A program made the translations under genes and the position numbers. Shown here in pieces: positions 1 to 64,000 of a stretch of DNA of 64,000 bases (within the stretch, counting starts at the first letter, position 1; each line of letters starts with the position of its first letter). This DNA comes from Pedobacter sp. ok626 (lineage in GTDB: Bacteria > Bacteroidota > Bacteroidia > Sphingobacteriales > Sphingobacteriaceae), in the NCBI RefSeq assembly GCF_900100435.1, contig NZ_FNEX01000010.1:1-64000 (forward strand). Reading direction: 5' to 3'. The notes under the pieces are model-generated. The model ran no database searches, was not told the origin of the DNA, and saw only the letters and a program-made list of their open reading frames with translations.

Positions 1-2730
1 CCACAGGGAGCAACTGGTGCTACCGGTGCTGCTGGTACTAACGGAACCAATGGGACGAACGGTAAATCGATGCTAAGTGGAACGACAGTTCCTGGAGCTG
101 GTACAGGTGTTGATGGCGATACGTATGTAGATACGACAACTGGTCTAACCTATATCAAAACAGGTGGTACATGGACAGCAGACGGTGGAACATTAAAAGG
201 TCCTGAAGGTGCTCAAGGTATCCAAGGTATTCAAGGTCCAAAAGGAGATACGGGTACTACTGCAGCAGTAACTGCCGATAATGGTTTAACTAAAACGGCT
301 GACAATATTCAATTAGGTGGTCCATTAACTCAGGCTACTACAATTGCAACAAATCCTTCGGGAACAACATATCCATTAAACATTACAGGTTTGCCAACAG
401 GAGTAGCGACTGATAATATTGTAGTATCAAGTACTGGCGGACAATTAAAAACGGTGGCCTCATCTGCCTTAGCTATTGAGCCGTGGAATGTACAAAATAC
501 ATCAAACAAAGCAACTTTAAATACAGATAATATTTATCAGACAGGTAGTGTGGCAGTAGGCGATTTCAGTACTGCAGCTTCAACCAAAAAAATGGAGGTA
601 AAAGGTGATTTTAAATCAGAGGTGATATCTGGTAACACTTCGTTTGGAACCGAAGTTGCTAGCCCCAGTAATCCACTGGGGGCCATGCATTACTGGCAAA
701 ATACAAACGGAGATTTTAGAACATCAACTGCCAATTCAACTTCTGCAGCATTATTAGCTAAAACTGGTACTACAACCAATACCATAAGTGCAGAAGAAAC
801 TCAAGCCGCATTATCTTCACAGAATGGTACCAACTCGTTATCGGGTATAAGATCAACTAACACAGGTAACTTTTTTATGGAAAGTTATAATGTTACTGGC
901 AATTTTGGTTCAACTATATCATTACAAAATGATGGTATGCGCTTAAGACATACCAATACCAATGGAGCAGCCGATCCGTTCCCGCTTAATAATAGTTCGG
1001 AGATTTTCGTTCAAAAAACAAATGGGGTACGCTTTAATTTTAGAGATGCGAGCGCTGTTCAAACTGGAGAGTATTGGTTTCCAACAACCAGTGGTACCGA
1101 TGGTCAGATCATGACCCAAACTGCATCGGGAAAAATTGTGTGGACAAGCCCTTCTGCCCTTTCGGTAACCGAAGTTGATGGAGTTATTGGTAACGAAGTA
1201 ACTAATGCCACTACAAATGGCGGCTTAACACGTGCCGGTGCCGGAACAAATGTTAGTCCTTACACATTGGGCTTAACGCCTGGATCAGCGACAGGAAATG
1301 TAATGACTTGGAATGGCACTGCTTGGAACCCGGCGGCTCCTGTTAATATTTACAATGCAAACGGTTCACTAACAAGTAACAGAGTAGCAAATTTAGCTGG
1401 AAACAGCCTTAGGTTTACTTCACCAGAAAGAGATATTTATTTTGATAATAATGGTCGTATTGGCACTGAGGCAAAAGGTACTTGGGATGCAGATATATAT
1501 GCGAGTTCAGGTACTGGAGCTACTTATAACCGTTTTGATATTCAGTCTTTTCCAAGTGGTGAGGTTAATTTAACAGCAACAGGGGCTGTTGGGCAATTGG
1601 CGATAGCTACCCATCTGACAACACTTCCATCACCGATAACATTTTCAACAAGTCCAGGTGGTGTTTCGGGAGTAGAAAGAATGCGTATTACGGGAACAGG
1701 AAATGTTGGTGTGAATACCGCATCACCAACTGAAAAATTAGACAATGATGGAATTACGAGATTAAGAATCCTTCCGCTAAATGGTGCTACTAATGCTATT
1801 AATACCACAGTTGATGGAGATGAGTCCTCAAGTCAGGATCAAACCTTTACAGCAACTAGAACTGTAGTGGCAGATGCTAATGGTGTATTGGGTACGGTGG
1901 CAGGTCTACCTGCAACCCCTGTAAATATTTATAGTGCTGATGGTGCCTTAGCAGGGCCAAGAACGGTAACAACAGGTAGTAACTTCCTAAGATTTACAGG
2001 TAACAGTAATACAGTTGGTATAAGTAACTCGGGTACACAAGGAAGGTTAAGTGCAACAGGGAGCAGTAGGGGGTCTATCGGTATTGATGGTGGTTCGGGC
2101 GCATCAAATAGCTCACTCGAGTTGTATGCAGATGCGAGCAATTTTGCTCAAATCAATGCTGCTGGAACGGGATCAACAGGGTTATCTATGGGGACAACCA
2201 CTGCTACACCTCTTATATTTAAAACAAGTGGATCAAATAGAATGCGGATAACGCCAACTGGAGAGTTAGCGATAGGAGCGACAACAGCACCTTCGTTTGT
2301 AGTAGGCGGCACAACTATTCAACCTCTATTGCATGTAGCTGGAGATATCTCTACAACGGGTAAAATCTGGACGACGAATAGTGTTTATGCCGATTATGTA
2401 TTTGAAGATTATTTCAACGGATTTTCAAAAATTTATAAAGACTACAAATTCAAATCTTTAAAAGAGGTTGCCGAGTTTATCAAAGCTAATAAGCACTTAC
2501 CAGGAATAACGCCAATTTCGGAAATCACCGTAGGGAAAAATGGCTATACTATAGATCTGACCCAACTTTCTATGCAACAATTAGAAAAACTAGAAGAATT
2601 GTATCTGCATGTAATTGAAATGAACGATGCATTAGGTCAGAAAGATAAGGAAATCAAAGCGCTTCAAAATAAAACTGATGAATTAGAAGAACGATTAAAA
2701 AAGTTAGAAAGTTTACTAATTAAAAAATAA
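1..2730 (+). CDS. Collagen-like, tail-fibre-like surface protein (5' end outside window)
   Basis: The frame is open from the first base, so the start lies upstream; the first Met in frame (nt 70) is probably internal. The first 20 or so codons are Gly-X-Y repeats (GAT, GAA, GTN), and a second collagen-like stretch (GPEGAQGIQGIQGPKGDTG) lies near nt 220-258. The long middle is Ser/Thr/Asn/Gly-rich, as in beta-structured fibre proteins. The last ~110 residues resemble the C-terminal module of many Bacteroidota tail-fibre-like proteins: a Tyr/Phe-rich segment, a KHLPGI motif (nt ~2491), then a Glu/Lys-rich coiled coil to the stop, which probably drives trimerisation. No S74 endosialidase domain is evident. 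Likely exported and surface exposed; an adhesin role is inference. It heads a run of secreted-protein genes ending in T9SS genes. Confidence 0.75.
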   Translation, partial: PQGATGATGAAGTNGTNGTNGKSMLSGTTVPGAGTGVDGDTYVDTTTGLTYIKTGGTWTADGGTLKGPEGAQGIQGIQGPKGDTGTTAAVTADNGLTKTADNIQLGGPLTQATTIATNPSGTTYPLNITGLPTGVATDNIVVSSTGGQLKTVASSALAIEPWNVQNTSNKATLNTDNIYQTGSVAVGDFSTAASTKKMEVKGDFKSEVISGNTSFGTEVASPSNPLGAMHYWQNTNGDFRTSTANSTSAALLAKTGTTTNTISAEETQAALSSQNGTNSLSGIRSTNTGNFFMESYNVTGNFGSTISLQNDGMRLRHTNTNGAADPFPLNNSSEIFVQKTNGVRFNFRDASAVQTGEYWFPTTSGTDGQIMTQTASGKIVWTSPSALSVTEVDGVIGNEVTNATTNGGLTRAGAGTNVSPYTLGLTPGSATGNVMTWNGTAWNPAAPVNIYNANGSLTSNRVANLAGNSLRFTSPERDIYFDNNGRIGTEAKGTWDADIYASSGTGATYNRFDIQSFPSGEVNLTATGAVGQLAIATHLTTLPSPITFSTSPGGVSGVERMRITGTGNVGVNTASPTEKLDNDGITRLRILPLNGATNAINTTVDGDESSSQDQTFTATRTVVADANGVLGTVAGLPATPVNIYSADGALAGPRTVTTGSNFLRFTGNSNTVGISNSGTQGRLSATGSSRGSIGIDGGSGASNSSLELYADASNFAQINAAGTGSTGLSMGTTTATPLIFKTSGSNRMRITPTGELAIGATTAPSFVVGGTTIQPLLHVAGDISTTGKIWTTNSVYADYVFEDYFNGFSKIYKDYKFKSLKEVAEFIKANKHLPGITPISEITVGKNGYTIDLTQLSMQQLEKLEELYLHVIEMNDALGQKDKEIKALQNKTDELEERLKKLESLLIKK

Positions 2731-2794
2731 GTTAAATCAATTGAGGAAGGTCATTTTAGACTAGTTCCTGTGATCTAATATCCACATCTAATTT

Positions 2795-2830
2795 AATATT
2801 CCCTTCCTAAATTTTTAGAAAGGGAATATT
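2795..2830 (+). terminator. Strong hairpin between the first two genes
   Basis: An 11-bp perfect stem (AATATTCCCTT at 2795-2805 with AAGGGAATATT at 2820-2830) encloses, after one mismatch, a further 5-bp stem (CTAAA/TTTAG) and a 2-nt loop. It is followed by TAAAG rather than a T-run, so it is not a textbook intrinsic terminator. It ends 13 nt before the next start codon and could attenuate or protect mRNA rather than terminate. Confidence 0.5.
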
Positions 2831-2843
2831 TAAAGTACAAATT

Positions 2844-4481
2844 ATGAGAAGCTTAGTTTCATTAATATTTACTCCCCCATTAAACTTGCTGCTAAACAAG
2901 CGAAAGATAATGCTATGCCTACTTCTGTTTACTGGCTTGTTTGCTCATGCGCAAAATAATATAGGTAATCCAGATTTTGAAATTAACAGTTCGGCTCCAA
3001 CTACTTATGCTCAGACAGATAGGGCAATGGGTTGGATTAATCCGATGAGTCTCTCTGATAAAATAGCGCCAATAAGTGGTGCAGGCAATGTTTATTTAGG
3101 GGTATCGGCAGTGCCATTTGATTGCAATTCGCAGATGTATTTATTACAAAATACCAGTACCGGGCTGTATAATGTGGTCACATCCACAAACCCTTTTACT
3201 TTCCCTATCATAGGTTCCCCAGCAGGATATCAATACAACGCCTCTGGTTTTAATCCAAGCGATGGTTATATCTATGCGATGAAGACTTTTAGCAACAACC
3301 TTCTTAAAATTGATCCTTTGGGTGCAATTACAGATATGGGAGCAATTACAGGTCTGCCTGCTGTAACAGGAACGACTAACTATAATAGTGGGGAGATAGA
3401 TAACCTTGGAAACTACTATATTAAACCCGTAGGTTCTAATTCCAGCTTATATAAGGTAAATATCAGTACACAGACAGCCACGGAAATCGTACTAAATCAA
3501 CCTACGAATCCATCTGATTTGGCATATAGTGTACCTACAGGACTATTATATGGTGTAGGAACCGATGGTAGGTTGTTTTCTATTAACCCTGCAAATGGAA
3601 ATGTTACTTTTATAGGGACTTCTCCTGGAACAGCCACTTTCGGTGCGCTCTTTGGATCAAGCACTGGTGAAATTTACGGTATCAATAATGCTGGAGATTT
3701 TTTTCAATTTAATTTAACAACGGGAGCCAGGACAATTATTTCAAGTGCCCCAGCAAGTGGTAATAACGATGGAGCCCACTGTGTTACTGCTCCCATTACT
3801 TTTAGTGCTGATCTTTCTGTTACCCAAACAGATAATTCTACTACTTACACACCGGGAACAAATAAGGTGTATACGGTAGTTGTTACAAATAACGGCCCTT
3901 TTGGAGTGCTTAATGCAAATGTTTTAGATTATGTGCCGGCAGGTATCCCTAATGCAAATGTTAGCTACACAGCAGTTGCTTCTGCAGGTAGCTCTACAGC
4001 AGTTATTGGTACTCAAATTGGAGCAATTAATGATTTGATATCCTTACCGGTAAATGGAACGGTAACCTATACCATTACGGTTGCAGTTCCTGCATTGTTT
4101 TCTGGAAACCTAGTTAGCACTGTGAGCGTCAGCCCCCCAGCTAACATTACAGATGCCAACTTAACCAATAACCAGGCAACAGATACCAATATTAATGCTT
4201 GTACACAACCTGGAGCTTTCGATCAAGCTGGCCAAGTTAGCACCACAGGAGTTTCTAGTCTAGCAGGTTTTACAGGCGGTGCCACAGGCTGGCCTGCTAA
4301 TGTACCTAACGGGCATGTGGTTATCGAATCGAAAAATAAAGGTTTTGTAATAACAAGGGTAAGTTCATCAGCAGCAATAGTAAACCCAGTAGAAGGCATG
4401 TTGATCTACGATATTGCCGACGCCTGCGTTAAGCTGTATAACGGTACGGTTTGGAATTGTCTGGCTAAAGATTGTTTGTAA
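2844..4481 (+). CDS. Secreted protein with propeller-like N-terminus and DUF11 domain
   Basis: 545 residues. A hydrophobic segment (LCLLLFTGLFAHAQ) ending in Ala-Gln is a Bacteroidota-type signal peptide; ATG at 2844 puts it after a 22-residue n-region, and ATG at 2910 would begin directly at it, so the start is uncertain. Residues ~55-315 hold repeated 'YLLQN', 'GYIYAMKTF', 'GLLYGVGTDGRLF', 'GEIYGINNAGDFF' units like a DUF6923-type beta-propeller. Residues ~323-452 match DUF11 (DLSVTQTDNS...YTVVVTNNGP), an Ig-like surface module. The C-terminus (GMLIYDIADACVKLYNGTVW) recurs in the next gene. Probably a cell-surface protein; its ligand cannot be told. It lies 113 nt after the adhesin and 18 nt before the next gene, so it is likely co-transcribed with that gene. 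Confidence 0.7.
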   Translation: MRSLVSLIFTPPLNLLLNKRKIMLCLLLFTGLFAHAQNNIGNPDFEINSSAPTTYAQTDRAMGWINPMSLSDKIAPISGAGNVYLGVSAVPFDCNSQMYLLQNTSTGLYNVVTSTNPFTFPIIGSPAGYQYNASGFNPSDGYIYAMKTFSNNLLKIDPLGAITDMGAITGLPAVTGTTNYNSGEIDNLGNYYIKPVGSNSSLYKVNISTQTATEIVLNQPTNPSDLAYSVPTGLLYGVGTDGRLFSINPANGNVTFIGTSPGTATFGALFGSSTGEIYGINNAGDFFQFNLTTGARTIISSAPASGNNDGAHCVTAPITFSADLSVTQTDNSTTYTPGTNKVYTVVVTNNGPFGVLNANVLDYVPAGIPNANVSYTAVASAGSSTAVIGTQIGAINDLISLPVNGTVTYTITVAVPALFSGNLVSTVSVSPPANITDANLTNNQATDTNINACTQPGAFDQAGQVSTTGVSSLAGFTGGATGWPANVPNGHVVIESKNKGFVITRVSSSAAIVNPVEGMLIYDIADACVKLYNGTVWNCLAKDCL

Positions 4482-4499
4482 AATATAAATCTGAAAAAG

Positions 4500-5012
4500 A
4501 TGAAAAGATTTTTAATAATAATGATAATAAGTTTGGGAGCTTTTGCAAGTGCAAGTGCCCAAACAGCTATAGGTAAAAACACAGCAGATGGCTCTTCGGT
4601 TTTAGATTTTGCTGCAGGTACAACCAAAGGAATTATTTTACCCGCAGTAGAAACCTTACCGGCCACACCTGCCAATGGTACTTTTTTATTTGATAAGGTT
4701 GCCAAAATAGTAAAAATGTACCAAAATGGAGCTTGGGTAAACCTTTCTGGTGTGGGGGATATTGCCGGGGCAGTGCCCATTGCGCCATATAGTGGTACTG
4801 TTGATAATGGTAAGCAAACGGTAATTGGATCAAGATCAACAACTGTAGATGGTGTGTTGGTGCTGGAATCTACAGACAAAGCTCTGGTGTTGCCCAAAAT
4901 TTCCAATCCACATCTAAATGTGAAAAGTCCTTACCCAGGTATGATGTGCTACGATACAAATAGAAAGGCGCTTGCTGTTTTTGATGGAAATGTATGGAAC
5001 TACTGGAAATGA
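4500..5012 (+). CDS. Small secreted protein with two GM-YD-G-W modules
   Basis: 170 residues with a clear signal peptide ([21 protein letters not shown]). The mature part reads as two related units: one around residues 40-80 ([11 protein letters not shown]...[20 protein letters not shown]) and one at the C-terminus ([10 protein letters not shown]...[21 protein letters not shown]). The second aligns with the C-terminus of the preceding protein, so both share a small module of the form G-M/T-x-x-Y/F-D ... Y-x-N/D-G-x-W. I know this as a frequent end-piece of Bacteroidota exported proteins without an assigned function. It starts 18 nt after the upstream stop and is followed 31 nt later by the next gene, so it belongs to one operon. 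Function unknown; surface location inferred. Confidence 0.65.
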
Positions 5013-5043
5013 TGATACTATCTTTTTTTTAAGGAGGCAAGCT

Positions 5044-6342
5044 ATGAAAGGAAATTTACTGTTATCCAGTTCAACTTTTATTTTAATATTATTAATCTTT
5101 TTCCAAACCAGCAATGCCCAAACTGGATCTGGAAGTATGACTGTTGATAACTCGATTATGACAGTTTCTGCCGGAACTACAGAGCAGCGTTTCAGTGAAG
5201 GTACTTATTTTGGTCCTAACGCTGTCTGGCAAATTGATGGTATACTAGAGATTTACAGCAAGAATATTTGGATTGCACCAGGGGCCACTTTTAATGGCTC
5301 TGGTAAGATTGTAATTTACAATCCCGGTAATAATCCATTTTATACTTCAATGGCATCGGGACCAAGTCATATCGACGGAAACAATGCTGGTTTTATAAAC
5401 CTTTTGCTTGAGCACCGTAATTCTAATAATATCAAATTGGATGACGTTAGTGACCCAGGTTTTGGAACTACTAATCCGAGTGGAGCCTTATCGGCTGGCT
5501 TAAATATTGGAGGGACTTTGGATCTCGCGGTAAATGATGCCGACGTAATTTTAAATGGTCAGAATTTAGCTTTCAATAATAGCGGAAAAATCACCAACTA
5601 CAGTAAAGACCGTATGGTTGTTACCGGCAATAGTATTGTTGGCCATATGATCAAAGAATATAATGGTAAAGATTCATTTGTTTTCCCAGTGGGCATTTCT
5701 GAAGGCGATTATACACCAGCAACATTAATCCCGCAAAATGCAAGTAAGTTATATGTAAGTGTACAAGATTATATTCGTGCAGGTAAAGCCATTAAAAATT
5801 TGTCAACGGGTATGGATAGGGTGTGGCACATTTATGGTTCCGGAGCAACAACAGTATCTATGACCTTGCAACATAATCCCTTTACTAATGGTAATCTTTT
5901 TAAAGACGAAAATGCTGCAATTTCCCGTTATGTTACTACAGATAAGTGGGATTTCTTAAAAGGTTCCAACCCATTCCCAGGGGTGCATACCCGAAACAAT
6001 GTAGAGATTTCTACTGATTTTGCGGCTAATGGAAGTTTCTTTACCAAGCTGGCGGCTTCAGGTGGATCATTATTTGTTCCAAACCTTTTCACGCCTAATG
6101 GAGACAGGAACAATGATACTTTCGAAATACGAGGCTTGGAATTGTTTGCCCAGAACGATCTGATTATTGTAAATCGTTGGGGCAACCAGGTTTATAAATC
6201 TGATAATTATCGAAATGATTGGACTGGAGAAGGATTGAACGAAGGTACCTACTATTATATTCTTCGTGTGAAAGAGGGTACTGGAAGTGATTGGCAAATA
6301 TTTAAAGGGTATATCACCTTAATCAGGGCTTTTAAAAATTAG
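5044..6342 (+). CDS. T9SS type B sorting domain (CHU_C) surface protein
   Basis: 432 residues from ATG 5044, which follows a good AAGGAGG ribosome site at 5031-5037 and opens a signal peptide ([20 protein letters not shown]...SNAQ). A longer frame from 4972 would run through the previous gene and is rejected. The last ~90 residues are the gliding-motility-associated C-terminal domain: [20 protein letters not shown], then [35 protein letters not shown]. This domain directs export by the type IX system and anchoring or release at the surface. The body has beta-helix-like stretches ([32 protein letters not shown]). Directly downstream is a PorP/SprF gene, the usual partner of type B cargo. Function of the passenger unknown. 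Confidence 0.85.
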
Positions 6343-6413
6343 TTTCAAGTGGGTGAAAAATCGCCCTGTTGAAACTATGGGAGACTATTGTTGAACGATC
6401 ACAATTGAAAAAA

Positions 6414-7382
6414 ATGAAAAGAATATTACAGATATTTAGTGTGCTACTTTTATTCTCCAATTTGGTTAAAGGACAGCAGGACGCGCAGTTCAGCCAGTAT
6501 ATGTTCAATGGAATTTATATTAATCCAGCTTATGCCGGCTACAGGGAGCAATTAAACGTTCATGCATTTTACCGAAATCAATGGACTGGTATCGCCGGAT
6601 CTCCTAAAACCATGTCGTTGGCGGTTGATGCTATTGCTAATGATGGAAATGTTGGACTTGCACTACAGATTTCAAGCGACCGTTTAGGTGCTCAGCGCAA
6701 TGAATCCGTGTTTGGTAATTACGCCTATAGAATACGCATGAATAATGATGGCTCTGCAAGATTGGCGTTTGGCCTTGGTATCGGTGCGCTTCAATTAGGG
6801 ATTGATGGAGCCAAATTAAACCCTAACGATCCTGAGGTATATCAGCCAATAGGAGTTCAAAGTACGATTTTGCCCGACGCAAGAGCAGGTGTGTATTTTT
6901 CGAATGATCGTTTTTATGCAGGAGTATCTGTAGATAATCTGATCTCTCAATATATTGACATTGAGCGCTACGCGTTTATCCCACAGCCAAAGCCACATTA
7001 TTATTTGACTGCAGGTGTACTGTTGCCGTTAAACGAGGGGGTGCTATTAAAGCCATCCTTTCTGCTAAAGGATGATAGGGGAGGTCCAACCAGTTTGGAT
7101 TTAAATGCGTTTGTGATTTTAGAAAATAAGTTTTGGGTCGGGGGTTCATATCGTACGGGTGTGAAGTTGTACAATAAAGATTATCTGCAAAATAATTTGA
7201 GCCAGTTGAATTCAGCGGTAGCAGCGGTACAATTTTTACCTACGGAAAACTTTAGAATAGGTTATGCATATGATTTTTCTATTGGTCCACTTCAAGGTTA
7301 TAGTTCAGGTACTCATGAAATCTCTATAAGCTATTTCTTCAATAAAAGATATACAAGAATGCGTACGCCGAGATATTTTTAA
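6414..7382 (+). CDS. PorP/SprF family type IX secretion membrane protein
   Basis: 322 residues from ATG 6414 (MKRILQIFSVLLLFSNLVKGQQ), preferred over an upstream ATG (6369) because it starts the signal peptide. The mature N-terminus has the family signature QDAQFSQYMFNGIYINPAYAG, followed by alternating beta strands and a C-terminal IGYAYDFSIGPLQGYSSGTHEISISYFF, typical of an outer-membrane beta-barrel. PorP/SprF proteins belong to or assist T9SS; paralogues next to CHU_C proteins are thought to attach or secrete that specific cargo, which fits the neighbour 71 nt upstream. The family call is firm; pairing with the 5044 gene is inferred from position. Confidence 0.9.
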   Translation: MKRILQIFSVLLLFSNLVKGQQDAQFSQYMFNGIYINPAYAGYREQLNVHAFYRNQWTGIAGSPKTMSLAVDAIANDGNVGLALQISSDRLGAQRNESVFGNYAYRIRMNNDGSARLAFGLGIGALQLGIDGAKLNPNDPEVYQPIGVQSTILPDARAGVYFSNDRFYAGVSVDNLISQYIDIERYAFIPQPKPHYYLTAGVLLPLNEGVLLKPSFLLKDDRGGPTSLDLNAFVILENKFWVGGSYRTGVKLYNKDYLQNNLSQLNSAVAAVQFLPTENFRIGYAYDFSIGPLQGYSSGTHEISISYFFNKRYTRMRTPRYF

Positions 7383-7435
7383 TTTCGACGTAACGCTAAA
7401 TGTAATTTAAATCCCTGAAGAGGAAAATAAAGAAT

Positions 7436-9397
7436 ATGAAAAAAAATATTTACAGATTAATTCTTGCTATTACCGTATTGTTCACCTATCAAACTAAGGT
7501 ATTAGCTCAATATGCACTGGTTGAGGCTGATAAAGAATATGAACTTTACAACTTCAATAAAGCGATTGATTTATATGAACAGGCTTATAAAAAGAAACCA
7601 ACCTTACATGCGGCTGAAAGACTGGCACAGGCATATAGCTATCAGAGCAATTATAAACAAGCTGAAAGCTGGTATGCAATCGCCGCTGGTATGTCGACCA
7701 CCAATCCGGAAAATGTGCTCCATTACGCCAAAGCATTACAGCAAAATTCAAAATATGCTGAAGCAAAAGCGCAATATCAGAAGTATGGTGAATTAAATAA
7801 GAATGTTGATCCAAAAAAACAAAATCTTTGGTTGTTGAGCTGCGATTCAGCTGGATTTTGGATGAAAAAACCTACAACAGTGGCCATCTCCAATGAAAAA
7901 ATACTCAATACTCCCCAGTCAGACTGGGGGGCTACAGTGTATGGGAACAGTATTGTTTTTTCTTCAGATCGTGGAAATACATCAGCCGATAAATTATCGG
8001 GGAATAGACCGTTCTTAAAGTTCGATGGAGGTAAGCGGCCCGACCGAACTGTTTATGGCTGGACAGGAAACCATTATTTAAGACTGTATCGAAAAGATGA
8101 AAATCAGGATAGCATTTTTAATTTCAATTTAAATGCAAATACAGATTATCATGTCGGACCAGCTAGTTTTAGTAAAGATGGGAATGAGGTTTTTTTTACC
8201 TTAAGTAAGATACCTAAAAAGCCAGTTTATGTTAAAGGGAAATTGGCTACCGTTAACGTAGAGATTTATTCGAGTAAAAAAGATGCGGATGGCAAATGGA
8301 CAAGTCCTGTTTCTTTTAAATATAACAAAGTAGATGATTACTCGGTGGGGGATCCATTTATTACTTCAGATGGAAATAGTCTTTATTTTGTCTCTAACAT
8401 GCCAAATGGACTTGGCGGAACCGATATTTACATATGCCAGCGCACTGATGCCGGAGATTGGGGCTTGCCTGTAAATTTAAGGGAAATTAACACCGAAGGC
8501 AATGAACGGACGCCGATATTGGATAATGAGCATAATCTTTATTTTAGTACTGATGGTCGGATAGGAATGGGAGGACTGGATGTTTTTAAGGTGAAGTTAC
8601 TGACTGGAAAAATTGCCGAACCGAAAAACCTGGGTTATCCAACAAACTCTCCACAAGATGATTTTGCGTATTTGAAAACTTCGCCATTAACTGGATATTT
8701 TACCTCAAATAGAACAGACGGACTTGGCAGCGACGATATCTATAGTTTTACAGAGCAGCAGATCTTTGCGCTCAAATTGATCGGTGTTGTATTTGATAGA
8801 GATAATAACCGGCCACTAGCAAATGCTATAGTTGCCCTTTCTAAAATTAATGGTCAAACGATGAAAGTCCAAACTGATGAAACTGGTAGTTTCAGTTTTA
8901 ATCTGGATAAGGAATCTGATTACAACCTGACAGGAGAAAAAAGTAATTACCGAGCCGATGTTGCATCACTTACAACAAATAATTTAACGGCCTCTGCTGA
9001 GATTAGAAAGGATCTTTATTTAAAGAAAATTGAATTGGAAAAGGCAATTAAGATCGAGAATATTTACTATGATTTTGATAAATCGAATATCCGGCCAGAT
9101 GCTGCGGTTGAACTGGATAAGCTTGTTAAGATTATGAAAGACAACCCAACGATCTGGATTGAACTTGGATCGCATACTGACAGTAGGGGTAATGATCAAT
9201 ATAATCAGTGGTTGTCTCAGCGGAGGGCAAATTCAGCAGTTCAATATATCATTGATCATGGAATCGGCAAAAATAGAATAACAGCAAAAGGTTATGGCGA
9301 AAGCAAGTTGTTGAATAAGTGCTCAAACGGAGTGAAATGTTCAGAGGCGGATCATCAGTTGAACAGAAGAACAGAGTTTAAAATAGTTAAACAATAA
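7436..9397 (+). CDS. PorE-like protein: TPR, PD40 propeller, OmpA C-domain
   Basis: 653 residues with a signal peptide ending LAQ near residue 25; no lipobox Cys. Domains in order: TPR-like helices at ~30-130 (YELYNFNKAIDLYEQAYKKK, YKQAESWYAIA); WD40/PD40-type propeller blades at ~150-440 (GNSIVFSSDRG, GNSLYFVSNMPNGLGGTDIY, YFTSNRTDGLGSDDIYSF); a carboxypeptidase-regulatory-like beta fold at ~450-530; and a C-terminal OmpA peptidoglycan-binding domain (IYYDFDKSNIRPDA, ELGSHTDSRGNDQYN, LSQRRANSAVQYI). This order matches PorE of the T9SS, thought to link the PorL/M-PorK/N machinery to peptidoglycan; many paralogues accompany PorP genes. It lies 53 nt after the PorP gene, probably in the same transcript. 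The core-machinery copy could lie elsewhere. Confidence 0.85.
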   Translation: MKKNIYRLILAITVLFTYQTKVLAQYALVEADKEYELYNFNKAIDLYEQAYKKKPTLHAAERLAQAYSYQSNYKQAESWYAIAAGMSTTNPENVLHYAKALQQNSKYAEAKAQYQKYGELNKNVDPKKQNLWLLSCDSAGFWMKKPTTVAISNEKILNTPQSDWGATVYGNSIVFSSDRGNTSADKLSGNRPFLKFDGGKRPDRTVYGWTGNHYLRLYRKDENQDSIFNFNLNANTDYHVGPASFSKDGNEVFFTLSKIPKKPVYVKGKLATVNVEIYSSKKDADGKWTSPVSFKYNKVDDYSVGDPFITSDGNSLYFVSNMPNGLGGTDIYICQRTDAGDWGLPVNLREINTEGNERTPILDNEHNLYFSTDGRIGMGGLDVFKVKLLTGKIAEPKNLGYPTNSPQDDFAYLKTSPLTGYFTSNRTDGLGSDDIYSFTEQQIFALKLIGVVFDRDNNRPLANAIVALSKINGQTMKVQTDETGSFSFNLDKESDYNLTGEKSNYRADVASLTTNNLTASAEIRKDLYLKKIELEKAIKIENIYYDFDKSNIRPDAAVELDKLVKIMKDNPTIWIELGSHTDSRGNDQYNQWLSQRRANSAVQYIIDHGIGKNRITAKGYGESKLLNKCSNGVKCSEADHQLNRRTEFKIVKQ

Positions 9398-9507
9398 ACA
9401 AAGAAGTGGTTGGCATCTCAGACAGGTATTTCGAAAAAAGATATTTTTAGTTTTTCTGCATGCCCTTTAACGAGCTTTCAAAGTTGAAACCTATCGGAGA
9501 GATAAAT

Positions 9508-9714
9508 ATGAAAAATAAGTTAACAAATAAATTTAATGCTTCTGAAATAGAAACCGATCGTTTGCTTGCCTTTGTTGATATCATTGTTGCAATTAACTAT
9601 TATGGCATAACTGAACTGTTGGATACGATTGGGGAAGAAAGGCTGAGGGCTCATCTCGAATTGGATAAATTCCAGCAAATTGATCCATCGACATTGCTTC
9701 ATAACCCATCCTGA
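9508..9714 (+). CDS. Small hypothetical protein
   Basis: About 68 residues from ATG 9508, preceded by GGAGAG (9496-9501), a plausible ribosome site; an upstream ATG at 9460 lacks one. The sequence (LAFVDIIVAINYYGITELLDTIGEERLRAHLELD) predicts mostly helix, with no signal peptide, Cys or membrane segment. I recognise no family. It stands alone 110 nt after the PorE-like gene. It could be a small cytoplasmic protein or a non-coding frame; codon use looks normal for the region, hence moderate confidence. Confidence 0.4.
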   Translation: MKNKLTNKFNASEIETDRLLAFVDIIVAINYYGITELLDTIGEERLRAHLELDKFQQIDPSTLLHNPS

Positions 9715-10146
9715 CAAAGACCTCATTTCTATAATTATTTTCTGTCATTGGCTTACTGGGGCAGACAAATCAAAACTAAAAAAATAGAAACTAAAATTAA
9801 CCCAAAAAAGGAATACTTTGGTTATTATTGCTTTCAAACTTTATTATTTCTTCACATTCTTTCGGGTATACAAATTCCTCTACTGAATTTGAATCGGAAA
9901 TTGCTTGGATTTCATTGCAAGTAATAGCTTCCAAATTATTATGATCCAAATTGAAAATAAACTTCACAGCATCTGCGAAATGAATGTGAAAGTTCTTATC
10001 ATCGCAAAGCATCCGTTTTGTCAGTTAAGAGATCGATTATTTTTCTTTTGTATGTAGTCTCAAATTATTGATAGGTTAAAGAGCTATTTGAGAATTTGTG
10101 CATAGTGAAAGTGGAAAATTGACAGCACGCCATTTTGATTTTTTTA
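9715..10146. other. AT-rich stretch with no firm gene
   Basis: This stretch separates the T9SS locus from PUL 1. It contains one doubtful minus-strand reading frame (9797-10012, listed separately). No convincing terminator, tRNA or repeat was seen. It is markedly AT-rich compared with the PUL genes that follow. Confidence 0.5.
9797..10012 (-). CDS. Doubtful small hypothetical protein
   Basis: 71 codons with an ATG start (10012) but no recognisable ribosome site. The translation is acidic, mixed helix and strand (AVKFIFNLDHNNLEAITCNE, EEFVYPKECEEIIKF), and not low-complexity, so it could be a real small protein or the relic of a larger one. No family recognised and no operon partner. Confidence 0.25.
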   Translation of the reverse strand: MLCDDKNFHIHFADAVKFIFNLDHNNLEAITCNEIQAISDSNSVEEFVYPKECEEIIKFESNNNQSIPFLG

Positions 10147-12018
10147 CTAATTTTTTTGCCATTCATCTAGCGGTTTTAATGCAGACTTCTGAACAGAGAT
10201 GCTTTTTGATCCGGGAAGTAGCACAACATTGATTGCTGTTTTGGTGTTGGCAGGTATCGTAATTTCGAACCCGATTATGGTGCTCCCTATGTTGAGGGCA
10301 TCGTAGTTGTTAGGGGGATCAGTTCGCCAGGTTTGCAATTTGACGTCTGCCAGTCCGGCGAGATATATGACCATTTTCTTACCCTTATAAGAAAGCAGTG
10401 CCTGGTTGCCGTCAATGGAAGCTATTGTGGCTCGGGTAAGCATGCTCCATCTGATGGTACATGGCTGGTTTCCGGTCTCCAGTTCATCACGGATGCTCAG
10501 GTATTCTTTATTCACAATGGCGATACCCCTCTTTGCTGCCGTCAACTGGCTCTTATATACGGAACTGAGGTCCATCACACAACTCTTGAACAGGGAATCC
10601 GGAGAAGAGGAGGTGATGGGCGCATTGCCGGCTACATTTTGAAGCTTTCCATTTGCGGTGATCGTACTGTGCGCGAAATTGGAATACCGGTACACCTGCC
10701 ATCTTTGGGAGTTTTGTGCCATATTCCAGATATTTAACCCTTTAGATTCTAAAGATTCGTAGCCCTGCATTCCGAAGTCTTCAGACCAGCGTACGCCTTC
10801 AGCGTCGAGCACAAAAGAGCCGATGTCCATGTGGCCGTGTGAGGCGGATGGCGTACCGCCTTTAAAGCCCAGGTAAATGGCATTCGGATCATTCCATGCT
10901 GTTCTCAGTACGGCAATACTATTTTCACCTTTGCTGAAGAGTGTGGTTGCTGAAGGTGGCTGGATCTGATCTGTACGGATGCCCTGCCCCCAAATGAGTG
11001 CGGCGGGAAGCAAGCGGTTGCCTTTGGCGTAGAAATTTAACTTGCTCAGGTTTTGCTTTTCAATATATAGTAGAGCAGGGTCTTTCAGTTTATTCGCAAA
11101 CCAGAACATGGTAGGCTGAAGTGCATCCGGCCCACCGCTGTCTGAGTAATTAAAAGGCAGCCCTGAGGGCCCCATGAGGTTTTCGAAAAAAGTAGCGGTT
11201 TTTAGGAATCCGGGCCGCTGGCTCAGTCCGTAGTCGGTATCGAAGATGCTTTCAATGGCGCTGATGAGTAACACATTGAAGGATGTGCCATAACCCCAGT
11301 AGTTGTACCCTTCGGCGTAATTTCCGTCAGGAGCATAAGTCTTCATAGGGATGAGTACGCTGTTAAGCGCGCGGTTCACCAACGCGACAGACTGCTGTGG
11401 CTGGTTTTCAAATACAGCCAGGGCTCCGTAAGTCATGCCTGCGTTACATACCTGGTTCCAGTTGTTGCTACCCCTGAGCCAGCCGTTGTATTTTGGATCT
11501 AAGGAAGGACCGATGCCTTTGTCTATTATTGCCTTACTGATCAGCTGGCGCGACTTTATGCTGAGCTTGTCAAAGAGCCAGTCGTAGCCAATGGCCATTC
11601 CTATGGTCATTTCCGCAACATCGAGGAAGTGATCGGGGTTCCAGTCGGTAAAACTGGCGACTGCCAACATCTCCTCTTCACAGCGCTTAAAGTAACTTTT
11701 CTTGCCGGTCATGCGCCAGGCGTAAGCCAGATCAAATATCCTTCGGAAAGCTTCCCTTGACTGTTCTAGCAGACGACGGCCAATCAGGGTACGTTCTACC
11801 GGATTTTTAAGTAGCATCGCATCACATTCTGTGAGGATACTTTCATGGACATTGCGCCAAAGGGGATCTGCTTCAATTTCTTTTTTGATCAGGAATTCTT
11901 GACCCTTAAGCATCAGCAGTCTGGGATGGTCCCCGATTTTGGTACTGTCTATGCTGATCTGCGCGTGTAAAGCTGACCAGGTCAAGAGCATTAGCGTAAG
12001 CATTACTGGAATTCTCAT
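10147..12018 (-). CDS. Heparinase II/III-type polysaccharide lyase
   Basis: Start taken at ATG 12018, which begins a signal peptide (MRIPVMLTLMLLTWSALHAQ); a TTG at 12054 would overlap the upstream stop and add 12 residues. The N-terminal two thirds is an alpha-helical toroid (LAYAWRMTGKKSYF, GYDWLFDKLS, NNWNQVCNAGMTYGALAVF), and the C-terminal part has the heparinase II/III-like motif SASHGHMDIGSFVLDAEG followed by beta-sandwich sequence. Such enzymes cleave uronic-acid-containing glycans by beta-elimination, giving unsaturated uronyl ends. The GH88 gene 32 nt upstream removes exactly such ends, which supports a lyase role. Last gene of the PUL 1 operon. The exact PL family is not resolved; a rhamnogalacturonan or arabinogalactan glucuronate linkage is plausible given the GH53 neighbour. 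Confidence 0.75.
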   Translation of the reverse strand: MRIPVMLTLMLLTWSALHAQISIDSTKIGDHPRLLMLKGQEFLIKKEIEADPLWRNVHESILTECDAMLLKNPVERTLIGRRLLEQSREAFRRIFDLAYAWRMTGKKSYFKRCEEEMLAVASFTDWNPDHFLDVAEMTIGMAIGYDWLFDKLSIKSRQLISKAIIDKGIGPSLDPKYNGWLRGSNNWNQVCNAGMTYGALAVFENQPQQSVALVNRALNSVLIPMKTYAPDGNYAEGYNYWGYGTSFNVLLISAIESIFDTDYGLSQRPGFLKTATFFENLMGPSGLPFNYSDSGGPDALQPTMFWFANKLKDPALLYIEKQNLSKLNFYAKGNRLLPAALIWGQGIRTDQIQPPSATTLFSKGENSIAVLRTAWNDPNAIYLGFKGGTPSASHGHMDIGSFVLDAEGVRWSEDFGMQGYESLESKGLNIWNMAQNSQRWQVYRYSNFAHSTITANGKLQNVAGNAPITSSSPDSLFKSCVMDLSSVYKSQLTAAKRGIAIVNKEYLSIRDELETGNQPCTIRWSMLTRATIASIDGNQALLSYKGKKMVIYLAGLADVKLQTWRTDPPNNYDALNIGSTIIGFEITIPANTKTAINVVLLPGSKSISVQKSALKPLDEWQKN

Positions 12019-12050
12019 ATCGGTTTTGAGTAATTTGTTGATCTTAAATT

Positions 12051-13316
12051 TCAATTCTTAACCGGGTCCTTGTGCTCAAGGAGCAGGTTGTACCTGTTCA
12101 GTGCCTCCAGGAAATAGTAATCGGCATACACTAAAGGTACATCAATTTCAACACCATGGGGAATACTGCCAACACAATGCTCCAGGATAAAGCCTCCATT
12201 TTTGTCGGGCTCGGCCCGATAGGCTGGACTGGCTAGCGAACGCAATATGTGTGTGGCTGTATTCCTGTAGCTGTTATCTCCGCTTTTACTATAAGTGCTG
12301 AGTTCAAACAGTGCGGATGCGGTGATCGCGGCAGCAGAGGCATCCCGATACTTAACCGGTGTGGTCAACGCAGCGGATTTGATGGATGGCGTATAGCCTG
12401 TGTCATTGGCGTTGAAATCCCAGTAAGGTACTTTGTCGGAGGGAAGGTTTGAATTGTTGATGTAAAAATCAGCCATTTTCATAGCCGCATCCAAATACCG
12501 GCGATCTCCGGTTTCCCTGTAGGCCACCGTAAATCCATAGATGCCCCAGGATTGTCCACGTGCCCATACTGAGTTGTCCGCATAGCCCTGGGCTGTTTCC
12601 CGGCTGAGCACCTTGCCACTTTCCGGATCGTAACATACGACATGGTGGCAGCTGTAATCTGCCCGAAGCTGGTTTTTCAGTACATTATCCGCATGTCGTA
12701 TCGCTATGTCTTTATAGGATGGGTTTCCCGTTGCTGCTGATGCGAAAAACAGGAGTTCCAGGTTCATCATGTTGTCAATGATGACCGGGAACTTATAGTT
12801 GTGCTGACCATCCCATGAGCCAAAGCCATCCCATGATTTAATACTTCCGGTTTTTTCGCTGAATCTTGTGCTCAGTGATTGAGCAGCCCTGATCAAAATC
12901 TGTTTGTATTTTTCATTTTTGGTTAGTCGGTAAGCATTGCCATAACTGCAATAGACCATGAAGCCTAAATCATGATGCTCGGTGAAATTTTGAAGTGCTT
13001 CTAGTTTTTCCGTCCATTTGACTGCCTCATTTTTGAGGGTTTCATTTTTAGTACCCTCGTAAGCATACCAAAGTGAACCGGCGAAGAAGCCGGAAGTCCA
13101 CTCATATTTCCCGGTCAGCTTGAGCCGACCGTTTGGATCTGTCGTTCTTGGGAATAGGGTATCTCTTTTGTTGGCCTCAGCCAGCATGAACTTGAGCTGA
13201 TGCACGGAAAAATTAAAGTTTTCGGTGACAAAGACTTTTTCTTCAGGTGCATTGATGAAAGACGCCAGTATAAGGGCTGTCAAAATGATGCCGTATGTTT
13301 TGATTCGGAATGACAT
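12051..13316 (-). CDS. GH88 unsaturated uronyl hydrolase
   Basis: 421 residues with an N-terminal signal-like segment (GIILTALILASFINA). It matches unsaturated glucuronyl/galacturonyl hydrolases: an alpha6/alpha6 barrel with YEWTSGFFAGSLWYAYEG, EHHDLGFMVYCSYGNAYRLT, VIIDNMMNLELL and GYADNSVWARGQSWGIYGF. D116 (HHDLGF) and D181 (IIDNMMN) correspond to the two catalytic aspartates known in the family. It hydrates the 4,5-double bond of unsaturated uronic acid at non-reducing ends made by lyases, freeing a 5-keto sugar. Probably periplasmic. Its stop lies 32 nt before the lyase start, and it starts 19 nt after the GH53 stop, in one operon. A close paralogue lies at 50748-51965 in PUL 3. Confidence 0.9.
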   Translation of the reverse strand: MSFRIKTYGIILTALILASFINAPEEKVFVTENFNFSVHQLKFMLAEANKRDTLFPRTTDPNGRLKLTGKYEWTSGFFAGSLWYAYEGTKNETLKNEAVKWTEKLEALQNFTEHHDLGFMVYCSYGNAYRLTKNEKYKQILIRAAQSLSTRFSEKTGSIKSWDGFGSWDGQHNYKFPVIIDNMMNLELLFFASAATGNPSYKDIAIRHADNVLKNQLRADYSCHHVVCYDPESGKVLSRETAQGYADNSVWARGQSWGIYGFTVAYRETGDRRYLDAAMKMADFYINNSNLPSDKVPYWDFNANDTGYTPSIKSAALTTPVKYRDASAAAITASALFELSTYSKSGDNSYRNTATHILRSLASPAYRAEPDKNGGFILEHCVGSIPHGVEIDVPLVYADYYFLEALNRYNLLLEHKDPVKN

Positions 13317-13335
13317 AACAGGATTTTATGATTTT

Positions 13336-14862
13336 CTATTGCTTAAAAAATTGGATATCGTCAAAGCTGCAGTACTTGTTGTTGCCATCCGTGTAAAAGC
13401 CAATGGTGCATTGACCGTTGCTGACGTTTACATTGCTGATCTTTATTTTTTGCCAGCCCGCCGCCACCGGTATACTTGCGTTGATCTGGGCTGAACCAAA
13501 GTCTTTGGCGAACAGTTGGTTCTGTGTCATCGCGTAGGGACTGATCACCCAGGCTTGAAAAGTGTAATTCCCGTTGGGTAATCCGGTGATGGTTTGACTG
13601 GTGCTCACATTGTATGCCGCATTTTTGTAGTGTGTTAAGCGATAAGTACCCGAGTGTGCGGTTGTTTCTACATAATTCGCTTCAGCATTGGTTCCGCCGC
13701 TCGTCCAGTTTATGGGGTTCTGGGTATTTGCATTATCCACTTCAAATCCCGGATTTTTAACTAGTGAAAATGCATCTATCGCTAGGGTGGGGTTAAAGGT
13801 CGTGGAACTGAACATACTTTTGTTTACCGGCGGACGGTCATAATACTGAGGTTCCCAATAGCATACGCCGATTCCCCGATTACCTGGCAGACTACTGACC
13901 TGTGTGAGCAGTGTGCTGATCATCAAACGACAGTTCACAGGGTCTGATTGCACATATCCGCATTCGGCAATCATGATATCTTTATTATAAGTGGCGACCA
14001 GATCCTGCATATTCGCATTGGTCTGGCTCAGGATGGTTGCGAAGTTTCCGCTCCATGGATAAACCGATAAGCCAATCACATCAAAGTCGGCACCGTTAGC
14101 TACGAGTCCATTTAGGACATTTTTGCAGGAATCGTTGTCAAAACCTTTAGAAAAGTGCACCATAACTTTGATGTCCGGGTTGATGGCTTTAACTGCGTCA
14201 TAACCCGCTTTATATAGACCTGCAAAATTGGCTATATTCCCGGCAGGTATCTGGCCTGTGGGCCACAGCATCCCGTTGTCTACCTCATTGCCTACTTCTA
14301 CAAAAGCTGGGGTAACCCCATTAGCAATCAGTGTGTTAATGGTGGTGGTGGTATGATTGCTAACTGCTGTTTTTAACTGAGCGTAAGAATAGCTGCTCCA
14401 GGTAGCTGGTTTCGTTTGGTTCCATGGATCTGCCCAGGTATCACTGTAATGGAAGTCTACAAATACTTTCAAGCCTGCGTTCTTAGCGCGTACAGCCTTT
14501 GCCACCACATCAGCTAAACTATTGTAGGCGAATGTACCTGTGGAATTTACCCAGACCCTGATCCGTATGGTATTGAGCCCGCGTTCTTTCATGATGATGA
14601 ACAGGTCTTGCTGATCTGTAGTATTGTAGAACAGCTTTCCCGCATTCTCCATGCGGGTGACGTGGCTGATGTCAGCACCCTTTACAAAATCAGCGCTGCT
14701 GGTGGATAGGAGTGCGGGTTCGCTGAACGATGTACGCATGGATTGGGTGGGGATTAATTCTTCATTGTTGTTTTTATAGCAGCTGCTCATCCAAAATAGG
14801 AGCAGGATCCCAGCTGTCGCAAAGCGTATTTTTCTGAAAATTTGTAAGCATGAGCTTTTCAT
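13336..14862 (-). CDS. GH53 endo-beta-1,4-galactanase lipoprotein with C-terminal binding domain
   Basis: 508 residues. The lipobox FWMSSC puts the lipidated Cys at 28, so it is likely on the outer membrane. Residues ~58-355 are the GH53 TIM barrel: KGADISHVTRMENAG, GLNTIRIRVWVN, VFVDFHYSDTWADPWNQ, FVEVGNEVDNGMLWP (acid/base Glu, E193) and IMIAECGY (nucleophile Glu, E300). From ~362 onward, NPGFEVDNANTQNPINW starts a carbohydrate-binding-like beta-sandwich. GH53 cleaves beta-1,4-galactan side chains of rhamnogalacturonan I (type I arabinogalactan). As the surface endo-enzyme of PUL 1 it would create oligosaccharides for the SusC/SusD pair upstream. It defines the likely substrate of this locus. 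Spacing to the DUF5017 gene is 11 nt. Confidence 0.92.
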   Translation of the reverse strand: MKSSCLQIFRKIRFATAGILLLFWMSSCYKNNNEELIPTQSMRTSFSEPALLSTSSADFVKGADISHVTRMENAGKLFYNTTDQQDLFIIMKERGLNTIRIRVWVNSTGTFAYNSLADVVAKAVRAKNAGLKVFVDFHYSDTWADPWNQTKPATWSSYSYAQLKTAVSNHTTTTINTLIANGVTPAFVEVGNEVDNGMLWPTGQIPAGNIANFAGLYKAGYDAVKAINPDIKVMVHFSKGFDNDSCKNVLNGLVANGADFDVIGLSVYPWSGNFATILSQTNANMQDLVATYNKDIMIAECGYVQSDPVNCRLMISTLLTQVSSLPGNRGIGVCYWEPQYYDRPPVNKSMFSSTTFNPTLAIDAFSLVKNPGFEVDNANTQNPINWTSGGTNAEANYVETTAHSGTYRLTHYKNAAYNVSTSQTITGLPNGNYTFQAWVISPYAMTQNQLFAKDFGSAQINASIPVAAGWQKIKISNVNVSNGQCTIGFYTDGNNKYCSFDDIQFFKQ

Positions 14863-14873
14863 AGTCGTAGTGT

Positions 14874-15833
14874 TTAGTTGACTGTTATTTCAATTTTCTT
14901 TGATGAGTATTTACTGGCCTCAATGCTCACACTACCTCCTGAGAATGTCGCATTGAACGTCCCCTTTTGGGGATATTTGTAGGTGTATTTGATCGTGCTT
15001 GTTTTTTGTGCGACGGATTTTACGGGCTCCCCAACATCAGGTGTTACTTTTTTGAGGTCGATAGGTCCCATGATTGCCCATGCTTCGGAACGGTTGGCTG
15101 CTGCCTGGGCAGAGGAAGCACCATTGATGGCTAAAGAAGAGGTATTGAAAGTCCAGTTAAAAATGTTTTCCATAGGATATCCCACAAAGCCAGGGCTATA
15201 GGTGGTCACCCCATAATTAGTAAAGCCGACATTCGCAAAGTTGTGGTTCGCGATCTCATAGCTTGTGCCGTCGGCCAGCAGGTTTTTCAAAGAGAACAGG
15301 TCAATAAACCACCTGTTTTGTGTGGATCCGGCCAGGCCTGTGTATTTAAACGCCAGGTACACAGGTCTGTTCTGAGCAGCGTAGTCCGTCAGATCGATAT
15401 TTCCTGAAGGCACAGCAGTAGGGCCCGTTGCTAAAGTGGCGCGAGTGGTAATGTCTGTCCACCCTGCAGTGCTGATGCGCTGCAGGGTCCCGGGGATGTC
15501 GTTAAAAATTACCCCCTGGAAATCCTGCGATATCATCAGTGCCAGTGAATTGGGCTGTGTGCCCCCGGTTAATCTTGCTGTGCGAAAACTCAGCTGCGAA
15601 GTTCCTTCAGCCGAAGTTCTTTCACGGTATTCGTACCTTTTGCCGACCAGGCCGGAATAAAAGGTAATCACGTCAGGATTTCCGGTGAAACTGAAACGGA
15701 CCGTATCGCCCAGGGTAATCGTATTTTTATCGGCACTAACCGTAAAATCGGCTTCAGCCTGACTAAGGTCCTTTTTGCATCCGCAGATAACAACAGTTAA
15801 AGCGGCTATGATCATTAAATATTTAGACATCAT
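14874..15833 (-). CDS. DUF5017-type surface lipoprotein (glycan-binding candidate)
   Basis: 319 residues; lipobox VICGC with Cys19, followed by KKD. The mature part starts with a PKD/Ig-like segment (ADFTVSADKNTITLGDTVRFSFTGNPD, then ITFYSGLVGKRYEYRER), followed by a jelly-roll-like region (DITTRATLATG, VYLAFKYTGLAGSTQNRWFIDLFSL), as in DUF5017 proteins that sit beside SusC/SusD genes. By position it is a surface glycan-binding protein of PUL 1; direct binding has not been shown from the sequence. It lies between susD (15 nt upstream) and GH53 (11 nt downstream), so it is surely co-transcribed. ATG 15833 and the adjacent ATG 15830 are both possible starts. Confidence 0.8.
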   Translation of the reverse strand: MMSKYLMIIAALTVVICGCKKDLSQAEADFTVSADKNTITLGDTVRFSFTGNPDVITFYSGLVGKRYEYRERTSAEGTSQLSFRTARLTGGTQPNSLALMISQDFQGVIFNDIPGTLQRISTAGWTDITTRATLATGPTAVPSGNIDLTDYAAQNRPVYLAFKYTGLAGSTQNRWFIDLFSLKNLLADGTSYEIANHNFANVGFTNYGVTTYSPGFVGYPMENIFNWTFNTSSLAINGASSAQAAANRSEAWAIMGPIDLKKVTPDVGEPVKSVAQKTSTIKYTYKYPQKGTFNATFSGGSVSIEASKYSSKKIEITVN

Positions 15834-15848
15834 TCTTTTTTATTTTAT

Positions 15849-17465
15849 TTACCAGCCTGGGTTTTGTGTCATTGCATTATTGATATTGATTTCCAATGCA
15901 GGGATGGGTAACAGCAGATACCTTGGAGAGGAGGATGCGGTAAGGTAGCCAAGTCCCCAGGTAATTTTGTTTGTGCCCGAGGCATTTGAATTGTTGATCT
16001 CGGTCAGCATTGATATCATGGTGGAGGTGAATGTACCCCAGCGTATCAGATCGGCTTTCCGCAAACCTTCAAAAGCAAGTTCTCGTGTTCGCTCATCCAT
16101 GATGCTCTGCCTGAACTGCGGTTTTGATAAGCCTGTGGTCAAATCTGCAACTGGACTGGCCATGGATACTGGCAGTCCGTACCCTCTTCTACGGACTTGA
16201 TTAACCGCATTATAAGCAAGAGAGGTTGGGCCGTTTAGCTCGTTCTCCGCCTCCGCCTGCATGAGTAATACATCTGAATATCTGATTACCGGAAAGTTGG
16301 TACCGTTGTAATATTGTTGTTTTTTAGGGGTCAGTGGTTCGAAATACCTGCGCCACTTACCCATTTCGCGGTTGATAATGTTGCTGCTGGTATAATTTGT
16401 GCGAACGGCTGTTGTGGCATTGCTTGTGCTGAAATAAAATGGGGCAATGGTCCAATCCCGCCGCTGGTCACCATTGCCGTATAAATTGTAAAGCTTGATC
16501 GTCGTGCGCATGTTTGCACCTGCGAAGCCCGTATCCAGGTTGTTACAACCCAGATTTGCCGTGCCAAGCTTGCCATTTTCAAAGTAGCTGGCATTGTTGC
16601 TATTCGTGTTAAAATCTACTTCCCAAAGGGATTCTTTGATGTCGTAAATGTCCTGTGACTGATTGATAAAGATCTGGCTGAAAGGGGAACGTGTATAGGT
16701 TGGGTTTGCAGTCGTACGCAGTTCATGTTCACCACTGCTGATCACTTTTTCCGTCCATTTGAGCACTTCAGAATAGCGGCTTTCATCCTTTAAGGGGAAT
16801 CCGGCCATATAAAGGTTTACCCTTGCCAGAATTGCTGCAATGGCAGTTTTAGAAACATGACTACTGTTGCCGATGGTACTTGCCTTGTATACTTTGGCTT
16901 CCGCCGTTTCCATATCCTTGACAATTTGCGCGTATACTTCTTTGGCAGGCCTGCGGGGTATGTCAACAGAGTTGACGTTTTCAGTTGGTGTGATCTTCAG
17001 CGGCACGTCTCCATAGTTGCTGACCAGCAGAAAATGATAGTAGGCCCTCAGGAACAAGGCTTCGCCCAGAATGACCTGACGTTTGGTTTCATCCATTTTA
17101 GCATTGTTGATGTTGGCGATCAGCAGGTTTGCACGTTCAATGCCAATATAACATTGCTGCCACAGTCCGGTAATGTAAGGATTGGTGTAGTCGAACTGAT
17201 AGTACATGGGTGCGGAAAAAGCATTTGAACTGTAGCCATAAAAGCCCTCGTCGGTACATAAGCCCAGTTGCTGCCAGAGTCCACTGGCATAGAGGTACTC
17301 ATTTCCCAAGGGATCATAGCTGGCGGCAAGTGCCAGGTTCAGGTCACTTTCGCTGTTGTAATAATTTGCGGGTTGTATAAAATCTGTCGGATCTTTATCT
17401 AGTATTTTTTTGCACGATGAAGTGAGCACTACAGCGGCAATCAGGATGAACATTAAACGTTTCAT
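15849..17465 (-). CDS. SusD/RagB-type outer-membrane lipoprotein (PUL 1)
   Basis: 538 residues; lipobox VLTSSC with Cys18, then KK. Typical SusD features: DPTDFIQPANYYNSESDLNLAL at the mature N-terminus, TPR-like helices (GEALFLRAYYHFLLVSNYGDVPL), and the C-terminal INNS-type block including RQSIMDERTRELAFEGLRKADLIRWG and LLPIPALEININNAMTQNPGW. SusD proteins cap the paired SusC channel and capture oligosaccharides at the surface. The susC gene ends 24 nt upstream of this start, the standard arrangement. Substrate is presumed to be galactan-type oligosaccharide because of the neighbouring GH53. Confidence 0.95.
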   Translation of the reverse strand: MKRLMFILIAAVVLTSSCKKILDKDPTDFIQPANYYNSESDLNLALAASYDPLGNEYLYASGLWQQLGLCTDEGFYGYSSNAFSAPMYYQFDYTNPYITGLWQQCYIGIERANLLIANINNAKMDETKRQVILGEALFLRAYYHFLLVSNYGDVPLKITPTENVNSVDIPRRPAKEVYAQIVKDMETAEAKVYKASTIGNSSHVSKTAIAAILARVNLYMAGFPLKDESRYSEVLKWTEKVISSGEHELRTTANPTYTRSPFSQIFINQSQDIYDIKESLWEVDFNTNSNNASYFENGKLGTANLGCNNLDTGFAGANMRTTIKLYNLYGNGDQRRDWTIAPFYFSTSNATTAVRTNYTSSNIINREMGKWRRYFEPLTPKKQQYYNGTNFPVIRYSDVLLMQAEAENELNGPTSLAYNAVNQVRRRGYGLPVSMASPVADLTTGLSKPQFRQSIMDERTRELAFEGLRKADLIRWGTFTSTMISMLTEINNSNASGTNKITWGLGYLTASSSPRYLLLPIPALEININNAMTQNPGW

Positions 17466-17489
17466 ATTCGAATGTTTCTAAAATCTCAA

Positions 17490-20400
17490 TTAAAGGTTGA
17501 TTACTGCGCCCATGGTTACGGCAAAAGGACGCGGGTAGGCTGAAAAATCCACACCGGGTGTGAGTACGGAGTTGTATATGCTCACCTCGGGGTCAATACC
17601 CGAATAGTTGGTCAGTGTATACAGGTTCTGTGCAGAGAGATATACACGACAGTTTTTGATGCGTAGTTTTTTGATCAGTCCCGCTGGCAGGCTATAACCC
17701 AGGTTAACTGTTTTTAGCCGGATGAATGAACCGTCTTCGATCACCCTTGAATTTGTCCCGGTTGGCGTGGTGGGGCCGGACCCTCCGTTTCCTCCACGTG
17801 GGATAAGCGTGTTGGTATTGGTTGGCGACCATCTGTTTTCAAAACTTGCAAACTGGTTCAGGTTGCTGCGGGCCAGGATATTTCCTTCAAAAATATATCT
17901 GTTGGCATTGATGATGTCATTGCCGTAGGACCATTGCAGAAAGACGCCCAGATCAAAGTTTTTGTATTTAAAGTTGTTATTGAATCCCCCGGTATGGATA
18001 GGCAGACCTCTGCCGATGATGGCGTAATCACTGGCATCAACCTTGAGGTCACCGTTGATGTCCTTAAACTTGATGTCTCCAGGAGTGATGCTGCTTCTTA
18101 GGTTCCCGTTGGTGGGTATATTGTCTTTAAGTATATAACCTCCGCTGCTGGTTCTGTTAAAATCATCGTATTGGTAGAGACCTTCAAAAATATAGCCGTA
18201 CATGGTACCCAGCTGGTTCCCAACTTTTGAAATGTAGGCGGGTATGCTCCTGAAATAAAAGTCAAATGGCGCACTTGAGGTGATCGCATCCTGGTTTTCG
18301 GTTAAACTCAGGATTTTATTTTGATTGAAGGAGATGTTAAAATTGCTTTCCCAGCTAAAGTCCCTTTTCTTCAAGATAGTTGCATTTAATGTCAGTTCCA
18401 AACCCTGATTGCGTACGCTGCCCACATTTCTCAGTGCTTGTCCGTATCCTAAGGACAACGGGAGGTTGGCCAGGATCAGCAGATCGTTTGTGGTTTTTCG
18501 GTAGATATCCGCCGTAAAGCTGATCCTGTTTTTCAGGAAGCTGAGATCGGTACCGACATTTAGTGCAGAAGTGGTTTCCCATTTTAAGCCGCTGTTCCCC
18601 AAATTAGATGGAAAAGCACCTGGAGTCGTGACGTTACCAAAAGTATACCCTTGTGAATTGGTCGCAATTGCAATCGCAGATCGGTAGGCAAAATCACTGA
18701 TCCGGTTATTACCTGTAACTCCATAACTCACACGCAATTTACCGTCTGAGAGCGGCTTGAATTTTTTCATGAAATTTTCCTCCGTAAAGCGCCAGGCAAG
18801 TGCTCCGGAAGGGAAGTAGCCCCAACGACTACCTTGAGCAAATTTTGAAGAGCCATCGGCCCTGAAGGTTAGCGTTAAAAGGTATTTGGATTTAAATTTG
18901 TAATCCGCCCTGGCCAGCCAGGATGCCAGACCCCAGGAAGAGGTAACCGCGGTTATACTTTGGGGTGTACCTTCGTTTAAACCACTCAGACCCAGTTGGG
19001 GATTCGGTAAATTGGTGCCCACACTGCCAAAAGTAGAAGTTTTGTAGCCGGACATAGCATATCCCCCAAGTAAGGTGACCTGATGAGCATTGCCGAAATT
19101 CTTGTTATAGGTAAGCGTATTCTCATTGATCCAGGTAGAATACTGTCCAAAGGTGACACTTCCATTGACGCCAACTAAAGATCCTACCAATGTGTGACGG
19201 CTGCCATATACGGTGGATGAATCGTTGAACTGGTTGTTCTGTCCGATGGTCCGGTTGATTCCGCCGGAGATTTTTAGTTTCAGGGAAGAAGCGATGTTGT
19301 ACTCCAGATACGAATTGACTATGGTGTTGGTGTTGAGGTATTCTCTCAGCAAATGCTGTTGATTGATCACCGGATTGATCCTGAAGTCTATCGTAGGATC
19401 AATACCCGGATCAAAAAGCGCCTGCTCCAGATCGGGAATGCCGCTGATAGAGAAGTTGCGGTATCCCCACACACTGTACAGGGCAGCGGTGGTATTACTG
19501 GCATTGGCTACTGAAGAAGGTGACTGACCGGTTTGCTTGTTGTATGCATGATTGACATATATACCGCCCTTGAGTTTTTTATTGAAAGTTTGATCGAGTG
19601 ATATGCTGCCCTGGTATCTTTTATAATCAGAATTGATAATGATTCCTCCCTGGTTGAACAGATTTCCAGAGATATAGTACTTGGTAGCAGCATTACCTCC
19701 GCTGATGGATATAGAATGGTTCTGTATGGAGGCATTCCTGAAAAATGCATCTTGCCAGTTCACCTCTTTGACATCTCGATAGGACTCCAGTGTTTTGCCG
19801 TCGGTAAGGTAGGTAAGCGCCGATTGCGTATAGTCTCTTTCCAACTGGTATTTCACAAATTCGTAGGGACTCATTAAGTCAACGGTTTTTGGGTTATGCT
19901 GGAGGCCATAGGAGGTATTGATGCTGACTGCCGGAGGACCGACTTTTCCCTTTTTGGAGGTGATCATGATCACGCCGTTGGCACCACGGGAACCGTAAAT
20001 GGCAGTCGCTGATGCATCCTTGAGGATATCAATAGATTCGATGTCCTGTGGGTTGATGAAGTTATTGTTCGGATTCTCAATAGGAAAACCGTCTATGACG
20101 TATAAGGGTGAATTGTCTTGCGTGACCGATCCTGCACCCCGGATGGTGATGTTAATGGCTGATCCAGGCTGTCCATCAACAGAACTCACATTTACACCGG
20201 CGACACGACCAGCTAAGGCTTCATCAAAGGATCGGACAGGAGCTTTTTGCATATTTTCAACCGGAGCTTTGGCTACTGAACCTGTGACATCTGCCTTGGT
20301 GGTTGTGCCATAACCAATGACGAAAACCTCATCCAGGTTGTTCATTTTTGCTTTCAGCACAATGGTATAATCTGTTCTGCTGTCTATCTTTTGTTCCTGG

Positions 20401-20675
20401 GATTCATAGGATAATCCTGATAACACTAAGGTATCACCGGCGGTGGCATTGATGTTAAATTTCCCATTGGTATCGCTCACTGCACCGCCAGACTTATTCT
20501 TGACTTTTACGCCAATGGCGATGATTGGTTTTCCGTCTGTATCTTTGACTGTTCCGGTGATTTTTGCCTGGGCGAATGCCTTAACGGATACAAAGAGCAG
20601 CAAAACAATAGACAGCAACACAGCCCTGCTGTAAGTACTTTCTTTAATTTTAAGTAAGTAATGATTTCCCGTCAT
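17490..20675 (-). CDS. SusC/RagA-type TonB-dependent transporter (PUL 1)
   Basis: 1061 residues from ATG 20675, chosen because the hydrophobic signal segment (LLSIVLLLFVSVKAFAQ) follows within ~35 residues; frames up to 20780 add a non-signal-like extension. Domains: carboxypeptidase-D-regulatory-like module right after the signal (KITGTVKDTDGKPIIAIGV), TonB-box region (DEVFVIGYGTTTKADVTGSV), plug with FLKDASATAIYGSRGANGV, then the ~800-residue barrel ending in FAVTMGAVINL. No STN domain, so signalling through a FecR partner is not expected; control is likely by the divergent hybrid sensor. Imports oligosaccharides across the outer membrane with the downstream SusD. First gene of the minus-strand PUL 1 operon. 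Confidence 0.95.
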   Translation of the reverse strand: MTGNHYLLKIKESTYSRAVLLSIVLLLFVSVKAFAQAKITGTVKDTDGKPIIAIGVKVKNKSGGAVSDTNGKFNINATAGDTLVLSGLSYESQEQKIDSRTDYTIVLKAKMNNLDEVFVIGYGTTTKADVTGSVAKAPVENMQKAPVRSFDEALAGRVAGVNVSSVDGQPGSAINITIRGAGSVTQDNSPLYVIDGFPIENPNNNFINPQDIESIDILKDASATAIYGSRGANGVIMITSKKGKVGPPAVSINTSYGLQHNPKTVDLMSPYEFVKYQLERDYTQSALTYLTDGKTLESYRDVKEVNWQDAFFRNASIQNHSISISGGNAATKYYISGNLFNQGGIIINSDYKRYQGSISLDQTFNKKLKGGIYVNHAYNKQTGQSPSSVANASNTTAALYSVWGYRNFSISGIPDLEQALFDPGIDPTIDFRINPVINQQHLLREYLNTNTIVNSYLEYNIASSLKLKISGGINRTIGQNNQFNDSSTVYGSRHTLVGSLVGVNGSVTFGQYSTWINENTLTYNKNFGNAHQVTLLGGYAMSGYKTSTFGSVGTNLPNPQLGLSGLNEGTPQSITAVTSSWGLASWLARADYKFKSKYLLTLTFRADGSSKFAQGSRWGYFPSGALAWRFTEENFMKKFKPLSDGKLRVSYGVTGNNRISDFAYRSAIAIATNSQGYTFGNVTTPGAFPSNLGNSGLKWETTSALNVGTDLSFLKNRISFTADIYRKTTNDLLILANLPLSLGYGQALRNVGSVRNQGLELTLNATILKKRDFSWESNFNISFNQNKILSLTENQDAITSSAPFDFYFRSIPAYISKVGNQLGTMYGYIFEGLYQYDDFNRTSSGGYILKDNIPTNGNLRSSITPGDIKFKDINGDLKVDASDYAIIGRGLPIHTGGFNNNFKYKNFDLGVFLQWSYGNDIINANRYIFEGNILARSNLNQFASFENRWSPTNTNTLIPRGGNGGSGPTTPTGTNSRVIEDGSFIRLKTVNLGYSLPAGLIKKLRIKNCRVYLSAQNLYTLTNYSGIDPEVSIYNSVLTPGVDFSAYPRPFAVTMGAVINL

Positions 20676-20958
20676 ACGCGATAATTCATAAATTGGTTTA
20701 TAATTGGTTAAAGGTTCATAATAGGAGTCGAGTTGTTCAGGACTTCTCTTTGATCCAAGACAAATATGGCGATACCACAAGAAGCCCTGGGGATAGAAAA
20801 TGAAAATAATAGGGTGTATTTTTGAAAATATGCAGCTTTTTTTGGGCTTGACAGAAAGTAGATTGATTTTTAGATTGAAACTGTAATCATAAATTTTAAA
20901 ATTTGATTAGTTTCGTTAAGATACCTCAATGGATCTGAAAACCAAATAATAATCAGCT
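20676..20958. promoter_or_regulatory. Divergent control region of PUL 1
   Basis: This 283-nt AT-rich region separates the susC gene (minus) from the hybrid sensor gene (plus) and must hold both promoters. I see no clean TTTG / TAnnTTTG pair on either strand; AAAATTTG at about 20898-20905 on the plus strand is one mismatch from the -7 box but has no partner. The regulator's own binding site is expected here but cannot be defined by eye. Confidence 0.5.
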
Positions 20959-23900
20959 ATGAGATCGTTCGGTCCGATATATGTTTTCGTTGCTCTTTTG
21001 ACTTTATGGCCTTTCGCCGGCAATGCCCGGCAGATGAGGTTTAATAGTCTTAGCGTAGCTGAGGGCTTATCTCAAAATTCGGTACTTTCTATTGCTCAGG
21101 ATAAAAAAGGGTTTATGTGGTTTGGGACACGTAGTGGACTAAATAGATATGATTCGCGCTCCTTAAAAGTATTCCGTGAAGGATCTGAAGAAGATAATTA
21201 CATTACCGCATTGTTGTGTGACCGTGAGGGAAAACTATGGGTAGGCTCAAGAAACGGACTCAGGGTTTTTGATGTCAACAAAGAAAGTTTTGTAGATGTT
21301 CCGCTTGATTATAGCTATACCTCGGACGCCTTGAGTAGAACCGTAAATTCCATCTACCAGGACCGCAGGGGCAAACTATGGATTTGCACTCAATTTTCTT
21401 TAACGACAATTGAGACAGGGCCGAAGGGGAACACCATCAGATCAATTCCATTGACAAAAGATCGGAATGTTGTGCGTGCTGTGTTTGAGGATCATGCGGG
21501 TGTTTTCTGGGTCGCCACTTCGGCAGGTATCCTGAGGCTTTTTCCCCGGGCAAATGGCTATAAGCTGGCCGGTGTTATCGGAAATGTTGATTCCCGAAGT
21601 TTAGCGGATGAGCAGGTCATGACTTTTGCAGAAGATCATCAGCAAAATATGTGGATAGGTACTTTGAACGGAGGCTTGAAGCGATATAAAAAAGAAATTG
21701 ACAAGGTGGTGGATTATGTGGCTAACAGTCCGGACAACAGGCTCGTCAGTAGTAAAATCAGGAAATTGGCCCTGGATAAATCAGGCAACCTGTGGATCGG
21801 CACGCAAGGCGGACTATCCATTCTGAATTTAAGCGCTGGCACGTTGAAAAGTTATGTCAATGATCCCTGGAATCCGTATAGTTTAAGCCAGAATTCTGTT
21901 CATAGTCTATACAGCGATAACATTGGCAACATGTGGGTAGGAACTTTTTTTGGAGGGGTGAATAGCTACTATTTCTATAATACACCTTTTAAGGCCTTCA
22001 GTAACCGGTCTGTTGAAAGCAGGCTGAACAACAATGTCATCAGTTCGGTGATAGAGGATGAACAATTAAACCTTTGGATTGGCACAGAAGGGGGCGGCGT
22101 AAATTACCTGAACCGACAAACAGGTAAGGTCAGTTATTATACGAATGATCCGAATAATCCAGAAAGCCTTGGCTCTAATCTGGTAAAACTCATCTTTAAA
22201 GACAAAGCGGGCAACATTTGGGTGGGTACTCATGGTGGTGGTTTAAATCTTTTTGATCCTGAGACAAACGGTTTTAGGAGATATTTATACTTCAATAACG
22301 AAACGCTGGGGTCGGAGGTGACTTGTATGCTGCAGGATGATTTAGGCCGCTATTGGATCGGTACCGAGATCGCGGGACTGAAGCTTTATCGTAAACAGAG
22401 GGAGCGCTTGGAGGCTATATCTGGCTTTTTTAAGGAAAAGATCTTTACCAGGGGCCATATTCTATCCATTATTCAGGCTCAGGATAAGTCGATCTGGTTT
22501 GGAGGGCGTAAAGGACTTTACCTCATCAGACAACCAGAGAAAAAGGAGGCAAGGCTAATCAGTCTTAATGTGAATGACATCATCAATTGCCTTTACCAGG
22601 ATAGTCTCGGTTCTGTCTGGGTAGGAACAAATGACAATGGTTTGCTGGAATATAACAATAAAGGCCAGTTGAGGTCGTCCTATACCTATACGAAAGGTCT
22701 TTCAGACAATAAAGTACTGGGAATATGTGAAGATGAGGACCGTAACCTTTGGGTGAGTACAGGTAACGGTCTGTGCAAAATTGATTTCAGAAGAAAGGTG
22801 ATCAATACCTATACCGAGGCAGATGGACTTTCGGCAAATATTTTTAATAACAATTCTTATTTCCGCAGTAGAACGGGTGAGATGTACTTTGGCGGTTTTG
22901 CAGGCTTGAACAGTTTTTATCCGAATCGAATACAGAAAAACCCAAAGGCTCCCCCTGTTTACATAAACGGCATCTACATTCAGGATCAAAAAGGGAAAAC
23001 CAAAGGTGGCTATATCAGCGCATATCAGAAAAATAACCTGGTGCTTCCGTATGACCAGAATGTGTTTACTATTGATGTGGCGATCCTGAACTTTGTAAAA
23101 GCCAGTAAAAACAGGGTCAAATACAAATTGAACGGTTATGATAAGGATTGGGTGATTGCTCAGGATCAATCTATAAACTATACAAATGTTCCGCCAGGGA
23201 AATATCAGTTTGTTGTTATGGGGGCAAACAATGATAATGTTTGGAGTAAGGAGTCCAGTTTGAATATCAGTGTTTTGCCTCCCATATGGAGAACATGGTG
23301 GGCCTATATGCTTTATGGATTGGCATTTTCTGCTTTGATATTTCTGGTCATCAGGTATATTGTTCTGCGGGCCTTGTACCTTAAAGATAAAGAAGTAACG
23401 CAACTGAAACTTAATTTTTTCACCAATATATCTCATGAAATCAGGACACACCTTTCTCTAATCATCGCTCCGGTAGAGCGGTTAATCTCAAAGGGCAATA
23501 AAGATCATGTCGATAGAAAGCACCTGTTGACCATAAAAAGTAATTCCGAGAGTCTCCTGCAGCTGGTCAACGAACTGATGGACTTCAGGAAAGCAGAGAC
23601 AGGCCACCTGCCGCTGCAAGTATCTAGCTGGAATATTGTACCTTTTGTTAAAGACATTTTTTTATCATTCGATGAATTGGCTGATTCGAAGCAGCTCATA
23701 ACCGACTTTATCGCATCTACTGAAGTGCTTGAAGTTTACTTTGACAAAGAGCAATTGGAAAAGGTTTTTTATAACTTGTTTTCAAATGCAGTTAAGTTTA
23801 GTCCGGAAGGAGGTAGGGTACGGGTCAGCATTGATGAATCAGAGAAATCCTGCAGGATCAGGGTAAGCAATACAGGAAGAGGTATCTCAGTCGAAAACAT

Positions 23901-24984
23901 CAAAAAATTGTTTGATAACTATTTTCAGGAAAATGAGGATGGTCGGAATAATACAGGCTACGGTATAGGTCTTGCGTTGACTAAAACAATCGTCGAACTG
24001 CATCATGGGGTTTTGGAGGTTGTCAGTGAACATGGATTTGCTGAGCAAAACAGAACGACTTTTACAGTAACGCTTAAAGGAGGAAAGGCACACTTTGATC
24101 CAGCTCAAATCATTCCCGTTTCTAATGCCTCAATGCTTCGACTGCCAGTCGTCCCATCCCCAAAGGATCCTAAGCCTGATCCTGGCGAAAAATATACTGC
24201 TGATCAAACGGTGATGATTGTTGAAGATAATGAAGAAATAAGAAGATTTATTGCCAATGAATTGACCGACAGGTTCCAGGTCATCGAATGTGTTAATGGC
24301 AGGGAGGGCTGGGATGGGGCCTTAAATCACATTCCTGATCTGATTATCAGTGATGTGATGATGCCCGAGATGGATGGCCTGGAACTCAGTAGAAGACTGA
24401 AATCGGATCAGCGGACAAGTCATATCCCGTTAATTTTGTTAACCGCTAAAAATGCTGTGGAACATCACATAGATGGTCTCCAGAATGGTGCAGATCTTTA
24501 TCTAACTAAGCCATTTAGTATCGAAGTGCTCAATCTTCAGATTCATAATATTTTCAGATCACGCGAAATACTATGGTCACAGTTCAATCGGCGACTGAGT
24601 CCGGATGCTGAAGATGTAAATGAGAAAGTTGAGGATGCAATTGCTATGCATCCGCTTGATGTCGCTTTTATAGAAAAAGTTAATGCTATCGTTAACGAAA
24701 ACCTTTTGGGACCCGAATTTGGCATTGCGATGCTTTCTAAAAAGCTTTCAATGAGTCAGCCAGTTATCAATAAAAAAATAAAAGCCATTACCGGACTCTC
24801 GGCAAATGATTACGTTAAATCACTGAGGTTGAAGAGGGCTGCCGAACTTCTGTTGGAGAAGAGATATACGGTATATGAGATTGCTTATATGGTCGGGTAC
24901 GAAAACAGTAAGTACTTTAGTCGTGAATTCAAAAAACACTTTGGCATAACACCTAGTGAATACGGTGCGCTCAAAGAAATATAG
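20959..24984 (+). CDS. Hybrid two-component system regulator (HTCS) of PUL 1
   Basis: 1341 residues. A signal-anchor at the N-terminus leads to about 14 periplasmic propeller repeats of the two-component 'reg_prop' type (GLSQNSVLSIAQDKKGFMWF, GNLWIGTQGGLSILN, GSVWVGTNDNGLLEY), a Y_Y_Y domain around 700-770, and a transmembrane helix near 785-805 (WAYMLYGLAFSALIFLVIRYIV). The cytoplasmic part has a HisKA domain (NISHEIRTHLSLI, H826), HATPase (FYNLFSNAVKFSPEGG, GYGIGLALTK), a receiver with D1132 (IISDVMMPEMDG), and a C-terminal AraC HTH (LRLKRAAELLLEKRYTVYEIAYMVGY). HTCS proteins bind a PUL oligosaccharide in the periplasm and activate the adjacent susC operon, here divergent. Oddity: the H-box has His where Pro is usual (HEIRTH instead of HEIRTP). 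Confidence 0.95.
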   Translation: MRSFGPIYVFVALLTLWPFAGNARQMRFNSLSVAEGLSQNSVLSIAQDKKGFMWFGTRSGLNRYDSRSLKVFREGSEEDNYITALLCDREGKLWVGSRNGLRVFDVNKESFVDVPLDYSYTSDALSRTVNSIYQDRRGKLWICTQFSLTTIETGPKGNTIRSIPLTKDRNVVRAVFEDHAGVFWVATSAGILRLFPRANGYKLAGVIGNVDSRSLADEQVMTFAEDHQQNMWIGTLNGGLKRYKKEIDKVVDYVANSPDNRLVSSKIRKLALDKSGNLWIGTQGGLSILNLSAGTLKSYVNDPWNPYSLSQNSVHSLYSDNIGNMWVGTFFGGVNSYYFYNTPFKAFSNRSVESRLNNNVISSVIEDEQLNLWIGTEGGGVNYLNRQTGKVSYYTNDPNNPESLGSNLVKLIFKDKAGNIWVGTHGGGLNLFDPETNGFRRYLYFNNETLGSEVTCMLQDDLGRYWIGTEIAGLKLYRKQRERLEAISGFFKEKIFTRGHILSIIQAQDKSIWFGGRKGLYLIRQPEKKEARLISLNVNDIINCLYQDSLGSVWVGTNDNGLLEYNNKGQLRSSYTYTKGLSDNKVLGICEDEDRNLWVSTGNGLCKIDFRRKVINTYTEADGLSANIFNNNSYFRSRTGEMYFGGFAGLNSFYPNRIQKNPKAPPVYINGIYIQDQKGKTKGGYISAYQKNNLVLPYDQNVFTIDVAILNFVKASKNRVKYKLNGYDKDWVIAQDQSINYTNVPPGKYQFVVMGANNDNVWSKESSLNISVLPPIWRTWWAYMLYGLAFSALIFLVIRYIVLRALYLKDKEVTQLKLNFFTNISHEIRTHLSLIIAPVERLISKGNKDHVDRKHLLTIKSNSESLLQLVNELMDFRKAETGHLPLQVSSWNIVPFVKDIFLSFDELADSKQLITDFIASTEVLEVYFDKEQLEKVFYNLFSNAVKFSPEGGRVRVSIDESEKSCRIRVSNTGRGISVENIKKLFDNYFQENEDGRNNTGYGIGLALTKTIVELHHGVLEVVSEHGFAEQNRTTFTVTLKGGKAHFDPAQIIPVSNASMLRLPVVPSPKDPKPDPGEKYTADQTVMIVEDNEEIRRFIANELTDRFQVIECVNGREGWDGALNHIPDLIISDVMMPEMDGLELSRRLKSDQRTSHIPLILLTAKNAVEHHIDGLQNGADLYLTKPFSIEVLNLQIHNIFRSREILWSQFNRRLSPDAEDVNEKVEDAIAMHPLDVAFIEKVNAIVNENLLGPEFGIAMLSKKLSMSQPVINKKIKAITGLSANDYVKSLRLKRAAELLLEKRYTVYEIAYMVGYENSKYFSREFKKHFGITPSEYGALKEI

Positions 24985-25092
24985 TTTAAAGTTGAAGCGT
25001 TTTAAACTTCAGACTAGTCTACAAGAGATGACCTGTTTTTTTAGCATACTCTAGTTAAGATAAATGTGATTTTTTATACACATAAAAATATC
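24985..25092. other. Short AT-rich spacer after the HTCS gene
   Basis: AGTTTAAA at 24983-24990 and TTTAAACT at 25001-25008 form an 8-bp AT-only dyad overlapping the stop codon of the sensor gene; with no T-run after it this is a weak terminator candidate. Nothing else is supported here. Confidence 0.3.
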
Positions 25093-25290
25093 CTAAAAGA
25101 GACTGCAGGTATACCATTTGAATTGAATTGTTTCCATCCGGATAGAGATCCAGTGGGTAATTTTCCCTATATGATTTATAACCGGGGCAATGTTAATGCT
25201 CACAGTGTAAGTCTTGCCCTCTTTGGTATAATTGATCAATTCAACATTGCAGGCCTGTTGGTTTTTCATAGCATGGTCAATTTGAACCAT
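25093..25290 (-). pseudogene. Decayed PAS-domain fragment
   Basis: Just downstream of the 25304-26890 kinase, a minus-strand frame without its own start reads AMKNQQACNVELINYTKEGK followed by TYTVSINIAPVINHIGKITHWI and ISIRMETIQ. This matches the C-terminal half of a PAS domain (the pattern 'ELINYRKDGs.YWv...i.Pv.d..Gkithfi.i..DIT'). No N-terminal half, kinase domain or plausible start accompanies it in frame, so I read it as the relic of a deleted PAS sensor or a decayed duplication. Alternatively it is the tail of the kinase gene lost by a frameshift, but that gene already ends in a complete ATPase domain. Confidence 0.6.
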
Positions 25291-25303
25291 GGTGAGGTGT
25301 AAA

Positions 25304-26890
25304 TTAACTGATTTCGCTATATTGTTCAAAAGGTAAAATGATACTAAAAACTGCTCCGTTATGGTTGGCAACATTAATGCTACCCCCATGGGCAGTAATA
25401 CATTGTTTAACTATAGCCAACCCAAGCCCGGTACCATTAATGGTATCGGTGGTTATAAAAGGATCAAAAAGGGTGTTGATGATTTCTGTTGGGATACCGG
25501 GCCCATTATCTGCAACAGCGATTTGTACCTGGTTGCTTTTAACATCAAGACTGGCGCTTATCTGAATAGAGGGACCTTTTACTTTTTTAGCTTCCAGTAC
25601 CACAATGGCATTGTTGATGAGGTTTAGGAAGGCCCGTTTTATTTTTCGTTCATCCAGTGAAACAAGCAGCTCTGAAGGAACAGACTGATGTATGGATATA
25701 TGTTGCTTATCTGTACCGACAGCCATAGATACAGCCGTTTCTATCAGGTGCTGTAAATTAACTGGTGCTTTTAGAACAGGCTTTTCTTTGATAAAATCCA
25801 GGAAATCATCAAATATCTCTGATGCTTCCAATGCACATTCGTCCAGCAGGTGTGTCCATTCTGGTTCCTTATTTTCTTCTTTCATCATGCTGGTAATCAC
25901 TTTCATGTTTTTGATGGGCGAACGCAGGTCGTGCATCACCATGCCAATAGCTTTACCTACTATAGAAAGTTTTTCTTTCTGAATGAGCTGTTCGGTCAGT
26001 TCTGCATTGCGAATGGCCTGGGCCGCATTTTGCACAAAAAGTTTAAGCAGGTACATTTTCTCGGTTTTCAGTTTCTCTTGCTTTTGAAGTACCGCAAAAA
26101 CGGAATAGCTATCCATGCGGACAAGAACCAACTCATCCAGTTGCACCACTTCGTCTGCTGCAATGCTGATTTTTTTTATTCTGTTGATCAATTCATCAAG
26201 GTTAATCTTTGCTTCAATGGCCCCGATAGAAAGGATTTTTTCGTAGCTAAGATCATCATTCAATTTGCCAAGAAGGGCCATATCGGTGCCTATAGAGATA
26301 GCCAGCTGTTCAAGAATGTTTTTGAGCAGGGAATTCAACTGCCGTTCGCTTAAACCAATAGAGGATATGGATTCAATTAGTTTTTCGAGATTACGAAGGC
26401 GGTCGTAATCTGTAATGGCTTTTGTAGCCAACAGGATAATTTCTTCTGCGGCATAGGGTTTGCAATGATACCCTACATTTTGGCCAGCTTTGTCTACTAT
26501 CTCTTCTACAGACTGGTCACTATAAGCAGTAATGAATATAATCTCCGCCTTGCTGTCGTATTTACGGATCTGCATGGCGGTTTCCAGTCCATCCCAACCT
26601 GGCATACGGATGTCCAGAAAAATAACAGCATAAGGCTTTCCGGCCTCAATCGCTTTTTTTACCATGTCAACGCCATCCATTCCGTTAGCGGCTTTTTTTA
26701 CCGTAAAAATAGGAATCCGACTTGTGCGTGGGGTCAGGATTTCCTGGGGGGTATCAAACAAAATACTGGCAGCCGCAGAAATGCTGCTATCGACAAGAGC
26801 AGCCTTTCGGGGGACAAGTATCTCTTCAATGTTATCGCGTACCAGTTCTTCATCGTCAATTACCAATACAGCGGTATTTACTTGGTTCAT
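25304..26890 (-). CDS. Receiver-histidine kinase (REC-HK) hybrid
   Basis: 528 residues, cytoplasmic (no signal or membrane segment). An N-terminal receiver (VLVIDDEELVRDNIEEIL; phospho-acceptor D93 in IFLDIRMPGWDG; T121; K144 in HCKPY) is followed by a GAF-like or helical linker at ~160-300 and a HisKA/HATPase kinase: H320 in MVMHDLRSPIKNMK, FLNLINNAIVVLEAKK, VADNGPGIPTEI and GTGLGLAIVKQC. The receiver carries about 35 extra residues (~28-62) between its first helix and second strand. Such REC-first kinases usually receive phosphate from, or act with, another kinase; the PAS kinase 33 nt upstream in the same operon is the obvious candidate. No DNA-binding output domain is present nearby, so the target is unknown. 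Confidence 0.9.
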   Translation of the reverse strand: MNQVNTAVLVIDDEELVRDNIEEILVPRKAALVDSSISAAASILFDTPQEILTPRTSRIPIFTVKKAANGMDGVDMVKKAIEAGKPYAVIFLDIRMPGWDGLETAMQIRKYDSKAEIIFITAYSDQSVEEIVDKAGQNVGYHCKPYAAEEIILLATKAITDYDRLRNLEKLIESISSIGLSERQLNSLLKNILEQLAISIGTDMALLGKLNDDLSYEKILSIGAIEAKINLDELINRIKKISIAADEVVQLDELVLVRMDSYSVFAVLQKQEKLKTEKMYLLKLFVQNAAQAIRNAELTEQLIQKEKLSIVGKAIGMVMHDLRSPIKNMKVITSMMKEENKEPEWTHLLDECALEASEIFDDFLDFIKEKPVLKAPVNLQHLIETAVSMAVGTDKQHISIHQSVPSELLVSLDERKIKRAFLNLINNAIVVLEAKKVKGPSIQISASLDVKSNQVQIAVADNGPGIPTEIINTLFDPFITTDTINGTGLGLAIVKQCITAHGGSINVANHNGAVFSIILPFEQYSEIS

Positions 26891-26923
26891 AATTAGGTGG
26901 ATTAGGGATGGATTATTTAAATT

Positions 26924-28144
26924 TTAGTAGCTAAACCTGATCAGGGTTGTAGTGCCAAGACCAGGCCCCTTGCTGTTCACCTCAATGGAGCCAGCATGGC
27001 TTTCTACGATGGACTTGCAATTGGATAGACCTAGTCCCGTACCCGTATTTTTTGTCGTAAAGCCCCTTTCAAAAATACGGGCGGCAGTGGCAGTATCAAA
27101 ACCCGTTCCGCTGTCCATTATTGTCAATTCCAATGTTTCATCTTTAGGCAGCAGTTCAATGGAAATGTTCTTTTTTTTGGCATCTAAATCGATGGCCTCA
27201 ATGCTGTTTTTTAGCAGATTTAAAATTACCTGCATTAGCTTGGTACGGTCGCCCTTAATCAAGGGCACCTGCTCCGGAGCATTTAACCTGAAGGCAATTC
27301 CTTTTTTATCATAGGAGGCAAACAGCATAGATTGGCAATCGTGGATGATCTCTTTTAAACTGACCGGCTTGCGATCAGGCGTGCCCCTGCCTGTTACATA
27401 ATGGCGCTGTATGTTCAGTATTTCCTGGATATGGCTCACTATATTCAGCTGTTCGGTAATCGTGCGGCGTATTTCGGCCTGGTTGACTTTTTCCGACCGG
27501 GCAATCCCATCAATGAGGTTTAATAAAGCTCCAGCCTTCTCTTCGCCCAGTACTGTGGCTAGTGCAGCTTGCTGGCTTTTTAAAAACAGGGAAGTGTTTT
27601 CCAGGTTTTTTACATTGTCCAGCTCCATAGCACGGCTAATACGCGTTAAGTACGAGCCAAAGCCTACCACCGCATTACCAATATCGTGCAATACCTCTGA
27701 TGCGATCTCGAACTTGCCCTGGGCTACGGCGTTGTCCAGGTTGGCCTGCTGCATGGCCTTTTCTTCCAGGTATTTACTGGTCTGGTCGTCAAAGCCTACA
27801 ATAATGCAGTCCTCAAACATTTTGCTAACGCTAAACTGGATATGCTTCTCTACCTGGTCATTGGGAGGAGGCAGTTTAAACTTGTGCAATTCGTTATAAA
27901 TGATCTGGCCATTAGGTTTCCTGTAACTCTTAATCCTCGCTGTGATGCCTGGGAAGATCTTATCGAGAATGGGATAGAGGTTTTCGGTATCTAGTTCGTA
28001 GAACTCACATACAGGGTGCAACAAAGTTTTGCCAGCTAAATTTAGTAGTGTTATTTTACCGTCCTGTTTAATTTCGGCCAGGGCCAGGGGGGCATAAGTA
28101 AAAATTGCATTGAACTTATGTTCGGAAAGATCTGATTGCTCCAT
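26924..28144 (-). CDS. Soluble PAS-type sensor histidine kinase
   Basis: 406 residues without signal peptide or membrane helix. Residues ~8-125 look like a PAS sensor (NAIFTYAPLALAEIKQDGKITLLN; a PCEFYEL loop; QFSVSKMFEDCIIVGFDD), followed by a coiled region. The dimerisation domain uses an unusual H-box, ASEVLHDIGNAVVGFGSYL (H153), like the HDIxN class of kinases rather than HExxTP. The ATPase domain has LNLLKNSIEAID (N-box), DSGTGFD and NTGTGLGLSNCKSIV. It starts the operon with the REC-kinase downstream (33 nt). A cytoplasmic small-molecule or redox signal is likely; the ligand cannot be told. The gene is immediately upstream of, and divergent from, PUL 2. Confidence 0.9.
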   Translation of the reverse strand: MEQSDLSEHKFNAIFTYAPLALAEIKQDGKITLLNLAGKTLLHPVCEFYELDTENLYPILDKIFPGITARIKSYRKPNGQIIYNELHKFKLPPPNDQVEKHIQFSVSKMFEDCIIVGFDDQTSKYLEEKAMQQANLDNAVAQGKFEIASEVLHDIGNAVVGFGSYLTRISRAMELDNVKNLENTSLFLKSQQAALATVLGEEKAGALLNLIDGIARSEKVNQAEIRRTITEQLNIVSHIQEILNIQRHYVTGRGTPDRKPVSLKEIIHDCQSMLFASYDKKGIAFRLNAPEQVPLIKGDRTKLMQVILNLLKNSIEAIDLDAKKKNISIELLPKDETLELTIMDSGTGFDTATAARIFERGFTTKNTGTGLGLSNCKSIVESHAGSIEVNSKGPGLGTTTLIRFSY

Positions 28145-28557
28145 GGGATGATTTTTTTGATCTTTATATATCTATACTATAGTTAAACGTTAACATGAGC
28201 TTAATGTTTTTAATTCATAAATAAAATTTCCACTGGGGTCCTTTTACTCAAACCAAGGGTACTGGTTTGAAATTATGAAATAATATGGCGGCTTTTTTCC
28301 GTTACGCTCGTCCTGACCGGTGATAAAGCCTGGCAGGCTGGTTCTGCATACGTATAAGCCGACATTGTTAGTTTAATGAATTTTTAAGGCAATTGATTTT
28401 ATACTTTCGTTTATAGTTTTCTGATGCGGGTAGGTGTTTCGACACAAAAGTTTGGAGCACTAGATAAAAATATGTTCAGCCATGGGGTGATTCTTTTTTT
28501 TTTACTGTTATACTGTTGATAGCCCAATTTAAATATCAAACTAAACAATCAATCAAC
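28145..28557. other. Divergent intergenic region before PUL 2
   Basis: 413 nt between the PAS kinase gene (minus) and the STN-type susC (plus). It holds the ECF-type promoter for susC near its right end (28482-28513). The remaining part, about 28145-28480, is AT-rich and shows no gene, RNA or repeat that I can support; the kinase promoter must lie near its left end. Confidence 0.5.
28482..28513 (+). promoter_or_regulatory. ECF-type promoter of the STN-susC gene
   Basis: ATGGGGTGATT (28482-28492) as -35 element and TGTTATAC (28506-28513) as -10 element, 44 nt before the susC ATG. The same 11-bp -35 sequence, the same 13-nt spacing from GATT and a near-identical -10 element (TGTTTATC) occur in front of the fecR gene at 39980-40011. 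The match in both sequence and spacing indicates recognition by one ECF sigma factor, most simply the one encoded at 40028-40630. Confidence 0.6.
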
Positions 28558-31500
28558 ATGACCAAAATTTTTACAAAGCCAATTTTTTACCTGTTGTTGT
28601 TCACTACACTTTGTAGCAGCTACAACGCCTTGTACGCTCAAGTAAGAAAGATAACCGTCGAATCGGCACTGGGTGCCATTTCGAAAAAGTACAAAACGAA
28701 ATTCGCGTACAAGCACGGCATCATTGAAAATAAGTTTGCTGATGCAGAAAGCTTAAAAGCAAAAACACTCGATGAAGCCTTAAAACGTGTGTTGTATCCG
28801 AATGATCTTTTATTCCTCTATGTAAGCGAGGGAAATTATACGATCATCCCGAAGGATGAAGATCTAAAAACAAAGCAATCGGGTGCAGAAAATGCACTCC
28901 CAGAAACAAATGCCGTAACGAATGAAATGTTTATAACCGGGCAGGTTTCAGATGAAGCCGGCACGCCGATGCCTGGCGTAACTGTCAAGTCAAACGCTTC
29001 TAATAGGTCTGTAGCTACCGATGCGAAAGGAAATTTTTCGCTTTGGGTACCTGGCGAGGCCGATTACGTCAGCTTTTCTTATATAGGCTACGACCGTTAC
29101 GAAGCGAAGCTAAATGGGAAATCACAACGCTTTGCTATTAGTTTGAATCCGGCTGCCGGTAATGCCCTAAAGGAAGTAGCGATTGTTTCTAATGGGTATC
29201 AAAACATTAGTCCAGAACGCGTAACGGGATCTACAGTCTCTATTACTGCCAAACAAATTGAGCAGGTCAAAACAGCCAACATCATCCAGCGTATTGAATC
29301 CATGGTTCCAGGACTTAAAGTGACAATCACCGCCGGTGACAATAGTTTTGCCTACGGCAACACGCAACCCAATCTCAATAGCGACGATTCGAGAAGCATT
29401 GGCGCTTCAGACTATAATATGGCCATTCGTGGAAGAAGTTCACTTAGGACAAAGGCCTTTCCGTTGGTTGTGGTGGATGGTGCGATTTCGGAAATGGACT
29501 TAGCTACACTAAACCCTAACGACGTAGAATCTATTACCTTTTTGAAAGATGCTTCTTCGGCGTCAATTTGGGGCGTACGTGCCGCAAATGGTGTGATCGT
29601 AGTTAAAACGAAATCGGGACAAAACAATCAAGCGCCTAATGTCAGCTTCTCAATGACAGGCGCTATAAATGCTAAGCCGAGGCTGGATTACCTGAAAATT
29701 ATGACTGCGGCAGAGCAAATCAACTACGAGCAGGAACTTGTCGCAAAACGATTGATCACCAAACCAAATGCAATCGCAAACTTCGGTGCGCCGGTTGCAG
29801 AAGTAACTGATTTGTCATACCAATTAATTGACAATCCTGCTGGAAAGGCAGCATACGATGCCCGGATCACTGAGCTAAGCAGCAGAGACAGCCGCAGTCA
29901 GGTTGAACAATATTTGTTGCAGCCTGCAAATAACCAACAATATAACCTTTCTGTTTCTGGGGGCGGGGCGCTAAGTACTTATTTTTATTCCGCTTCTTAT
30001 AGTCACGAAAGGCCAAGTACAGTAGGCAACGACGCCAAAAGACTTACCATAGGCTTAAACAATACTTTCAAACTTTTTAAAGTTGCTACCCTGAGTACCA
30101 ACATCAGAGGTTCCTTCTTCAATTATAAAAATAATGGCATTTCGTTAAATAGGTTGTACGGAGCAACATCTTCAACGTTTATGCCCTACGATCAATTGGT
30201 GGATGACCAAGGAAATAGAACGAGTTTTTCTTCCCGTTACTATTCTGGATGGACTAACCGACTTCAAGGGCAAGGATACCTGAACTGGAACACCAGCTAC
30301 CTGGATGAATTGGATAATGCCGATAATAAACAGGCTGTAAATAACTATTCATTTACCGCTAATTTGAATGTTCCGATTTTTAAGGGACTTTCAGCGAATG
30401 CTTTTTTTAGCAACGAGCGTACTTTCGGTCTGCAAACGAATTATTATAATGAAAATACGTTTTATTACAGGGATCTCGTAAATACTTTTACGCCGCTACC
30501 TGCTGCCGGAACAGCCGCTAAGAATTCAATTGGGCTAAACAGGGGTGCTGGCGGTATTTTACAGCAGGTGAATTCAACTGATAACAATTATACCGTTCGT
30601 GGACAGCTGAATTACGACAATACTTTTGCTGGCAAACATCAGCTTACCGTAATCGCAGGGTCTGAAATCAGACAAACCAATGCCGGTCAGGGTGGTAGTA
30701 CCATGTATGGGTACAACACTGGAACGGGTCTTAGCAGACCAGTAAATTTCGCTACAGGTTACCCGGGGATTCAATACACTTCAAATCTTAGTGGCGCTGC
30801 AACCCGTCAGGATAAGATAAGAAGGTATCTTTCCTATTATAGTAATGCGGGATATACCTATAATGGCAAATATACGCTGTCTGCAAGCCTGCGTTATGAC
30901 GATTACAACAACTTTGGTGTAGACAGGAAGTTCCGTGCAACACCACTTTGGTCTACGGGTTTAAGATGGGACCTTGCAAAGGAAGATTTCCTAAAGTCGC
31001 AGGACTGGATCAGTGGACTGGGCTTAAAAGCATCTTATGGAGTTAATGGAAACATCGCAACTTCTGTATATCCTTTTACTAACATTGCATTAAGCGAATC
31101 AGATTACCAAACGGGTTTACCTTATGCTTTTGTAGTAACACCGGCAAACCCAGAATTGAGATGGGAGAAAACTTATGTCACCAACATCGGGCTTGACCTA
31201 TCTCTTTTCAAAGGACGTATCAATGCCACTGCAGATTTTTACCGCAAACATGGAAAAGATATATTCTATGAATTCCCTGTTAACGATACCTATGGGGTAT
31301 CTTCTTTGCTAAGAAACGCTACTGAATTAAAAGGTAAGGGTGTAGATATTGGATTGAGTGGCGTAGCTTATAGAACAAAAGATTGGGACGTTACTACCGG
31401 ACTTAACTTCTCTTACAACACCAATAAAATTGCAGATACCAGGTTTATTCAAACTTCCTCTCTGTTTTCAAACCCGGCCTACTCGAGCTATATCCAAGGC

Positions 31501-32154
31501 TATCCGACAGATAAATTGTTGGTCTATAAAAATGCTGGTCTTGACGCCCGTGGTTTAACCCAAATCTTTGATGAAAATGGGAATAAGGTTGCTGCAGAGC
31601 GCAACATCAACTCCATAGATGCGCTTAAAAATGCGGGACGAACTTCTGCTCCGTATTTTGGTGCGGTAAACCAAAGCGTAAAGTATAAAGCGTTTACCCT
31701 GATGGCCATTGCGACCTACCAATTCGGTAGTGTTTTCTTAAGGCCAACAATAACAGGATACTCGGGTGGAAGGACTGGTACACGTTATGATTTAAGTGAG
31801 GACGTTGCCAAAAGATGGCAAAAAGCAGGTGATGAAAATATCACAAATGTACCAGGAGTAGCAGGTGCTTACGCCGCGGTAAGCTTACAACGTTACCAGC
31901 AGTCGGATATCAATGTGCTCAAAGGAGACTATATTCGCTTGAGAGAGCTTTCATTAACTTATGCACTGCCATTGGCACGTTTCACAAAGGTGGCGAAAAC
32001 GGCCGACCTAAGCTTTGGGGTGCGTAACCTTGGGCTATTGTGGAAAGCGAATAAAGAAGGCATTGATCCGGATTTTGCCACTGGCTTAAACAGTACGACG
32101 TTGGGTCTCCCTGCTTCTGTATCCTACAATTTCTCCCTAAATGTTAACTTCTAA
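28558..32154 (+). CDS. SusC/RagA-type transporter with STN signalling domain (PUL 2)
   Basis: 1198 residues from ATG 28558, which opens a signal peptide (MTKIFTKPIFYLLLFTTLCSS...YAQ); a TTG at 28516 is less likely. After the signal comes an STN domain (~30-90: KITVESALGAISKKYKTKFA), then the carboxypeptidase-regulatory-like module (ITGQVSDEAGTPMPGVTVKS), plug (LVVVDGAISEMDLATLNPND, FLKDASSASIWGVRAANGV) and barrel ending in VSYNFSLNVNF. STN domains contact a FecR anti-sigma factor, so this transporter both imports a ligand and reports it to an ECF sigma relay; the sigma/fecR pair at 38941-40630 is the likely partner, supported by the shared promoter motif. Substrate unknown: no glycoside hydrolase is in this locus, so peptides or small glycans are possible. 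Confidence 0.95.
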   Translation: MTKIFTKPIFYLLLFTTLCSSYNALYAQVRKITVESALGAISKKYKTKFAYKHGIIENKFADAESLKAKTLDEALKRVLYPNDLLFLYVSEGNYTIIPKDEDLKTKQSGAENALPETNAVTNEMFITGQVSDEAGTPMPGVTVKSNASNRSVATDAKGNFSLWVPGEADYVSFSYIGYDRYEAKLNGKSQRFAISLNPAAGNALKEVAIVSNGYQNISPERVTGSTVSITAKQIEQVKTANIIQRIESMVPGLKVTITAGDNSFAYGNTQPNLNSDDSRSIGASDYNMAIRGRSSLRTKAFPLVVVDGAISEMDLATLNPNDVESITFLKDASSASIWGVRAANGVIVVKTKSGQNNQAPNVSFSMTGAINAKPRLDYLKIMTAAEQINYEQELVAKRLITKPNAIANFGAPVAEVTDLSYQLIDNPAGKAAYDARITELSSRDSRSQVEQYLLQPANNQQYNLSVSGGGALSTYFYSASYSHERPSTVGNDAKRLTIGLNNTFKLFKVATLSTNIRGSFFNYKNNGISLNRLYGATSSTFMPYDQLVDDQGNRTSFSSRYYSGWTNRLQGQGYLNWNTSYLDELDNADNKQAVNNYSFTANLNVPIFKGLSANAFFSNERTFGLQTNYYNENTFYYRDLVNTFTPLPAAGTAAKNSIGLNRGAGGILQQVNSTDNNYTVRGQLNYDNTFAGKHQLTVIAGSEIRQTNAGQGGSTMYGYNTGTGLSRPVNFATGYPGIQYTSNLSGAATRQDKIRRYLSYYSNAGYTYNGKYTLSASLRYDDYNNFGVDRKFRATPLWSTGLRWDLAKEDFLKSQDWISGLGLKASYGVNGNIATSVYPFTNIALSESDYQTGLPYAFVVTPANPELRWEKTYVTNIGLDLSLFKGRINATADFYRKHGKDIFYEFPVNDTYGVSSLLRNATELKGKGVDIGLSGVAYRTKDWDVTTGLNFSYNTNKIADTRFIQTSSLFSNPAYSSYIQGYPTDKLLVYKNAGLDARGLTQIFDENGNKVAAERNINSIDALKNAGRTSAPYFGAVNQSVKYKAFTLMAIATYQFGSVFLRPTITGYSGGRTGTRYDLSEDVAKRWQKAGDENITNVPGVAGAYAAVSLQRYQQSDINVLKGDYIRLRELSLTYALPLARFTKVAKTADLSFGVRNLGLLWKANKEGIDPDFATGLNSTTLGLPASVSYNFSLNVNF

Positions 32155-32164
32155 TTCTGTAAAC

Positions 32165-33568
32165 ATGAAATCAATATATAAATATATCGCAATTTCTTTA
32201 AGCCTTGCATCTTTAGTTGGCTGTAAGAAATATGTGGACATTAAAACCCAGGGAAATCTGGTGCCCAACCAGACAATCAATTACCGGTATTTATTAAACA
32301 ACAATTCGGCATTTGAACCAACAGCCAGTCTTGGTGACTACGCTTCGTCTGATATCGAAATCAATGATGCAAGTCAGGTCACAAGCCTGCTTGCCGGATC
32401 GTTTTACTTGCCTTTTGTGAAAGCTTATACCTGGCAAACCAATATTTTTCCATTGGGAAGTTCGGAGGAGACAGACCAGAATTGGCGTGCGCTATATGCG
32501 AACATTCTGGTTTGTAATACCATAATCAATGAGTTGCCGACAAGTGATGGTACTGAAGCTGAAAAAGCAGCGCTTAGCGCAGAAGCCAAGGTGCACCGCG
32601 CAGATGCTTACCTTGCACTGGTAAATACTTACGCAAAACCATACAATGCCACTACGGCTGTCGCTGATCTTGGTGTACCATTATTATTGGAGCAAACGAT
32701 TAGTCAGAAATTAAACCGTGCATCCGTTCGCGTGATTTATGATCAAATCCTTTCCGATTTAACGACGGCCATGGAATCGCTTCCAAATTCACAGGCCTTA
32801 AATAACCTTCCATCGAAAGCCTCTGCCTATGGAGAATTGGCCCGTTGTTATTTGTTAATGCACGATTATACAAATGCAGGAAGGTATGCGGATATGGCGC
32901 TGGCAATGAGGAACACCTTAGTGGATCTCTCGGCATATACTACCTCTACTATAAATACCTACCCAACACGTTTCCTGAATCCTGAAATTCTTTTGTCCAG
33001 GACTCCTCAAGACCGAGAGGCAGCATATCCACCTAGAATATTTAAGCTAAGCACCCAATATCGTAGTTTAGTGCTTCCAACCGATTTGCGCTATGCCTTA
33101 TTTACAACTGCGGGAAATCTAGTATCCTCAGATTATGACCCCAATGGGCGATTTTTTACGAAAGAAAGTGCAATTGGACAACCACGTAACCAAGGGCCTT
33201 CCGTACCTGAGATGATGCTCATCAGAGCGGAAGTTTATGCCAGAAATGGTGATGCGACAAATGCGATGCTTTGGGTAAACAGATTGCGCCAAAAAAGATT
33301 TAGAGCTGCGGATTATGTTGCCTTAACAGCAACAAGCGCGAGTGATGCGCTTGTAAAAGTGATCAATGAGCGCCGCATAGAGTTCTATGGTACTTCGCTT
33401 CGCTGGTATGACATGCGCCGCTTGAAAGATGAGGAGCCATTTAGGATGACCTATACCAAAACCTTTAATAATGTGACCTACACTTTGGCGCCGAACAGTG
33501 ATCGTTACGTATTCCCAATTGCCGAGGTCCTGCGAAAAACCAATCCAGAGCTGGAGCAAAACCCGTAA
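32165..33568 (+). CDS. SusD/RagB-type lipoprotein (PUL 2)
   Basis: 467 residues from ATG 32165 (MKSIYKYIAISLSLASLVGC, lipid-accepting Cys20, then KKY); the longer frame from 32141 overlaps the susC stop and spoils the signal. SusD features are present: early TQGNLVPNQTINYRYLLNNN, helices SAEAKVHRADAYLALVNTYA, and a C-terminal block VINERRIEFYGTSLRWYDMRRLK with YVFPIAEVLRKTNPELEQNP. It starts 10 nt after the susC stop. It belongs to the shorter RagB-like branch often found beside TlpA-type proteins in ECF-controlled loci. Captures the transported ligand at the surface. Confidence 0.93.
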   Translation: MKSIYKYIAISLSLASLVGCKKYVDIKTQGNLVPNQTINYRYLLNNNSAFEPTASLGDYASSDIEINDASQVTSLLAGSFYLPFVKAYTWQTNIFPLGSSEETDQNWRALYANILVCNTIINELPTSDGTEAEKAALSAEAKVHRADAYLALVNTYAKPYNATTAVADLGVPLLLEQTISQKLNRASVRVIYDQILSDLTTAMESLPNSQALNNLPSKASAYGELARCYLLMHDYTNAGRYADMALAMRNTLVDLSAYTTSTINTYPTRFLNPEILLSRTPQDREAAYPPRIFKLSTQYRSLVLPTDLRYALFTTAGNLVSSDYDPNGRFFTKESAIGQPRNQGPSVPEMMLIRAEVYARNGDATNAMLWVNRLRQKRFRAADYVALTATSASDALVKVINERRIEFYGTSLRWYDMRRLKDEEPFRMTYTKTFNNVTYTLAPNSDRYVFPIAEVLRKTNPELEQNP

Positions 33569-33581
33569 AATTTAACAACTT

Positions 33582-35576
33582 ATGACACAAATGAAAAAAC
33601 AATTCCTATTCCTGGTTTTTCTGTGCTATGCTTTAAATAGCATTGCACAGCAAAACGCCAACTTTACTTTTAGTCCCGAAAAGCCAACAAACGGCCAAAC
33701 CATCCAAATCAATTACGATGCAAAAGGCACTCCTCTGGAAGGGATGCAAAAAGTCGCTGCGGTGGTTTATCAATACAAGAACTACAAATGGGTAGGCGCG
33801 GATTTGCCCTTCACTGGCTCGGCAAACCATTGGCAGGCAAAATTTGATATCCCGTTTGATTGTGGGCTTGTTGCATTGAAGTTCAAATCAGATACCTCGG
33901 TAGACAACAACCACGACATGGGTTATTTTATCTTGATGAACGATAAAGACCGGGCAGGAGCAATGGCTCCAGGGGCTTATGCCGGCTGGGGTTTGGCACG
34001 TTCTCCAAAGTACGGAAAAGATATTCCCGGATACATTAATTTTAAAGGGATCAGCGATACTGCAACCTATCATTGGTTAAGCCAGGAGATCTCTTTTAAT
34101 CAAAATGCAAAACAAGTGCTGGCACTTGACTATGCGATAGCCTTGAAGGGATATATGGGCGATGCGGCAACTTCAAAGTTGACCAAAGTGTGCACATATC
34201 TAACCCGACCAGATGCAACAGAATCAGATCTCTTGAAAGCCAGATATATCTATCAAAACCTAATGGCAAAAAAGGAATCAGTAGATTCTGTAAACAAGGT
34301 TATAAATACCAGGTTCCCGAACGGAAGTTTGGCGCGACTGGCGGCTTTTAGGAAAGTATTTGCAGGCAGGGATGTGGATTCAATACTTACCGGTGCTATA
34401 AAATTTTTAGCCGATTTCCCGGAATATAAAACCAATGCCAACTTTGATTTGGAAAACCGGATTAACTATGGAATAGTTTATCAGAATGTAATGGTTTTTG
34501 GTACCATGAAAGGTTTGACTCCAGACTACGTCGTTAAATACGCGGACTCCATCTCTTACAATATGCTTACTTCAATTTACTACAAGCTTATTGGGATACC
34601 TTACCATAGAAAAGAGGGTGATTTACTTAAGCTAGCAAAATACTCAGACCTATTGGTTAGACGGTATGAATCTTTTAAAGAAAACCGTCCGGAATCCATG
34701 CAGTATTTGTCCCCTTCAGAATGGGAGACAGAATACAAGAGGGGATTTGTTTCCACGATTTCTGCAGACCACATTGGTTTGCTAAACCTCAGAGGTAAAT
34801 ATGAGCAGGCTTTAAAATATGTGGAAGACGCGCAGGCGTTGTTGAATTACAGCAAGGCCGAAATTAATAATGAGCATGCCTTGATCTTGAAAAAATTAAA
34901 CAAGATGCAAGCACTTGAACAGTTGCTGGTAAAAAGTTTCTACAACAATCAAAGTTCTACCGAAATGATTGGAATGTTAAAGGAAATTTACGTCAAAAAG
35001 CACAAATCGGACAAAGGATATGATGCTTATCTAGAATCTCTGAAAAATCCCGCGGATAAACTTAAGAATTTAGCAGAGTTAAAGGACACGATGATAAAAG
35101 AGGAAATGCCAACCTGGAGCATGAAAGACTTGAACGGTAAAACGGTAAATTCTTCGGATCTGAAAGGAAAAATCGTTATTCTGGATTTTTGGGCAACCTG
35201 GTGTGTGCCCTGTAAAGCTTCATTCCCAGGCATGAAATTGGCAGTAGAAAAATACAAGAATGATCCTAACGTAGTCTTTTATTTCGTAGACACGGAGGAG
35301 CGCGGTGACACCTATAAAGCAGAGAACGCAAAATACATCAAGGACAATAATTATCCTTTCAACGTACTGTTTGACAATAAAGCTGAGGGCATGAAAACGA
35401 ACTCTGAAGTGTTTAGTAGAATTTGTAAAGCTTTTAGTATCTCTGGGATACCGCAAAAGCTGATTATCGATAAGAATGGTTTGTTAAGGTTCATTTCCGT
35501 TGGCTTTAAGGGAAGTGCGACAGGCCTGGCAGATGAAATGTCGGATTTGATTGAAATGACTAAGAACGCAGAATAA
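33582..35576 (+). CDS. TlpA-like thiol-disulfide oxidoreductase with large N-terminal part
   Basis: 664 residues with a signal peptide (MKKQFLFLVFLCYALNSIAQ; ATG 33582 or 33591). Residues ~25-120 form an Ig-like beta domain (NFTFSPEKPTNGQTIQINYD), ~120-500 are TPR-like helices (YEQALKYVEDAQALLNYSKA), and ~505-660 are a thioredoxin fold of the TlpA/AhpC type: MPTWSMKDLNGKTVNSSDLK, ILDFWATWCVPCKASFPGM with the redox pair C541/C544 and cis-Pro region SISGIPQKLIIDKNG. Probably periplasmic. Proteins of this build commonly follow SusC/SusD genes in ECF-type loci; what disulfide or thiol substrate they act on is not established. It is 13 nt after susD and overlaps the next gene by 1 nt (TAATG). Confidence 0.85.
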   Translation: MTQMKKQFLFLVFLCYALNSIAQQNANFTFSPEKPTNGQTIQINYDAKGTPLEGMQKVAAVVYQYKNYKWVGADLPFTGSANHWQAKFDIPFDCGLVALKFKSDTSVDNNHDMGYFILMNDKDRAGAMAPGAYAGWGLARSPKYGKDIPGYINFKGISDTATYHWLSQEISFNQNAKQVLALDYAIALKGYMGDAATSKLTKVCTYLTRPDATESDLLKARYIYQNLMAKKESVDSVNKVINTRFPNGSLARLAAFRKVFAGRDVDSILTGAIKFLADFPEYKTNANFDLENRINYGIVYQNVMVFGTMKGLTPDYVVKYADSISYNMLTSIYYKLIGIPYHRKEGDLLKLAKYSDLLVRRYESFKENRPESMQYLSPSEWETEYKRGFVSTISADHIGLLNLRGKYEQALKYVEDAQALLNYSKAEINNEHALILKKLNKMQALEQLLVKSFYNNQSSTEMIGMLKEIYVKKHKSDKGYDAYLESLKNPADKLKNLAELKDTMIKEEMPTWSMKDLNGKTVNSSDLKGKIVILDFWATWCVPCKASFPGMKLAVEKYKNDPNVVFYFVDTEERGDTYKAENAKYIKDNNYPFNVLFDNKAEGMKTNSEVFSRICKAFSISGIPQKLIIDKNGLLRFISVGFKGSATGLADEMSDLIEMTKNAE

Positions 35577-36652
35577 TGATGAAGAAAATAATATTGTTGC
35601 TTTTATGTACTCTGGGCTTGCTGCAGTTGGCCAGCGCCCAGAAGTTTGTAAATAAGGAGGTTACTTTTGCATCGTCTGATGGTAAAATTCAGTATGCTGG
35701 AATACTTTCAGTACCTGAGGGCAGCAAAAAAAAATATCCCGCCGTCGTGATTGTTTCCGGGAGCTATAAGCAGGACAAGGATGGTATGATGGCGGGCCAT
35801 CCGCTATTTAAACAAATTGCCGATGATCTCAGCAGTAGGGGCGTTGCCGTATTGCGATTAGATGACCGGGGGACAGGCAAAACCACTGGCGTTTATGAAA
35901 CGTCCACCACTGGTGATTTTGCAGACGATGCCCTGCGGGCAATTCAATACCTTAAAGGGGTTAAAGGTATTAACACCAAGAAAATCGGGTTATTAGGTCA
36001 TAGTGAAGGTGCGGCGGCCAGTGCAATTGCAGCGTCGAAGAGTAAGGATGTTGCATTTATTGTTAGTGTAGCCGGCTTAGCCACATCAGGCTACGAATCT
36101 TTGATCCAGCAAAATGAAGATATCGTAAATGCATCTCAGTTAACTGAAGTAGACAAAAAACGTTCTAACGAAATCAATGGACTTATGTTTAAGGTTGCAT
36201 TTAAGTATGCAGACTCGGATAGTTTAGAAAATAAGCTGAACACCACATATAACGAATGGAAAGTAAAAGATGATGCCTACTTTAAAACATTGAATATTGA
36301 ATTTGATCATTTCCGTTTTCCAGTGTATAGCTATGTAAATTATGCAATTGGTCCATGGTACAGGTATTTTATAAAATATAATGCACCTAAAACTGTCGGC
36401 TCGGTAAAGGTACCGATCCTCGCCTTAAACGGAGATAAAGATCTGATGGTCTCTGGCAAGAGCAACCTGGAGAACTGGAAAAAATATGCTGCTGCCGGAG
36501 GAAATCATAAAGTGGAAACCCACTTGCTTCCCGGGTTAAACCACTTATTTTTACCTTGCGTAACCTGCACAACACAGGAGTACGCGAGTATTAAAGCAAG
36601 CTTCTCAACAGAAGCATTACATATTATCGGTAACTGGATTCAGTCTATCTAG
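35576..36652 (+). CDS. Secreted alpha/beta hydrolase
   Basis: 358 residues; signal peptide MMKKIILLLLCTLGLLQLASAQ. The fold is an alpha/beta hydrolase of the dienelactone/peptidase S9-like kind: strand-turn YPAVVIVSGSYKQDKDG, RLDDRGTGKTTG, nucleophile elbow GLLGHSEGAAAS (S143), acid in LALNGDKDLMVSG and His in LLPGLNHLFLPC. Such proteins are esterases or peptidases; no residue pattern fixes the substrate. Its start codon overlaps the TlpA-like gene's stop, and a strong terminator follows 17 nt after its stop, so it closes the PUL 2 operon. A role in processing what the SusC/SusD pair imports is likely by position only. Confidence 0.85.
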   Translation: MMKKIILLLLCTLGLLQLASAQKFVNKEVTFASSDGKIQYAGILSVPEGSKKKYPAVVIVSGSYKQDKDGMMAGHPLFKQIADDLSSRGVAVLRLDDRGTGKTTGVYETSTTGDFADDALRAIQYLKGVKGINTKKIGLLGHSEGAAASAIAASKSKDVAFIVSVAGLATSGYESLIQQNEDIVNASQLTEVDKKRSNEINGLMFKVAFKYADSDSLENKLNTTYNEWKVKDDAYFKTLNIEFDHFRFPVYSYVNYAIGPWYRYFIKYNAPKTVGSVKVPILALNGDKDLMVSGKSNLENWKKYAAAGGNHKVETHLLPGLNHLFLPCVTCTTQEYASIKASFSTEALHIIGNWIQSI

Positions 36653-36668
36653 CGATTGTACCAGAGAG

Positions 36669-36714
36669 TATCATTAGAATGGCCCTACATGGCTGTTCTA
36701 ATGATATAGTTTTT
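36669..36714 (+). terminator. Intrinsic terminator of the PUL 2 operon
   Basis: TATCATTAGAA (36669-36679) pairs perfectly with TTCTAATGATA (36696-36706), with an inner GCC/GGC extension around a 2-nt mismatch, followed by a T-run at 36710-36714. It marks the end of susC-susD-tlpA-hydrolase and separates the two unknown genes downstream into a different unit. Confidence 0.8.
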
Positions 36715-36761
36715 ACTCAAAAAACTCGATATCACCTCTTTTCCCTAATTAACAACTCTTC

Positions 36762-38468
36762 ATGCATAAATTCTCAACTAGCAATAACTTTCGTTTGAAC
36801 GTCGCTCTTCGCTTCGTATTAATACTTTTGACACTAAATAACTTGTCTTGCAAAAGAGATGAGTTAGAGTCCGAAAATGAGACTAACCTTAAATATTTTT
36901 TCTACATGGGTAATGATGAAGATATTAAAGTCATAATAGAAGATTTTAAGCAACTGGATAAAAAGAAGAGTTTTACCAGCGCTTATCCAGTGAACGATAA
37001 AATCTCTTGGGATCATGCTTACCGTTTATACACGCTAAAGAAGTCTGATAGCGTGAAATATAATGTCCCAATTATAGAAGTAGGAGGAGTAGTCAGAAAT
37101 TTTATCACGATTTCAAAACGAAAAAATGAGCGTATACAAGCGCCTGCTTTACATGTATTCGATGTTGAGTTCTTAGATAATTTAAATATAGAACAGCGAG
37201 CTTTTATTGCAAATTCGCTTAACTGCTTTTCAGCTAGGGGACTGAAAGTCCCAAAAGAAGTTTTGGATTTTACTGAAAATTTCAATGAATTTAACCGTAA
37301 TTTGATACGGAGCACAGAAGCAAGAATGGCTAACCAAATTGACGATTCTAACAAAGGCAACTTTCAGAGACTTAATGATCATGGAAATAATTCGGTTGCG
37401 ACAAGTTCAACGAACAGTTGTTTTGTAAGTTTGGACTTTGAATGGTCTTTTTACAGGACTGATAATTGTCCATCCATAGCCGATGCCAACGCTTCGATCA
37501 TAAACACTATCATTACGTACCTCGACCAAAGATTAGCAGGTGTCCCACAAGTTGAAAAAATAGAATATAATCCATTTTCTGGTATTATCATTACTGGAGA
37601 GGCTGGTTATATTTCCAATAACAAATCTTATTTCATGTCTTTAGTTGAACAAAGTAAGTACATATATTTCCATTGTGCTGTGGGCGGATCGCTTTATTTT
37701 ACCAGAAATACTGTTTCAGATAATTGTCAAAACTCTCCGGGAGGCGGCGGGGGCAGTTCTCCTAACAATGTTATAGTAGATCAGACTGTCGTAAACAATG
37801 TTAAACTTAGTTGTGTGATGGGTAAGATATTGAATACGGCAAACAGTGGATATGTTAAGTTACTTCAAGGGTTCATCAATAGCTCGACATACAACGTAAC
37901 TTTTAAGGTTGAACCTGTTATACCGACTCAGACAGGAACCGCAAATGGAAGTACGGTTCAGCCTATAGGTACTAAAAATGTGATTATTTATTTAAAAACC
38001 TCGTTCGTTGAGCAGAATTCGGTAGCTAACGTAGCAAAAACGGTTGTGCACGAAATGGCACATGCATACCTAGCACAGAAACTGCTAACTATTGGAGGGG
38101 CTGGAAATCTTGCTCAAAATATGAATAACAAAGAGTTTAAAGATTTATTTGCTTACTATTCCAAGTATGTAAACCCAGCCACCGGTGCTTTTTCAGCTGT
38201 AGCAAATAATGACTTTGACCATGCAGCAATGGCCGGATTATTGATCAATGATATAGCAGGAGGTATTAAAGATTTTATTGAATCTAATTATCCGGCTGTA
38301 AAAACCGACGAATATGTATCATTTGACAACTACAAAGCTCTTGCTTGGATAGGTCTCAGAGATACTGAAGCATATGATAAGTTTAAGTCTTTGACTGGGG
38401 AGACTAACGAGTCACAAACGTTGAAAATTACTGTTTTGGAATCTTCAAGTACATATGACTGCAATTAA
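36762..38468 (+). CDS. Metallopeptidase-like lipoprotein of unknown function
   Basis: 568 residues; signal with lipobox NNLSC (Cys near residue 30), so probably outer-membrane anchored. The N-terminal half (~35-320) has no family I recognise and contains several Cys (NSCFVSLDFEWSF, DNCPSIADAN, YFHCAVGGSLYF). A Gly-rich linker (SPGGGGGSSPNN, nt ~37735-37770) leads to a C-terminal domain with KTVVHEMAHAYLAQK: the HExxH zinc motif at H430, E431, H434. A third ligand is not obvious; FDHAAMAGLL further on could supply a His. Preceded by a terminator, so transcribed separately from PUL 2, and followed after 1 nt by a small secreted-protein gene. Could be a surface protease or a peptidase-like structural protein. 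Confidence 0.6.
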   Translation: MHKFSTSNNFRLNVALRFVLILLTLNNLSCKRDELESENETNLKYFFYMGNDEDIKVIIEDFKQLDKKKSFTSAYPVNDKISWDHAYRLYTLKKSDSVKYNVPIIEVGGVVRNFITISKRKNERIQAPALHVFDVEFLDNLNIEQRAFIANSLNCFSARGLKVPKEVLDFTENFNEFNRNLIRSTEARMANQIDDSNKGNFQRLNDHGNNSVATSSTNSCFVSLDFEWSFYRTDNCPSIADANASIINTIITYLDQRLAGVPQVEKIEYNPFSGIIITGEAGYISNNKSYFMSLVEQSKYIYFHCAVGGSLYFTRNTVSDNCQNSPGGGGGSSPNNVIVDQTVVNNVKLSCVMGKILNTANSGYVKLLQGFINSSTYNVTFKVEPVIPTQTGTANGSTVQPIGTKNVIIYLKTSFVEQNSVANVAKTVVHEMAHAYLAQKLLTIGGAGNLAQNMNNKEFKDLFAYYSKYVNPATGAFSAVANNDFDHAAMAGLLINDIAGGIKDFIESNYPAVKTDEYVSFDNYKALAWIGLRDTEAYDKFKSLTGETNESQTLKITVLESSSTYDCN

Positions 38469-38469
38469 T

Positions 38470-38913
38470 ATGAAAAGTACACTGTTTTTATTAATAATAA
38501 TATGCTCTTGGCAAACGTTGAATGCTCAGAGTAAAAAAGATATATATCATTTACTTTCTAAGGGATCTTATCAAACACAAAAAATTGTTAGAACTGTAAG
38601 ATTTAAAACCGAACGACTTGACACAGTATATGCTTTCTCACTGACTTGCGATTGTAAGCCTGGTGCGCTTGGTTTTATTCACACTGTTAATCCAGAAAGG
38701 GGACCAGTGAATTTGCCAATACGATCGCTGACTAATAAAGAATTAAAAAACATTGAGTTTTTATCTCTTGATAGCCTTGTCAATCTCATGAAGGACAATG
38801 ACAATACATTTAATTCAAAATTTAACTTATACTTAGTTGAGAAAGGCAAGGTAAATTTCGCCTACAATGTATTCAAGATCACTTCTTTCGGCGATTATGA
38901 AGACGGCTATTAA
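38470..38913 (+). CDS. Small secreted protein of unknown function
   Basis: 147 residues from ATG 38470; MKSTLFLLIIICSWQTLNAQ is a signal peptide. The longer frame from 38455 overlaps the previous gene and adds only five residues. The mature protein (AQSKKDIYHLLSKGSYQTQK, VYAFSLTCDCKPGALGFIH) has a CxC pair and no recognised domain. It begins 1 nt after the stop of the metallopeptidase-like lipoprotein, so the two are co-translated; it may be that protein's partner, inhibitor or substrate, which is inference only. Convergent with fecR, 27 nt apart. Confidence 0.55.
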   Translation: MKSTLFLLIIICSWQTLNAQSKKDIYHLLSKGSYQTQKIVRTVRFKTERLDTVYAFSLTCDCKPGALGFIHTVNPERGPVNLPIRSLTNKELKNIEFLSLDSLVNLMKDNDNTFNSKFNLYLVEKGKVNFAYNVFKITSFGDYEDGY

Positions 38914-38940
38914 GGAATTATCTATCTAAATTTTTTCCGC

Positions 38941-39948
38941 TTACTTACTCATCATCAAAACCGTGTCGCCTTCTTTCACCATCCTCGTTTGGAGAATATT
39001 CGATAGTACAAACAAAACACTTTCTTTGCTCTTAAAGGAAACGCTGCCATCAATAGTTACATCAGCCATTTTTGGATCGCTCAACTTAACCCGTTGACCA
39101 TATACGTCTTCAAGTTCTTGTAAAATCTCCCTCACCGTTGTTTTCTGCATGAACATGTTTCCCTCAATCCAGGCACGTTCGGACGCTATGTTAGTTTGAA
39201 CAACTTTCAACCTTTCATTTGGCGTCTCTATGGCCATCTGACTAGGTTTTAAAATGAAACTGTTACCCGAGTTTACCGAAGCTACCTGTACGCTTCCATT
39301 ACTCAGTACAACTTTTGATTGTTGGTTTCTGTCTTTGACGTTAAATTCTGTACCCAATACCTCAATTCGGAGATGTGCTGTACTTACACGAAAACGATCT
39401 GCTGCAGAGATGTTTTTGGGATCGTGGTTCAGGTGTACAACTTTAAAATAAGCTTCACCTTTTAATTGAACGGACCTTTTCTTTGTAAGGGTCCAAAGCA
39501 TAGGATAGTCAATGGAAGAATTCGCATTTAGGACAACCTGACTGCCATCTGGAAGGGTAACCGTTTTCTTTTCGCCATAAGCAGTCTGTATAGTAACTGT
39601 AGCATTGAATAGCCAAAGGGATATTCCAAAAAGCGCAAGTATGGCAGCCGCGCTACTAATAGCGATGTATAATTTTCTTACGCTGGATTTTTTTCGCTCC
39701 TGCCTATCAATGGAAGCATCGATATCTGCAAGTATACCGGCTTCAAAACCGGCAGGTAGATCAATCCTTTTTGCCGTGTAAATGAATGCAAGTTCTTTTT
39801 TTGCGGTTTGATATGCACTGTTTTGCGCTGCGCCTTTTTCAAATTCTTCCCAGAATTCCAGCTCCTCACCATACCTTACAGATCTGATAAAGGCCGGGTC
39901 ATTGAGGAAATCTTCAGTGCTGTAGTTGTGGTATTTCTGTTCTTGCAT
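38941..39948 (-). CDS. FecR-family anti-sigma factor
   Basis: 335 residues. A cytoplasmic N-terminal part (~1-90) with an early FxxDPxF-type segment (TEDFLNDPAFIRSVRYG), one transmembrane helix at ~92-114 (KLYIAISSAAAILALFGI), then the periplasmic FecR domain (YGEKKTVTLPDGSQVVLNAN, VQLKGEAYFKV, VLGTEFNVKD, VVLSNGSVQV) and a C-terminal STN-like segment (REILQELEDVYGQRVKLSD). FecR holds an ECF sigma factor inactive until a ligand-loaded STN-type transporter signals to it. The sigma gene lies 79 nt upstream and fecR has its own ECF-type promoter between them. The STN-susC at 28558 is the probable partner; unusually it is 7 kb away in the opposite orientation. Confidence 0.93.
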   Translation of the reverse strand: MQEQKYHNYSTEDFLNDPAFIRSVRYGEELEFWEEFEKGAAQNSAYQTAKKELAFIYTAKRIDLPAGFEAGILADIDASIDRQERKKSSVRKLYIAISSAAAILALFGISLWLFNATVTIQTAYGEKKTVTLPDGSQVVLNANSSIDYPMLWTLTKKRSVQLKGEAYFKVVHLNHDPKNISAADRFRVSTAHLRIEVLGTEFNVKDRNQQSKVVLSNGSVQVASVNSGNSFILKPSQMAIETPNERLKVVQTNIASERAWIEGNMFMQKTTVREILQELEDVYGQRVKLSDPKMADVTIDGSVSFKSKESVLFVLSNILQTRMVKEGDTVLMMSK

Positions 39949-39979
39949 CTAATTAATTTTTCAGTAGAGGGCTCTCTTA

Positions 39980-40011
39980 GATAAACACGGAATTATGAAA
40001 AATCACCCCAT
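39980..40011 (-). promoter_or_regulatory. ECF-type promoter of fecR
   Basis: On the minus strand, ATGGGGTGATT (40011 to 40001) and TGTTTATC (39987 to 39980) stand 13 nt apart, 31 nt before the fecR ATG. Sequence and spacing match the element before the STN-susC at 28482-28513. It implies that the sigma factor induces its own anti-sigma gene together with the transporter. Confidence 0.55.
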
Positions 40012-40027
40012 TGTAAAATGTTTTTTT

Positions 40028-40630
40028 TTAAAATATCTGCGATTTATACTGAAATAGCATTAGTAAAACCATCGCAGCATCAACATCAAGAATAACTTTA
40101 AGTGCTTCCAGTGCTCTTGCCGAAAGTTTGTAGGCGCCTTTTACAGATATATTCATCAATTCCGAAATCTGTTCATAGTCCATCTCTTCAAAATATTTTA
40201 AATAAATAATTTCCTTTTGTCTTCCAGTCAACTGTTCCAGGGCCATGCGGATCTTTTGCGACTGTGCCATTGCCTCATCGTTCTGTATATGGACGGATTC
40301 CGCATTAAATTCAATAATGAAATCATCTGGCTTTAATTCTGCCTTCAAGAAACGGTCTTCTCTAGCTTTATAGGTCATGATGGTGTTGCGCAATGCCCCT
40401 AATAAATAAAGTCGTTCGTTGTCCGTCTGACCTAACGTTTTACGGTTCGCCCAAAGCTTAGTGAACAAGTCGTGGATACAATCTCTGGTTTGATCTTCAT
40501 CTTTAAGAATTCGCATGCCATATTCAAAAAGACGGGCTACATGCGTATTATAAATCGTGGTAAAAGATTTTCTGTTTCCCCGGGTGAAATCAAGCCATAA
40601 ATTTGAAGGTTCGCCGTAAGCTTTCAACAC
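40028..40630 (-). CDS. ECF RNA polymerase sigma-70 factor
   Basis: 200 residues. Region 2 is visible in FTTIYNTHVARLFEYGMRIL and DCIHDLFTKLWANRKTLG; region 4 in LEQLTGRQKEIIYLKYFEEM followed by DYEQISELMNISVKGAYKLS. Length and the Bacteroidota-type linker fit a FecI-like ECF factor paired with FecR downstream. The frame begins with GTG (40630) next to TTG (40627); no ATG gives a complete region 2, so a non-ATG start is likely. Predicted to transcribe the STN-susC operon at 28558 and fecR from the GGGGTGATT-type promoters described here. A hydrophobic tail (DAAMVLLMLFQYKSQIF) ends the protein. Confidence 0.92.
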   Translation of the reverse strand: MLKAYGEPSNLWLDFTRGNRKSFTTIYNTHVARLFEYGMRILKDEDQTRDCIHDLFTKLWANRKTLGQTDNERLYLLGALRNTIMTYKAREDRFLKAELKPDDFIIEFNAESVHIQNDEAMAQSQKIRMALEQLTGRQKEIIYLKYFEEMDYEQISELMNISVKGAYKLSARALEALKVILDVDAAMVLLMLFQYKSQIF

Positions 40631-40812
40631 GCAATGATATTTTTTTTAAATATAGTATAAAAACCATTATTATAGTGACGCGATGGACCTTACGACTGTT
40701 TTAGAAAAATTCCACTTGCTGAAGATTTCCAATATTTCGCTTTGCCTGAAAACATTATTCGGGCTTGCTTTAAGCCCATAAATACAGCGACAAGAATGGA
40801 TTTAAAATTCTA

Positions 40813-40853
40813 TTTGTATATTGTTGTCGAATATACTATATTTACGACAACAA
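40813..40853 (+). promoter_or_regulatory. Promoter with overlapping dyad operator for the VOC-marR unit
   Basis: A Bacteroidota-type promoter, TTTG (40813-40816), 20 nt spacer, TATATTTA (40837-40844; one change from TAnnTTTG), stands just before the VOC gene start. Overlapping it is a perfect 9-bp inverted repeat, TTGTTGTCG (40821-40829) and CGACAACAA (40845-40853), with a 15-nt centre. Position over the spacer and -7 box suits a repressor; the MarR-type regulator encoded in the same unit is the likely binder. Confidence 0.6.
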
Positions 40854-40868
40854 TTAGAGTTTTAGAAA

Positions 40869-41228
40869 ATGATACAATTGACATTTGCATCACTACAAGT
40901 GATAAATTTAGAAGCATCAAAAGACTTCTACACAAAAAAATTAGGCTTTGAAATTGACAACTCAAATCCGCAAGCCTGCGTTTTTAAGTATAATGAAGGA
41001 CAAGCAAGTTTTGCTATCCGCACACCTCTTGAACCAATCGAAGGAAAAGAATTAGGAATTGGTGTGGCCCTTTGGTTTGCCGTTAACGAAAATGTGGACG
41101 AACTGAAAGAGAAATTCATTACAAATGGAGTAACTACTGCGGGACCAATTATTGAAACACCTTTTGGCAGAGCATTCCACGTAAAGGACATTGACGGCTA
41201 TAAATTGACTTTCTTGCAAGCAGGATAA
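40869..41228 (+). CDS. VOC-family (glyoxalase/bleomycin resistance-like) protein
   Basis: 119 residues. The beta-alpha-beta-beta-beta pattern of the vicinal-oxygen-chelate fold is clear: LTFASLQVINLEASKDFYTKKLGFEI at the start and GVTTAGPIIETPFGRAFHVKDIDGYKLTFLQ at the end. Members are metal-dependent dioxygenases, isomerases or antibiotic-binding proteins; the usual first-strand metal His is not obvious here (Gln3 or other residues occupy it), so a binding role is possible. The MarR-type gene 75 nt downstream suggests induction by a small toxic compound. The dyad operator lies 15 nt before its start. Confidence 0.8.
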   Translation: MIQLTFASLQVINLEASKDFYTKKLGFEIDNSNPQACVFKYNEGQASFAIRTPLEPIEGKELGIGVALWFAVNENVDELKEKFITNGVTTAGPIIETPFGRAFHVKDIDGYKLTFLQAG

Positions 41229-41303
41229 TACCTCAAATATGAAAACATTAATTACAACGAACTCATTGTCTGAATTTTTAAAAGAAGTATATAGATAAAA
41301 GTC

Positions 41304-41765
41304 GTGGCTAAAAAAATAGAATTTAAGTTTAAAACCCCAAATGAAAGTCCAGGTTATCTTTTGGGACAATTGACACTGTTGTGGCAACGAAAACTGAAAA
41401 AGGTTTTAGACCCATTAAACCTGACACAGACACAATTTGTGCTTTTGGCCGCATTAGGCTGGCTTTCGAGAGAAAACAACAATGTAACACAGGTGGACAT
41501 CGCTAATCAGGGAAACGCAGACAGAATGATGGTATCCAAAGTTCTACGAACATTGGAAGAAAAGGAATTTATCAGCAGGCAGGAACACCAAACGGACACA
41601 AGAGCCAAAGTAATTAAATTGACGGACAACGGTGCGAAAGTTCTGCAAAAAGCATTGACAGCGGTTGAAAATGCCGACATAGACTTCTTCTCAGTTTTGG
41701 GCGAAAACTTGACCTTGTTTAATCATCATATGATAAATTTGACCGAACAAAACAAAGACGATTAA
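41304..41765 (+). CDS. MarR-family transcriptional regulator
   Basis: 153 residues with a GTG start at 41304 (no ATG upstream fits). The winged helix is typical: LTQTQFVLLAALGWLSREN, VTQVDIANQGNADRMMVSKVLRTLEEKEFI and the wing RQEHQTDTRAKVIKLTDNG. MarR proteins are dimeric repressors released by phenolic or other small ligands. It probably binds the TTGTTGTCG dyad at 40821-40853 and represses its own unit with the VOC gene. A 10-base G-run follows its stop by 17 nt. Confidence 0.88.
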   Translation: MAKKIEFKFKTPNESPGYLLGQLTLLWQRKLKKVLDPLNLTQTQFVLLAALGWLSRENNNVTQVDIANQGNADRMMVSKVLRTLEEKEFISRQEHQTDTRAKVIKLTDNGAKVLQKALTAVENADIDFFSVLGENLTLFNHHMINLTEQNKDD

Positions 41766-42062
41766 AAGTGCTTACTGCTAAAGGGGGGGGGGACTATAAG
41801 TACTGGGTATAAGTTTCTTTTTTGCCTGACTTTTTTTCTGGTAATCTTGGCTTGGTTTTACATTGGTGTATACCAGGTCAGCAGTTAAAAGAAGATCTAA
41901 AACGCTAATGGGTTACTATAACTATAGAATTAAGAGATTGGATTGCCAGGGAGAGCATATCCGCATTAAAGGATGTTTCAAGAATCAACAACAGTAATAG
42001 TAAATCTCGATAACGGGATATAAATTTAGTTAACTTTTTTATATTTACATAATGGTGATCAA
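41766..42062. other. Non-coding stretch with a G10 tract
   Basis: 297 nt between marR and the SUKH cluster. It contains a run of ten G (41783-41792) and, near the right end, TATATTTA (42040-42047), a possible -7 box for the cluster without a clear -33 partner. A 29-codon frame near 41907 is too short to support. Otherwise nothing was seen. Confidence 0.4.
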
Positions 42063-42284
42063 ATGGTAATTATTCAGGGCGAATATTCTGGCACACAAAA
42101 TTTTGTCTGCTTAGATATTTCCTTTTTAGAATTTTTACAGATGGCTTTTCTATATAGGGATCTTGAAAATATGCTTGATGAATGGGATGACGGGCTAGAT
42201 GAAGAAAAGATAGATGGTTTCAAAAAAGAAATCAATACTATAAAATCTAATTTATACGAATTATATCCGTTTCAATATTTTTAG
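42063..42284 (+). CDS. Small acidic hypothetical protein of the SUKH cluster
   Basis: 73 residues, cytoplasmic, acidic (LENMLDEWDDGLDEEKIDGF) and ending in YELYPFQYF. No family recognised. It begins a tight run of four genes (17, -8 and -1 nt apart), so translation is probably coupled. The company of a SUKH protein suggests a role in an immunity-protein cluster, as an immunity protein or an adaptor; that is inference from position. Confidence 0.5.
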   Translation: MVIIQGEYSGTQNFVCLDISFLEFLQMAFLYRDLENMLDEWDDGLDEEKIDGFKKEINTIKSNLYELYPFQYF

Positions 42285-42300
42285 TTTTAAGACAATTCGA

Positions 42301-42852
42301 ATGGTTGATAAGGAATTTAATTTACAAATAACCGGAACTCCCACAGAGTTTGGCGATGTTGGAGAACTTGAGAATTATAGATTTTCCAATGGCAAAGGTT
42401 TCCCGCGATCATACAAAGAGTTCGCATTGGTGTACGGATATGGATTGACACTGGAAGAATTCCATATCTATTTACCCATGGGAAAGTATGGCGATTCTCT
42501 GTGTATTAGAACTGAGGAAATTAAAAGTACTTATATTAGAGATGTTGATAATAACGACATCTGGTTTGATTTGGAACCTGATGGTTCAGCTAATCTACTG
42601 AAAAGACTATTTCCGTTTGCTTCCAGCGATAATGGCCTGTATCTTTTTTGGGATTATGAAAATGATTTTGAGATATATCTGACGGACTTTAGAGGAATTG
42701 GATTCAGGAAAGTTGGAAAATCAATGTATGAGATGATAGAGAACTTGACCGGCGATAACTATAGATATTTTTTGCCTTTTTCCGATAAGCCTTTGGCAAG
42801 AACTTTTAAGTGTTTGAACAGAATTGAATGCAATGACCTTAAATATGAATAG
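42301..42852 (+). CDS. SMI1/KNR4 (SUKH) family protein, likely immunity protein
   Basis: 183 residues. SUKH features: an N-terminal LPxxYKEF-like motif here as FPRSYKEFALVYGYGLTLEE, a middle strand pattern FPFASSDNGLYLFWDYEND and FEIYLTDFRGIGFRKVGKSM, and a helix near the end. Bacterial SUKH proteins are known mainly as immunity proteins against nuclease and other polymorphic toxins delivered by contact-dependent systems. No toxin gene is in the window next to it, so it may be an orphan immunity gene or have lost its toxin. It follows the small acidic gene by 16 nt and overlaps the next gene. Confidence 0.75.
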   Translation: MVDKEFNLQITGTPTEFGDVGELENYRFSNGKGFPRSYKEFALVYGYGLTLEEFHIYLPMGKYGDSLCIRTEEIKSTYIRDVDNNDIWFDLEPDGSANLLKRLFPFASSDNGLYLFWDYENDFEIYLTDFRGIGFRKVGKSMYEMIENLTGDNYRYFLPFSDKPLARTFKCLNRIECNDLKYE

Positions 42853-43276
42853 AATTACATTAAGACCATTAGAGGGAATTACAGTAGGCGACAAGGAAAT
42901 AAACTTTTATATCGGAAAACTACCGGCGGCTGCTGATGAGGATTTATCTGATGGTTTTTCTTTCCATCATTTATGGGTGGGCGAAAGTAAACTGGATAAA
43001 AAAAATATACTGAGGCAGGCCGGAATTGATAAAGATAATGTTGTAAAGCTCAATTATTACCATACTGCCAAGAGCGACAACCTGGACAAGATACTGATCC
43101 TTCAGGTTAAGGACTATAATGTTGCCGAAAAAATGATCCTGAAAGTAGATGAAATGAAGATCCTTATTGCCAACTCAATGCTTGACTTGCTTGTAAAAGG
43201 TAGTCTCAAAATAGAGGGGGAAAGTATTGCTGATGCTTTGGGAATGAAATATATCGGAAAGTTTGCTTCTAGCTAA
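42845..43276 (+). CDS. Hypothetical cytoplasmic protein in SUKH cluster
   Basis: 143 residues from ATG 42845, which overlaps the SUKH stop by 8 nt; ATG 42833 and TTG 42824 are alternatives. Sequence is mixed alpha/beta (GDKEINFYIGKLPAAADEDL, FHHLWVGESKLDKKNILRQA, KMILKVDEMKILIANSMLDL) without signal or membrane segment. I do not recognise a family. Tight overlap with both neighbours means one transcript. Could be a second immunity protein or a fragment of a larger toxin-associated family. Confidence 0.55.
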   Translation: MNRITLRPLEGITVGDKEINFYIGKLPAAADEDLSDGFSFHHLWVGESKLDKKNILRQAGIDKDNVVKLNYYHTAKSDNLDKILILQVKDYNVAEKMILKVDEMKILIANSMLDLLVKGSLKIEGESIADALGMKYIGKFASS

Positions 43277-44118
43277 TGATAATTATGGAGCACAAGAAAA
43301 TAATAAGCAGTTTTAACAAACAGATAAATAAGGCGAAGAAAGAAGGAGTAAGCCAGAAAGAGATCGACCAATATTATGATCTGATTAAGCAAAGCATTCT
43401 GGATGATATCAAAGATGGTTTTAAAGAAACAATTGCAAGGAATCTCACATTGGGAATTGGTGTTCATTCCGGAGAATATCCCAAACATCTGATCTTGAAC
43501 GGTGAAAAAGAAGGTTGGAAATACGTTACCCGATATCTGTTATGGCAACAGCACATTTTACAGCAGCTTTTTAACTACAAAGAAGTAACGCCAAGAATAA
43601 TTGGGCCTATTATTGGTTTGGCGATCCTTTGGGGTATGAATGATCTTGCAAGAAGCTCAAGAGATTATTTTCAAATGCTGTTTGAAGATGACAAAGAGAA
43701 ATATAAACAAAGCGAAACGCATCATTTATTCATGGCAATTTTATATGATCTGAACGAAACAAAAGAAATCAGTCACGGGCTGTATTCAGCTTTGCCGGAA
43801 GAAAATATCTATAAAAGGTTTTTGGATAATTGGTCTACAACAGATGCAGAATTATTAGCTGAACTACTTTTTGAGCTTTGTGATTTTCATATCTATAGTG
43901 CAATGGATTTAAAAGACAAGTTCTCCGAGATCCTTTCGTTGTATTATATTCCGTATGAGATCAGGTTGGTCGAAAAAATTCGTGATGAACAGGGCCTGAT
44001 CAATGTTAAAATCAATCACCCCTTAATGGACACCCAACTGGCAGACATACCTACATTCGCTTATGGATGGGACTTGTCAGATGATGAAGTGTATCAGTTT
44101 TTAATTAGGAGAGAATAA
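43276..44118 (+). CDS. Hypothetical helical protein ending the SUKH cluster
   Basis: 280 residues; start ATG 43276 overlaps the previous stop (TAATG), with ATG 43285 as alternative. Mostly helical and hydrophilic (KQINKAKKEGVSQKEIDQYY, WKYVTRYLLWQQHILQQLFN, FLDNWSTTDAELLAELLFEL), ending in DDEVYQFLIRRE. No catalytic motif or membrane span is evident, though RIIGPIIGLAILWG is a short hydrophobic patch. No family recognised with confidence; the size and helical make-up resemble immunity proteins of polymorphic toxin systems, but that is a guess. Confidence 0.5.
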   Translation: MIIMEHKKIISSFNKQINKAKKEGVSQKEIDQYYDLIKQSILDDIKDGFKETIARNLTLGIGVHSGEYPKHLILNGEKEGWKYVTRYLLWQQHILQQLFNYKEVTPRIIGPIIGLAILWGMNDLARSSRDYFQMLFEDDKEKYKQSETHHLFMAILYDLNETKEISHGLYSALPEENIYKRFLDNWSTTDAELLAELLFELCDFHIYSAMDLKDKFSEILSLYYIPYEIRLVEKIRDEQGLINVKINHPLMDTQLADIPTFAYGWDLSDDEVYQFLIRRE

Positions 44119-44244
44119 GATTGGCGAGGGTATAGTGGAAATAAAAACCAAAAATGATTTTTATTATAACGATAGCAAATTTGAATAGGAGAATATGGGT
44201 AAAACCTATGGTCAGGAATAATAAAGAAGTCAATTTATCTTGAT

Positions 44245-45216
44245 TTATCGGAGAATTTCCAGTTTGTCTGAGCCTTCAGGTTTATGCAGATAAAAAGTAT
44301 GGGATTTTGGCATCATTTTTTTTGCTGTTTTAGAAATAAGAGGAGAATAACCGTAGGTTTGAGGATCTTTACAGACTAAAGTAACCACTTTTCCTCCGCC
44401 ATAAAATTTAAGTTCTGCATCTGTGCAAGGATAGATGAAATTTCTCTTTTCAAGCGCATAATCTACCATTGATTTGGTAATATCTTTTTCTGCATCTTTA
44501 TTCCAGGGGGTAGAAGCCGCTTCTTCGTAAATGCTTTGCCTCAGCATTGATAAATATTTTTGCTGATTTCCTTCTTCAAGCGTTTTTTTGAAATCTGAAT
44601 AAAACGCATCTACTTCTTTTCGGGTATTGGCAGAATTTTGAAGATTCTGGCTATTGTTCCATCCCGCTATTTTCCAGTTAATGTCTTTATTATCAATGAT
44701 AAAATATGTTTTGTACTCAGCAAAGTTTTGTGGTTTACCATCTGATTTTGAAGTCTGATAGCTAAGAACCTGCCACTGATATTGCTGACCTTTATCTTTG
44801 GCATTCATCTGATCCAACATTGACATAGGTTCTTTATTTTTCGAAATTTCGATCTTAACAAATGAATTTGGAGAAAGGGAAGGGGCGAACACTGTTTCAT
44901 CCTTTTTAGAAGGATAAAGACGAATGGTAACCTCTTGTTTGCCAGGCTGAAGAATGTACTGATTGAGATTTACTGTCAATCCCGAGCGTTCTCCCAATCC
45001 GAAATGACTTGCAATGGGCATATCATTAATTAAAATTTCATAAGAACAATCTGCATGTTCGTATTTTAGTCTAAAAAGCATTCCTTCCTTTTGATATTCT
45101 ACTTGATCCATTTTTTTATTTTCGATCACTGTTTCTTTCTCTTTTTTACTTTGTGCGCAGGATTGCAGGCTTATGCAGATTCCAAACATTAAAATTTTAA
45201 CTATATTATTCGTCAT
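44245..45216 (-). CDS. Hypothetical lipoprotein
   Basis: 323 residues from ATG 45216 (GTG 45219 would add one residue). Lipobox SLQSC with Cys20. The mature protein has a beta-rich N-terminal part (LFRLKYEHADCSYEILINDM, GKQEVTIRLYPSKKDETVF) and a helical segment with EVDAFYSDFKKTLEEGNQQK and PWNKDAEKDITKSMVDYALE, then a C-terminal strand block. No family recognised. It stands alone, convergent with the SUKH cluster, and the IS element inserted 143 nt upstream of its start may have altered its promoter. Confidence 0.6.
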   Translation of the reverse strand: MTNNIVKILMFGICISLQSCAQSKKEKETVIENKKMDQVEYQKEGMLFRLKYEHADCSYEILINDMPIASHFGLGERSGLTVNLNQYILQPGKQEVTIRLYPSKKDETVFAPSLSPNSFVKIEISKNKEPMSMLDQMNAKDKGQQYQWQVLSYQTSKSDGKPQNFAEYKTYFIIDNKDINWKIAGWNNSQNLQNSANTRKEVDAFYSDFKKTLEEGNQQKYLSMLRQSIYEEAASTPWNKDAEKDITKSMVDYALEKRNFIYPCTDAELKFYGGGKVVTLVCKDPQTYGYSPLISKTAKKMMPKSHTFYLHKPEGSDKLEILR

Positions 45217-45359
45217 CACCGCTGTTAAATTTATAAAATTCGGGTTCTCATTAATGAAGAGTTTCTTTTATACTCAGTACTATTATTTCTGTTCATATGT
45301 GTATAGGTTGATATCAATTATAATAATTTTTCTTAGTATCATAATTCTGTTTTAATTGA

Positions 45360-45383
45360 TGACAAGAGGCCGTATCATTAATC
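45360..45383 (+). repeat. Left terminal inverted repeat of the IS
   Basis: Starts TGACAAGAG and contains GTATCAT and AATC blocks shared with the right end; mismatches at positions 10, 12 and 20 only. Confidence 0.75.
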
Positions 45384-45493
45384 AAAAGATGATACGGCTT
45401 CTTTATTTGTTGTTTGTGTGATGCGTTCTGAATATTTTGTTACTGTGTCTTTTTTCTTTGAATATCTGTTGAAGTATACAAAAAACAGCTTTT

Positions 45494-47029
45494 CTAAGCT
45501 GCTTTTTTCCTTATATTTTGTGCAATAGCCAATAATCCCCATTCAATTTCTACTTTTTGTTTACCTCTGAGCATGAAACGGCGGAACCCGTGGTTCTGTT
45601 TGATATTAGCGAAAACAGGTTCTACGTCGTAACATCGTTTCTTTCTATGACTGATGCCCTGTTCTGTATTGAGTAGACAATGTGCTTTTTGCTTATGGCT
45701 TTGCAAGTTTTCGTTGATTTCGATCAGACGGTTGCCTTTGGATTTGTGACAAGCGCCATTTAGTGGGCAATTGCTGCAGTTTTTAGCTTGATATCGCCTG
45801 ATTTGTTGCTCGAACCCACTTGCAGTGCGCTTTTTAACTATTCCCACAAAGTCCATACTTTGTCCCATTGGGCAGATGTAGGTGTCTTTTTGTTCATTGT
45901 AAAAAAGCTGATTTGCTGCAAAAGGATATTTTTGATTATAGTGTGCATTTTGTTGTTTATCAAACATATTAAACTTAACGAAAGACTCCACCTGTTTTTG
46001 CTCTAGCAGGGCGTAGTTCTCTTCTGATCCATAACCGGCATCAGCGGTAAGGGTCTTTGGGGGACGATTGAAGCTATTTTCATGTTGTTCCATATGTGAT
46101 TTTAAAGTTAAGATGTCTGTAGGATTGGAGTGAATAGTATAATTGACAATGAACTGGTTTGAAGTGGATATCTGTACATTATAAGCTGGTTTGAGCTGTC
46201 CGTTACGCATATGATCTTCTTTCATTCTCATAAAAGTTGCATCCGGATCAGTCTTACTGTAACTGTTGCGTTCAGCGAGTATTTCTTCCTGATGTTCATA
46301 CTTATTAATAGCCTCAGGATAGTTTTTTGTAAGGTAACGGAGCTTTGCTTTGGTCTTTTTATCCACCTGGTTATTGTTAGCCAGCACTTCATTGAGTTTA
46401 TCAACTGTTGCCTGGATGCTTTCGGGGCTTACTGTTTTTGCCGTAGGTGGTTCAGGTAATAAATCTTCTACCGTAGCCACACTCTGGGCATAGTTCCAGA
46501 TCTCATCAAGCTGCTTTTTCATCTTCGCTTTATTGGTCTGGATGGATTTCTTCCAGACAAAAGTGTACTTGTTGGCATTGGCCTCAATCTTGGTTCCATC
46601 GGTATAAACTTCATCAATACTCAGTAATCCTTCTTCAGCCAGGTACTTGACCACTTCCTCAAATACATTACGCAGAGCATGTTTTAAGCGGGCACCCCGA
46701 AATCGGTTGATCGTATTGTGATCCGGTTTACTCATGCCACTCAACCACATGAAAGGAATACTTTCCCGGCAGGCTATGGCCAGTTTTCTACTGGAATAGG
46801 TATTGGTCACATATCCATAGACCAATACTTTTAAAAGTAATATCGGATGATAATTGGAAGCGCCCCTGATGTGGTAGGCACTCAACAGAGGTTCTACATT
46901 GATCACATTAATAATCTTGTCGACAAGTCTCACAGTATGATCTGCTGGAATCAACTCATCGAAGGTAGGCGGAAATGCCATGAGTTGATGCTGGTAATAG
47001 GGCTTAAAAACAGGTTTCTTATTGGCCAT
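45494..47029 (-). CDS. IS1182-type DDE transposase
   Basis: 511 residues, intact. N-terminal DUF772-like region (PADHTVRLVDKIINVINVEP, MSKPDHNTINRFRGARLKHA), first catalytic Asp D144 (SIDEVYTDGTKIEAN), second D330 (LTADAGYGSEENY), a Cys cluster (CSNCPLNGACHKS), and the catalytic Glu E470 in VEPVFANIKQNHGFRRFMLRG. The order and spacing fit the IS1182 family. Translation begins at ATG 47029. A short hairpin followed by T's on the minus strand overlaps its stop codon (CAGCTT/AAGCTG) and probably ends its transcript. No frameshift, so the element may be active. Confidence 0.95.
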   Translation of the reverse strand: MANKKPVFKPYYQHQLMAFPPTFDELIPADHTVRLVDKIINVINVEPLLSAYHIRGASNYHPILLLKVLVYGYVTNTYSSRKLAIACRESIPFMWLSGMSKPDHNTINRFRGARLKHALRNVFEEVVKYLAEEGLLSIDEVYTDGTKIEANANKYTFVWKKSIQTNKAKMKKQLDEIWNYAQSVATVEDLLPEPPTAKTVSPESIQATVDKLNEVLANNNQVDKKTKAKLRYLTKNYPEAINKYEHQEEILAERNSYSKTDPDATFMRMKEDHMRNGQLKPAYNVQISTSNQFIVNYTIHSNPTDILTLKSHMEQHENSFNRPPKTLTADAGYGSEENYALLEQKQVESFVKFNMFDKQQNAHYNQKYPFAANQLFYNEQKDTYICPMGQSMDFVGIVKKRTASGFEQQIRRYQAKNCSNCPLNGACHKSKGNRLIEINENLQSHKQKAHCLLNTEQGISHRKKRCYDVEPVFANIKQNHGFRRFMLRGKQKVEIEWGLLAIAQNIRKKAA

Positions 47030-47161
47030 ATTTAGTGCTGATTATATCATAAATATATGAAAATCAGTAGATTAAATAAAATTTAAAGCCAAAAAAAAAT
47101 CACCTTAAATTATTAATAATCAAGAATATACAAATGTAAATAAACGCAAAGAGCCTGTATC

Positions 47162-47185
47162 GATTTATGATACAGGCTCTTGTCA
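47162..47185 (-). repeat. Right terminal inverted repeat of the IS
   Basis: On the minus strand it begins TGACAAGAG at 47185. A 12-bp perfect hairpin (47150-47161 with 47169-47180) overlaps it and may double as terminator for the SDR gene. Confidence 0.75.
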
Positions 47186-47200
47186 AAAGATAAGGATATT

Positions 47201-47956
47201 TTATCTTGTTGTGTAACCTCCATTTGCAAAAATGGTTTGTCCGGTAACCCACCATCCGTCCGTTACTAAGAATTCTACCAGTGGTGCGATGTCTTTAATG
47301 TCGGTCAATCCACCTAGTGCTGAGGCGGATTTGTGGTATGCGACTGCTTCTGGTGATTCTTGTCCGTAAAAAAATGGGGTGTCCATTGGGCCGGGTGCGA
47401 CTGCTGTAACTGAAATGCCACGGGTACCAAATTCTTTTGATGCCATTCTGGTAAAATGTTCAACGGGTGCTTTTGCACCTGCATAGGTAGAATACAGTCC
47501 GGTATAAGCTGCCAGTAAAGAGGTTACGATGGTATTTATTTTTCCGTTATCGTTTAAATGTTTGCCAGCTTCCTGGATAAAGAAATAAGCCACTTTGGAA
47601 TTAATGTCGAACATGGTGTCGTATTCTGCTTCTGTGGTTTCCAGGAAGGGTTTTTTCAAGACCATTCCTACTGTGTTGATGGCAATATCGATGCTGCCAA
47701 ATTTTTCTTTTGTTGCTTGAAAAAGTTTTGCAATGTTTTCTACTTTAGTTAAGTCTGCCTGAAACAGGAATGCTTCACCACCTGCATTGGTAATTTCTGC
47801 CAATGTTTGTTCTGCATCTGCCTTTGTACTGTTACTATTGTAGTGTATAGCTATTTTTGCTCCCTTCGATGCAAAGCTGCGGCTCAATAATCCGCCTAAG
47901 TTTTTTGCAGCTCCTGCAATTAAAACTACTTTTCCTTTTAAATCGTTTCTTGCCAT
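47201..47956 (-). CDS. SDR-family NAD(P)-dependent oxidoreductase
   Basis: 251 residues from ATG 47956, chosen over a frame start at 47986 because it gives the usual short lead and places the shared 18-bp element at the same distance as in the neighbouring gene. Rossmann signature KVVLIAGAAKNLGGLLSRSF (a TGxxxGxG variant), NTVG for the NNAG motif, catalytic S146 (IVTSLL), Y158 and K162 (YAGAK), and PG motif VAPGPMDTPFF. Likely a 3-oxoacyl-reductase-like or sugar/alcohol dehydrogenase; substrate cannot be told. The AraC-type regulator gene lies just upstream on the same strand and may control it. Confidence 0.9.
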   Translation of the reverse strand: MARNDLKGKVVLIAGAAKNLGGLLSRSFASKGAKIAIHYNSNSTKADAEQTLAEITNAGGEAFLFQADLTKVENIAKLFQATKEKFGSIDIAINTVGMVLKKPFLETTEAEYDTMFDINSKVAYFFIQEAGKHLNDNGKINTIVTSLLAAYTGLYSTYAGAKAPVEHFTRMASKEFGTRGISVTAVAPGPMDTPFFYGQESPEAVAYHKSASALGGLTDIKDIAPLVEFLVTDGWWVTGQTIFANGGYTTR

Positions 47957-47983
47957 TGTCTGTATGTTTATTATGATGTTATA

Positions 47984-48029
47984 CAAAGGTCTGCAAGAGA
48001 TTTATTTATATCATGGTGAACTTTTCGGG
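47984..48029 (-). promoter_or_regulatory. 18-bp element and promoter-like box of the SDR gene
   Basis: On the minus strand CCCGAAAAGTTCACCATG (48029 to 48012) is followed after 20 nt by GACCTTTG (47991 to 47984), near the TAnnTTTG -7 consensus. The element ends 55 nt before the SDR ATG and overlaps the last codons and stop of the AraC-type gene. An identical element with identical spacing precedes the AraC-type gene itself. Confidence 0.6.
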
Positions 48030-48409
48030 ACTTTTGAGTTGTCTTGTTTTTGTTGCTTTCGAAATTCGCCCGCTGTTTGTCCAGTAAATTTCTTGAAGAA
48101 TTTTGAGAAGTTAGAAGGGTCGTAGGTGAGTTGTTTAGCGATGAAGGCAATAGATAAATCGGTTTCTTTCAAAAGTGATTTTGCTTTTTCTACAATTTTG
48201 AGGTCGTAAAAATGGCAGGGATGATGTCCGGTTGATTTTTGTAAGGTGTCGGATAGATGGGAGTGAGAAATATGTAAGGCGTTTGCGATTTGGTTCAACT
48301 CCAGGAAGTCAGTGGCATTCCCGTTGGCTACATCTTCAACATGTTCGTCTAAAAAAGCAAAGTATTGTTCGGTTATTTCCGCGGCACGCTTGGTTTCGTT
48401 GTGGCCCAT
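48011..48409 (-). CDS. AraC-family transcriptional regulator (short form)
   Basis: 132 residues from ATG 48409. A longer frame to 48511 reads back through the 18-bp element and is rejected as non-coding: its extension contains the same 'PKSSP' as this protein's C-terminus only because of the DNA repeat. The protein is essentially a DNA-binding domain: LNQIANALHISHSHLSDTLQ for the first HTH and SIAFIAKQLTYDPSNFSKFF plus FKKFTGQTAGEFRKQQ for the second. No sensor domain, so it may respond through partners or by level. The preceding 18-bp element suggests autoregulation and control of the SDR gene. Confidence 0.9.
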   Translation of the reverse strand: MGHNETKRAAEITEQYFAFLDEHVEDVANGNATDFLELNQIANALHISHSHLSDTLQKSTGHHPCHFYDLKIVEKAKSLLKETDLSIAFIAKQLTYDPSNFSKFFKKFTGQTAGEFRKQQKQDNSKVPKSSP

Positions 48410-48436
48410 ATTACAGATATGTATAGAATTGATTTC

Positions 48437-48482
48437 TAAAGTTCGGTATTCTAGTACAAATAAACATGGTGAACTTTTCGGG
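48437..48482 (-). promoter_or_regulatory. 18-bp element and promoter-like box of the AraC-type gene
   Basis: CCCGAAAAGTTCACCATG (48482 to 48465, minus strand), 20 nt, then GAACTTTA (48444 to 48437), 55 nt from element to ATG 48409. The layout is identical to that before the SDR gene, so this is most likely an operator for the AraC-type protein. Confidence 0.6.
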
Positions 48483-48719
48483 TTTTTACTAAGGGGTTCT
48501 TGGCCAACCAACTCGCTAATTCGTGCAATTTTCCTTAAATCATCAATAAATTTTTTCTACTTCCGTTGAAGCTGAATTTCTCTAAGCCCAAAACTTACAC
48601 GGTATAAAATATATTGCAGATGAGTATGTAAATAAATTTCTTTTGTCATATTGGAATGAACGCTGTGACTGCTATGTATAGCAAAGTCATGATTAGATGG
48701 AATAAGAATTAGATAGAAT
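48483..48719. promoter_or_regulatory. Control region upstream of PUL 3
   Basis: Together with 48410-48482 this makes a 310-nt stretch without genes, divergent between the AraC-type gene and the GH127 gene. It contains an interrupted palindrome at 48666-48689 (TGACT-GCTAT-GT-ATAGC-AA-AGTCA), 30 nt before the GH127 start, which may be a regulator site. No clear promoter consensus was found. Confidence 0.4.
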
Positions 48720-50654
48720 ATGATACGAAGAGTTAGTTTTATATGTTGTTTGTTGAGTTTTGTTGTTCCCATAATACTAAAAGCTCAGTCTCACTATCCC
48801 GGGCAGCATAAAGGCAAGTTTGCAATTGAAGATCAATTAAAGCCTGCGGTTTACAGTTTTGACCTGGATGCCGTTAGGTTGCTGGACAGCCGCTTTAAAC
48901 AAAATATGGAACGCGAACAAAAATGGCTGGCAACTATTGATACAAAACGCTTACTACATAGTTTTAGAACTAATGCTGGCATCTATGATGAGAATGAAGG
49001 GGGATATTTTGAAATAAAGAAACTCGCAGGCTGGGAATCGTTGGACTGTGAGCTGCGTGGACATTCTACCGGACACATTTTATCCGCTTTGGCTTTAATG
49101 TATGCCTCAACAGGGGATAATCAGTACAAACTCAAAGCAGACAGTCTTGTCAGTGGTCTGGCAGAAGTGCAGCAGGTGTTAAACCAAAATGGCTATTTGA
49201 GCGCTTTCCCGCAGGAACTGATCAACAGGAACATGCAGGGAAAAAGGGTCTGGGCCCCTTGGTATACCTTACATAAAATCTATAGTGGATTGATTGATCA
49301 GTATTTGTATTGTAATAACAGATTGGCACTTGAAACAGTCAAGAAAATGGCATCCTGGGCTTACCAGAAACTACAAATTGTAACACCTCAACAACGTAGC
49401 CTTATGTTACGAAATGAATTCGGCGGGATCAATGAATCATTTTATAATCTTTACACTATTACAGGTAATCCAGAGGATCAGTGGCTGGCTGAATTCTTTT
49501 ACCATAACGAAATGCTGGATCCATTAAAAGAAGGAAAAGATATTCTTGAAAAGAAACATGCCAATACCTATATTCCTAAATTGATAGGCCTGAGCCGCAA
49601 TTATGAAATAGAAGGGAAGGGTGAGGGTGATAAAATTGCCAGGTTCTTTTGGGAAACGGTAAATGATCACCATTCCTTTGCTACCGGCAGCAACAGTGAT
49701 AAAGAAAAATTTTTTAAACCAGACCATCAGTCGGCCCACTTAACTGGGTATACAGGTGAAAGCTGTAATGTTTACAATATGCTCAAATTGAGCCGGCACT
49801 TATTTTCGCATACTGCAGATGTTAAATACGCAGACTATTACGAAAAGGCATTATATAATCACATTTTAGGTCAGCAGGATCCAGAAACTGGAATGATTGC
49901 CTACTTTTTACCTATGCTTCCTGGGGCACATAAAGTTTACAGCACAGCTGATAGTTCATTCTGGTGCTGTGTAGGTAGTGGTTTCGAAAACCAGGCGAAA
50001 TACGGCGAAGCTATTTATTATCATACTGAAAAAGAGGTGTATGTAAATCTTTTTATAGCATCGGAGTTAGATTGGAAAGAAAAAGGTTTTAAATTGAAGC
50101 AGGAAACCACTTTTCCTGAAACAGGGAAAATGAAGTTTAGTATTTTACAAAGTCCCGGGCTGCAGATGGGGCTGCAGATCAGGTATCCTTCCTGGGCCCT
50201 TAATGGAGCCCTTCTGAAAGTGAACGGTAAAGTACTGCCAGTAAAGCAAAAACCTGGCAGCTACCTGCTGATCAGCAGAAAATGGAAAGTGGGTGACAAC
50301 GTAGAAGTGGATTTTCCTATGTCTTTACGTACGGTGGCCACTAACGATGATCCTGATGTGGCCGCAATAGTATATGGACCTATTGTTTTGGCAGGGGAGA
50401 TGGGAACGGCTGGTATGAAATCTCCCGCACCTTTTTCAGATCCTAAATTATACAACGATTATTACACCTATGATTATAAGGTGCCCTCCGGTATTGTCAC
50501 CTCATTGACATTGAAAAAGGATAACTTAAACATATCAGTTCGACCTGTGGCTGGAAAGCCGCTTACGTTTAGAACATTAAAAGAAGGAATTTTATTACGT
50601 CCGCTGTACGATATCCATCAGCAAAGATATGTCGTATATTGGAAGCTAAAATAA
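48720..50654 (+). CDS. GH127 beta-L-arabinofuranosidase-like enzyme
   Basis: 644 residues with a signal peptide (ICCLLSFVVPIILKAQ). Formerly DUF1680: alpha6/alpha6 barrel with WESLDCELRGHSTGHILSAL, VWAPWYTLHKIYSGLIDQYL and NEFGGINESFYNLY. The metal/catalytic set of the family is present: E347-x-C349 (TGESCNVYNML) and the C416-C417 pair (SSFWCCVGSG), which in characterised members bind zinc with the second-last Cys acting as nucleophile; E329 (DKEKFF) may be the acid/base. C-terminal beta-sandwich follows. Releases L-arabinofuranose or related sugars from oligosaccharides, probably in the periplasm. First gene of PUL 3, 93 nt before the GH88 gene. Substrate range within GH127 varies, so beta-L-Araf is the family default. 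Confidence 0.9.
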   Translation: MIRRVSFICCLLSFVVPIILKAQSHYPGQHKGKFAIEDQLKPAVYSFDLDAVRLLDSRFKQNMEREQKWLATIDTKRLLHSFRTNAGIYDENEGGYFEIKKLAGWESLDCELRGHSTGHILSALALMYASTGDNQYKLKADSLVSGLAEVQQVLNQNGYLSAFPQELINRNMQGKRVWAPWYTLHKIYSGLIDQYLYCNNRLALETVKKMASWAYQKLQIVTPQQRSLMLRNEFGGINESFYNLYTITGNPEDQWLAEFFYHNEMLDPLKEGKDILEKKHANTYIPKLIGLSRNYEIEGKGEGDKIARFFWETVNDHHSFATGSNSDKEKFFKPDHQSAHLTGYTGESCNVYNMLKLSRHLFSHTADVKYADYYEKALYNHILGQQDPETGMIAYFLPMLPGAHKVYSTADSSFWCCVGSGFENQAKYGEAIYYHTEKEVYVNLFIASELDWKEKGFKLKQETTFPETGKMKFSILQSPGLQMGLQIRYPSWALNGALLKVNGKVLPVKQKPGSYLLISRKWKVGDNVEVDFPMSLRTVATNDDPDVAAIVYGPIVLAGEMGTAGMKSPAPFSDPKLYNDYYTYDYKVPSGIVTSLTLKKDNLNISVRPVAGKPLTFRTLKEGILLRPLYDIHQQRYVVYWKLK

Positions 50655-50747
50655 CGCTGATATTTGACCTTTCTGAAAAAAAGGCAGTAAATATGAGTAT
50701 GTAATTGTTTTTCTATTGTCATTAGGTTAAAACGTATTTGACCAATC

Positions 50748-51965
50748 ATGACTATTTTTCGAAACCTGTTATTAACTGCTATATTCTTGTTTGTTTATGC
50801 TGTTGCAAACGCCCAATTAAATGCTTCAAAAGCTATAGCCTATTGTGCAATTCAAGCTGATAAAACCCTTAAACTGATTCCAGCAGATCGCATAAATATT
50901 CCCCGTGGCATTGCCCATGGAAAAAAGGACTGGAAGTTCGTGGATTTTAAAGACTGGTGTAGCGGCTTCTGGCCAGGAATTTTATGGTATGCTTATGAAG
51001 GTACAGGTAATGTGAAATTTAAGGTGCAGGCGGATAAATTTTCGCGTGAACTTACGCCACTTTCAATGATGAAAGCATTTGACCATGATCTGGGCTTTCA
51101 GATCTTTAACAGCTTTGGAAATGGTTACCGTTTAACAAAGAACCCTGAATATAAAAAAATCATCCTTGCTTCCGCTGATACCTTAGCAACCCTGTTCAAT
51201 CCTACAGTGGGGACTATTTTATCCTGGCCACGTCCAGTACCAAATATGGATTGGCCACAACACAACACGATTATTGATAATATGATCAATCTGGAAATGC
51301 TGTTCTGGGCCTCAAAAAATGGGGGTAGGAAAAAGCTTTATGACATTGCGGTATCACATGCGAAGACGACTATGAAAAACCATTTCAGGTCGGACTACAC
51401 ATCCTACCATGCAGTGGTTTATAACAAGCAAACAGGACTGAAAATAAAAGCTGTTACCCATCAGGGCTATGCTGATAATTCTATGTGGGCAAGGGGGCAG
51501 TCATGGGCTATATATGGCTATACCATGTGTTATAGAGAGACTAAAGATTCGGTATTTTTGGATTTTGCGCAAAAGGTTAGTGATGTGTATTTAAAAGAGC
51601 TACCCGCTGATCTGATCCCTTACTGGGATTTTAATGACCCAGCGATTCCAAATGCGCCACGTGACGCTTCTGCCGCCGCGGTGGTTGCTTCCGCATTACT
51701 TGAACTATCTACATTTACGGAGGACAAGACCAAAGCAAAAATATATCGGAAAAAAGCAGAGCAAATGTTAACGTCTTTGTCCTCTGCAAAATACCAGAGC
51801 CGCGAAAATAACAGTGCTTTTCTATTACACTCAACAGGACATAAACCCAATGGCTCAGAAATAGATGCGGCTATTATTTATGCTGATTATTATTACATTG
51901 AGGCTTTATTACGTCTAAAAAAACTTCAGAAAGGTACCAGTCTTTATTCCAACCTTAAATCGTAA
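50748..51965 (+). CDS. GH88 unsaturated uronyl hydrolase (second copy)
   Basis: 405 residues; signal peptide NLLLTAIFLFVYAVANAQ. Same family as 12051-13316, with WCSGFWPGILWYAYEGTG, FDHDLGFQIFNSFGNGYRLT, TIIDNMINLEMLFWAS and GYADNSMWARGQSWAIYGY; catalytic aspartates D114 and D177. Acts on 4,5-unsaturated uronic acid ends, which implies that a lyase feeds PUL 3, yet no lyase gene is seen in this part of the locus; the PUL 1 lyase or one beyond the window could supply the substrate. It is 55 nt upstream of the GH97 gene. The two GH88 proteins are clearly paralogous but well diverged. Confidence 0.9.
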   Translation: MTIFRNLLLTAIFLFVYAVANAQLNASKAIAYCAIQADKTLKLIPADRINIPRGIAHGKKDWKFVDFKDWCSGFWPGILWYAYEGTGNVKFKVQADKFSRELTPLSMMKAFDHDLGFQIFNSFGNGYRLTKNPEYKKIILASADTLATLFNPTVGTILSWPRPVPNMDWPQHNTIIDNMINLEMLFWASKNGGRKKLYDIAVSHAKTTMKNHFRSDYTSYHAVVYNKQTGLKIKAVTHQGYADNSMWARGQSWAIYGYTMCYRETKDSVFLDFAQKVSDVYLKELPADLIPYWDFNDPAIPNAPRDASAAAVVASALLELSTFTEDKTKAKIYRKKAEQMLTSLSSAKYQSRENNSAFLLHSTGHKPNGSEIDAAIIYADYYYIEALLRLKKLQKGTSLYSNLKS

Positions 51966-52020
51966 ACAGCCGAATTACTTGCCGTAATGGCCTATTTTTA
52001 TTCACATAAACTAATTAGAA

Positions 52021-53922
52021 ATGATGATCCGACTATTAAATTGCTTTTTTCTGATTTTAACCAGCTGTAACCTGTCATTTGCACAGGGTATTGTAAAAGG
52101 TACAGAAGCAACATTACTATCTCCAGATAAAAATACAATAATTAAGTTCTATCAGAAAAGCGATGCCGCCGGCAAAAAAACTTTTTATTATCAGGTTAAC
52201 TATAAAAGTAAAATAGTAATAGCTGAATCCATAATGGAGCTTCAATTGGACAACCATTTATCCGAAAGCGCAATGGCACTTCCGGTCGATAAACATGAGC
52301 GATGGTTTGAAAACCTGAAGGTGAAAAAGATCAGTGTTTCTACCAAAGATACCTCCTGGAAGCCGGTGTATGGCGAGAAGGAGCTTATCCGTGATCGTTT
52401 TAATGCTGCGACAATAGAGGCGGTGAAGGACGATAACCCGATTTATTTAATGAACATTGAGTTAAGAGCTTATGATGAAGGAATCGCTTTCCGTTTCTTT
52501 TTCCCGGAGAATGAAAAAGGTACCTATTACCGTATCGTGGCCGAAAATACTGAGTTTAGTTTACCTGAGGGAACAAAAGCATGGGTAGCTGATTGGGCAC
52601 AGGCACCTTACAAAAAACTACCGTTAAAGAATTGGGAAAGGGAAGCGGAACGCCCATTGACATTGGAATTGCCAAATGGGCTGCATGCCGTATTGGCTGA
52701 AGCTCAAATGGTAGACTATGCACGTACTAAGTTTAAGCTGAGTACAACAAAGTCAAATACGATTCAGACTGCTATGTTTACGCCAGCGGATCTGATTTCT
52801 CCCTTTGCCACACCCTGGCGGGCAATTATGGTAGCCGAAAGTCCAGCTCAACTTGCGGAAAATAATCACTTCATTCTGAATCTTAATGAACCTACGAAAA
52901 TAAAAGACGAAAGCTGGATCAAACCAGGGAAAATAATGCGGGTAATGTCGCAAACAACTAAAGATGCCCTGGAGAATATTGATTTTGCAGTTGCTCGCAA
53001 CCTCCAATATATCCTGTTCGACTGGAAATGGTATGGACCTGCCTTCAGCTTCAGTTCAGATGCGTCTAAAGTGGCCATTAAAGATTTTGACCTCCCTGCA
53101 ATCATAAAATATGGGAAAGAGAAAGGAGTTGGCGTATGGTTGTATGTGAACCAACAAGCCTTATTGATGCAAAGTGACAGTCTGTTTTCTATTTATAAAA
53201 AATGGGGAGTAGCAGGTGTGAAGTTCGGTTTTGTGCAGTCTGGCTCACATCGTTGGACTACCTGGGTGGAGAAAGCGATACAGCAGGCCGCTGAAAATCA
53301 GATTATGGTCAATATTCACGATGACTGGCGGCCAACGGGAGAGCAACGAACCTGGCCAAATCTGATGACTTCAGAAGGCATTAGGGGTAATGAAGAAATG
53401 CCTGATGCTACCAATAATACAGTGATGCCTTTTACACGTTACTTAGCAGGAGCTGCGGATTATACCATTTGTTATTTTGATAAACGAATCAAAACGACGC
53501 ATGGTCATCAGCTAGCGTTGGCGGCAATTTATTTTAGTCCGCTGCAGACCCTTTATTGGTACGATAAACCATCTTATTACCATAATGAGCCGGAATTGGA
53601 GTTCTGGGATAAAATTCCGGCCAGCTGGGATGAAACAAAAGTATTACAAGGGGCTCCGGGCGAATTTGTCAGTGTGGCAAGGCGAAGTGGAAACCAGTGG
53701 TTTATGGGAACCATTACCAATACAGAAGCGCGAATAGTAAAAATAAAATTTGATTTCTTGCCTAAGGGAAAAACTTATGTGGCTAAAATCTACAGTGATA
53801 ACGACAACATAACTACAGCCACTAAGGTCGGTATAGAAACCAAACAGGTGAATGCCAAGACTGTACTTGAAATTAAATTAAAAGCTTCGGGTGGCCAGTC
53901 CATTTGGCTGCAACCGAAATAA
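52021..53922 (+). CDS. GH97 glycoside hydrolase
   Basis: 633 residues with a signal peptide (LLNCFFLILTSCNLSFAQ). GH97 layout: N-terminal beta-sandwich (~25-280; LRAYDEGIAFRFFFPENEKG), TIM barrel (~290-560; NLQYILFDWKWYGPAF, VWLYVNQQALLM, VNIHDDWRPTGEQRTWPNL, GIRGNEEMPDATNNTVMPFT) and a C-terminal beta domain. E458 (GNEE) corresponds to the general acid of the family. At the place of the Asp nucleophile of retaining members there is Gly (G403 in VKFGF), so it resembles the inverting branch, but the position where inverting enzymes have Glu carries Asp (D434). Removes alpha-linked galactose or glucose from oligosaccharides. It is 33 nt before the transporter gene. Confidence 0.88.
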   Translation: MMIRLLNCFFLILTSCNLSFAQGIVKGTEATLLSPDKNTIIKFYQKSDAAGKKTFYYQVNYKSKIVIAESIMELQLDNHLSESAMALPVDKHERWFENLKVKKISVSTKDTSWKPVYGEKELIRDRFNAATIEAVKDDNPIYLMNIELRAYDEGIAFRFFFPENEKGTYYRIVAENTEFSLPEGTKAWVADWAQAPYKKLPLKNWEREAERPLTLELPNGLHAVLAEAQMVDYARTKFKLSTTKSNTIQTAMFTPADLISPFATPWRAIMVAESPAQLAENNHFILNLNEPTKIKDESWIKPGKIMRVMSQTTKDALENIDFAVARNLQYILFDWKWYGPAFSFSSDASKVAIKDFDLPAIIKYGKEKGVGVWLYVNQQALLMQSDSLFSIYKKWGVAGVKFGFVQSGSHRWTTWVEKAIQQAAENQIMVNIHDDWRPTGEQRTWPNLMTSEGIRGNEEMPDATNNTVMPFTRYLAGAADYTICYFDKRIKTTHGHQLALAAIYFSPLQTLYWYDKPSYYHNEPELEFWDKIPASWDETKVLQGAPGEFVSVARRSGNQWFMGTITNTEARIVKIKFDFLPKGKTYVAKIYSDNDNITTATKVGIETKQVNAKTVLEIKLKASGGQSIWLQPK

Positions 53923-53955
53923 TAGACCAAATAAATAACCTGTTTAACCAATAAA

Positions 53956-55197
53956 ATGAGCGAATCAACAACTAAAGCCAAATTTACCGACAAGAAATTT
54001 CTGGTTACCCTTGTCTTTGTCACCTCTCTTTTTATGTTCTGGGGTATTGCCATCACCATGGCCGACGTTCTGAACAAGCACTTTCAACATACCATGAATC
54101 TTTCCAAATCGCAATCGGCATTTGTACAGTTTGCTGTTTTCGGTGCTTATGCTGTAATGGGTATACCTGCGGGTTTATTTATGAAACGTTTCGGTTATAA
54201 AAAAGGGGTGCTATTAGGACTGTCACTTTTTGCTGTCGGGGCATTTCTTTTTGTACCAGCAGCGAATATCTCATCTTTTGCCTTTTTTGGTATTGCGCTT
54301 TTTATCGTCGGTTGTGGTCTTTCCACCCTGGAAACTGTCGCACACCCTTTTGTAGCCTCATTGGGCGATCAACGTACCAGTGATCAGCGTATTAATTTTG
54401 CGCAATCTTTTAATGCTGTCGGTGCAATGTTAGGTCCTGCAATTGGCAGTTACTTTTTATTGCGCAATAACGTAGAAGGGAGTACAGACCTAACCTCTGT
54501 AAAAGTATTGTATGCTGTAATTGGTGTGGTGATTTTGCTGGTAGCACTGTCATTCTCTTTTGTTAAAGTACCCTCAACAACGGATCCACATGCTGTTTTG
54601 GAAACAGATGCCGATGCGGTAAATATTGATGTGGCACCGGATAAAAAACTGTTTGACCATAAGCATTTTGTATGGGCTGTTGCTGCCCAGTTCTTTAACG
54701 TAGCGGCTCAGGCTGGAACATGGGCCTTTTTTATCAATTACGGTCATGAAAAAATGGGCTTTTCTGATGCGGAAGCTGGAAATTATATGGTTGCATTTAT
54801 GGGCATGATGCTCGCTGGTCGTTTTATCGGAACCTTTTTAATGCGTGTTATTGCTCCAAATAAATTGCTCGCTGCCTTCGCCTTTGGAAATATGCTAATG
54901 TGCATCATCGTAGCACAAAGTTTTGGGATAGTCTCGTTCATCGCCTTGCTGATGATCAATTTCTTTTTTAGCATTATGTTTCCAACTATATTTAGTTTAG
55001 GATTAAAAAACCTTGGCGCACGTACACAACAGGCAGCCTCATTTTTATCAATGGGCGTAGTAGGTGGTGCATTTTTTCCATTTATCATGGGTGCTATGGC
55101 CGACAGTTATGGCATTGCACATGCCTATTATGCACCAATCATATGTTATATCGTGATCTTTTTGTTTGGGTATAAATTTTATAAAGTAAAACACTAA
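53956..55197 (+). CDS. MFS sugar transporter of the fucose permease (FucP) type
   Basis: 413 residues, about 12 transmembrane helices. Hallmarks are FMFWGIAITMADVLNKHFQH in helix 1 and loop, GIPAGLFMKRFGYKKGVLLG (motif A), TLETVAHPFVASLGD and RINFAQSFNAVGAMLGPAIG, as in L-fucose:H+ symporters and related Bacteroidota sugar permeases. Located in the inner membrane, it would import the monosaccharide released by the periplasmic enzymes of PUL 3 (fucose, galactose, arabinose or other; not resolvable). The next gene begins directly after its stop codon with no gap. Confidence 0.9.
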   Translation: MSESTTKAKFTDKKFLVTLVFVTSLFMFWGIAITMADVLNKHFQHTMNLSKSQSAFVQFAVFGAYAVMGIPAGLFMKRFGYKKGVLLGLSLFAVGAFLFVPAANISSFAFFGIALFIVGCGLSTLETVAHPFVASLGDQRTSDQRINFAQSFNAVGAMLGPAIGSYFLLRNNVEGSTDLTSVKVLYAVIGVVILLVALSFSFVKVPSTTDPHAVLETDADAVNIDVAPDKKLFDHKHFVWAVAAQFFNVAAQAGTWAFFINYGHEKMGFSDAEAGNYMVAFMGMMLAGRFIGTFLMRVIAPNKLLAAFAFGNMLMCIIVAQSFGIVSFIALLMINFFFSIMFPTIFSLGLKNLGARTQQAASFLSMGVVGGAFFPFIMGAMADSYGIAHAYYAPIICYIVIFLFGYKFYKVKH

Positions 55198-57120
55198 ATG
55201 AGTGATAAGAAAAGTCCGATTTTGTTGATTTGCATATTCCTGCTTTTAGGTCTGCCGCAGGTGCCATTAGTGGTATCTGCACAAAAAATGCGATCCCCTA
55301 AATACGATTTTGCTTATCTCGATCGCAAAATACAAGGCTGGGTAGATAGCGGTTATTACAAAGGATCATCCATCATTGTTGTCAAGGATAATCAGCTCAT
55401 CCATCAAAAATTCTATGGTAATTACAGTGCCGGAACAGTAGCTTACATCGCTTCGGCAGGTAAATGGCTTGCGGCTGCAACTATTGCTGCTGTTGTGGAT
55501 GAAGGAAAACTTTCCTGGAATGATCCGGTAAATAAATGGTTACCCGAATTTAAGGATGTAAAAGGGCAGGCTACTTTGCGCCAATTGCTTTCACATACAG
55601 CGGGCTATCCGGATTATCAGCCGAAAGCAAATCGAACTGATGATTACCAGACTTTGTCTGAATCTGTTGTTGCATTGTTAAATCTGCCGGCAGATACACT
55701 ACCCGGTACTAAATTTAAATATGGTGGTTTGGCCATGCAGGTTGCTGGCCGTATGGCAGAACTGGCTACAGGGAAAGATTGGGAAATGATCTTTCAGCAT
55801 AAAATAGCCGGACCTTTACAAATGGAGGCTACTCATTTTACGCCTGTAGATGCTACACCTGGACATAGCCCTATGCTGGGAGGTGGGGCAAGAACGACTT
55901 TACAGGATTATGCTAATTTTTTAAATATGATCAGTAACAACGGTCTGTTTAAAGGAAAACAGATTTTATCCTTTAAAGCGATTCAGGAAATGCAGGCTGA
56001 TCAGGTCGGTAAGGCCTATGTTGCTCCGGCGGAATATGTGGCCAATGCAAGAGCAAGTGCAAGGAATGACATTTATGGTTTGGGTGAGTGGCGCGAAGAA
56101 GTGGATGGTCAGGGAAATGTAGAGTTGATCAGTAGCCCAAGCTGGGCAGGTGCTTATCCCTGGATTGATAAAAAGCATGGCGTTTATGGATTTTTTCTGG
56201 CTAGAGTTGACCAAATGAAAAATGGTTTTAACTCTTTTCTGGGTAGCCCCGTATTGCCTTATCTGGTCAGAGATGTGTTATTGCAGGCTGCGAATCCTGA
56301 ACTGAAACATGGATATATAAGCACTCCTGATCGGGCACGTTTGTATTATGAGGAATTAGGGAAAGGAGAACCATTGGTACTCATTCATGGACATTCTTTT
56401 GATCGCAGCGAATGGGATCCCCAGTTTTTTGAGCTGTCAAAAAAATATCGGGTAATCCGGTACGATCTTCGGGGTTACGGCTGGTCATCTATGCCTTCAG
56501 AAGAACAAAAAGCTTTGCATGCCGATGATCTTGCCGCTTTACTAGATGCGTTAAAAATTAATAAAGCACATATTGTCGGACTTTCACTGGGCGGATTTAT
56601 TGTTTCTGACTTCATCGCCCTTTATCAATCGCGAATTTTAACGGCCACGGCAGCCAGTGGCGATTTTTTTAAGGTAAAAGGACCATCTCAAGCCTGGACG
56701 AAGGAGGAATGGGATAAGCAAAGCGCTAAGATTAAAGCATGGCAGCTTAAGGGCGCAGATGCAATGAAGCGTGAATGGTTTAATGCGTTGACTAAACGAA
56801 ACGGTCAGGTTATCGAAAATTTGAGAAAGCCGATTTGGGCGATGATCTATAAATGGGATGCCTGGCAACCACAACATCATGAACCCAGATTCCTGCTGGG
56901 TGAAGACCTTTCTGCAAAATTGCAGGTGCTGAAAGTAACTGTTCCTGTAATGGTTTTAACCGGAGAGGCCGATGCCGGACATCAGAATAAATTGCTTGCA
57001 GCTATTCCCTCAGCAAAACAGGTTTTTATCACCAATGCCGGCCATGTCAGCAATTTGGAGAACCCCAAAGGGTTTAATGAAGCCTTGTTAAATTTTTTAA
57101 GTTGGTATAAAGAAGAATAA
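55198..57120 (+). CDS. Two-domain protein: serine beta-lactamase-like hydrolase fused to alpha/beta hydrolase
   Basis: 640 residues, signal peptide (ILLICIFLLLGLPQVPLVVSAQ). Residues ~35-365 are a beta-lactamase/penicillin-binding-protein-like (class C, esterase type) domain: SxxK as SAGKW (S86, K89), LSHTAGYPDY and the GGGARTTLQDYANFL segment. Residues ~375-640 are a complete alpha/beta hydrolase: GEPLVLIHGHSFDRSEWDPQ, RYDLRGYGWSSMPSE, nucleophile elbow GLSLGG (S463), acid in VLTGEADAG and His in ITNAGHVSNLENP. Both active sites look intact, suggesting two ester- or amide-cleaving steps in one periplasmic protein, perhaps removal of acetyl or feruloyl groups from the glycan. Start abuts the permease stop and the GH43 gene follows by 19 nt. 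Function is inference from context. Confidence 0.85.
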   Translation: MSDKKSPILLICIFLLLGLPQVPLVVSAQKMRSPKYDFAYLDRKIQGWVDSGYYKGSSIIVVKDNQLIHQKFYGNYSAGTVAYIASAGKWLAAATIAAVVDEGKLSWNDPVNKWLPEFKDVKGQATLRQLLSHTAGYPDYQPKANRTDDYQTLSESVVALLNLPADTLPGTKFKYGGLAMQVAGRMAELATGKDWEMIFQHKIAGPLQMEATHFTPVDATPGHSPMLGGGARTTLQDYANFLNMISNNGLFKGKQILSFKAIQEMQADQVGKAYVAPAEYVANARASARNDIYGLGEWREEVDGQGNVELISSPSWAGAYPWIDKKHGVYGFFLARVDQMKNGFNSFLGSPVLPYLVRDVLLQAANPELKHGYISTPDRARLYYEELGKGEPLVLIHGHSFDRSEWDPQFFELSKKYRVIRYDLRGYGWSSMPSEEQKALHADDLAALLDALKINKAHIVGLSLGGFIVSDFIALYQSRILTATAASGDFFKVKGPSQAWTKEEWDKQSAKIKAWQLKGADAMKREWFNALTKRNGQVIENLRKPIWAMIYKWDAWQPQHHEPRFLLGEDLSAKLQVLKVTVPVMVLTGEADAGHQNKLLAAIPSAKQVFITNAGHVSNLENPKGFNEALLNFLSWYKEE

Positions 57121-57139
57121 AATAAGTTACACCATAAAT

Positions 57140-58774
57140 ATGAAGAAGATCCTTAATCCCCTGTTTATTTATTTAATATTTTTTGGCACTGGACTGCCTG
57201 TCTTTTCACAAGACATCAGCAAAGTTTGGATTGCTGACCAGGGTAATGGCACGTATAAAAATCCCATACTTCATGCAGATTATTCAGATCCAGATGCCAT
57301 CAGGGTAGGTGATGATTATTACATGACCGCTTCCAGCTTTAATTGTATTCCAGGTCTGCCTATCTTGCATTCCAAAGATCTTGTAAATTGGAAGCTAATC
57401 AATTATGCCTTAAAAAAGCAGGAACCTGAAACTTTGTACAATACTCCCCAGCACGGTAAAGGCGTATGGGCACCGAGTATTATTTTTCATCAGGGAGAAT
57501 ATCGGATTTATTATCCTGATCCGGATTTTGGGATTTTTATGGTGAAAGCCAAAAATCCAGCCGGAGATTGGAGTAAACCACAACTAGTAATGGCTGGAAA
57601 GGGATTGATTGATCCAAGTGCTTTTTGGGATGATGACGGTAAAGCTTATCTGGCGCTTGCCTGGGCAGGCAGTCGGGCCGGAGTAAACAGCTTATTGACC
57701 ATCTACCCTATGAATAATGCAGGTACGCAGGTGACGGGAAAAGGCAAGCATGTGTTTGATGGGCATGACCATCACCATACCGTAGAAGGGCCTAAATTTT
57801 ACAAACGCAATGGGTACTATTATTTGTTTGCCCCGGCTGGTGGTGTGGCTACAGGCTGGCAGCTCGTATTGAGATCCAAAAATATTTATGGCCCATATGA
57901 GGAAAAGGTCGTGATGGACCAAGGAAAAACTGGAATTAATGGGCCGCATCAGGGAACATTAGTAGGCACACAGAAAGGAGAATATTGGTTTCTGCATTTC
58001 CAGGACAAGTTTGCTTACGGTCGTATTTTGCATCTTCAACCGGTAAAATGGGTAAACAATTGGCCGGTTATTGGAGCTGATCCCGATGGAGACGGTAAAG
58101 GAGAACCTGTGCCTTTCTTTAAGAAGCCGGATGTCGGCCGCGTATACCCCATGGCTACCCCAGCGGAAAATGATGAATTTAATCATGATGAACCTGGCCT
58201 GCAGTGGCAATGGCATGCCAATGAACAAATTCAATGGACTGCACAGATCCGGAATTCGGGCTATCTGCGTCTGTTTGCGTACCCAACGCCAAAAAATGCA
58301 ACGAACTTATGGCCGGTACCTAACTTGTTGCTGCAAAAGTTACCTGCTCCGGATTTTACGGCGACTACTAAAGTTAAGTTTAGTACGGAATGGGATGTTT
58401 GGCAAAGTAAAAAAGCCGGTTTATTAGTAATGGGGAATGATTATGCTTACCTCTCTATATCAAAAGATGAAAAAGGGTATAGAGTAAGTCAGGTACTTTG
58501 CAAAGATGCTTTAAACGGCTCTTCCGAAAGCTTGATCGAAGAAAAAGCAATAGCTGGGGCTGAAATATATTTAAGCGTTCAGTTATCGGCTCCTGATGCC
58601 GTATGTAAATTTAGCTATAGTGAAGATGGAGTTAATTTCACACCTATAGGCATTGCTTTTAAGGCACAGCCAGATAAATGGATTGGTGCTAAGGTCGGAT
58701 TGTTTTGCATCAGCAAACCAGATGTTCGTACCGGGGGGTATGCAGATTTTGATTGGTTCAGGATAGATAAATAA
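57140..58774 (+). CDS. GH43 glycoside hydrolase with C-terminal beta-sandwich
   Basis: 544 residues; signal peptide (LFIYLIFFGTGLPVFSQ). Five-bladed propeller with the GH43 triad: base D50 (HADYSDPDAIRVG), pKa-setting D158 (GLIDPSAFWDDDGKAYL) and acid E216 (TVEGPKFYKRNGYYYLF). From ~335 a concanavalin-like C-terminal domain follows (DEFNHDEPGLQWQWHANEQI, VKFSTEWDVWQSKKAGLLVM, YADFDWFRI), as in beta-xylosidase/arabinofuranosidase members of the subfamily-12-like group. Hydrolyses alpha-L-arabinofuranosyl, beta-xylosyl or beta-galactosyl ends; which one is not resolved. Inside the PUL 3 operon, 11 nt before the next gene. Confidence 0.92.
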   Translation: MKKILNPLFIYLIFFGTGLPVFSQDISKVWIADQGNGTYKNPILHADYSDPDAIRVGDDYYMTASSFNCIPGLPILHSKDLVNWKLINYALKKQEPETLYNTPQHGKGVWAPSIIFHQGEYRIYYPDPDFGIFMVKAKNPAGDWSKPQLVMAGKGLIDPSAFWDDDGKAYLALAWAGSRAGVNSLLTIYPMNNAGTQVTGKGKHVFDGHDHHHTVEGPKFYKRNGYYYLFAPAGGVATGWQLVLRSKNIYGPYEEKVVMDQGKTGINGPHQGTLVGTQKGEYWFLHFQDKFAYGRILHLQPVKWVNNWPVIGADPDGDGKGEPVPFFKKPDVGRVYPMATPAENDEFNHDEPGLQWQWHANEQIQWTAQIRNSGYLRLFAYPTPKNATNLWPVPNLLLQKLPAPDFTATTKVKFSTEWDVWQSKKAGLLVMGNDYAYLSISKDEKGYRVSQVLCKDALNGSSESLIEEKAIAGAEIYLSVQLSAPDAVCKFSYSEDGVNFTPIGIAFKAQPDKWIGAKVGLFCISKPDVRTGGYADFDWFRIDK

Positions 58775-58785
58775 GATTGGATAGA

Positions 58786-60423
58786 ATGATGAAAATATTT
58801 AAGGAAATAGCGACCTGTTTTGTTTTGCTTCTGTTTGTGAGTGATTCAATTTTTGCGCAGATTAAGGCAGATGCCGTCTGGCAATGGTCAACTACAGTAA
58901 ATGCACTTACTTCTAAGGAGACCAATGATCATCCTACAGCTTTTTTATGGATTCCACCCAATTGTAAACAGGTTAAGGGAGTTGTAATTGGTCAGCACAA
59001 TATGCTGGAAGAGGGGATTTTGGAGCACCCTGCTTTTCGTGAGAATTTAGCAAAGCTTGGTTTTGCAGAAATATGGGTGACACCGGCTTTGGATATGGTA
59101 TATGATTTTAATGCTACAACCAGCCTGACTGCTTTTAATGAAATGATAAATAGTTTTGCTGACATTTCAGGCTATTCTGAACTACAGTTTGCGCCAATCA
59201 TTCCTATCGGACATTCGGCAGCAGCAAGTTACCCATGGAATTTTGCAGCGTCGAATCCTTCACGCACATTGGCGATAATTTCTGTACATGGGGATGCACC
59301 CCTTACAAATATGACCGGAAGTGGTAGGCCAAATCCAGATTGGGGAAACAGGAATATCGATGGTATACCCGGACTTTTTGTAATGGGTGAATATGAATGG
59401 CTGGAGGGACGTATTGCACCTGCTATAGCCTATCGTAAGGCGCATCCAAAAGCGCCAATCGCCTATTTATGTGACGCCGGCTTTGGTCATTTTGATTATT
59501 CAGATGAACTGGTTGGGTTTTTAAATATGTTTATCGCTAAGTCGGCAAAAGCGAGACTTCCAGTCTCATTTGCAATGAATAGCCCAGTAGCTTTGAAAGC
59601 CGTAGATCCGGAAAAAGGCTGGCTCGTTGATCGATGGCGGGACAATAAACCTTCAGTGGCTTTGCCAGCTACTTTTGCAAATTACCAGGGCAATAAGGAA
59701 GACGCTGGCTGGGCATTTGATCGGGAAATGGCTTTGGCTACTGAAAGTTATTATGCCAGGGCAAAAGGGAAAATGCCCCAATATATTGGCTATGTGCAAG
59801 CTGGAAAACTATTGTCGCCATCAGGATTTTCTGGCTTCAATCCTAAGTTTATACCCCTCGCAGATGGACTGACATTTCATCTCCATACCAAATATCTGGA
59901 TGCTGTGGTTGGCAAGCCTGCTGCAAAAGGACATTCAACTGCTAAGATTAATATTACGAGAATCTGTGGCCCCGTAGTTAAGGTAGATGATTCCACTTTT
60001 AAAATCTCCTTCAACAGACTTGGCTTTAATAATACAAAACGTTCAGGGGATGTATGGTTCATGGCCAGAAGTGATGGCGATGCGATTTATAAGTCGGCTG
60101 TTCAGCAAGCCAATATGAAAATACCGATAGTCAATAAGGAAGGAAAGGCACAACAGATCAATTTTCCACCAATTGAATTAACCAGGGAACAAAAAGAAAT
60201 TAAGCTGAAGGCAAGTTCAGATTCAGGGGAACCTGTTCAATATTACATCAAAGCAGGGCCTGCAGAAATCAAAAACGATAAGTTATATCTGACCAGGATT
60301 CCGCCAAGCGCTAAATACCCTTTAAAAGTAACGGTGGTAGCCTGGCAATATGGAAGAAGTTTTTCACCACAGCTTCAGTCTGCATCACCTGTTGAACAAG
60401 TCTTTTATATTACAAGGAGGTAA
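58786..60423 (+). CDS. Secreted alpha/beta-hydrolase-like protein, esterase candidate
   Basis: 545 residues from ATG 58786 (a TTG at 58777 is an alternative); signal peptide MMKIFKEIATCFVLLLFVSDSIFAQ. The N-terminal half has an alpha/beta-hydrolase elbow PIIPIGHSAAASYPWNFAAS with S144, a preceding strand VKGVVIGQHNMLEEGI, and a possible His in AGFGHFDYSDE. The C-terminal ~270 residues are beta-rich (VSFAMNSPVALKAVDPEKGW, VPVQYYIKAGPAEI-like strands) with no family that I recognise. The order of elbow, acid and His fits a carbohydrate esterase. It ends the enzyme run of PUL 3, followed 129 nt later by susC. Assignment as esterase is inference. Confidence 0.6.
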   Translation: MMKIFKEIATCFVLLLFVSDSIFAQIKADAVWQWSTTVNALTSKETNDHPTAFLWIPPNCKQVKGVVIGQHNMLEEGILEHPAFRENLAKLGFAEIWVTPALDMVYDFNATTSLTAFNEMINSFADISGYSELQFAPIIPIGHSAAASYPWNFAASNPSRTLAIISVHGDAPLTNMTGSGRPNPDWGNRNIDGIPGLFVMGEYEWLEGRIAPAIAYRKAHPKAPIAYLCDAGFGHFDYSDELVGFLNMFIAKSAKARLPVSFAMNSPVALKAVDPEKGWLVDRWRDNKPSVALPATFANYQGNKEDAGWAFDREMALATESYYARAKGKMPQYIGYVQAGKLLSPSGFSGFNPKFIPLADGLTFHLHTKYLDAVVGKPAAKGHSTAKINITRICGPVVKVDDSTFKISFNRLGFNNTKRSGDVWFMARSDGDAIYKSAVQQANMKIPIVNKEGKAQQINFPPIELTREQKEIKLKASSDSGEPVQYYIKAGPAEIKNDKLYLTRIPPSAKYPLKVTVVAWQYGRSFSPQLQSASPVEQVFYITRR

Positions 60424-60495
60424 TTTTCAAGTTTTAATAAAAAAAAAATCAACGTCATGAGTATAGGGATGACATTTAGTTGTCCTTAACATATA

Positions 60496-60524
60496 GTGTC
60501 AGTGGTTTGAGAGACTGCTGACAC
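60496..60524 (+). promoter_or_regulatory. Dyad in the susC leader (PUL 3)
   Basis: GTGTCAG (60496-60502) and CTGACAC (60518-60524) form a perfect 7-bp inverted repeat with a 15-nt centre, 28 nt before the susC start. It could be an operator or a leader stem; no promoter box could be assigned with confidence. Confidence 0.35.
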
Positions 60525-60552
60525 CAGATAAATTAAAATTAACCAAATATAC

Positions 60553-63500
60553 ATGGAAAAGAGTTTTACGAATTTATGTACGAAGAAATTTCGTACTTCT
60601 GAAAGCTTAAGGAAGATAAAATATTGTACTTCCTCTGGTTTTCTGCTGCTTTTACTACAGTTTTTTTCGCTTGCGGTCTCTGCCCAGGAAAAAAGACTTT
60701 CGGGAACGGTTATCGATGCTGAAGGTGGGGGGCTACCTGGTGTAAGCGTTCAGGTTAAAAATACAAAATCCGGTACAGTAACCTCGGCTGAAGGAAAGTT
60801 CAGTATTAGTGTTCCTTCAGGCACTAACAATCCGGTATTGGTGTTCTCCTTCATCGGCTATACTAAAAAAGAAATTGAAGTTGGCAGTCAAACCACCTTT
60901 AATATTACCTTGCAGGCATCAGACAATGACCTGACTGAGGTTGTTGTAGTTGGGTATGGTACACAGAAAAAGGAAACTTTAACAGGTTCTGTTGCAGTAG
61001 TCAACGCAAAAGCATTTGAAAATAAAGGGGCATTGGCGAGTCCCTTGCAAGCCTTGCAGGGCCAGGTTCCCGGGGCTATAATTACTCGGGGCTCCGGAGC
61101 ACCAGGTGATGAATCATGGGGCATAAAACTGAGGAGTGCTGTATCTGTTAAGTCTGTTGAGCCTTTAGTAATTATCGACGGTATCGCTTATGATAGCTTC
61201 CGGGAATTAAGACTGATTAATCCATCTGATATTGAAAGTATTTCTTTTTTAAAGGATGCTGCTGCTGCAATCTATGGATCTAGAGCTGCAGGTGGGGTGA
61301 TGTTGGTAACCACAAAAAAAGGAAAATCCGGAAAAGCAGCGGTGGAATTCAGTTCCCTATATAGTTACAAGAAGCCAGGATTGCAGCCCCGTTTAATGAG
61401 CATGGATGAGTGGGCTAATGGTGTAATAACGGCCAGGACGAACGATGGTTTGGGTGAAAATGATGTATGGATCCGTTATGCAAATCTTGCGCTTCAAAAT
61501 AAGGGCGGGTACATTGATGCTAGAGATCCAGCCGCCGCACCGATACCATCTGCCTTTACAGATGTAAAAGATTTCGTGTTCTTAGACAATAACTGGACTG
61601 ATATCATGTGGGGAGGGGCAGCCTCAACTCAAAATGATTTAAGTATCTCGGGAAGGACAGAGAAAGCTGGTTATCGTTTGTCAGCCGGCTACTTATATGA
61701 CGATGGTATTTTACGTTGGGGCAACAACACCAACAAGCGATATAATTTTCGTTTGAACAATGATTTTAAAGTATCGGACCGTTTTACCATTGAGTCCGTA
61801 ATTAGTTACAGCAACCAAAATCAAGTCAGCCCTACAATGATAGGCAATAGTTTGGGACAAGGATATCCACAGCCCGGTTTCCCATCGGCTACCTTAAATG
61901 GTAAACCTTATGCATGGGGTGGACAATACACGCCGAACTGGTTTGCTGAGCTAGGAGGCGATAATCAACTTAAGGTAAAGTCAACCAATATCAGTGAGAA
62001 TTTTAAATTTAAGGTAACTAAGGAGTTGGAATGGGTAACCACATTAGGGATGAATATCAGTACTGCAATACGTGATGTTCAGCAGAATCCAATCGACTGG
62101 TATAACTATGAGGGTGATCTGCTTATACAGAGTAATCCGAACCAGGCCAGTAGCTATTATGAAAAGTCCACTGCGACCACGGATTTCTATTCTGCTTCCA
62201 CTTACCTAAATTATATGAAGAGCTTTAAAGGGGAGCATAACGTTTCCGCTACGTTAGGAGGCCAGTATGAGTTTAATGATTTTGATAGTTACAAAACAAA
62301 AACACTAGACATCAATAGCTCCTTGTCTACTATTAATGGTGCCGGTGTAGTAACTTCTAGTGGTACCCGTAATCAGTATGCAATAGGTTCTTACTTTTCA
62401 AGATTAAACTACAATTATAAAAGCAAATATCTGTTTGAGCTGAATGGGCGTTATGATGGTTCATCTAAATTTGCAAGACAAAATAGATGGAATCTCTTTT
62501 ATGGTTTCTCCGGCGGATGGAGGCTTGGGGAAGAGCGCTTTGTAAAGGACCTTAATATTTTTGATGAATTAAAATTAAGGATCTCTTATGGTATTGTTGG
62601 TAATCAAACTGGTATAGATTTGTATGATGGTGTACAGTTATATAATCAGTCTTCTGGTACTGGTGCTTACCTTGGTAGTGGAAAAGTAACCTATGTAGCG
62701 ACTAATGGAAAACTGGTTTCCTACGACCGTACCTGGGAACGTATTCATAATTATAATTTAGCCCTCGATTTTACGCTATTAAAAAATAGGCTTTCTGGTA
62801 CCCTTGAATACTTCCTTAAGAAGAATAATAACATGTTCCTGGCAGCACAGTATTCTGCGGTGTTAGGTGCGACTGCACCTGAGGCCAATATTGGAAAATT
62901 TAGGGGAAATGGTTATGAGGCTACTTTGAACTGGAGTGATAGAAAGGGTGAATTTTCTTATAACATCGGTGGCGTATTCACATTCGCTGAAAATAAAATA
63001 GTTGATTTTGGAGGTGTTAATGTACTTTCTTCTGGGGGTAGAATTGCCGCATTGCAAGGATTTCCACTAAATTCCATTGTGGGATTGGAGTATGATGGCA
63101 AAATACAAAATGAAGACCAGCGTGCCGCTTATTTTGATAAGTATTTAGTAGGCAATACTATTGGGCTTACAAATGCTATCCGGGTTGGGGATAATATGTA
63201 TAAGGACTCAAATGGTGATGGCAAGTTAACTTATGATGACCTGGTTTATCTGGGTACGGATGATCCAAAAATTTCTTATTCTTTTAATTTTGGGGCCTCA
63301 TACAAAGGGTTTGATTGCTCAGTCATTTTTCAAGGTGCTACGGCGCGGACAATATTCAGGGATGATGTAAACTGGAGACAGCCCTTCAGATCCGTATATT
63401 TAAATACCACCAATCAATCGGTTAATAACAATTGGACTCCCGAAAATACCACGGCGTTTTTTCCAAAATATTCAACCAATGGCGTGATCAATGCCTATAA

Positions 63501-63765
63501 CTACCAGGCTTCTTCCTGGTCTGTGGAAAATGGAGCTTACTTGCGTTTAAAGAACATTGTACTTGGCTATACCTTGCCAGAATCTGTAATTAAGAAAACA
63601 AAAGCATTTTCTAAACTGAGGGTGTATGTAGCCGGACAGGATTTATGGGAGACGACTAAAATTAATGATGGCTGGGATCCAGAAGCTACCAGGACGGTAA
63701 GTTCCGGCATACAGCGCTATCCTTTCAGTCGCTCGGTAACGGTGGGTCTTAATGCAGCATTTTAA
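60553..63765 (+). CDS. SusC/RagA-type TonB-dependent transporter (PUL 3)
   Basis: 1070 residues. ATG 60553 gives a ~40-residue lead with a signal segment (GFLLLLLQFFSLAVSAQ). Then a carboxypeptidase-regulatory-like module (RLSGTVIDAEGGGLPGVSVQ), TonB-box region (LTEVVVVGYGTQKKETLTGS), plug with FLKDAAAAIYGSRAAGGVML, and barrel ending in RSVTVGLNAAF. No STN domain, so a FecR-type relay is not expected. With the SusD that follows after 10 nt it imports PUL 3 oligosaccharides. It lies downstream of the enzymes rather than at the head of the operon, and may have its own promoter in the 129-nt gap. Confidence 0.95.
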   Translation: MEKSFTNLCTKKFRTSESLRKIKYCTSSGFLLLLLQFFSLAVSAQEKRLSGTVIDAEGGGLPGVSVQVKNTKSGTVTSAEGKFSISVPSGTNNPVLVFSFIGYTKKEIEVGSQTTFNITLQASDNDLTEVVVVGYGTQKKETLTGSVAVVNAKAFENKGALASPLQALQGQVPGAIITRGSGAPGDESWGIKLRSAVSVKSVEPLVIIDGIAYDSFRELRLINPSDIESISFLKDAAAAIYGSRAAGGVMLVTTKKGKSGKAAVEFSSLYSYKKPGLQPRLMSMDEWANGVITARTNDGLGENDVWIRYANLALQNKGGYIDARDPAAAPIPSAFTDVKDFVFLDNNWTDIMWGGAASTQNDLSISGRTEKAGYRLSAGYLYDDGILRWGNNTNKRYNFRLNNDFKVSDRFTIESVISYSNQNQVSPTMIGNSLGQGYPQPGFPSATLNGKPYAWGGQYTPNWFAELGGDNQLKVKSTNISENFKFKVTKELEWVTTLGMNISTAIRDVQQNPIDWYNYEGDLLIQSNPNQASSYYEKSTATTDFYSASTYLNYMKSFKGEHNVSATLGGQYEFNDFDSYKTKTLDINSSLSTINGAGVVTSSGTRNQYAIGSYFSRLNYNYKSKYLFELNGRYDGSSKFARQNRWNLFYGFSGGWRLGEERFVKDLNIFDELKLRISYGIVGNQTGIDLYDGVQLYNQSSGTGAYLGSGKVTYVATNGKLVSYDRTWERIHNYNLALDFTLLKNRLSGTLEYFLKKNNNMFLAAQYSAVLGATAPEANIGKFRGNGYEATLNWSDRKGEFSYNIGGVFTFAENKIVDFGGVNVLSSGGRIAALQGFPLNSIVGLEYDGKIQNEDQRAAYFDKYLVGNTIGLTNAIRVGDNMYKDSNGDGKLTYDDLVYLGTDDPKISYSFNFGASYKGFDCSVIFQGATARTIFRDDVNWRQPFRSVYLNTTNQSVNNNWTPENTTAFFPKYSTNGVINAYNYQASSWSVENGAYLRLKNIVLGYTLPESVIKKTKAFSKLRVYVAGQDLWETTKINDGWDPEATRTVSSGIQRYPFSRSVTVGLNAAF

Positions 63766-63775
63766 TTTAATCATC

Positions 63776-64000
63776 ATGAAAACGAATTTCAAAAAATATA
63801 CAATCGCGCTATTTTTGGCCACATCTCTTTTTGGAGGACTTGTGGGCTGTAATAAGATAACAGATCTTGATCCACTGGACCAGATTGCTGATGGAAATTA
63901 CTGGAAAACGGCTAACCAATTTAAGTTGTTTGCCAATCAGTTTTATGGCTGGAGAGCTGATTTCAGAAGTGTGATAAATGATAATCCGCACAGTGATTAC
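63776..64000 (+). CDS. SusD/RagB-type lipoprotein, 3' end outside window (PUL 3)
   Basis: The first 75 codons are present from ATG 63776. Signal MKTNFKKYTIALFLATSLFG with lipobox GLVGC (Cys25), then NKITDLDPLDQIADGNYWKT and a helix NQFKLFANQFYGW, the normal start of a SusD protein. It follows susC by 10 nt. The rest of the gene, and possibly more of PUL 3 including its regulator, lies beyond the right edge. Confidence 0.92.
   Translation, partial: MKTNFKKYTIALFLATSLFGGLVGCNKITDLDPLDQIADGNYWKTANQFKLFANQFYGWRADFRSVINDNPHSDY

Follow-up and report, generated by a model that had tools for sequence, protein, structure and literature searches.

A conserved 15-bp element at the -35 region of paired AraC-type and SDR genes in Bacteroidota is a probable operator of the adjoining single-domain regulator

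Results

The window, by which we mean the entire 64,000-nucleotide stretch of Pedobacter sp. ok626 DNA that was analysed, carries on its minus strand a gene for a single-domain AraC-type regulator of 132 aa (48011..48409) followed by a gene for an SDR oxidoreductase of 251 aa (47201..47956), and directly 3' of the SDR stop lies a perfect 13-bp inverted repeat (47149..47181, minus strand) that is possibly a terminator. Profile searches place the oxidoreductase in the SDR family, with 156.3 bits against PF13561 (cut-off 27) and 438.2 bits against NF009385, 'SDR family oxidoreductase' (cut-off 296). An IS1182-family transposase gene (45494-47029) is found downstream of the SDR gene on the same strand, and glycosidase genes of the GH127, GH88-like and GH97 types (48720-53922) are divergent from the AraC gene.

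The regulator, which is the probable binder of the element described below, belongs to the AraC/XylS family, scoring 62.7 bits against PF12833 (HTH_18, residues 41-119; cut-off 33.6) and 45.7 bits against PF00165 (cut-off 26.6); a match to PF07553 fell below its cut-off, so that the significant Pfam domains are the HTH ones. Its structure model (pLDDT 86.6) is an AraC-type DNA-binding domain with a long first helix, in which helices 38-44/49-60, 64-82 and 87-93/98-109 form two HTHs and a long central helix, and the rest of the N-terminus is one helix. The best structural matches of the model are AraC-family domains; it superimposes on MarA bound to DNA (1bl0) with Z 13.1 and rmsd 2.2 over 107 aligned residues, and on SoxS at micF (7w5w) with Z 11.9 and rmsd 2.0 over 106. 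Neither the Pfam domains nor the structure model includes a sensor, ligand-binding or dimerisation domain, as is the case for regulators of the MarA/SoxS type.

A sequence-only reading of this locus had drawn attention to an identical 18-bp element before both genes, and the coordinates bear this out. The 18-mer CCCGAAAAGTTCACCATG occurs exactly at two places on the minus strand, 48012-48029 and 48465-48482, in each case separated by 55 nt from an ATG (at 47956 for the SDR gene and 48409 for the AraC-type gene) and in each case followed after exactly 20 nt by the GANCTTT box that had been described, which reads GACCTTT on the SDR side and GAACTTT on the AraC side and is the 5' part of a -7 box of the form nAnnTTT[GA]. 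The SDR-side copy does double as the final codons of the regulator gene (CCG AAA AGT TCA CCA TGA, or PKSSP*). Dinucleotide shuffles give an expectation of 0.04 matches to the 18-mer in the window at up to 3 mismatches, and the proposed search for the 18-mer elsewhere in the genome returned no further copy with fewer than 3 mismatches: a scan of the 6.76-Mb assembly yielded, besides the two copies, merely four matches, each with 3 mismatches (6 in total; reversed control 8). The unit that is kept in other genomes is a 15-bp core within the 18-mer, CCGAAAAGTTCACCA, here at 48014-48028, where it would serve the regulator in the SDR promoter and lie at about -49 to -35, and at 48467-48481, where it would be an autoregulatory site before the AraC gene.

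The register of the two promoters was taken from the sequence and from a profile of core sites. The SDR promoter has the -7 box GACCTTTG (47984..47991, minus strand), which fits nAnnTTTG in the consensus and position described in PMC9723704, and the AraC promoter has GAACTTTA (48437..48444, minus strand). In the profile, before both genes, an A stands at position 39 and TTTG at positions 42-45 counted from the first base of the core; among the sites found, the bases flanking the core and those between core and box are variable, with the spacing to nAnnTTTG fixed. Mapped transcription starts of Flavobacterium psychrophilum place the sigma-A -7 box TAnnTTTG at -12 to -5, according to PMC9723704, and with nAnnTTTG at fixed spacing the core would therefore lie at about -49 to -35. 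This kept spacing supports the earlier placement of the element at the -35 region, and if the -7 box is indeed at -12 to -5, the element would be an asymmetric site over the -35 region at fixed spacing, as is typical of class II promoters. With this register, transcription would be predicted to start near 47979 for the SDR gene and near 48432 for the AraC gene, leaving a leader of 23 nt in either case. No TTG appears near -33 in the site profile, and the -7 box opens with T in just 7% of the SDR sites and 9% of the AraC sites; both features fit a promoter that is probably weak and in need of help.

Conservation was followed through 198 relatives of the regulator in a contig collection, of which the best 80 were kept, representing 21 named genera and 10 unassigned loci and mainly Sphingobacteriaceae, Chitinophagaceae, Weeksellaceae and Flavobacteriaceae. 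Among these best 80 of 198, a downstream SDR of at least 70% identity was present in 67, no SDR match in 12 and an SDR remnant in one (L102). The 67 were combined with the window and three further loci to give 71 pairs, a count that leaves out the two copies of the window (L001, L002), every locus whose SDR was absent or fell short of 70% identity, and the remnant locus. The core precedes the SDR gene in 71 of these 71 pairs, 67 of which come from the best 80 of 198; the match is exact in 53, has one mismatch in 11 and two in 7, and its 3' end is 50-75 nt ahead of the SDR ATG. These counts do not represent independent events, as the loci share common descent and there is probably overlap between the two genome collections used here. 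Within the same set, it precedes the AraC gene in 34 of 71 pairs, while in the remaining 37 the best match has at least 4 mismatches, so autoregulation through this site is not general. With 3 mismatches allowed, 100 shuffled cores matched on average 0.14 loci on the SDR side and 0.04 on the AraC side, and never more than 2. Lack of conservation before orthologous pairs, which the sequence-only reading had named as evidence that would count against it, is thus not what is seen. The other 13 of the 80 loci, which are outside the pair count, also have the core with up to 2 mismatches, on one or both sides of the AraC gene. On a tree of 85 regulators, the distribution of the AraC-side copy calls for at least 13 changes, only 2 of them forced by well-supported branches, and repeated gain or loss of this copy is likely. 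In eleven loci of Chryseobacterium and Elizabethkingia (L058, L063, L075, L092, L094, L097, L098, L105, L106, L115 and L116), a relative of the regulator has no SDR in its locus and keeps the element before its own gene.

The core overlaps the coding end of the regulator in only 9 of the 71 pairs and is free of it in 62 (67 of the 71 from the best 80 of 198). The nine overlapping cores are read in two frames, giving PKSSP* or PGSSP* in four pairs and SEKFTTK* or SEKFTIK* in five, which argues that the constraint is on the DNA word and that the protein tail is its by-product.

The dependence of the core on the AraC neighbour was examined in 399 family genomes, searched for the exact core, for the regulator (E up to 1e-34) and for the SDR (E up to 1e-100). 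The exact core was found at 76 places in 56 genomes (reversed control 6 places), the regulator in 61 genomes and the SDR in 72. Of 83 SDR places, 59 have a regulator match within 1.2 kb, and all 59 carry the core, 43 exactly and 16 with 1-2 mismatches. Three of the 24 places without a regulator match adjoin an AraC gene of 48-50% identity, below the cut-off, and have the core with one mismatch, such that the core is present in 62 of 62 SDR genes with an AraC neighbour. In contrast, it is found in 0 of 20 SDR places without such a neighbour, where the best match has at least 5 mismatches; of these 20, L184 has only 575 bases between the SDR gene and the contig end on its upstream side, L196, L205 and L206 are partial SDR matches, and L192 has a 39% AraC-domain match that lies more than 2 kb upstream, beyond an intervening gene. 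The coreless group includes the best-scoring SDR relative of the set (L177, 92%), and several of its genomes hold an element-bearing pair elsewhere. SDR genes with the exact core 53-67 nt upstream number 44, namely the 43 and one in genome G315 (L198), which lacks an AraC neighbour and whose genome holds the regulator (L199) about 1 Mb away. The reading of the element as operator-like and tied to its AraC neighbour is therefore supported by 62 of 62 against 0 of 20, together with G315. The 76 exact cores divide into 61 within 1 kb of a regulator match, 1 at the G315 SDR gene, 2 before DoxX_2 genes and 12 that are chance matches inside open frames, sense or antisense.

Among the 66 regulator matches in these genomes, 7 lie away from an SDR gene, and in one of the seven (G022) an exact core precedes a DoxX_2 gene. 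For the other six (L199, L200 and L223-L226, 48-65% identical to the query), no core with up to 2 mismatches was found in the surrounding 3-4 kb, so a regulator gene is no guarantee of a local core, and the core instead marks target genes. DoxX_2 genes carry the core both beside the regulator (L010, L050) and away from it (L202, L203), in the latter case in genomes that hold the regulator, and are likely to be further members of a small regulon. DoxX_2-type genes follow the AraC or the SDR gene, or themselves bear the element at a distance from the regulator, at L010, L050, L102, L198, L202 and L203. A large regulon was considered and rejected, as this genome holds no close copy of the 18-mer beyond the two described and the 14 exact 15-mers away from regulators and SDRs in the family set resolve into 12 in open frames and the 2 before DoxX_2 genes (L202, L203).

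Paralogous pairs allow the two halves of the site to be compared. Group A comprises the pairs L012-L024 and L032 and, in this genome, G000:C16 (L197); its regulators are 40-44% identical (36% for L032, a fragment) and its SDRs 32-35% where matched. Group A resembles the main group in the position of the SDR gene 3' of the AraC gene in most pairs, in the CACCA half and in an about equal spacing to the -7 box. It differs in the upstream half, which is CTTAAnnTGT-like in group A and CCGAAAAGTT in the main group, and the paralogue-type site is CTTAAACTGTCACCA. Group A promoters mostly have two or three tandem copies resembling CTTAAnnTGTCACCATTT, of which the last stands about as far from TTTG as the core does, and the group A pair of this genome (L197:2406) has one such site, TACTTAAACACTCACCA. 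L026 and L030 have the site CGGAAACTARCACCA and L027 has AGGAWACATCACCA. Recognition-helix identity to the main group is 0.71 for HTH2 and 0.38 for HTH1 in group A, and 0.63 and 0.33, respectively, in group B (3 loci).

Discussion

Taking together the conservation, the spacing, the dependence on an AraC neighbour and the fold, all of which were obtained by computation, we consider it highly probable (about 0.86), on genomic grounds, that the element is the operator of the adjoining 132-aa, MarA/SoxS-like, single-domain AraC activator in a class II position. An activator site at the -35 region, likely bound by the AraC-type protein, was also what the sequence-only reading had proposed. In such a mechanism, one regulator monomer would bind directly to the core at about -49 to -35 relative to the predicted transcription start, and would take the place of a -33 TTG box, with HTH2 lying in the -35 groove against the promoter-proximal CACCA half while HTH1 contacts the upstream CCGAAAAG half. 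The bound regulator would recruit RNA polymerase to the weak nAnnTTTG -7 box and so activate rather than repress the SDR gene. It would activate its own gene as well, in positive feedback, in roughly one half of the examined pairs, among them this one.

The position of the element is by itself compatible with activation and repression alike. It is unlikely, although it deserves the most weight among the alternatives, that the AraC-type protein is instead a repressor of the SDR gene, of itself or of both, which blocks RNA polymerase at -35 until a signal arrives. The site does overlap the region that sigma region 4 would occupy, and many local regulators repress themselves. However, a promoter without TTG near -33 and with a T-poor first base of the -7 box (7% and 9%) appears weak and in need of help, no sensor domain was found in the regulator, and SoxS at micF, a class II promoter, is among its close fold relatives.

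Less probable still than repression is that the element is bound by some other factor, be it a regulator or a sigma factor, with the AraC gene a mere travelling companion. Such a factor would be in keeping with the six of 66 regulators that have no core nearby, and linkage of element and AraC gene in nearly all loci would be expected of a companion too. Against it, the core is missing from all 20 SDR genes without an AraC neighbour, several of them in genomes that hold an element-bearing pair elsewhere; the three copies away from a regulator before SDR or DoxX genes (L198, L202, L203) are all in genomes with the regulator; and the site differs among paralogue groups whose HTH1 differs. The location of the element within 75 nt of the start codons might point to an action on translation or attenuation, as part of a transcribed leader or as an RNA element, a very improbable explanation given that the kept nAnnTTTG sits between core and ATG and would place the core upstream of the predicted transcription start. 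A chance repeat, or a recent duplication of the regulator 3' end, is refuted by the conservation of the core in 71 of 71 pairs (67 of them from the best 80 of 198), in line with the sequence-only reading, which had argued from the equal spacing against a chance duplication; even with both window 18-mers identical and readable as PKSSP in the regulator frame, only 0.04 matches are expected in the window, 62 of the 71 cores do not overlap the regulator gene and the other 9 use two frames.

For the element as an operator of the AraC-type regulator, the constancy of CACCA alongside the better kept HTH2, and the variability of the upstream half alongside that of HTH1, suggest from a small number of paralogue groups that CACCA is the half read by HTH2 and that the upstream half is read by HTH1. 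This assignment calls for caution, as the likeness between groups A and B is 0.76 for each of the helices, yet in group B two of the three sites are unlike those of group A. The paralogue groups nonetheless suggest a route to assigning HTHs to site halves. A wider generalisation, to which we would give slightly under even odds, is that minimal AraC regulators across Bacteroidota read one kind of two-part operator at -49 to -35. Its promoter-proximal CACCA half would be fixed and read by an HTH2 that hardly varies, and its upstream half would be exchanged along with HTH1. If so, this would be a natural modular recognition code for private circuits of redox-type genes (SDR, DoxX), and two or more orthogonal circuits would coexist within one genome.

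The kind of system proposed here is already known, and no account of this regulator-site family was met with in the literature searched. MarA, SoxS, Rob and RamA, acting at class II promoters such as micF, are likewise small single-domain AraC proteins with two HTHs and the same fold. In PMC8811837, RamA is described as binding an asymmetric site around -35/-45 and placing one of its HTHs in the groove at -35; the site at the -35 region here agrees with this geometry. The micF site is given there as CACT-N7-AAA and, as written, has the H6 (HTH2) half nearer the promoter, as we propose for this element. The regulator studied here differs from the MarA/SoxS group in sequence (17-21% identity over the aligned part), in its site, in a conserved N-terminal extension of about 40 residues, in having targets that, as found so far, are mostly neighbouring genes, and in working with a Bacteroidota -7 box (TAnnTTTG) in place of -10/-35 boxes. 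With AraC itself it shares the DNA-binding domain (2k9s: phmmer 1.9e-5, Z 11.5), and it differs in being without the arabinose-binding/dimerisation domain and in having a single core per promoter in the main group, as counted by a scan that took the best match only. The activator site of AraC (araI) is next to the -35 region, as is the element here. To our knowledge, the mapping of activator sites is much less advanced in Bacteroidota than in proteobacteria. The sequence GAAAAGTTCACCA was not found in open-licence PMC papers, nor was this AraC-SDR pair found in the open-licence PMC literature on AraC with SDR in Bacteroidetes or on footprinting, as judged by title and abstract beginning; a search there by genus name returned no paper.

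Genome sequences alone give the regulator, its probable operator, the -7 box spacing and a clean natural control, namely near-identical SDR genes with and without an AraC neighbour, and this makes the circuit directly testable. The circuit could also give a promoter-regulator pair as a genetic part.

On the SDR side, and not on the AraC side, AAAnTT is kept at positions -6 to 0 before the core. Its variable base is G in 40% of cases, and AAAGTTC then repeats with a 10-bp period; AAAnTT next to the SDR-side core is a possible second contact.
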